A stretch of DNA of 20,165 nucleotides from a virus, in the IMG/VR virus record IMGVR_UViG_3300020183_000574, positions 1 through 20,165 of that record, one strand, 5' to 3'. Each line of letters opens with the position of its first letter. Positions within the stretch are counted from its first letter, which is position 1. The notes beneath the pieces were generated by a model. It worked only from the letters and a program-made list of their open reading frames with translations, was not told the origin of the DNA and made no database searches. The position numbers and the translations under genes are program-made. Of the stretch, positions 1 through 20,165 are shown piece by piece.

Positions 1-2
1 GC

Positions 3-149
3 CTGGCGTCGACCAAAGGTGAACTTGATTATTTGAATCGAGCTCTGTGTAGTGCGAAGGCTGAAGAGGATCTTCACCGGGCCATTGATGCGGACATTGG
101 TTTGATAAGGGGAGGGACAGTTGATCTGCCACCAGTGTCAGACAAGTGA
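3..149 (+). CDS. C-terminal end of an unidentified protein (5' partial)
   Basis: An open frame runs from the left edge of the window to a TGA at 147-149 and gives 48 residues, beginning LASTKGELDY and ending PPVSDK. It is rich in charged residues (GELDYLNRAL, AKAEEDLHRAIDADI) and is probably helical. I do not recognise a family. It overlaps the next gene by 29 nt in another frame. That overlap, and the good ribosome-binding site lying inside it, suggest a genuine compact gene end rather than chance. The start lies outside the window, so length and function cannot be judged. Confidence 0.4.
   Translation: MASTKGELDYLNRALCSAKAEEDLHRAIDADIGLIRGGTVDLPPVSDK
107..116 (+). promoter_or_regulatory. 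Strong Shine-Dalgarno supporting a TTG start
   Basis: The run AAGGGGAGGG ends four bases before the TTG at 121-123. In that frame a TGA (103-105) and a TAA (106-108) lie immediately upstream, so TTG is the only usable start that keeps the whole zinc-ribbon reading frame. The site decides the start of the 121-291 gene. Confidence 0.6.
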
Positions 150-291
150 GTTGGCCTATAAGACGGAGGTCCTCGAGACGCGAGAGCGGTGGAACGAGGA
201 TGGGTCGGAGACTTATATTTTTCGGCGGCGCAAATGTTTGGCCTGTGAGTTCGTATTCACCACGATCGAATTAAGGGTCGAGGATGAGTAA
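121..291 (+). CDS. Small zinc-ribbon protein resembling the NrdR N-terminus
   Basis: This 56-residue protein starts at TTG behind a strong Shine-Dalgarno. Four cysteines form two CxxC knuckles (Cys3/Cys6 and Cys39/Cys42). The second sits in RRRKCLACEFVFTTIE, which closely resembles the RRRRECLxCxxRFTTxE end of the NrdR zinc ribbon. The ATP-cone domain of true NrdR is absent, so it is not a full NrdR repressor. A single zinc ribbon of this kind can bind nucleic acid or protein. It overlaps the small terminase start by 8 nt, so the two are probably translated together. A role in DNA recognition for packaging, or in regulation, is inference from position only. Confidence 0.7.
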   Translation: MICHQCQTSELAYKTEVLETRERWNEDGSETYIFRRRKCLACEFVFTTIELRVEDE

Positions 292-694
292 GCTCACGAC
301 GCGCCAGGCGCGAGCTCTGATTGCGACGCCGGAGAATCAGGAGCGGGTACTCGAAGAGCTCGGGCATATCGCGAGCTCGGATATTACGGATGTGGTGAGC
401 TGGACTGGTGATGTGGCGATTCTCAAGGCGAGCGAGGAATTGCCGACGCAGGTACGCAAAGCGATTAAGAAGGTCAAGATCACGCCGGGGAAGTATGGGA
501 ATGCGATCGAGGTTGAGATGCACGACAAGTTATCGGCGTTGCGGATGATGGCCAGGGTCACGGGGTTGAATGAGCCGCAGCAAGATGAGTCGAATCGCCC
601 GACGATGATCGGGATTAAGTTGAATCTGCATAAAGTGGAAGAGGTGATTTATGCCAAGGACGAGGGGCGCGACGAAGAGAAGGACGCGGACTGA
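284..694 (+). CDS. terS: Terminase small subunit (Terminase_2-like), short form
   Basis: This is a 136-residue protein placed directly before the large terminase. Residues about 16-40 (ATPENQERVLEELGHIASSD) and 61-95 (IKKVKITPGKYGNAIEVEM, then HDKLSALRMMARVTGL) match the middle and end of phage Terminase_2 small subunits, which recognise the packaging site and stimulate the large subunit. The family normally has an extra N-terminal helix-turn-helix part of some 50-60 residues. Here an in-frame TAA at 272-274 rules out an upstream extension, so that part is missing. AAGGG at 273-277 is a plausible ribosome-binding site. The C-terminus is acidic (DEGRDEEKDAD). The assignment is good from motif and neighbour together. 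Confidence 0.75.
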   Translation: MSKLTTRQARALIATPENQERVLEELGHIASSDITDVVSWTGDVAILKASEELPTQVRKAIKKVKITPGKYGNAIEVEMHDKLSALRMMARVTGLNEPQQDESNRPTMIGIKLNLHKVEEVIYAKDEGRDEEKDAD

Positions 695-2201
695 TGCTGG
701 GCTGGATGTGCTTGGGGATCTGAGTCTTGATTTTTCGACCAGCCCAACGACATCTAAGTTTTTATCGGACGATTCGTTTTTCCGAGGGCTTATGGGCCCT
801 GTTGGATCGGGAAAGTCTTACGCTTGCGCCTCGGAGATACTGTTGCGAGCGGTGCGCCAGGCCCCTTCCCCAGTGGATAATATCCGCTACACCCGATGGG
901 TGGTCATTCGTAACACCTATGGGGAGTTGCGCACCACTACGATCCGGACATGGCTGGAGATTTTTCCCGAGCATATATGGGGGCCGATCCGATGGTCTCC
1001 CCCTATCACGCATCACTTGCAGCTGCCGAGCCGAGACGGAGTCCCGGGTTTAGATTGTGAGGTGATTTTTTTGGCGTTGGATGACGCTAAATCGGTTCGC
1101 AAGCTCTTGTCGCTTGAGGTGACTGGTGGCTGGTGCAATGAGGCCAGGGAATTGCCGCTTGCAGTGTTGCAGGGATTGACTGCTCGCGTCGGACGATTCC
1201 CGAGCAAGATCAACGGCGGTTGCAGTTGGCGTGGGATATGGGCCGACACGAACCCGCCGGATGATGATGGCTGGTGGTATCGCCTGGCGGAGAAGGAACC
1301 GGTGCGTGGGAAGTACAAGTGGAATTTTTATACGCAGCCGGGCGGGATGGTTGAGGCTTCTTCTGAGGCGCCAGGCGCGATCCCTGCCGCGGGAAAGTTT
1401 TGGGTCAATAACTCGAAGGCGGAGAACACCAGGAATCTGCCGCCTGGTTACTACGAGCAGCAGCTCGGTGGTAAAAATCTTGATTGGATTCGCTGCTATA
1501 TCGGGGCGCAGTATGTTTATGTGCAAGAGGGAAAGGCGGTTTGGCCCGAGTACGACGATTCGACCATGGTCGAGGATGATGTTGGCTACACGCCCGAGCT
1601 GCCGTTACTGATTGGCTGCGACTTTGGATTGACGCCCGCGGCGGTGATTGGGCAAAAGCTCCCCTCCGGAACCTGGCATATCCTAGAAGAGATTGTGACA
1701 GAGGATATGGGATTGCAGCGCTTCGGGCAGATGTTGCTGCACCAGCTGAATATGAAATATCCGCGCGCCGAGGTGATTTTGACTGGCGACCCGGCCGGCC
1801 AGGCGCGCGATCCAATCTTCGAGACGACGGCTTTCGATCACTTGAGGACCCTCGGGTTTAGCAAGGTGCAGCCCGCGGCCACGAATGACTTCGGCGTGCG
1901 GCGCGAAGCTGGAGCTGCGCCCATGATTCGGTTGATCGACCGCAAGCCAGGGCTTCGCGTGTCTCGGAATTGCCCCAAGCTGCGCAAGAGCCTGGCTGGT
2001 GGGTATCACTTCAAGCGCGTTGGCGTGGCCGGCGAGGAAAGATTCCGCGATGCGCCCAACAAGAACCAGCACTCCCATGTGGGCGATGCGTTTTCCTACC
2101 TGATGCTGGGCGGTGGTGAGTACAAGCGGCTCACCCGCAGCGGGATTCGCGCCGATGAAGGCAAGATGTTCACGGCCGACTTCGATTTTGATGTGCTATG
2201 A
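651..2201 (+). CDS. terL: Terminase large subunit (packaging ATPase/nuclease)
   Basis: This 516-residue motor protein pumps DNA into the prohead and cuts concatemers. The ATPase part has a Walker A motif, GPVGSGKS, at residues 49-56. It also has the acidic WCNEARELP stretch (Glu164), typical of this branch, and a coupling-type motif, ADTNPP, at 198-203. The nuclease part has the expected acidic residues: Asp324 in GCDFGLTPA, Asp380 in LTGDPAG and Asp479 in HVGDAFSYL. The length is usual for podovirus terminases. The ATG at 651 follows GAGGTG at 641-646 and overlaps terS by 44 nt. A later GTG at 708 is possible but has no better ribosome site. The reading frame looks intact. Confidence 0.95.
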   Translation: MPRTRGATKRRTRTDAGLDVLGDLSLDFSTSPTTSKFLSDDSFFRGLMGPVGSGKSYACASEILLRAVRQAPSPVDNIRYTRWVVIRNTYGELRTTTIRTWLEIFPEHIWGPIRWSPPITHHLQLPSRDGVPGLDCEVIFLALDDAKSVRKLLSLEVTGGWCNEARELPLAVLQGLTARVGRFPSKINGGCSWRGIWADTNPPDDDGWWYRLAEKEPVRGKYKWNFYTQPGGMVEASSEAPGAIPAAGKFWVNNSKAENTRNLPPGYYEQQLGGKNLDWIRCYIGAQYVYVQEGKAVWPEYDDSTMVEDDVGYTPELPLLIGCDFGLTPAAVIGQKLPSGTWHILEEIVTEDMGLQRFGQMLLHQLNMKYPRAEVILTGDPAGQARDPIFETTAFDHLRTLGFSKVQPAATNDFGVRREAGAAPMIRLIDRKPGLRVSRNCPKLRKSLAGGYHFKRVGVAGEERFRDAPNKNQHSHVGDAFSYLMLGGGEYKRLTRSGIRADEGKMFTADFDFDVL

Positions 2202-2704
2202 CGGACTGGGGCGAGTTTTGGGACCAGCAGCGGATGCCTCTCGGTGGAAAGGTGGTCCCGTTTTTCTACGGCCATGTCTCAATGATGAGCTTGAATGAGC
2301 ACGACGAGATCACAAAACACACTGTGCCGGACTGGATGGGGCGTTTACGGGGTCAAAGTGAGCTCGGACCCTGCTTTACAGGGGTTTATTACGGCAAACC
2401 GATGCTCTCTTTCGGGGTTATTCCCATTTGGCCCGGTTTGGTAGAGGCTTGGATGATCCCTGACAAGGATATTGGTGCCGTGGCGGTACCACTATGCAGG
2501 TTAGCGCGTGCTTTCTTCAACCATTGCGAAACCACAATGGGACTGCGACGCATTCAAATCCTGGTTCGTTCATCTAATGTTCGTGCGATTGAGTGGGCCA
2601 AGTTCCTATACTTTCGGTCAGAGGCTACATTGACGGCCTTTGGTCCCGATGGGGAAGATTATTTAATGATGCGGAGGTTAAAAAATGAGCGGTCTGTTCT
2701 CTAG
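2198..2704 (+). CDS. GNAT-like phage protein, T7 gp13-like
   Basis: This 168-residue protein starts in an ATGA overlap with the terL stop. The segment around YGKPMLSFGV (65-74), then LVEAWMIP and LRRIQILVRSSNVRAIEWAKFL (117-137), follows the strand and helix pattern of a GNAT acetyltransferase fold. It resembles the small GNAT-like proteins of T7-type phages, of which T7 gp13 is one. I cannot see a convincing acetyl-CoA binding R/QxxGxG/A loop, so catalytic activity is doubtful. In T7 the gp13 gene sits beside the internal core genes; here it follows the terminase. Its base composition is more AT-rich than its neighbours, consistent with independent acquisition. A structural or chaperone role is as likely as acetylation. 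Confidence 0.55.
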   Translation: MTDWGEFWDQQRMPLGGKVVPFFYGHVSMMSLNEHDEITKHTVPDWMGRLRGQSELGPCFTGVYYGKPMLSFGVIPIWPGLVEAWMIPDKDIGAVAVPLCRLARAFFNHCETTMGLRRIQILVRSSNVRAIEWAKFLYFRSEATLTAFGPDGEDYLMMRRLKNERSVL

Positions 2705-2912
2705 TCCTAGTCCACCGGCTCCCGATCCTAAGATTGCTGAAACTCAGGCCAAGCAAGAAAAGCGCGTTGCTGAGCAAGAGGCCACCAAGCAGCGCCAAAT
2801 TGCAGCTTCGAGTCGCGCTCGCCGCACCGGCGGGATGCGCCTGCTCTTTAGCCAGGAGCGTGAGAATCCTGCGCTCGGTATCCCGGGCGAAGACAAGCTC
2901 GGGGGAGGTTGA
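2685..2912 (+). CDS. Small phage protein of unknown function (charged helix)
   Basis: This 75-residue protein begins MSGLFSSPSPPAPDPK. A charged Gln/Glu/Lys helix follows (about residues 17-40, including KQEKRVAEQEATKQRQ), then an Arg/Gly segment, RARRTGGMRLLFSQ, at 44-57. This layout of a proline-rich start, a coiled-coil-like helix and an ARRxGGxxLL tail is familiar from small proteins near the portal gene in many podo- and siphoviruses, but no function is established that I know of. GGAGG at 2676-2680 supports the start, which overlaps the previous gene by 20 nt. Confidence 0.65.
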   Translation: MSGLFSSPSPPAPDPKIAETQAKQEKRVAEQEATKQRQIAASSRARRTGGMRLLFSQERENPALGIPGEDKLGGG

Positions 2913-2913
2913 T

Positions 2914-3081
2914 ATGCCTGGCGTATATGGCAAGGATGGCAAGCTCATGAAAAAGTTTGCCTATACCAAGGCTGGCGCTGCAGCTGCGCAGCGTTTTGCG
3001 CGTGAATCCGGTGGCCAGGTCAAGACGGATGACAAGTCCGAGATGGCTTCCAAATTCAAGCGCAAGCGCGTAAAGATGTAA
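2914..3081 (+). CDS. Small basic protein of unknown function
   Basis: This 55-residue, strongly basic protein starts MPGVYGKDGK and ends FKRKRVKM. The ATG at 2914 is chosen because GGGGGAGG at 2901-2908 lies five bases upstream, just ahead of the previous stop. The frame is open further upstream, but only inside the preceding gene. The stop TAA overlaps the next ATG by one base (TAATG at 3079-3083). The N-terminal GKDGKLMKKFAYTKAG resembles small phage proteins found beside portal genes. It may be a minor virion or nucleic-acid-binding protein, but this is not shown. Confidence 0.6.
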   Translation: MPGVYGKDGKLMKKFAYTKAGAAAAQRFARESGGQVKTDDKSEMASKFKRKRVKM

Positions 3082-3392
3082 TGCCGGCCAAGAAGTATCA
3101 GAACCCGAAGGGCGGATTAAATGCCGCCGGCCGGGCTTACTTTAAGAGAAAAGAGGGCGCCAATCTCAAGCCACCGGTCAAGGGATCGCCCGCTGGTGGC
3201 GAGCAGCTGCGCCGTAAGGCGTCGTTTCTTGCACGCATGGCCGGTAATCCTGGCCCGGACTATGACGAAAAGGGTCGCCCGACGCGCAAGCTACTGTCGT
3301 TAAGGGCATGGGGCGCGAGCTCCACGGCCGATGCGAAGAAAAAGGCGGCGTCATTGTCTGCCAGGTATAAGCGAATGAAGGGTAAAAAATGA
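3081..3392 (+). CDS. Conserved phage protein of the KGGLxxxGRxxF type (DUF6321-like)
   Basis: This is a 103-residue basic protein. NPKGGLNAAGRAYFKRKEGA (residues 8-27), LKPPVK, then RRKASFLARMAGNPGP and RPTRKLLSLRAWG are the hallmarks of a widespread small phage protein family that I associate with DUF6321. I recall the family by motif and have not searched. Its function is unknown. It sits just upstream of the portal in many podoviruses, which suggests a head-related role. Start and stop overlap both neighbours (TAATG before, ATGA after), so translation is coupled along this stretch. Confidence 0.65.
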   Translation: MPAKKYQNPKGGLNAAGRAYFKRKEGANLKPPVKGSPAGGEQLRRKASFLARMAGNPGPDYDEKGRPTRKLLSLRAWGASSTADAKKKAASLSARYKRMKGKK

Positions 3393-4948
3393 GCAAGATG
3401 TCGGTCCGAGAGGTTTTGAAGCGATCCGAGCTCGCCGACGCGCGCAAGGATTTGTGGCGCTCGATTTATGAAGAGTGCTACGAGTTCGCGCTGCCGCAAC
3501 GCAATCTCTATTCCGGTCACTATGAAGGCAAGACACCAGGGCAAAACAAGCGAGCTCGCGTTTTTGACTCGACTGCGATCAATTCGACGCAGCGCTTTGC
3601 CAATCGCATTCAGAGCGGGCTGTTCCCGCCGTATCGCAAGTGGATGCAGCTCACGCCTGGCTCCGAGATTCCGGCCAACAAGCGCAAGCAGGTGGCCGAT
3701 GCGCTCGACATTTACTCCGACAAGTTCTTCGAGATCCTCCGGCAGACCAATTTTGACCTGGCGATCTCGGAGATGCTGCTCGATATGGCCGTCGGCACCG
3801 GCGTTATGCTCATCATGCCTGGCGACGAAGATGTGCCTGTGCGTTTTACCGCGGTGCCGCAATACCTGGTCGCCTTTGAAGAGGGCCAGCATGGGGTTGT
3901 CGACAATCTCTACCGCAAGCTGCGCGTCAAGGGTGAGGCGATCACAACGCAATGGAAGGACGCGAAAATTCCTCCGCAGCTCCAGGCCAAGATCGACCGC
4001 AAACCCGAGGATGAGGTCGACCTTCTCGAGGCGACGATCCACGATTACGCCAGGCGGATAGTTTCCTACTATGTGATCGACCCAAAATCGAAGGAAGAGC
4101 TGGTCTATCGCGTGCTCAAGAAGAGCTCGCCATGGGTGGTGGGGCGTTATATGAAGGTGGCCGGTGAGGTTTATGGCCGCGGACCGCTGATTAACGCGCT
4201 GCCCGACATCAAGACTCTGAATAAGGTCAAAGAGCTGCTGCTCAAGAATGCCTCGATCTCCGTGGCCGGCGTTTATACCGCGGCCGACGACGGCGTCTTG
4301 AACCCTGCGACGATCAAGATTGCGCCAGGCGCGGTGATTCCCGTGGCGCGCAACGGCGGACCCCAGGGCGAGAGTTTGCGTCCGCTGCGCTCCGGCGGTG
4401 ACTTTAATGTGTCGCAGCTGGTGATTAACGACCTGGTCAATGCGATCAAGAAAATGTTGCTCGACGACACGCTGCCCCCCGATACGATGAGCGCCAGGTC
4501 GGCGACCGAGGTAGCCGAGCGGATGAAAGAGCTCTCGCAGAATATCGGCCCCGCCTACGGCCGGCTTATCACTGAGGTGATGCAGCCCATTGTGCGTCGC
4601 ACAATGGAGGTGCTCGATGAGATGGGCATTCTCGACTTCCCGTTGCGCATCGATGGCACCGAGGTCAAGGTTGTGCCCACCGGGTCCCTGGCCCAGGCGC
4701 AGAATATGCAAGAGGTGAATGATGTCTTGCAATTTGTGCAAGTGGCCAATGGCGTCGGACTCGGTGCGCAGCTCGCGATCAAGCAGGATGCCCTGGCCGA
4801 TTACCTGGCTGACCGGCTTGGTGTGCCGAGCTACCTGTTAAATTCAAAAGAAGAGAGAGAGCAAATTGCAGCTCAGCTCGCCGAGGCGGCGCAAGCCCAA
4901 ATGGCCGGAGCTCAGCAGCCACAATTAGCCGGGCCTCAAGGAGCGTAA
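3389..4948 (+). CDS. Portal protein (T7-type head-tail connector)
   Basis: This 519-residue protein is the dodecameric ring at the packaging vertex, through which DNA enters and leaves. It is recognised as a T7-type head-tail connector by its N-terminus (RSIYEECYEFALPQRNLY, then RVFDSTAINSTQRFANRI and QSGLFPPYRKWMQL, residues about 24-88). Further support comes from the central stem and wing region with PDTMSARSATEVAERMKE and the late QDALADYLADRLGVPSYLL. The C-terminal tail is Ala/Gln/Pro-rich. The length is close to T7 gp8 (536 residues). The GAAGGGT site before the ATG and the ATGA overlap with the previous stop support the start. Confidence 0.95.
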   Translation: MSKMSVREVLKRSELADARKDLWRSIYEECYEFALPQRNLYSGHYEGKTPGQNKRARVFDSTAINSTQRFANRIQSGLFPPYRKWMQLTPGSEIPANKRKQVADALDIYSDKFFEILRQTNFDLAISEMLLDMAVGTGVMLIMPGDEDVPVRFTAVPQYLVAFEEGQHGVVDNLYRKLRVKGEAITTQWKDAKIPPQLQAKIDRKPEDEVDLLEATIHDYARRIVSYYVIDPKSKEELVYRVLKKSSPWVVGRYMKVAGEVYGRGPLINALPDIKTLNKVKELLLKNASISVAGVYTAADDGVLNPATIKIAPGAVIPVARNGGPQGESLRPLRSGGDFNVSQLVINDLVNAIKKMLLDDTLPPDTMSARSATEVAERMKELSQNIGPAYGRLITEVMQPIVRRTMEVLDEMGILDFPLRIDGTEVKVVPTGSLAQAQNMQEVNDVLQFVQVANGVGLGAQLAIKQDALADYLADRLGVPSYLLNSKEEREQIAAQLAEAAQAQMAGAQQPQLAGPQGA

Positions 4949-4951
4949 AAC

Positions 4952-5212
4952 ATGATGGCAGAAGGATGGGAGGGGCTGCGCGAAGCGGAGCCCAAGAAGC
5001 AGGCGTCCGAGGAAAATGAGGTCGATCTCATGATTACTCGCGTCTTTTCAACCGAGGATGGTGTGAAGCTGCTTGAGTGGTTGCGGTCTATCACTATCGA
5101 ACAGCCGACCTGGTATCCGGGCGAGGATGCCTCCCATGGGTATGCCCGAGAAGGGCAAAACTCCCTAGTCCGGGAATTGGAGCGGCGCATTAAACGAGCG
5201 AGGTCTAAATGA
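4952..5212 (+). CDS. Bbp19-family small phage protein
   Basis: This 86-residue protein lies between portal and scaffold, the usual place of Bbp19-type proteins of BPP-1-like podoviruses. The pattern ITRVFSTEDGVKLLEWLRSI (residues 28-47), then HGYAREGQNSLVRELERRI, fits that family's F-x-x-p-x-G-x-x-v-L and EGxRxLv signature. The function is unknown and probably concerns assembly. AAGGAG at 4939-4944 precedes the ATG at 4952; a second ATG at 4955 is equally well placed, so the start is uncertain by one residue. The end overlaps the scaffold start by 4 nt. Confidence 0.75.
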   Translation: MMAEGWEGLREAEPKKQASEENEVDLMITRVFSTEDGVKLLEWLRSITIEQPTWYPGEDASHGYAREGQNSLVRELERRIKRARSK

Positions 5213-6051
5213 GCGATAACCCGACCGCCGATACCGGCGACAATCAGGCCGCAACAGAAGCAAAATCAGATGGTGATTCACTACTAAACATAAGCAGCAA
5301 GCCAACAGAACCGCAAAGCAAGGTCGATGATCTGTCCGCGCCGCACCTGGAGCCGGACCCAAACGACGCAAAGCAGGTGGTAGAGGACGAAGAAGAAATC
5401 GAATTTGTCCGCCCCGAGTTTTTCCCCGAAAATTTTTGGTCCGAAGATGATGGCCCCGATGTCGAGGGCCTGGCCAAAGCCTACTCAGAGCTGCGCGCCA
5501 AGATGTCGGCCGGCAAGCACAAGGCTCCCAAAGACGGAAAGTACGATGTAACCAGTCTAAAGGACAAGGGCGTGCCCGACGATGATCCGATGCTAAAGGA
5601 TTTTGTCGGCCTGGCCAAAGAGCAGGGCCTGAGTCAAGACCAGTTCGACCAGCTGGTGAGCTTGTACTCGGATCATATTGGGGCGCTCGAGGAAAAGATC
5701 CAGGTAAACCGCGAGCAGGAGATGAAGAAACTTGGCCGCAATGCGGATAAGGTAATTCAGTCCACTGAGCAGTGGTTGACTAAGCTGCACAATGCCGGGA
5801 CTCTCAATAACGACGAGCTCGAGGCAATGGGCAAGGCCAGTAACAATGCGGCGTTTATCTCAGCGCTGCACAAGATTCGGGCGAGCTACATGGAGACCGA
5901 TATTCCAGGCATCGAGATGCAGGAAAACCAAAAGGTTTCGATGTCGGATGTCCAGTCTATGATGGCCGATCCAAAATATGGCAAAGACGCCGCCTTTACC
6001 AAGAAGGTCGAGGACATGGTTTACGCCATGTACGGCGAAGCTGGTCGCTAA
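5209..6051 (+). CDS. Capsid assembly scaffolding protein
   Basis: This 280-residue acidic protein lies directly before the major capsid gene, as in T7 (gp9). Residues 1-65 are disordered-looking and very acidic (VVEDEEEIEF at 57-66). RPEFFPENFW (68-77) and VEGLAKAYSELRAKM (85-99) resemble scaffold proteins of this phage group. Predicted helices run through 135-235, and the C-terminus is mixed-charge (KYGKDAAFTKKVEDMVYAMY), as expected for the part that contacts the shell. There is no sign of a head maturation protease. An intrinsic terminator follows its stop codon by 19 nt. Confidence 0.8.
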   Translation: MSDNPTADTGDNQAATEAKSDGDSLLNISSKPTEPQSKVDDLSAPHLEPDPNDAKQVVEDEEEIEFVRPEFFPENFWSEDDGPDVEGLAKAYSELRAKMSAGKHKAPKDGKYDVTSLKDKGVPDDDPMLKDFVGLAKEQGLSQDQFDQLVSLYSDHIGALEEKIQVNREQEMKKLGRNADKVIQSTEQWLTKLHNAGTLNNDELEAMGKASNNAAFISALHKIRASYMETDIPGIEMQENQKVSMSDVQSMMADPKYGKDAAFTKKVEDMVYAMYGEAGR

Positions 6052-6070
6052 GAGTTACTCACTCTGAGCT

Positions 6071-6108
6071 AAATGGCTGTAACGATATTGCGTTACAGCC
6101 ATTTTTTC
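6071..6108 (+). terminator. Intrinsic terminator after the scaffold gene
   Basis: A perfect 14-bp inverted repeat (AAATGGCTGTAACG at 6071-6084 and its complement at 6091-6104) encloses the six-base loop ATATTG. A T-rich tail follows (the stem's last Ts run on to TTTTTTCTT at 6102-6110). It should stop most transcripts coming from the terminase-portal-scaffold block, so the capsid gene needs read-through or its own promoter. Confidence 0.85.
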
Positions 6109-6124
6109 TTGATAATCCGCCAAA

Positions 6125-6173
6125 CGGACAACCATTCGGCCCGTTGCTACGCATAGCGACCCGAATCGGACAA
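6125..6173 (+). promoter_or_regulatory. Capsid-gene leader: bulged hairpin flanked by CGGACAA direct repeats
   Basis: Between the terminator and the capsid start lies a 33-base imperfect hairpin. ATTCGG (6134-6139) pairs with CCGAAT (6161-6166) and GTTGCTA (6143-6149) pairs with TAGCGAC (6154-6160, one G-T pair). The loop is CGCA, and the left arm carries an unpaired CCC. Identical heptamers CGGACAA stand on each side at 6125-6131 and 6167-6173. It could be an RNA processing or translational control element, or a protein-binding site at a phage promoter. The rest of the leader (6174-6230) is A/T-rich with repeated ACTTT; I see no convincing sigma-70 promoter pair. Confidence 0.45.
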
Positions 6174-6233
6174 TCGCAAAGCAAAAAGTGGTTTTTGACT
6201 TTTTACTTTTAACTTTGATGAAAGGAAATTGAG

Positions 6234-7085
6234 ATGGCTATTTCTATCTCTAATGCCTTTGTTACATTGTTCGATAGCGAAGTGAAGCAAGCCTATCAGG
6301 CTCAACGCGCACTGGCCGGCATTACTCGCGAGCGTACCAATGTCGAAGGCTCGACTGTTAAGTTCCCCAAGATTGGCAAAGGCACCGCCTCTGTCCGTAT
6401 CCCTCAAACCGATGTGACGCCTCTCAATGTGACCTATTCCCAGGTCACTGCGTCGATGACCGACTACATTGCGGCTGAGTATTCAGACATATTCCACCAG
6501 CAGCGCGTTAATTTTAACGAGCGTCAAGAGCTGGTGCAGGTTGTCTCGGGTGCTATTGGCCGTCGTATGGATCAGGTCGTGCTCGACGCACTGGCAGCTG
6601 CTTCTTCGACTGGCACTGTTGCTAAGACGATCGCAGATGACGGCTCGACCGGTGGTAACTCAAACCTCAATGTCGGTAAACTCCGTGCCGCCAAGAAGTA
6701 TCTTGACAGCAAGAATGTGCCGATGGAAGGTCGCTCGATCGTTATTCACGCCAACAACTTGTCGGCCCTTCTCGGTTTGACTTCCGTTACCAGCCAAGAC
6801 TTCAACACTGTTAAGGCCCTGGTCAATGGTGAGCTCGATACCTTCTTGGGCTTTAAGTTCATTACGCTTGGAGATCGCGACGAGGGTGGCTTGCCCCTTT
6901 CGGGCGCCGACCGGACTGTTTATGCCTTCCATCGCGATTCCGTCGGAATGGCGATTGGCATGAACCAAACCAGCCGTGTTGACTATATCCCTGAGAAAAC
7001 CTCCTTCCTGGTCGCCTCGATGTTCAGCGCCGGGTCGGTTGCGATCGACTCAGAGGGCATTGTCAAGATCACTTGCACAGAGTAA
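6234..7085 (+). CDS. Major capsid protein
   Basis: This 283-residue protein is predicted to have the HK97 capsid fold. The N-terminal arm (1-40) leads to VKFPKIGKGTASVRIPQTD (42-60), then the long-helix segment from YIAAEYSDIFHQQRVNFNER to VLDALAAAS (78-124). The later parts SRVDYIPEKTSFLVASMFSAG (247-267) and AIDSEGIVKI fit the family of capsid proteins found in small podoviruses. It is shorter than T7 gp10A (345 residues) and has no recognisable cleaved leader. The codon usage is less GC-biased than its neighbours (many GTT, ACT and GCT codons), as often seen in highly expressed phage capsid genes. AAAGGAAA lies ahead of the ATG. Confidence 0.88.
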   Translation: MAISISNAFVTLFDSEVKQAYQAQRALAGITRERTNVEGSTVKFPKIGKGTASVRIPQTDVTPLNVTYSQVTASMTDYIAAEYSDIFHQQRVNFNERQELVQVVSGAIGRRMDQVVLDALAAASSTGTVAKTIADDGSTGGNSNLNVGKLRAAKKYLDSKNVPMEGRSIVIHANNLSALLGLTSVTSQDFNTVKALVNGELDTFLGFKFITLGDRDEGGLPLSGADRTVYAFHRDSVGMAIGMNQTSRVDYIPEKTSFLVASMFSAGSVAIDSEGIVKITCTE

Positions 7086-7098
7086 AGGAGAGTAGATC

Positions 7099-7374
7099 AT
7101 GGCATTTAATCGCGACAACTTTGGCCCCATTGGCAACACTTCCAAGCGCGGAAACGCGCCTGTTATGTGGGGATACAAATCGGCAGACGCAATTGCCGAT
7201 GTGAATACCACGGGGTATTTCAACGCTGTATCTGATGTCGTCTCTGTTGGCGACATGATTTACTGCTTCGACACTGCAACGCCCACCGCTTCCCTGGTGA
7301 TCGTTCTCAGCAACGCCTCCGGCGTGGTTGATGTGTCGGACGGCACCGCTGTTAGTGTAGCCGACGCAGATTAA
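7099..7374 (+). CDS. Capsid-associated small protein, function unknown
   Basis: This 91-residue protein follows the capsid gene after 13 bases that include AAAGGAGAG, a strong ribosome site. Its pattern (NAPVMWGYKSADAIADVNTT and GYFNAVSDVVSVGDMIYCF) recurs in small proteins located beside the capsid gene in many phages: a short N-terminus followed by a compact beta-rich domain. Position and likely high expression suggest a head decoration or stabilising protein, but that is inference. It shares the capsid transcript and is closed by a hairpin 10 nt after its stop. Confidence 0.65.
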   Translation: MAFNRDNFGPIGNTSKRGNAPVMWGYKSADAIADVNTTGYFNAVSDVVSVGDMIYCFDTATPTASLVIVLSNASGVVDVSDGTAVSVADAD

Positions 7375-7384
7375 CCAGCAACAC

Positions 7385-7414
7385 CCCGGGAGAGCTTCGG
7401 CTCTCTCGGGATTT
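7385..7414 (+). terminator. UUCG-capped hairpin, weak terminator or mRNA 3' stabiliser
   Basis: CCCGGGAGAGC (7385-7395) pairs with GCTCTCTCGGG (7400-7410) through 11 base pairs, one of them G-T, around a TTCG tetraloop closed by C-G, one of the most stable RNA loops known. The following ATTTCATT is only a weak U tract. It may terminate partly, or protect the capsid mRNA end while letting some transcription into the tail genes. Confidence 0.75.
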
Positions 7415-7430
7415 CATTCGAGGGTTTGAA

Positions 7431-8057
7431 ATGGCTGCTGGTGATACCAAGCTTTCAATTTGTTCAGATGCGCTAATTTTTCTTGGCGCAAAGCCCCTGA
7501 CTTCCTTTACCGAGACAAACGATTCGGCGCAAATCTGCGACCGACTCTATGACGGCATTCGGGACATGGTGCTCTGTATGCACCCATGGACCTTTACCCT
7601 AAAGAAAACACAGCTGGCCCAACTTGTCGACGCCCCGGCATTTGGCTGGAGGTACGCATACCAGCTGCCAGGCGATAGGCTGGCAGGAGTGCGAGCCGTG
7701 TTTCCCGATGAGAATGTCGGCGTTGGGTCTACTGTTGAGTTCGATGTGCAGCAGGATAAGGTGATAACCAACATCGAAGAGGCGTGGATTGACTACCAAT
7801 ACCGCACGCTCGAAAGCGATATGCCGAGCTATTTCGTCACTTTGATGAAGTATGTGCTGGCCGCGAATTTCGCCGAGACAGTGACCGACCAGCTCACCAA
7901 GGCCGAATACTATCAACGCCTGGCTTTTGGTCTGCCCGAAGAGAATATGCGCGGCGGATATTTTCGCCAGTGTATGTCGATCGATTCGCAGAGCCGTCCT
8001 TCTATCAGCTTGGACGATCGCGACGCATTCCCGTTGATTAGCGTTAGGCTTCTTTAA
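7431..8057 (+). CDS. Tail tubular protein A-like adaptor (T7 gp11-like)
   Basis: This 208-residue protein begins AAGDTKLSICSDALIFLGAK, contains YDGIRDMVLCMHPWTFTLKK (about residues 40-59), then FGWRYAYQLPGDRL. This is the typical signature of the T7 gp11 family, the helical ring that connects portal to nozzle. The middle IDYQYRTLESDMPSYFVTLM and the C-terminal helices with ETVTDQLTKAEYYQRLA also fit. The length is close to T7 gp11 (196 residues). GAGGG lies ahead of the ATG, and the stop overlaps the next start by one base (TAATG). Confidence 0.9.
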   Translation: MAAGDTKLSICSDALIFLGAKPLTSFTETNDSAQICDRLYDGIRDMVLCMHPWTFTLKKTQLAQLVDAPAFGWRYAYQLPGDRLAGVRAVFPDENVGVGSTVEFDVQQDKVITNIEEAWIDYQYRTLESDMPSYFVTLMKYVLAANFAETVTDQLTKAEYYQRLAFGLPEENMRGGYFRQCMSIDSQSRPSISLDDRDAFPLISVRLL

Positions 8058-10036
8058 TGAGTCGGGTTGTTCTCATTCAGACTAACTTCGTTGTCGGTGA
8101 GATCGACCCACTGCTGCGCGGCCGTATTGATTTAAACCAGTATTACAACGGGCTGCAGAAAGCGACCAATGTAGTCGTGCAGCCCCAAGGTGGAGCTCGC
8201 CGGCGGGAAGGTCTGCAGTATATTTCCACTCTTCCCGCAAATCTTGCATCGCAAGCTGTTCGCCTGGTCCCATTTCAGTTTAATGTCAACGATAGCTATA
8301 TGTTCGCCATCGTTCCTGGCCGGGTCTATATCTTCAAGAACAAGGCGCTAGTCACAAACATCAACGCCACAGGTCTCGATTACCTGGCCGTCGCTGCTTT
8401 TACTGCGGCCATAATTCCTGGCCTTAAATTCGCGCAATCTGCCGACACAATCATTTTCGTGCAAGAGGATATGCAGCCGGTTCGATTCGTGCGCGGCGCG
8501 AATGATGCGAGCTGGACTGTTAGTACCCTGACCTTCGAGAAGATCCCTCAGTACGCCTTTACAATTACTTCTTCAACTCCAGCTGTAGGTCACTTAACGC
8601 CATCCGGAACGAGTGGCAATGTGACGCTGGTTTCGCAGAGTGCTTATTTTGTGGCCGGTGATGTTGGCCAATACATTTACGCAAATCCGCAGGGCAGAGC
8701 AAAGATTGTCGAGTATGTTGACAACAAAACAGTTAAGGCCCACACAGAGATCCCATTTTTTAATACCGATGTCATCCAACAAGGCAATTGGTTTAAAGAA
8801 GCCGGCTACGAAAACACCTGGTCGGCTGGCCGTGGGTGGCCAAGGTCTGCAACCTTTCATGAGGGGCGACTGTTTTTTGGTGGGGCCAAATCCAGGCCGA
8901 CTACTATTTGGGGCTCCAGGGTCAACGACTTTTTTAATTTTGAGTATGCCGAGGGGCTTGACGATGAGGCGCTTGAGGCCACCATCGACACTTCGCAGCT
9001 CAACACAATTACCGATATTTATTCCGGCCGTGATCTTCAAGTTTTTACTATTGGAGGCGAGTTCTATGTTCCGCAGGCGCTTCTCGACCCGATCACTCCG
9101 TCAAATTTTATTGTTCGATCTGCCACTAAGATTGGTGCAAAAAATAACTTCCCAGTGATTGGCTTAGATTCCGGCACTCTTTTTCTGCAGCGCCAGGGCA
9201 AGAGTATCAACGAGCTGCTCTTTACCGACACAGAAGCGACCTACATTGCCAACAATGTGACGCTGCTTTCCGGACACCTGGTCAAGAATCCAGTGGACAT
9301 GGCGCTCAAGCGCGCCACCTCGACCGATGACACAGACCGCTTATTTGTGGTTAATGGTGACGACGGCTCGATCATGAACATTTCTTTGCTGCGCTCGCAG
9401 AATGTGATCGCACCTTCGCAGCTTACAACCGACGGCCAATTCAAAACAGTGGCCGTCGATGTCGACACAGTCTATGTCGTAGTGAAGCGCTCGATCAATT
9501 CTGCCGACGCATACTATGTAGAAGCTTTTAATCGAGACCTAACCCTTGATTGCGCATCATTCGCCAACACCAGCGGCGCAAGCGCAACAGTGGCGCACCT
9601 GGTTGCAAAGTCCGTCAAGATCATTCGCGACGGAGTTCTCGAGGCCGATCAGACTGTACCGGCCGGCGGTTTGGTGACATTTGCTACAGCTGCCACCGCT
9701 TCCTGGCGTGTCGGGCTTAACTACAACATTCAGGTTCAGACCATGCCGGTCGAGGCGAAGCTTCAATCCGGCACGATCCGCGGATTTAAGAAGCGCATCA
9801 TCGAGATCAACGCCGACTTGTACCAAACTCAGGCAATGACGATTAACGATAACCAGGTGGAGTTTCGCCAATTTGGAGAGGATGTTCTTGATAAGGCGAT
9901 CACTGAGTACACCGGAGTTAAGCGAGCTGGTCCGCTACTAGGATTTACCGACGAGGGGACGATCACTGTCACACAGCCGATCCCTTTGAAATTTAACCTA
10001 CTCAATCTTGAGTACAAAATTTCCGTAGGACAATAA
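8057..10036 (+). CDS. Tail tubular protein B-like nozzle (T7 gp12-like)
   Basis: This 659-residue protein directly follows tail tubular A. Its start (QTNFVVGEIDPLLRGRIDL, then YYNGLQKATNVVVQPQGGAR and RREGLQYI, residues about 8-57) is the recognisable beginning of podovirus nozzle proteins. The rest is beta-rich, with phrases such as RSATFHEGRLFFGG and SKSRPTTIWGSR equivalents and DVDTVYVVVKRS that recur in this family. The shorter length compared with T7 gp12 (794 residues) is normal for this group. It forms the hexameric tail tube to which fibres attach. Translation is coupled to the previous gene. Confidence 0.88.
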   Translation: MSRVVLIQTNFVVGEIDPLLRGRIDLNQYYNGLQKATNVVVQPQGGARRREGLQYISTLPANLASQAVRLVPFQFNVNDSYMFAIVPGRVYIFKNKALVTNINATGLDYLAVAAFTAAIIPGLKFAQSADTIIFVQEDMQPVRFVRGANDASWTVSTLTFEKIPQYAFTITSSTPAVGHLTPSGTSGNVTLVSQSAYFVAGDVGQYIYANPQGRAKIVEYVDNKTVKAHTEIPFFNTDVIQQGNWFKEAGYENTWSAGRGWPRSATFHEGRLFFGGAKSRPTTIWGSRVNDFFNFEYAEGLDDEALEATIDTSQLNTITDIYSGRDLQVFTIGGEFYVPQALLDPITPSNFIVRSATKIGAKNNFPVIGLDSGTLFLQRQGKSINELLFTDTEATYIANNVTLLSGHLVKNPVDMALKRATSTDDTDRLFVVNGDDGSIMNISLLRSQNVIAPSQLTTDGQFKTVAVDVDTVYVVVKRSINSADAYYVEAFNRDLTLDCASFANTSGASATVAHLVAKSVKIIRDGVLEADQTVPAGGLVTFATAATASWRVGLNYNIQVQTMPVEAKLQSGTIRGFKKRIIEINADLYQTQAMTINDNQVEFRQFGEDVLDKAITEYTGVKRAGPLLGFTDEGTITVTQPIPLKFNLLNLEYKISVGQ

Positions 10037-10038
10037 CC

Positions 10039-10506
10039 ATGGAATTAGCCATTCTCGCATCAGTAGTTGGAGCCATCGGACAAATTAAAGCCGGCCAACA
10101 GCAAGAGGCGATCTATCAGGCCCAGGCCCAGCAGGAGGAAATTAAGGGTCGCACCGAAGCAATTCGAGCTCGAGAGGAAGGCGTTAAGACTCTCGACGCA
10201 ATTCGTCGCACTATGTCGACGATCAACGCTCGAGGCGCAGCTGGTGCAATTGACCCCATGAGCGGATCGGCCGGCAGCTTGCAGACCTACGCGCTGCGAG
10301 AGGGCTACACAGAGTTCGACATATCCCAAGAGAATGCCAAGCTCGCCGCGGCGTCTGCCGGATTCCAGGCGAATATCTATCGAGCTTCCGGTGCAGCTGC
10401 TAGAGAAGCTGGATTCTATAGCGCAATTGGCACGCTTGGATCTGCCGGGATGTCATACGCGCAAGCCGGTGGACCCGGTAGCAAATTCTCTTTATTTAGA
10501 TCATAA
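10039..10506 (+). CDS. Internal virion protein (T7 gp14-like position)
   Basis: This 155-residue Ala-rich protein follows the nozzle gene, where T7 has gp13 and gp14. Residues 1-18 (MELAILASVVGAIGQIKA) form a hydrophobic N-terminal helix, and a long amphipathic Gln/Glu/Arg/Ala helix runs to about 65. NARGAAGAIDPMSGSAGS (63-80) is a typical break in these proteins, and a second Ala/Gly-rich helical part follows. Such proteins are ejected and form a pore in the outer membrane in T7. Homology to gp14 is inferred from order and architecture rather than clear sequence identity. The ribosome site is weak; the start context ATAACCATGG recurs at the next gene. Confidence 0.6.
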   Translation: MELAILASVVGAIGQIKAGQQQEAIYQAQAQQEEIKGRTEAIRAREEGVKTLDAIRRTMSTINARGAAGAIDPMSGSAGSLQTYALREGYTEFDISQENAKLAAASAGFQANIYRASGAAAREAGFYSAIGTLGSAGMSYAQAGGPGSKFSLFRS

Positions 10507-10508
10507 CC

Positions 10509-12788
10509 ATGGCCGAGCGACTTCCAGTTTATAGACAGCGAGGGGTGCAAATCGACCCGTATCGGGCCGCTGATTTTTCGCCTTTGATGCGCGAGAGCAG
10601 GAATTTACAACAGGCCCAGGGTAAGGTGCTCGATCGCGTTATTGACTATGCTACCAAGATCGGGCAACAAGAGGCCGTCCAGGCAGGCCGCGAGTCTGTA
10701 GTAGGAGTAGAGCAGGCCAAGGCCGTTCTTACCCAGGCGAAGGAAAAAGGCACGCCGCGCACGCTTTTCGATCGCGCCGCTTATGAACAGGCTAATGAGG
10801 TCCTGGCTCTCGAGCTCGAGAACCAGGGCCGGTCGATGTTCTCCCAAAAGATTAGTCAGTACAAGCAGGACCCCAACGCCGACCCGATCAACTTCCTGGC
10901 CGAGACTGGTGACATTGCGCTTGGCTTTGATTCGCTCACCTCGATGCTCGATCCGAAGATCCGAGCTCGCGTTTCAGCTGGACTGCAGCGCACAAGAGAC
11001 ACGGCGTTTCTCGAGATCTCCGAGGTATATAACGACCGCGTTGCCAAAGAGATGCAGGCCAAGGCGGTCAGGGGCGTCTCGCAGCGGGTCGATGACATTG
11101 CCAGGCTCGGAGCTTCCGGCAAGACGACCGCAGAGAATGAGCTCTTCCTAGAGATCAATGATCTTCGGAAATTCGCAATTGCCGGCAATCTTGGCCGAGT
11201 CGACACTGAGCGAAACATCATCGCCGCGGTGGAAAACTTCCATATCGCCAGGCTCCGCAAAGAATATGAAAAATCGCCTAACAAGGCTGCGTTCTTAAAA
11301 TCGGTTCAAACCGACTTGGGCAAGGGCCCGGTCGGAAACTTGTTCGACGAAAAGGGTGGCCCGATCAAGACGGATCGAATTACCCGCGGCATTGACCCTG
11401 CAAAGATTAACGCCCTGGTCAATGAGTTTGAGGCGGACCTTCGAGCTCGAGACGCGCAATTCCGGGCGCTGCGCACCGAGGTTAAGGGCGACATCACAGA
11501 ATCGATGCGCATTTTTAGCTTGGGCGCGATCCCCGATCAGGCAGTGGTCAGTGACATTCAGCGCCGCGTCGCAGCTCTTGGAGCTGGTGCCGGCGAGGAT
11601 CTTATCCGCCAGGCTAATTATTTGGGCGTGCTGCGCCAACAGTCCATTGCATTTAGCAAGATGAATCAGGCGCAGCTCGGTGACTGGATTCGCAACGCCG
11701 AGCAGCAAACCGCGGGGGGCGCGAACATTGAGCAGGCCATGCTGATGGATGTGGCCCGGAAAGCATTTACCGGGCTGCGCACCGACCTGGAAAAGGACCC
11801 GGTCTCGAGGATGAATCGCACCGGGTTTGCGGAGGTTAAGACGCTGAATTTTGGCGTGTTTGCCGGTGCCACTACGCAAGAGCAATTTGACGCTGCAAGC
11901 GCTCAATTTACTGCGCAAGTAAAAGAGAGGATTAGCCAGTCCAAAGCTTTTGCCGCGACGCAGGGCTTAAAAGAGCCAAAATTTTTGTCGAGTGATGAAG
12001 CTGCTTTGTTAAGCTCAACTATTGAAAACTCAACAGTGAATGGACAGCTTGCACTTATTCGCACCATAAACATGGCATTTGGGAAAGACACCCGTTTGCT
12101 TATGCAGGAAATTTCTCAAACTTCCTCAGAGCTTGCCCATGTTGGTGGCTTGGCCAATGCTGGTGCCAGTAATAAAACCATGGTCGATGCGCTCAACGGG
12201 ATCAGGCTTGCTAAAGAGGGCGTCAAACCATTTGAAGGTGCTGGCGACGCATCGTTAAAGAAAAACATTTTGGCTGAGCAGCTTGGTGGCGCTTATCTCT
12301 ACGCGCCCAGAACGCGGCAGGCAATCGTCAAGACCGCTGATGCAATTTATCTTTCTCGGTCTATCGGCATGGACAAAACAGTTTTTGACGCCGATCTTTA
12401 TCGTCAAGCATTCCAGGAGGCAGCTGGCGGCATAATGTACAAGGATGGTCGGATGCGCGGCGGGATCATCGAGTACCGCGGAATCAAGCTCGCCATCCCC
12501 AGCACAGTTCCACAAGACGATTTTGAGGACATCATCGACGAGGCGACTCTAGAAGATTTTCAAGCAGCTGCAGGATCGATGCCGAAAGATGAGAAGGGCA
12601 GGCCATATACTCTCGAGCGTTTGCGTAAGGCATATCTTGTTTCGATGGACAACGAAAAAGCGATTGTGTTTTATGACAACCCAACTAAGAAATCAAACCC
12701 AGTAGCTTTCGGGGTTGAAGATGGCCAGCCCTTGATATTGGATTTAAGAGTATTGTCCAGTCGAGTTATTGACCGGAAGAGACGATGA
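10509..12788 (+). CDS. Internal virion protein, T7 gp15-like position
   Basis: This 759-residue, mostly alpha-helical protein has no recognisable catalytic motif. The start MAERLPVYRQRGVQIDPYRA, then MRESRNLQQAQGKVLDRVID (27-46), resembles the opening of internal core proteins in podoviruses related to BPP-1 and T7. Long helices rich in Ala, Glu, Arg and Gln dominate residues 30-450. The C-terminal part (about 600-700), with GGAYLYAPRTRQAIVKTADA and MYKDGRMRGGIIEYRGIKLA, is a distinct compact segment. By position it is the gp15 equivalent, expected to form the ejection tube. From about 11,940 the DNA becomes more AT-rich, which may mark a recombination joint. No clear Shine-Dalgarno; translation is probably coupled. 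Confidence 0.65.
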   Translation: MAERLPVYRQRGVQIDPYRAADFSPLMRESRNLQQAQGKVLDRVIDYATKIGQQEAVQAGRESVVGVEQAKAVLTQAKEKGTPRTLFDRAAYEQANEVLALELENQGRSMFSQKISQYKQDPNADPINFLAETGDIALGFDSLTSMLDPKIRARVSAGLQRTRDTAFLEISEVYNDRVAKEMQAKAVRGVSQRVDDIARLGASGKTTAENELFLEINDLRKFAIAGNLGRVDTERNIIAAVENFHIARLRKEYEKSPNKAAFLKSVQTDLGKGPVGNLFDEKGGPIKTDRITRGIDPAKINALVNEFEADLRARDAQFRALRTEVKGDITESMRIFSLGAIPDQAVVSDIQRRVAALGAGAGEDLIRQANYLGVLRQQSIAFSKMNQAQLGDWIRNAEQQTAGGANIEQAMLMDVARKAFTGLRTDLEKDPVSRMNRTGFAEVKTLNFGVFAGATTQEQFDAASAQFTAQVKERISQSKAFAATQGLKEPKFLSSDEAALLSSTIENSTVNGQLALIRTINMAFGKDTRLLMQEISQTSSELAHVGGLANAGASNKTMVDALNGIRLAKEGVKPFEGAGDASLKKNILAEQLGGAYLYAPRTRQAIVKTADAIYLSRSIGMDKTVFDADLYRQAFQEAAGGIMYKDGRMRGGIIEYRGIKLAIPSTVPQDDFEDIIDEATLEDFQAAAGSMPKDEKGRPYTLERLRKAYLVSMDNEKAIVFYDNPTKKSNPVAFGVEDGQPLILDLRVLSSRVIDRKRR

Positions 12789-15700
12789 GCTTCGTATACG
12801 ACGATCTTCGACAAATCCCTAACATCGGCGGCATTGCGCCTGGCGGCGAGGACACCGGCTTCGTTGAAAACTTTAGTGCAGCTAGTGAAGCTCTCAAACG
12901 AACAGCTCAAAGTAATTCCAGGGCCATAAACCTGCAAGGCGAATGGCAACCAATCGTTGATGATATTCAAGCTAAAACTGGAAAGAAATTTTTTAACCCT
13001 GCAAATGTTCTAGGCGGATACCAGGCCAGCTCGGAATCAGGGGCCAAGCAGTACAACTACTACAGCAAGCAAGTTCTTGACTATGTGAAAAATCGGCCGG
13101 ACCTGTTCCCCGATTATCAGATGACATCGGACGAGTCGCTGTTCGAGTCTGCCAAGAAAAAAGCCATCAAGGCAAAAGACATTAGCGAAGATGTGGCGGC
13201 AAAGCAGACCTTTGCAGGATTCTTGGGAGAGATGTCTGCGGGCGCTGTATCTGTTCTTTCAGACCCGGTGCAGCTCGGTGCAATAGGTGTGGACCTGCTG
13301 TATACACGCGGCGCAACATGGACCGCTATGAAAGAGATATTTTTTCAATCGATTGTCTCTGCTGGATCAGAAGCTATCGTTCAAACCGAAGTAAGAGACT
13401 GGTACAAAGAGCTCGAGCTGCCCTATGACTGGACAACTTTTGCAACTAATGTCGGCACAGCTGCGGTAGGCGCTGGCGTAATTACTGCCGGCGTGCTCGG
13501 TGCCAAGCCTGCTGTTCGTTTTACTAAAGATCAAATTGTCAAGGGCATTGAAGTGCTCGGCAAGTACAAGGCCAACAGAGATGGCGTCCCGTATAAGATA
13601 GATTCGCTGGTCAAAAAAGTTAAGGAAATCGTCGACGACGAGGCGAGTATAGCCTCTGCCAATCGCATTAAGGATGACGCCGGAGACCTAGAGCACAATG
13701 TCCGGGTGAGCAGCGCTTACCGCGCCGTGGTCGAGAATGATGTCTCCAAGCTGCCCAACAACTTGCCCCAGGGCGAGCGTGAGCCAATCAGGGACATTAA
13801 CTATCACGACCGGATAAACAGCCAGGTTTTTTCTTACAAGCCCAACGAGCTGCTGGTCGATGCTGAGCTTTTCCAGTTTAAATCGGGCGGCGACATTATG
13901 GGCGTGACTGAGCGCTTGCAAGGCATTACGAGCTGGGACCCGATCAAAGCGAATACCGCGATTGTCTTTGAGTTCGCTGATGGACGGACATTTATCGCCG
14001 ACGGACACCAGCGCCTCGCCCTGGCAAAGAGACTGCAAGAAGCAGATCCGACGCAGGATATTCAGATCAATGCCTTTAAGCTGCGCGAGGTCGATGGATA
14101 CACTCCGGCCGAAGCGCGAGCTGTAGCTGCAGGCAAAAACCTGGCCGAGGGCAGTGGCACGCTACTGGATGCAGCCAAGATACTTCGCGATGCTCCCGAA
14201 CTAGTCAAAACTTTGCCACCGCGGTCCGTCTTTGTGCGCCAGGCGCAGGATCTATCGAATCTCTCGCCCAATGCTTTCATGGCCGTGGTCAATGACATTG
14301 TGCCGCCCAACATGGCCTCACTGGTCGGGCGATACATTCCCGACCCGGATGAGCAGCTCTCGATCCTAAACCTACTCAAGCGCCTCGAGCCGGCCAATAT
14401 GACTCAAGCCGAGCAGATTGTGCGCCAGGCGCGTGAAGCTGGATTCGCAAGAGCTGCAGAGCAGGGTGGACTATTCGGCGATGAGCTCATGGCCGAGAGC
14501 CTTTTCTTAGAGCGGGCCAAGATTCTCGACAAGGCAATAAAGGAAATCCGCAAGGACCGCGACCTATTTGCGACGCTGGTCAAAAATGCCAGTGAGATTG
14601 AAGAGGCAGGGAATACCCTAGCCAAATTAACGAACCAGGAAAAAGAGGAAATCTATGGCAAAGCCATTGCAATCATCCAAGCCAACGCAAATACAAAAGG
14701 GCCAATCTCAGAAGCTCTCACCCGAGCGGCCCAAAACTGGAAAGAAACTGGCGGAGCCAAAGCTCAAGACATTGTCCGCGACTTTACCGAAAGAGTCCGA
14801 AGAGCGATTGAGAGCGGCGATTACGAAGGGATTCCAAATGGCGGAGATCGCGGCGATTTCACAAGTGAGGCGCAAAGCAATCGATTCTCAGAACCGGGCG
14901 CAGACGAGCTAGGTCTATTCGACACAGGTCCAGGGTCTAAAGGCGCAGAGCGCCAGGGCGAGCAGCTCGAGGGCGATCTTCGTGGCGAGATGCCCAACAA
15001 CGGCCGGCCCATTACTGTCGATGAGTATGTGGCCAAATCGCTCAATGAAGAGGATATTGCCAAGCTCAATCCGGATGCGCAGCTGGTGCTGCGCAATCTT
15101 TACCAGGATGCGGCGCTGCGCAAAGAGGCATTCGATAGAACTAATGGCGAGATTGCAGACCTGGTAAGTGGCAAGTATATGCAGGCGGATCTCAAGGGAT
15201 CGCCTCGAGCTGTAGAGAAAATAATCCTCGACTATGAGGGCGATGCGTCGCAGATCAAGGATCTGCTACGGGCCACGATTGTCGTGGATAACTTCCAGCA
15301 AGCCGGCGTCGCTTTGCGCGAGCTGCGCAGCCGCTATCAGGTTTTGGATGCAGGCTTTCGCAATCTACTCGACCCGAATGTAAAAGCCCTGGATGGTGGT
15401 TATCGAGACATCAAGATGAATGTCAACATCGATGGCCATATCGCCGAGGTGCAGATCACGATTCCGGAGTTCTCATCTGCGAAAAAGCAGATGCACTCTT
15501 TGTATGAAGAGGTGAGAACGATTGAAGCAACAGTGCTGGCAGAGCGTCGTCAACCGACGGCTGCTGAAGCTGCCAGGATTGACGAGTTAAATGTTCGGAT
15601 GGCTTCTAGTTATGACGCAGCTTTTGAAGCAGCTCTGAGCCGTTCAAATTCTGCTTTGTCGATTGGGGCGCCGTTGCGCCTGGCTGAATCCGGAGGGAAA

Positions 15701-16027
15701 GGTCTTGGTGAGCCTTTGTCCCAAGCGGCGCAGTATAGGGTCTCAAAACCCTCTACCGAGCCTAGCGTGACCGGTATGCCCTCGACATCGAGAAACTCAA
15801 CATTCTTGGACGATTTCATAAGTGATACCTCTGACCTAAGTTTAGCACGAATTGATACCGGTAGCAAAGCAAATCAAGAGCTCATGGACCTGGAGGTGCC
15901 AATCGGTGAAAAAATTGACCCGGTAACAGGTGAGCGAGTCGCTGAGATTGCCACAGTCCGGGACATTCTTAACGATTTCGACCAGGATAGATCAATGCTT
16001 GATCGATTGATAGGGTGCGTTAAATGA
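12785..16027 (+). CDS. Large polyvalent internal virion protein: ParB/DdrB-like and RelA/SpoT-like domains
   Basis: This 1080-residue protein is likely carried in the capsid and ejected. Residues 1-130 are helical, and hydrophobic stretches lie at about 143-200 and 221-244 (TNVGTAAVGAGVITAGVLGA). Residues 345-416 are a ParB/DdrB-like domain: SYKPNELLVDAELFQFK, WDP, then ADGHQRLALAKR, where the GHQR box is the family mark. A helical DdrB-associated region follows to about 625, then a low-complexity linker (680-735). Residues 800-895 resemble a RelA/SpoT nucleotidyltransferase: LKGSPRAVEK, IKDLLRATIVVD (Asp826), GGYRDIKMNV (Tyr873) and GHIAEVQIT (Glu888). No lytic transglycosylase motif like that of T7 gp16 is apparent. 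ATGA overlap at both ends. Confidence 0.7.
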   Translation: MSFVYDDLRQIPNIGGIAPGGEDTGFVENFSAASEALKRTAQSNSRAINLQGEWQPIVDDIQAKTGKKFFNPANVLGGYQASSESGAKQYNYYSKQVLDYVKNRPDLFPDYQMTSDESLFESAKKKAIKAKDISEDVAAKQTFAGFLGEMSAGAVSVLSDPVQLGAIGVDLLYTRGATWTAMKEIFFQSIVSAGSEAIVQTEVRDWYKELELPYDWTTFATNVGTAAVGAGVITAGVLGAKPAVRFTKDQIVKGIEVLGKYKANRDGVPYKIDSLVKKVKEIVDDEASIASANRIKDDAGDLEHNVRVSSAYRAVVENDVSKLPNNLPQGEREPIRDINYHDRINSQVFSYKPNELLVDAELFQFKSGGDIMGVTERLQGITSWDPIKANTAIVFEFADGRTFIADGHQRLALAKRLQEADPTQDIQINAFKLREVDGYTPAEARAVAAGKNLAEGSGTLLDAAKILRDAPELVKTLPPRSVFVRQAQDLSNLSPNAFMAVVNDIVPPNMASLVGRYIPDPDEQLSILNLLKRLEPANMTQAEQIVRQAREAGFARAAEQGGLFGDELMAESLFLERAKILDKAIKEIRKDRDLFATLVKNASEIEEAGNTLAKLTNQEKEEIYGKAIAIIQANANTKGPISEALTRAAQNWKETGGAKAQDIVRDFTERVRRAIESGDYEGIPNGGDRGDFTSEAQSNRFSEPGADELGLFDTGPGSKGAERQGEQLEGDLRGEMPNNGRPITVDEYVAKSLNEEDIAKLNPDAQLVLRNLYQDAALRKEAFDRTNGEIADLVSGKYMQADLKGSPRAVEKIILDYEGDASQIKDLLRATIVVDNFQQAGVALRELRSRYQVLDAGFRNLLDPNVKALDGGYRDIKMNVNIDGHIAEVQITIPEFSSAKKQMHSLYEEVRTIEATVLAERRQPTAAEAARIDELNVRMASSYDAAFEAALSRSNSALSIGAPLRLAESGGKGLGEPLSQAAQYRVSKPSTEPSVTGMPSTSRNSTFLDDFISDTSDLSLARIDTGSKANQELMDLEVPIGEKIDPVTGERVAEIATVRDILNDFDQDRSMLDRLIGCVK

Positions 16028-18519
16028 GCTTTCGCGAGTGTATTGACAATGGCGAGAATGAGGGCAAGCTAACGGCCGACCAGGCTGCGCGGGCCGGTGG
16101 CTTGTTCGACGAGCTCGAGGCGCAATACGCCCAACGCATGACTTCTTCCGAGGCAAGCGCCCAAGCTGCCAGGGATACCTTTGACGCACTCAAGAAAGAG
16201 GCGATTGAAAAGCGCCGTGTCCGGATGTTGCAAATTCGCAACTGGAAAGAGATAACTAACAATCTTCAGCAGTACGCCGGCGGGACTGACCTGGGCAAAG
16301 CTGCCCAAGCCCTGCTCGATCGAGACGAGTTTGCCAAGTATTCCAATGTCGAAGCGCGCCGCAAAGCGGTGCTCGGCCAAATCTATTCCAAGATGGACGA
16401 TGTCCTGGCCACCTTCCGACGCCGCGGCGCAACAGGGTACCTGGGCAATAAGGCCACAGCTCGCGACCTGGTGCGTGAAGTATTTGGCGAGGACACGGGA
16501 AACCAGTCCGCAAAGCAGCTCGCCCAATCCTGGACCGAAGCAGCCGACTACGCCAGGCAGCGATTCAATAAAGCAGGCGGAGCAATCCCCAAGCGCAAAG
16601 ACTGGGGAATGCCTCAGATTCATGAGTCGATGCTGGTGCGCAAGGCCGGCCGGGATGAGTGGAAAAACTTTATTCGCGATAGGCTCGACGCCGAGAAGAT
16701 GATCGACGAGCGCACCGGATTGAAGTTCACGCCGGAACGCCTCGAGCTCGCGCTTGACGAGGTCTATGACTCAATCGCAACCGAGGGTTGGTCTAAGGTA
16801 AAACCCTCGGGTATGGGTGGCGGTAGATCCATGGCCGGCCGCAGACAAGATCATCGGTTTTTATCCTTCCGCAATGCCGACGCCTGGCTTGAGTATCAGG
16901 AGCGCTTTGGCAATCCCGAGCCCTTTGCGACGATGGTCAATCACTTGGAGGGCATGGCCAGGGACATTTCAATGATGGAGGTCCTAGGGCCTAACCCTAA
17001 TGCCACTGTTAGATTCGTTGAGCAGACAGTTCTTAAAGACGCCAATATGCGCCAGGCGAGCGATCCGTCGGGCAACTATGTTGACCGAGCTCGCAGCCAG
17101 CTTGGGCAGTTCGACTCAATGTATGCAATCCTCAATGGGTCGACCATGTCGCCCGTGGATGGCACAGTGGCCAGGACCTTTGCCGGTGCAAGGCAGATTC
17201 TTCAAGCGGCCCAGCTTGGCGCTGCTGCGGTCTCGGCCGTTACCGACATAAACTTTCAGCGCATTGCAGCAAAAACCTCCGCAATCCCTGCGGCGCGAGT
17301 AGTCAAGCGGGTGATCGAAAACATCATGCCTATGGGCGTCGATGAACGCGGTCGCCTGGCTTCTCGCCTTGGCCTGATAGCTGAGAGCTGGACAAGTCTC
17401 TCTTCGGCGCAAGCGCGGTTTGTAGGCGATGTCACTGGCCCGGAAATCACGCAGCGGATCAGCGACACAGTGATGCGAATAACGCTGCTCTCGCCCTGGA
17501 CGCAAGCCGGGCGGTGGGCATTCGGCATGGAGTTTATGGGCTACATGGCCGACCAGGTGGGCAAGAAATTTACCGAGCTCGACAAGCCCCTGCAGGACAC
17601 AATGCGCCGCTACGGGTTTGGCCCGGATAACTGGGACATCGTCCGCAACGCCGGGCTCTACGATTACGATGGGTCCAAGTTCATGCGACCCGAAGAGATT
17701 GCCGAGATTACTGGATTGGGCGATGGCCAGGCTGACCGCATGGCCACCCGCTTCCTGGAGATGATCCAGTCCGAAACCGAGTTTGCGGTGCCCTCGAGCT
17801 CGGTGCGTGGCCGCACCATGCTGGTCGGCGAATCCCGGCCAGGCACCTTTATCGGTGAGGTGGCCAGGTCCTTTGCCATGTATAAAAATTTTCCGGTTAC
17901 GCTGCTGCACACCCATGTAATGCGCGCCGTCAACCAGGAAGGCGCTGCTAAAAAGGGCGCCTACATGGCCGACCTGATTATCTCGACGACCCTTTTTGGG
18001 GCCCTGGCCATGCAGCTCAAAGAGATCAGCAAAGGCCGGGACCCGCGCACAACGCTCACCCCGGAGTTTTGGGGCGCTGCAATGTTGCAGGGCGGCGGAC
18101 TTGGAATCCTGGGCGACTTCCTGTTTAACGATGTCAACCGCCATGGCGGCGGACTCGAACAGACCATTGCCGGCCCGGTGGTGGGATTCCTGGATGACAC
18201 GCGCCGCCTAACGATTGGCAACCTGCAGGAGCTCGCCACCGGCAAGGACACAAACTTCGCCCGCGAGGTTATCAGCTACGCCGGCCGATACACGCCAGGC
18301 GCCTCGATATGGTATCTGCGCCTGGGCCTGGAGCGCCTGGTCCTGGACCAGCTGCAGACCTGGGGCGACCCGGAAGCTAAGCAGAAGATGCGGCAGCTCG
18401 AGGCGAAATACCGCCGGGAAACCGGGCAAAGATACTGGTGGGCGCCAGGAGATACCTCGCCCGACCGGGCTCCCGACTTTGAGGCGATTACCGCCGAACC
18501 ACCACCACGGAGGAAATGA
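16024..18519 (+). CDS. Internal virion protein, last of the ejection set (T7 gp16-like position)
   Basis: This 831-residue protein belongs to a widespread phage family often found as the last internal protein of podoviruses or fused within larger polyvalent proteins. Residues 1-75 are a charged helix, and 130-330 hold conserved patches such as GMPQIHESMLVRKAGRDEWK (195-214) and FGNPEPFATMVNHLEGMARD (295-314). The second half is the most family-like: PWTQAGRWAFGMEFMGYMA (491-509), TEFAVPSSSVRGRTMLVGES (585-604) and RPGTFIGEVARSFAMYKNFP (605-624). Hydrophobic stretches at 645-663 and 683-702 could contact membrane. No enzyme motif is evident. It overlaps the previous gene by 4 nt. Confidence 0.65.
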   Translation: MSFRECIDNGENEGKLTADQAARAGGLFDELEAQYAQRMTSSEASAQAARDTFDALKKEAIEKRRVRMLQIRNWKEITNNLQQYAGGTDLGKAAQALLDRDEFAKYSNVEARRKAVLGQIYSKMDDVLATFRRRGATGYLGNKATARDLVREVFGEDTGNQSAKQLAQSWTEAADYARQRFNKAGGAIPKRKDWGMPQIHESMLVRKAGRDEWKNFIRDRLDAEKMIDERTGLKFTPERLELALDEVYDSIATEGWSKVKPSGMGGGRSMAGRRQDHRFLSFRNADAWLEYQERFGNPEPFATMVNHLEGMARDISMMEVLGPNPNATVRFVEQTVLKDANMRQASDPSGNYVDRARSQLGQFDSMYAILNGSTMSPVDGTVARTFAGARQILQAAQLGAAAVSAVTDINFQRIAAKTSAIPAARVVKRVIENIMPMGVDERGRLASRLGLIAESWTSLSSAQARFVGDVTGPEITQRISDTVMRITLLSPWTQAGRWAFGMEFMGYMADQVGKKFTELDKPLQDTMRRYGFGPDNWDIVRNAGLYDYDGSKFMRPEEIAEITGLGDGQADRMATRFLEMIQSETEFAVPSSSVRGRTMLVGESRPGTFIGEVARSFAMYKNFPVTLLHTHVMRAVNQEGAAKKGAYMADLIISTTLFGALAMQLKEISKGRDPRTTLTPEFWGAAMLQGGGLGILGDFLFNDVNRHGGGLEQTIAGPVVGFLDDTRRLTIGNLQELATGKDTNFAREVISYAGRYTPGASIWYLRLGLERLVLDQLQTWGDPEAKQKMRQLEAKYRRETGQRYWWAPGDTSPDRAPDFEAITAEPPPRRK

Positions 18520-18566
18520 TGGCAAAACCGACCATTCTAGGTTATAAAAACGCAGGAGAAAACTAA
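18519..18566 (+). CDS. Possible 15-codon micro-ORF before the tail fibre gene
   Basis: ATG at 18519, overlapping the preceding TGA, opens a frame of 15 residues (MAKPTILGYKNAGEN) that ends in TAA at 18564-18566. That TAA overlaps the fibre ATG by one base. GGAGG at 18509-18513 is ideally spaced for this ATG (an extra ATG at 18516 is too close), while the fibre has its own AGGAG at 18554-18558. It may serve as a coupling leader rather than make a useful peptide. Short length means it could also be chance. Confidence 0.3.
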   Translation: MAKPTILGYKNAGEN

Positions 18567-20005
18567 TGCCAGATTATCCTATTTCACCCGTAGTGCGTCG
18601 CGTCGTCTACACGGCCTCGGCCGGTGTAGGGCCCTATGCTTTTACCTTTGAGATCCTGGTGCAAACCGATATTGATGTTTATCTCAATTCGACGCTCAAG
18701 ACTCTCACGACCGACTACACAGTAACGATCAATGCCAACGGCACCGGGTCGATTACTTTCGTCTCAGCGCCGGACCCGGCAGCTCGAGTAACGATTGTCG
18801 GAGCCAGGGACATTCAACGCGCCACCGATTTTGTAACTGGTGGCGACCTAACAGCGAGCTCGCTCAACCTGGCGCTAGATCAAAATGTGATCTTTTCTCA
18901 ACAGAATGCCGAGGCCCTGGGGCGCGCAATCCTGGCGCCTGTTACCGACCCGAGTTCGATCAACATGGTGCTGCCATTGCAGACCAGCCGAGCCGGCAAG
19001 GTGCTCTCTTTTAACTCGAGCACCGGCAACCCCGAGACTGTTATTACGACGACGGCTATTAACAATGCGGCTACCGATGCAGCCGCGGCTGCTGCCTCTG
19101 CTTCAGCTGCGGCCGGATCGGCAAGCGCTGCGGCCGGATCGGCCAGCTCGGCCTCGAGCTCTGCGAGCTCGGCCACCAGCTCGGCCAGTTCTGCCACCAG
19201 CTCTGCCAGCTCGGCGACCAGCTCGGCAAGCGCTGCAGCTGCTAGTGCTGCGGCGGCTGCGAGCTCAGAGTCTCACGCCGCATCGAGCGAATCTGCAGCT
19301 GCAGGCTCCGCGTCGGCCGCTTCCACTTCGGCAAGCAACGCTTCGACCAGCGCAAGCAATGCGGCCAACAGTGCGACCGCAGCGCAGTCTGCACAGACCG
19401 CTGCCGAGTCGGCTAGGGATTCCACCCTGGCGGCATTCGATTCATTCGATGACCGCTATCTCGGAACCAAGACAAGCGACCCGGCACTAGATAACGACGG
19501 CAATGCCCTGGTGGCCGGTGCCCTGTACTTCAACTCGGTTGACGGGATTATAAAGGTCTACACCGGGTCGGCCTGGGTGGCTGCTTATGTCTCGGGCAGT
19601 GCGTCGAGCATTGGCTTCACCCCAGCCGGTGCAATTGCGGCCACCAATGTCCAGGCAGCGATCCAAGAGCTGGACACGGAGAAGGTGCCACGCACCTCTA
19701 CGACTGGCTCGGCCATCATCCCAAGCGGCACCGAGGGGCAAAGAGATGGATCGCCTGCCGCTGGTCACTTCCGATTCAATACGGGCGTTTCCAAGTTCGA
19801 AGGGTACAACGGGTCTGCCTGGGGTGCGGTCGGTGGTGGTGCTACTGGTGGCGGGGGAGACGCTGTATTCATTGAGAACGACCAAGTTGTGACTGCAAAC
19901 TACACAATTCCTGCAACTAAAAACGCCATGTCGACAGGGCCAATCTCGATTAATTCGGGGGTGACTGTGACTGTATCGACTGGCGCAAGATGGATGGTGA
20001 TCTGA
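18566..20005 (+). CDS. Tail fibre protein with T7-type N-terminus
   Basis: This is a 479-residue fibre. Residues 1-150 match the T7 gp17 N-terminal attachment domain: VVYTASAGVGPYAFTFEILV, the DVYLNSTLKTLTTDYTV strand pair, GSITFVSAP, then SLNLALDQNVIFSQQNAEALGR. Residues 168-288 are almost only Ala and Ser, with a heptad repeat forming a stalk. A DALDN/GALYFNSVDGIIKVYTGSAW-type segment (307-337) and HFRFNTGVSKFEGYNGSAWG (401-420) are recurrent fibre modules. The end, VVTANYTIPATKNAMSTGPI to TVSTGARWMVI, is a short tip motif common in environmental phage fibres. A modest length and a following fibre-like gene suggest that receptor binding is shared between two proteins. Confidence 0.88.
   Translation: MPDYPISPVVRRVVYTASAGVGPYAFTFEILVQTDIDVYLNSTLKTLTTDYTVTINANGTGSITFVSAPDPAARVTIVGARDIQRATDFVTGGDLTASSLNLALDQNVIFSQQNAEALGRAILAPVTDPSSINMVLPLQTSRAGKVLSFNSSTGNPETVITTTAINNAATDAAAAAASASAAAGSASAAAGSASSASSSASSATSSASSATSSASSATSSASAAAASAAAAASSESHAASSESAAAGSASAASTSASNASTSASNAANSATAAQSAQTAAESARDSTLAAFDSFDDRYLGTKTSDPALDNDGNALVAGALYFNSVDGIIKVYTGSAWVAAYVSGSASSIGFTPAGAIAATNVQAAIQELDTEKVPRTSTTGSAIIPSGTEGQRDGSPAAGHFRFNTGVSKFEGYNGSAWGAVGGGATGGGGDAVFIENDQVVTANYTIPATKNAMSTGPISINSGVTVTVSTGARWMVI
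19142..19225 (+). repeat. Four tandem 21-nt units coding the heptad ASSA(T/S)SS
   Basis: Four consecutive 21-base units inside the fibre gene encode ASSASSS, then ASSATSS three times (residues 193-220). The units differ mainly at third codon positions (AGC/AGT, TCG/TCT, GCC/GCG). The peptide repeat is therefore kept while the DNA has diverged, which fits an old expansion under selection. The flanking 120 nt are looser Ala/Ser repeats. Confidence 0.8.
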
Positions 20006-20006
20006 T

Positions 20007-20165
20007 ATGGCTATTACTTTAGACGGAACCAATGGTATTAACTCTAGCGGTGTCATAGTCGCACCTGATGGCTCTGCTTCTACTCCAGCGATTACTAACG
20101 ATGGAGATACCAACACAGGCATCTTCTTCCCTGCTGCTGACACTATTGCATTTGCTGAAGGTGGT
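20007..20165 (+). CDS. Start of a second tail-fibre-like protein (3' partial)
   Basis: The frame begins with ATG one base after the fibre stop and stays open to the window edge, giving 53 residues. MAITLDGTNGINSSG, then ASTPAITNDGDTNTGIFFPA and ADTIAFAEGG, are well-known linker motifs of fibre and neck-appendage proteins in environmental phages, where they precede variable receptor-binding domains. GGTGAT at 19996-20001 is a possible ribosome site. The remaining sequence lies outside the window. Confidence 0.75.
   Translation, partial: MAITLDGTNGINSSGVIVAPDGSASTPAITNDGDTNTGIFFPAADTIAFAEGG

What the first reader, a model, noticed from the sequence alone, without database searches (positions are those of the whole stretch)
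15005..15634. RelA/SpoT-like nucleotidyltransferase region inside a virion ejection protein
Residues 800-895 of the 1080-residue internal protein follow the order of alarmone synthetase motifs. A K..S...K segment (LKGSPRAVEK) is followed by KDLLRATIVVD, which parallels the D-L-x-x-x-R strand with the metal-binding Asp (here Asp826). GGYRDIKMNV parallels GYxSxH (Tyr873 kept, the His replaced by Lys877), and AEVQIT parallels the E-x-Q-I-R-T strand (Glu888 kept). The HD hydrolase and regulatory domains of full RelA/SpoT are absent. If the protein is ejected with the DNA, as T7 internal proteins are, the phage could deliver a nucleotide-modifying enzyme (alarmone synthetase, or a toxin-type or tRNA-modifying relative) at the first moment of infection. 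Motif order is what I see; fold and activity are inference.
Basis: partly seen in the sequence, partly recalled or inferred. Interest (0 to 1): 0.8.

Follow-up and report, generated by a model that had tools for sequence, protein, structure and literature searches.

The report
Alarmone-synthetase cassette in phage ejection protein
A short-tailed phage carries, inside a protein it probably injects with its DNA, an enzyme domain of the kind bacteria use as alarm-signal makers and toxins, and related phages swap that domain for a different toxin-like kinase, which suggests the protein is an exchangeable delivery vehicle for enzymes that disturb the host.

Summary
Window 15005-15634 (residues 741-950 of a 1080-aa protein) encodes a RelA/SpoT-homologue synthetase (SYNTH) domain. 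Its closest solved relative is Tas1/Apk1, a toxic (p)ppApp synthetase (phmmer E 1.6e-7; profile E 5.8e-20). The AlphaFold2 model (pLDDT 94) matches Tas1 first, and all 45 confident fold hits are RSH enzymes. Asp826, Glu888, Lys804 and Lys812 are invariant in 38 diverse homologues; Tyr873 is aromatic in all. The domain is under purifying selection.

It sits between a ParB/DdrB-like domain and a conserved tail, in an ejection-protein cluster. In one near-identical pair the SYNTH module (~0.8 kb) is replaced by a Zeta-toxin kinase while both flanks stay 93-100% identical, the signature of a polymorphic-toxin cassette. Some relatives also encode a small alarmone hydrolase that could be an antidote, but the window's nearest relative lacks it at that locus.

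RelA/SpoT domains in phage polyvalent and MuF proteins are already known, so this is a new variant: an exchangeable toxin cassette in a podoviral ejection protein with no adjacent immunity gene. Ejection, catalysis, substrate and benefit to the phage are inferred.

The parts
12785..16027 (+). 1080-aa protein of the ejection-protein cluster (polyvalent: N-terminal body, ParB-like domain, SYNTH domain, C-terminal tail)
   Evidence: ORF; homologue of SI2 DVVG_00008 (39.7% over residues 302-673) and in the same position as SPN1S_0018
12785..13771 (+). N-terminal body of the ejection protein with hydrophobic/glycine-rich stretch (residues 1-329)
   Evidence: sequence; corresponding part kept 95-100% identical between cassette-swapped relatives L083/L073
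13772..14494 (+). ParB/DdrB-like domain (modelled as residues 330-570)
   Evidence: PHROG phrog_10691 E 3e-66 over residues 358-700; AF2 pLDDT 83 with Noc/ParB best Foldseek hits E 5e-6; Pfam ddrB-ParB in relatives L015 and L031
15005..15634 (+). SYNTH domain (residues 741-950), Tas1/Apk1-like RelA/SpoT-homologue synthetase, the exchangeable cassette
   Evidence: phmmer Tas1 E 1.6e-7; profile Tas1 E 5.8e-20; AF2 pLDDT 94.1 pTM 0.87; Foldseek Tas1 E 2.6e-8
15260..15262 (+). Asp826 codon, predicted metal-binding Asp (FaRel2 D90, RelSeq D264 class)
   Evidence: 38/38 invariant
15401..15403 (+). Tyr873 codon, predicted acceptor-base stacking residue
   Evidence: 35/38 Tyr, 3/38 Trp
15446..15448 (+). 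Glu888 codon, predicted catalytic Glu (Apk1 E382)
   Evidence: 38/38 invariant
15905..16024 (+). conserved C-terminal tail (..DQDRSMLDRLIGCVK) shared by relatives whatever cassette precedes it
   Evidence: tails; 100% identity across the L083/L073 swap
10509..12788 (+). 759-aa gp15-like internal protein (upstream neighbour)
   Evidence: position in cluster only; no PHROG hit
16024..18519 (+). 831-aa virion protein, phrog_684, homologous to SPN1S_0019; overlaps the SYNTH gene, so no immunity gene fits between them
   Evidence: phrog_684 E 2.6e-180; tblastn 112 phage records

Best explanation
The 1080-aa protein is a polyvalent ejection protein of a ~35-kb podovirus. Its ParB-like domain and its interchangeable C-terminal cassette travel in the virion and enter the host with the DNA. 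In this phage the cassette is a Tas1/Apk1-like SYNTH enzyme. It most likely transfers pyrophosphate from ATP to the 3'-OH of a purine nucleotide, ADP/ATP being the favoured guess because the closest solved relative is a (p)ppApp synthetase. This would drain nucleotide pools and/or raise an alarmone and so cripple host synthesis at the start of infection. Shown here: the domain, its fold class, conserved catalytic residues, purifying selection, the ejection-cluster position, and exchange of such a cassette with a Zeta-toxin kinase between near-identical related phages. Inferred: packaging, ejection into the cytoplasm, catalysis, substrate, and benefit to the phage.
For: Tas1 is the top sequence and fold match. 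AF2 pLDDT 94. K804, K812, D826 and E888 are 38/38, Y873 aromatic 38/38, Q890 35/38. dN/dS in SYNTH is 0.05-0.18. The ParB fold upstream is supported. Synteny with the SPN1S and SI2 virion genes. Cassette exchange SYNTH to Zeta with flanks 93-100% identical and next gene 819/821 identical; around the module the DNA alignment breaks for 829 vs 940 bp and resumes. Zeta_toxin Pfam hits E 2e-15 to 1e-22 in the same slot of eight relatives.
Against: No virion proteomics, no assay, no known host. Lys877 replaces the canonical His (Asn in Tas1), so substrate preference is uncertain. The 1080-aa protein shares no significant sequence similarity with the SPN1S ejection-cluster proteins, only position. 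No immunity gene adjoins the cassette, unlike MuF toxins. The alarmone hydrolase found in relatives is absent from the corresponding locus of the window's nearest relative.
Confidence: 0.62

Rival explanations
1. The SYNTH domain is an active enzyme but modifies tRNA 3'-CCA ends (toxSAS type, like FaRel2 or CapRel) rather than free nucleotides, shutting off host translation at entry.
For: Same fold class; CapRel (7ztb) and FaRel2 (8pu1, 8pu3) appear in the Foldseek list. The acceptor-site residue is not canonical (Lys877).
Against: Sequence and fold are closer to Tas1, a nucleotide enzyme. FaRel2 ranks 46th, with E 3e-3.
Confidence: 0.12
2. The enzyme acts late in the producing cell, for example host shut-off or a lysis/lysogeny signal, and its fusion to an ejection protein is incidental or regulatory.
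For: Late genes are made in large amounts before lysis (general knowledge). Eight close-relative records encode a small alarmone hydrolase, in the leftward non-structural operon where the layout was read, which would damp activity in the producer.
Against: The fusion to ejection, portal or portal-adjacent proteins recurs in unrelated phages (L015, L016, L024, L027, PHB04), which points to virion delivery. Zeta kinases occupy the same slot.
Confidence: 0.15
3. The domain is a structural or inactive remnant of an RSH enzyme that now only helps build the DNA-ejection channel.
For: Lys877 replaces His. Pfam score for the window alone is below cut-off. Some relatives lack any recognised cassette (SI2, L085, L103) and are presumably viable.
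Against: Catalytic Asp, Glu and both Lys are invariant across 38 highly divergent sequences. Replacement by a catalytic kinase fold is not expected for a structural element.
Confidence: 0.1

Closest known systems
Tas1/Apk1, Pseudomonas aeruginosa T6SS (p)ppApp synthetase (PDB 6OX6)
   Same: Closest solved relative by sequence, profile and fold. Shares the K-x3-R-x3-K, D-L-x-R, GY and E-x-Q motifs (Apk1 R330 and E382 correspond to R829 and E888).
   Different: Carried by a podoviral ejection protein instead of a PAAR T6SS effector. Lys877 stands where Tas1 has Asn370. No immunity gene next door.
Apk2-IapK-Aph1 MuF polymorphic toxins of temperate phages (PMC12226406, PMC11699363)
   Same: Phage capsid-associated protein with a SYNTH toxin domain; these systems include a small alarmone hydrolase (Aph1). 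PHB04 SYNTH-69aa-hydrolase order resembles apk2-iapK-aph1.
   Different: No MuF domain was found, and the chassis is a ParB-bearing ejection protein. No adjacent immunity gene. Any hydrolase is ~11 kb away on the opposite strand and not universal.
Polyvalent proteins of phages with DdrB-ParB and RelA/SpoT domains (Iyer et al. 2017, PMC5512222)
   Same: Same domain classes predicted to be injected early. DdrB-ParB plus RelA/SpoT was reported in Helicobacter prophage proteins, and zeta-like kinases on MuF proteins.
   Different: The passages read do not describe podoviral ejection-cluster proteins or the direct cassette exchange between near-identical genomes seen here.
Ejection (internal virion) proteins of T7/P22/epsilon15-type podoviruses (PMC8954989)
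   Same: Cluster order and neighbour genes; the 831-aa neighbour is homologous to SPN1S_0019.
   Different: The review passages read report no toxin-type enzymes in them; T7 gp16 has a peptidoglycan hydrolase domain instead.

Membership tests
RelA/SpoT-homologue (RSH) synthetase superfamily | SYNTH fold | tested here: met
   AF2 pLDDT 94, pTM 0.87; all 45 Foldseek PDB hits with E<=1e-3 are RSH synthetases
RelA/SpoT-homologue (RSH) synthetase superfamily | metal-binding Asp, catalytic Glu, phosphate-binding Lys residues, base-stacking Tyr conserved | tested here: met
   D826, E888, K804, K812 38/38; Y873 35/38 plus 3 Trp
RelA/SpoT-homologue (RSH) synthetase superfamily | pyrophosphokinase activity | not testable with these tools
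   needs biochemistry
Long RSH (RelA/SpoT/Rel) | HD hydrolase, TGS and ACT domains on the same chain | tested here: not met
   No such Pfam match in the 1080-aa protein at E<=10
Tas1/Apk1-like (p)ppApp synthetases | closest sequence/fold neighbour and active-site set R330, K353, N370, E382 and the following Gln | tested here: inconclusive
   R, E and Q kept; N370 position is Lys877 in the window (Asn in L022, L024, L027); K353 aligns ambiguously, possibly Arg859
Tas1/Apk1-like (p)ppApp synthetases | ATP/ADP as acceptor | not testable with these tools
   needs nucleotide assay
MuF polymorphic toxins (Apk2) | N-terminal MuF domain | tested here: not met
   No MuF match in the window protein
MuF polymorphic toxins (Apk2) | adjacent immunity gene(s) | tested here: not met
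   Next gene starts at 16024, overlapping, and is the 831-aa virion protein; the upstream gene also overlaps
Polymorphic toxins in general | exchangeable C-terminal toxin cassette on a constant chassis | tested here: met
   SYNTH/Zeta exchange with near-identical flanks in related phages; tested in relatives, not with a direct swap partner of the window phage
Phage polyvalent proteins | two or more effector-type domains, including phage-type ParB and RelA/SpoT | tested here: met
   ParB fold plus SYNTH
Podoviral ejection proteins | position in the ejection gene cluster | tested here: met
   Between the 759-aa and 831-aa internal/virion proteins, downstream of tail-tube genes
Podoviral ejection proteins | present in virions and ejected into the cell | not testable with these tools
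   needs virion proteomics and a translocation assay

The most novel reading that the evidence does not exclude
A large group of environmental podoviruses uses an ejection protein as a polymorphic-toxin chassis. Between a ParB-like body and a conserved C-terminal tail sits a recombination-swapped enzyme cassette (alarmone synthetases of several subfamilies, or Zeta-toxin kinases) that is shot into the host with the DNA. No immunity gene adjoins it, so the phage must tolerate or restrain its own toxin in another way, with a separately encoded small alarmone hydrolase in some members.
Probability: 0.5. Interest if true: 0.78.

Novelty: new variant of a known kind. Interest (0 to 1): 0.66.

Why it matters
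If true, infection by these phages begins with delivery of an enzyme that resets or drains the host's nucleotide pools before any phage gene is read. That would link alarmone biology, toxin cassettes and the poorly understood ejection proteins. It makes 'what do ejection proteins do after DNA entry' directly testable with point mutants. It also raises the question of how a phage packages a toxic synthetase without an adjacent antitoxin.

Tried and rejected
(1) A universal antidote: a PF13328 small alarmone hydrolase was found in 8 close-relative records, in Bordetella phage PHB04 two genes after its SYNTH gene and near SYNTH in L025/L026. It is absent from 48 of 49 further records of the wider clade, including long SYNTH-positive contigs G048, G063 and G076, and from the corresponding locus of the nearest relative G001. 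It is therefore not claimed as part of the system. About 0.9% of phage records have such a hydrolase by tblastn (446 of 50,697). (2) Chance motif match: rejected by shuffles. (3) Full RelA/SpoT: rejected, no HD/TGS/ACT. (4) MuF toxin: rejected, no MuF domain. (5) L032 (Patescibacteria) is an ordinary long Rel and was set aside. (6) The 'GWRIIAF/EWYLP' module of L071, L072, L077 and L100 joined only through iterated profiles; L071 and L077 were scanned and have no Pfam hit, so its assignment to SYNTH is left open. (7) NCBIfam and single-sequence Pfam gave nothing decisive for the window domain. (8) Literature searches combining ejection proteins with toxins found no prior description of this arrangement in the held library; most subscription papers are not covered.

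Full report
OBSERVATION. The window is a whole IMG/VR record of 20,165 bases (G000; a fragment of a genome) holding the structural half of a podovirus: small and large terminase, head-tail connector, major capsid protein, tail tube proteins, then a cluster of internal proteins (155, 759, 1080 and 831 aa) and a fibre-like gene. The 1080-aa ORF 12785-16027 carries the quoted motifs at the quoted residues. Only the arginine spacing differs: Arg829 is at +3 from Asp826, as in Tas1.

WHAT THE DOMAIN IS. phmmer of residues 741-950 against the PDB gives Tas1 (6OX6) at E=1.6e-7. A profile of 15 relatives (A2) gives Tas1 at E=5.8e-20, with E. coli RelA next at 0.03. AlphaFold2 on A2 gives pLDDT 94.1 and pTM 0.87. 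Foldseek ranks Tas1 first (E 2.6e-8, TM 0.62/0.67), then the exported synthetase SaEAS (8VX3), then Rel, RelP and SAS1; all 45 hits at E<=1e-3 are RSH synthetases. In the viral library the best match is an uncharacterised 1078-aa phage protein 67% identical, and a phage protein named Tas1 is also listed. A profile made only from remote relatives scores the window domain 212.8 bits, against 6.1 for the best shuffle.

CATALYTIC RESIDUES. Among 38 non-redundant homologues, K804, K812, D826, G884 and E888 are invariant, Y873 is Tyr in 35 and Trp in 3, and Q890 and H904 are kept in 35. By alignment (the chain index is 21 lower than the published numbering) R829 and E888 correspond to Apk1 R330 and E382, and Q890 to the Gln two residues after E382. 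The paper on exported synthetases lists R330, K353, N370, E382 and that Gln (printed as Q382) as ATP-binding residues (PMC12691689). The canonical His position is Lys877 in the window group, Asn in L022/L024/L027 (as in Tas1), and His in the L112-L132 group. Pairwise dN/dS in the domain is 0.05-0.18, similar to the rest of the protein. These facts argue for a functioning enzyme. I could not measure pocket geometry.

CONTEXT AND CHASSIS. Residues 358-700 match phrog_10691 (E 3e-66). The model of residues 330-570 (pLDDT 83) matches ParB/Noc structures best (E 5e-6), and relatives L015 and L031 have Pfam ddrB-ParB above cut-off. The 831-aa neighbour is phrog_684 and aligns along most of its length with SPN1S_0019 and SI2 DVVG_00009. 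The homologue in SI2 (DVVG_00008, 792 aa) has the ParB domain but no SYNTH domain. Other phages carry the same SYNTH family on a portal protein (L016, L024, L027), on a lysozyme/ParB polyvalent protein (L015) or on a protein encoded just downstream of the portal gene (Bordetella phage PHB04). Repeated fusion to virion proteins is the main argument for delivery; it remains an inference.

CASSETTE EXCHANGE. Eighty loci with the 831-aa gene were collected. In 51 of the 78 with a readable upstream ORF, that ORF carries a SYNTH-type module by iterated profile. Three of the canonical-type modules pass Pfam's RelA_SpoT cut-off on their own. In many others the same slot holds a Zeta_toxin kinase: eight confirmed, E 2e-15 to 1e-22, with more showing the same P-loop by eye. 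The decisive case is L083 (SYNTH, also found directly by the A2 profile at E 4e-14) against L073 (Zeta-like; the P-loop sequence is read by eye, 73, and is closely similar to the Pfam-confirmed L075). The ejection proteins are 93-100% identical over residues 1-720, 18-48% over the module and 100% in the tail; the next gene is identical at 819 of 821 residues. In the DNA the alignment breaks for 829 vs 940 bp around the module and then resumes. L072/L076 and L097/L100 show the same kind of break (943 vs 976 bp; 766 vs 872 bp), though one module in each of these two pairs belongs to the unassigned 'GWRIIAF' type. Within the window clade, L005 and L009 have SYNTH alleles with pS 0.57 next to a tail with pS 0.07, which looks like a recombined module. 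This is how polymorphic-toxin cassettes behave.

ANTIDOTE QUESTION. A small alarmone hydrolase (HD_4; H31, H55-D56, E59-D60 and D119 conserved) lies ~11 kb downstream on the opposite strand in G009, a contig with 123-b identical ends, and is present in seven other close-relative records. PHB04 has one two genes after its SYNTH gene, like apk2-iapK-aph1 in MuF prophages (PMC12226406). It is missing at that locus in G001, the nearest relative of the window, and in other SYNTH-bearing long contigs. The window fragment ends before the region. The link is suggestive, not established.

MECHANISM. Most likely the protein is packaged, ejected with the DNA, and its cassette acts as a pyrophosphokinase in the cytoplasm. 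Tas1, its closest solved relative, makes (p)ppApp and depletes ADP/ATP (PMC12691689, PMC11782079). Whether this enzyme prefers adenosine, guanosine or tRNA acceptors cannot be told from sequence.

NOVELTY. Phage polyvalent proteins with DdrB-ParB and RelA/SpoT domains were described in 2017 (PMC5512222, which also mentions zeta-like kinases on MuF proteins). MuF-SYNTH toxins have been characterised biochemically (PMC12226406), and PMC11699363 describes an ADP-ribosyltransferase member of the MuF family and notes alarmone-synthetase homologues. What appears new is the podoviral ejection-protein chassis, the exchange of SYNTH for Zeta modules between near-identical genomes, and the lack of an adjacent immunity gene.

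Noticed in passing
L066, L067, L073-L076, L080-L082, L096, L101, L104-L106, L108 (C-terminal ~430 residues of the ORF upstream of the 831-aa homologue): A Zeta-toxin-type P-loop kinase occupies the slot held by the SYNTH domain in the window (eight confirmed with Pfam, the rest by eye).
   Followed up: yes
L071, L072, L077, L100: A further cassette type ('IRDSYRFKT ... GWRIIAFDLRM ... VEWYLP') in the same slot; only iterated profiles link it to SYNTH.
   Followed up: partly
L035 (Bordetella phage PHB04) 3332-8037: Portal gene followed by a SYNTH-bearing gene, a 69-aa ORF, a small alarmone hydrolase and a calcineurin-like phosphatase: a possible toxin, immunity and hydrolase cluster in a cultured phage.
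   Followed up: partly
L047 4706-5293 (G009) and L025 2545-3048: An LPD29 protein lies near the alarmone hydrolase in G009; a similar-looking protein is just upstream of the hydrolase in L025.
   Followed up: no
L131 C-terminus: The slot in this relative appears to hold a metallopeptidase-like HELAH motif instead of SYNTH or Zeta.
   Followed up: no
L031 1192-9623 (Rhodospirillales MAG): A (pro)phage-like cluster with the same gene order: 855-aa lysozyme-type, 1108-aa ddrB-ParB plus SYNTH, and 841-aa protein; a hint at alphaproteobacterial hosts.
   Followed up: partly
window 284-694, 651-2201 and 6234-7085: Small and large terminase genes overlap; the major capsid protein weakly matches the N4-gp56 capsid family (below cut-off).
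   Followed up: no
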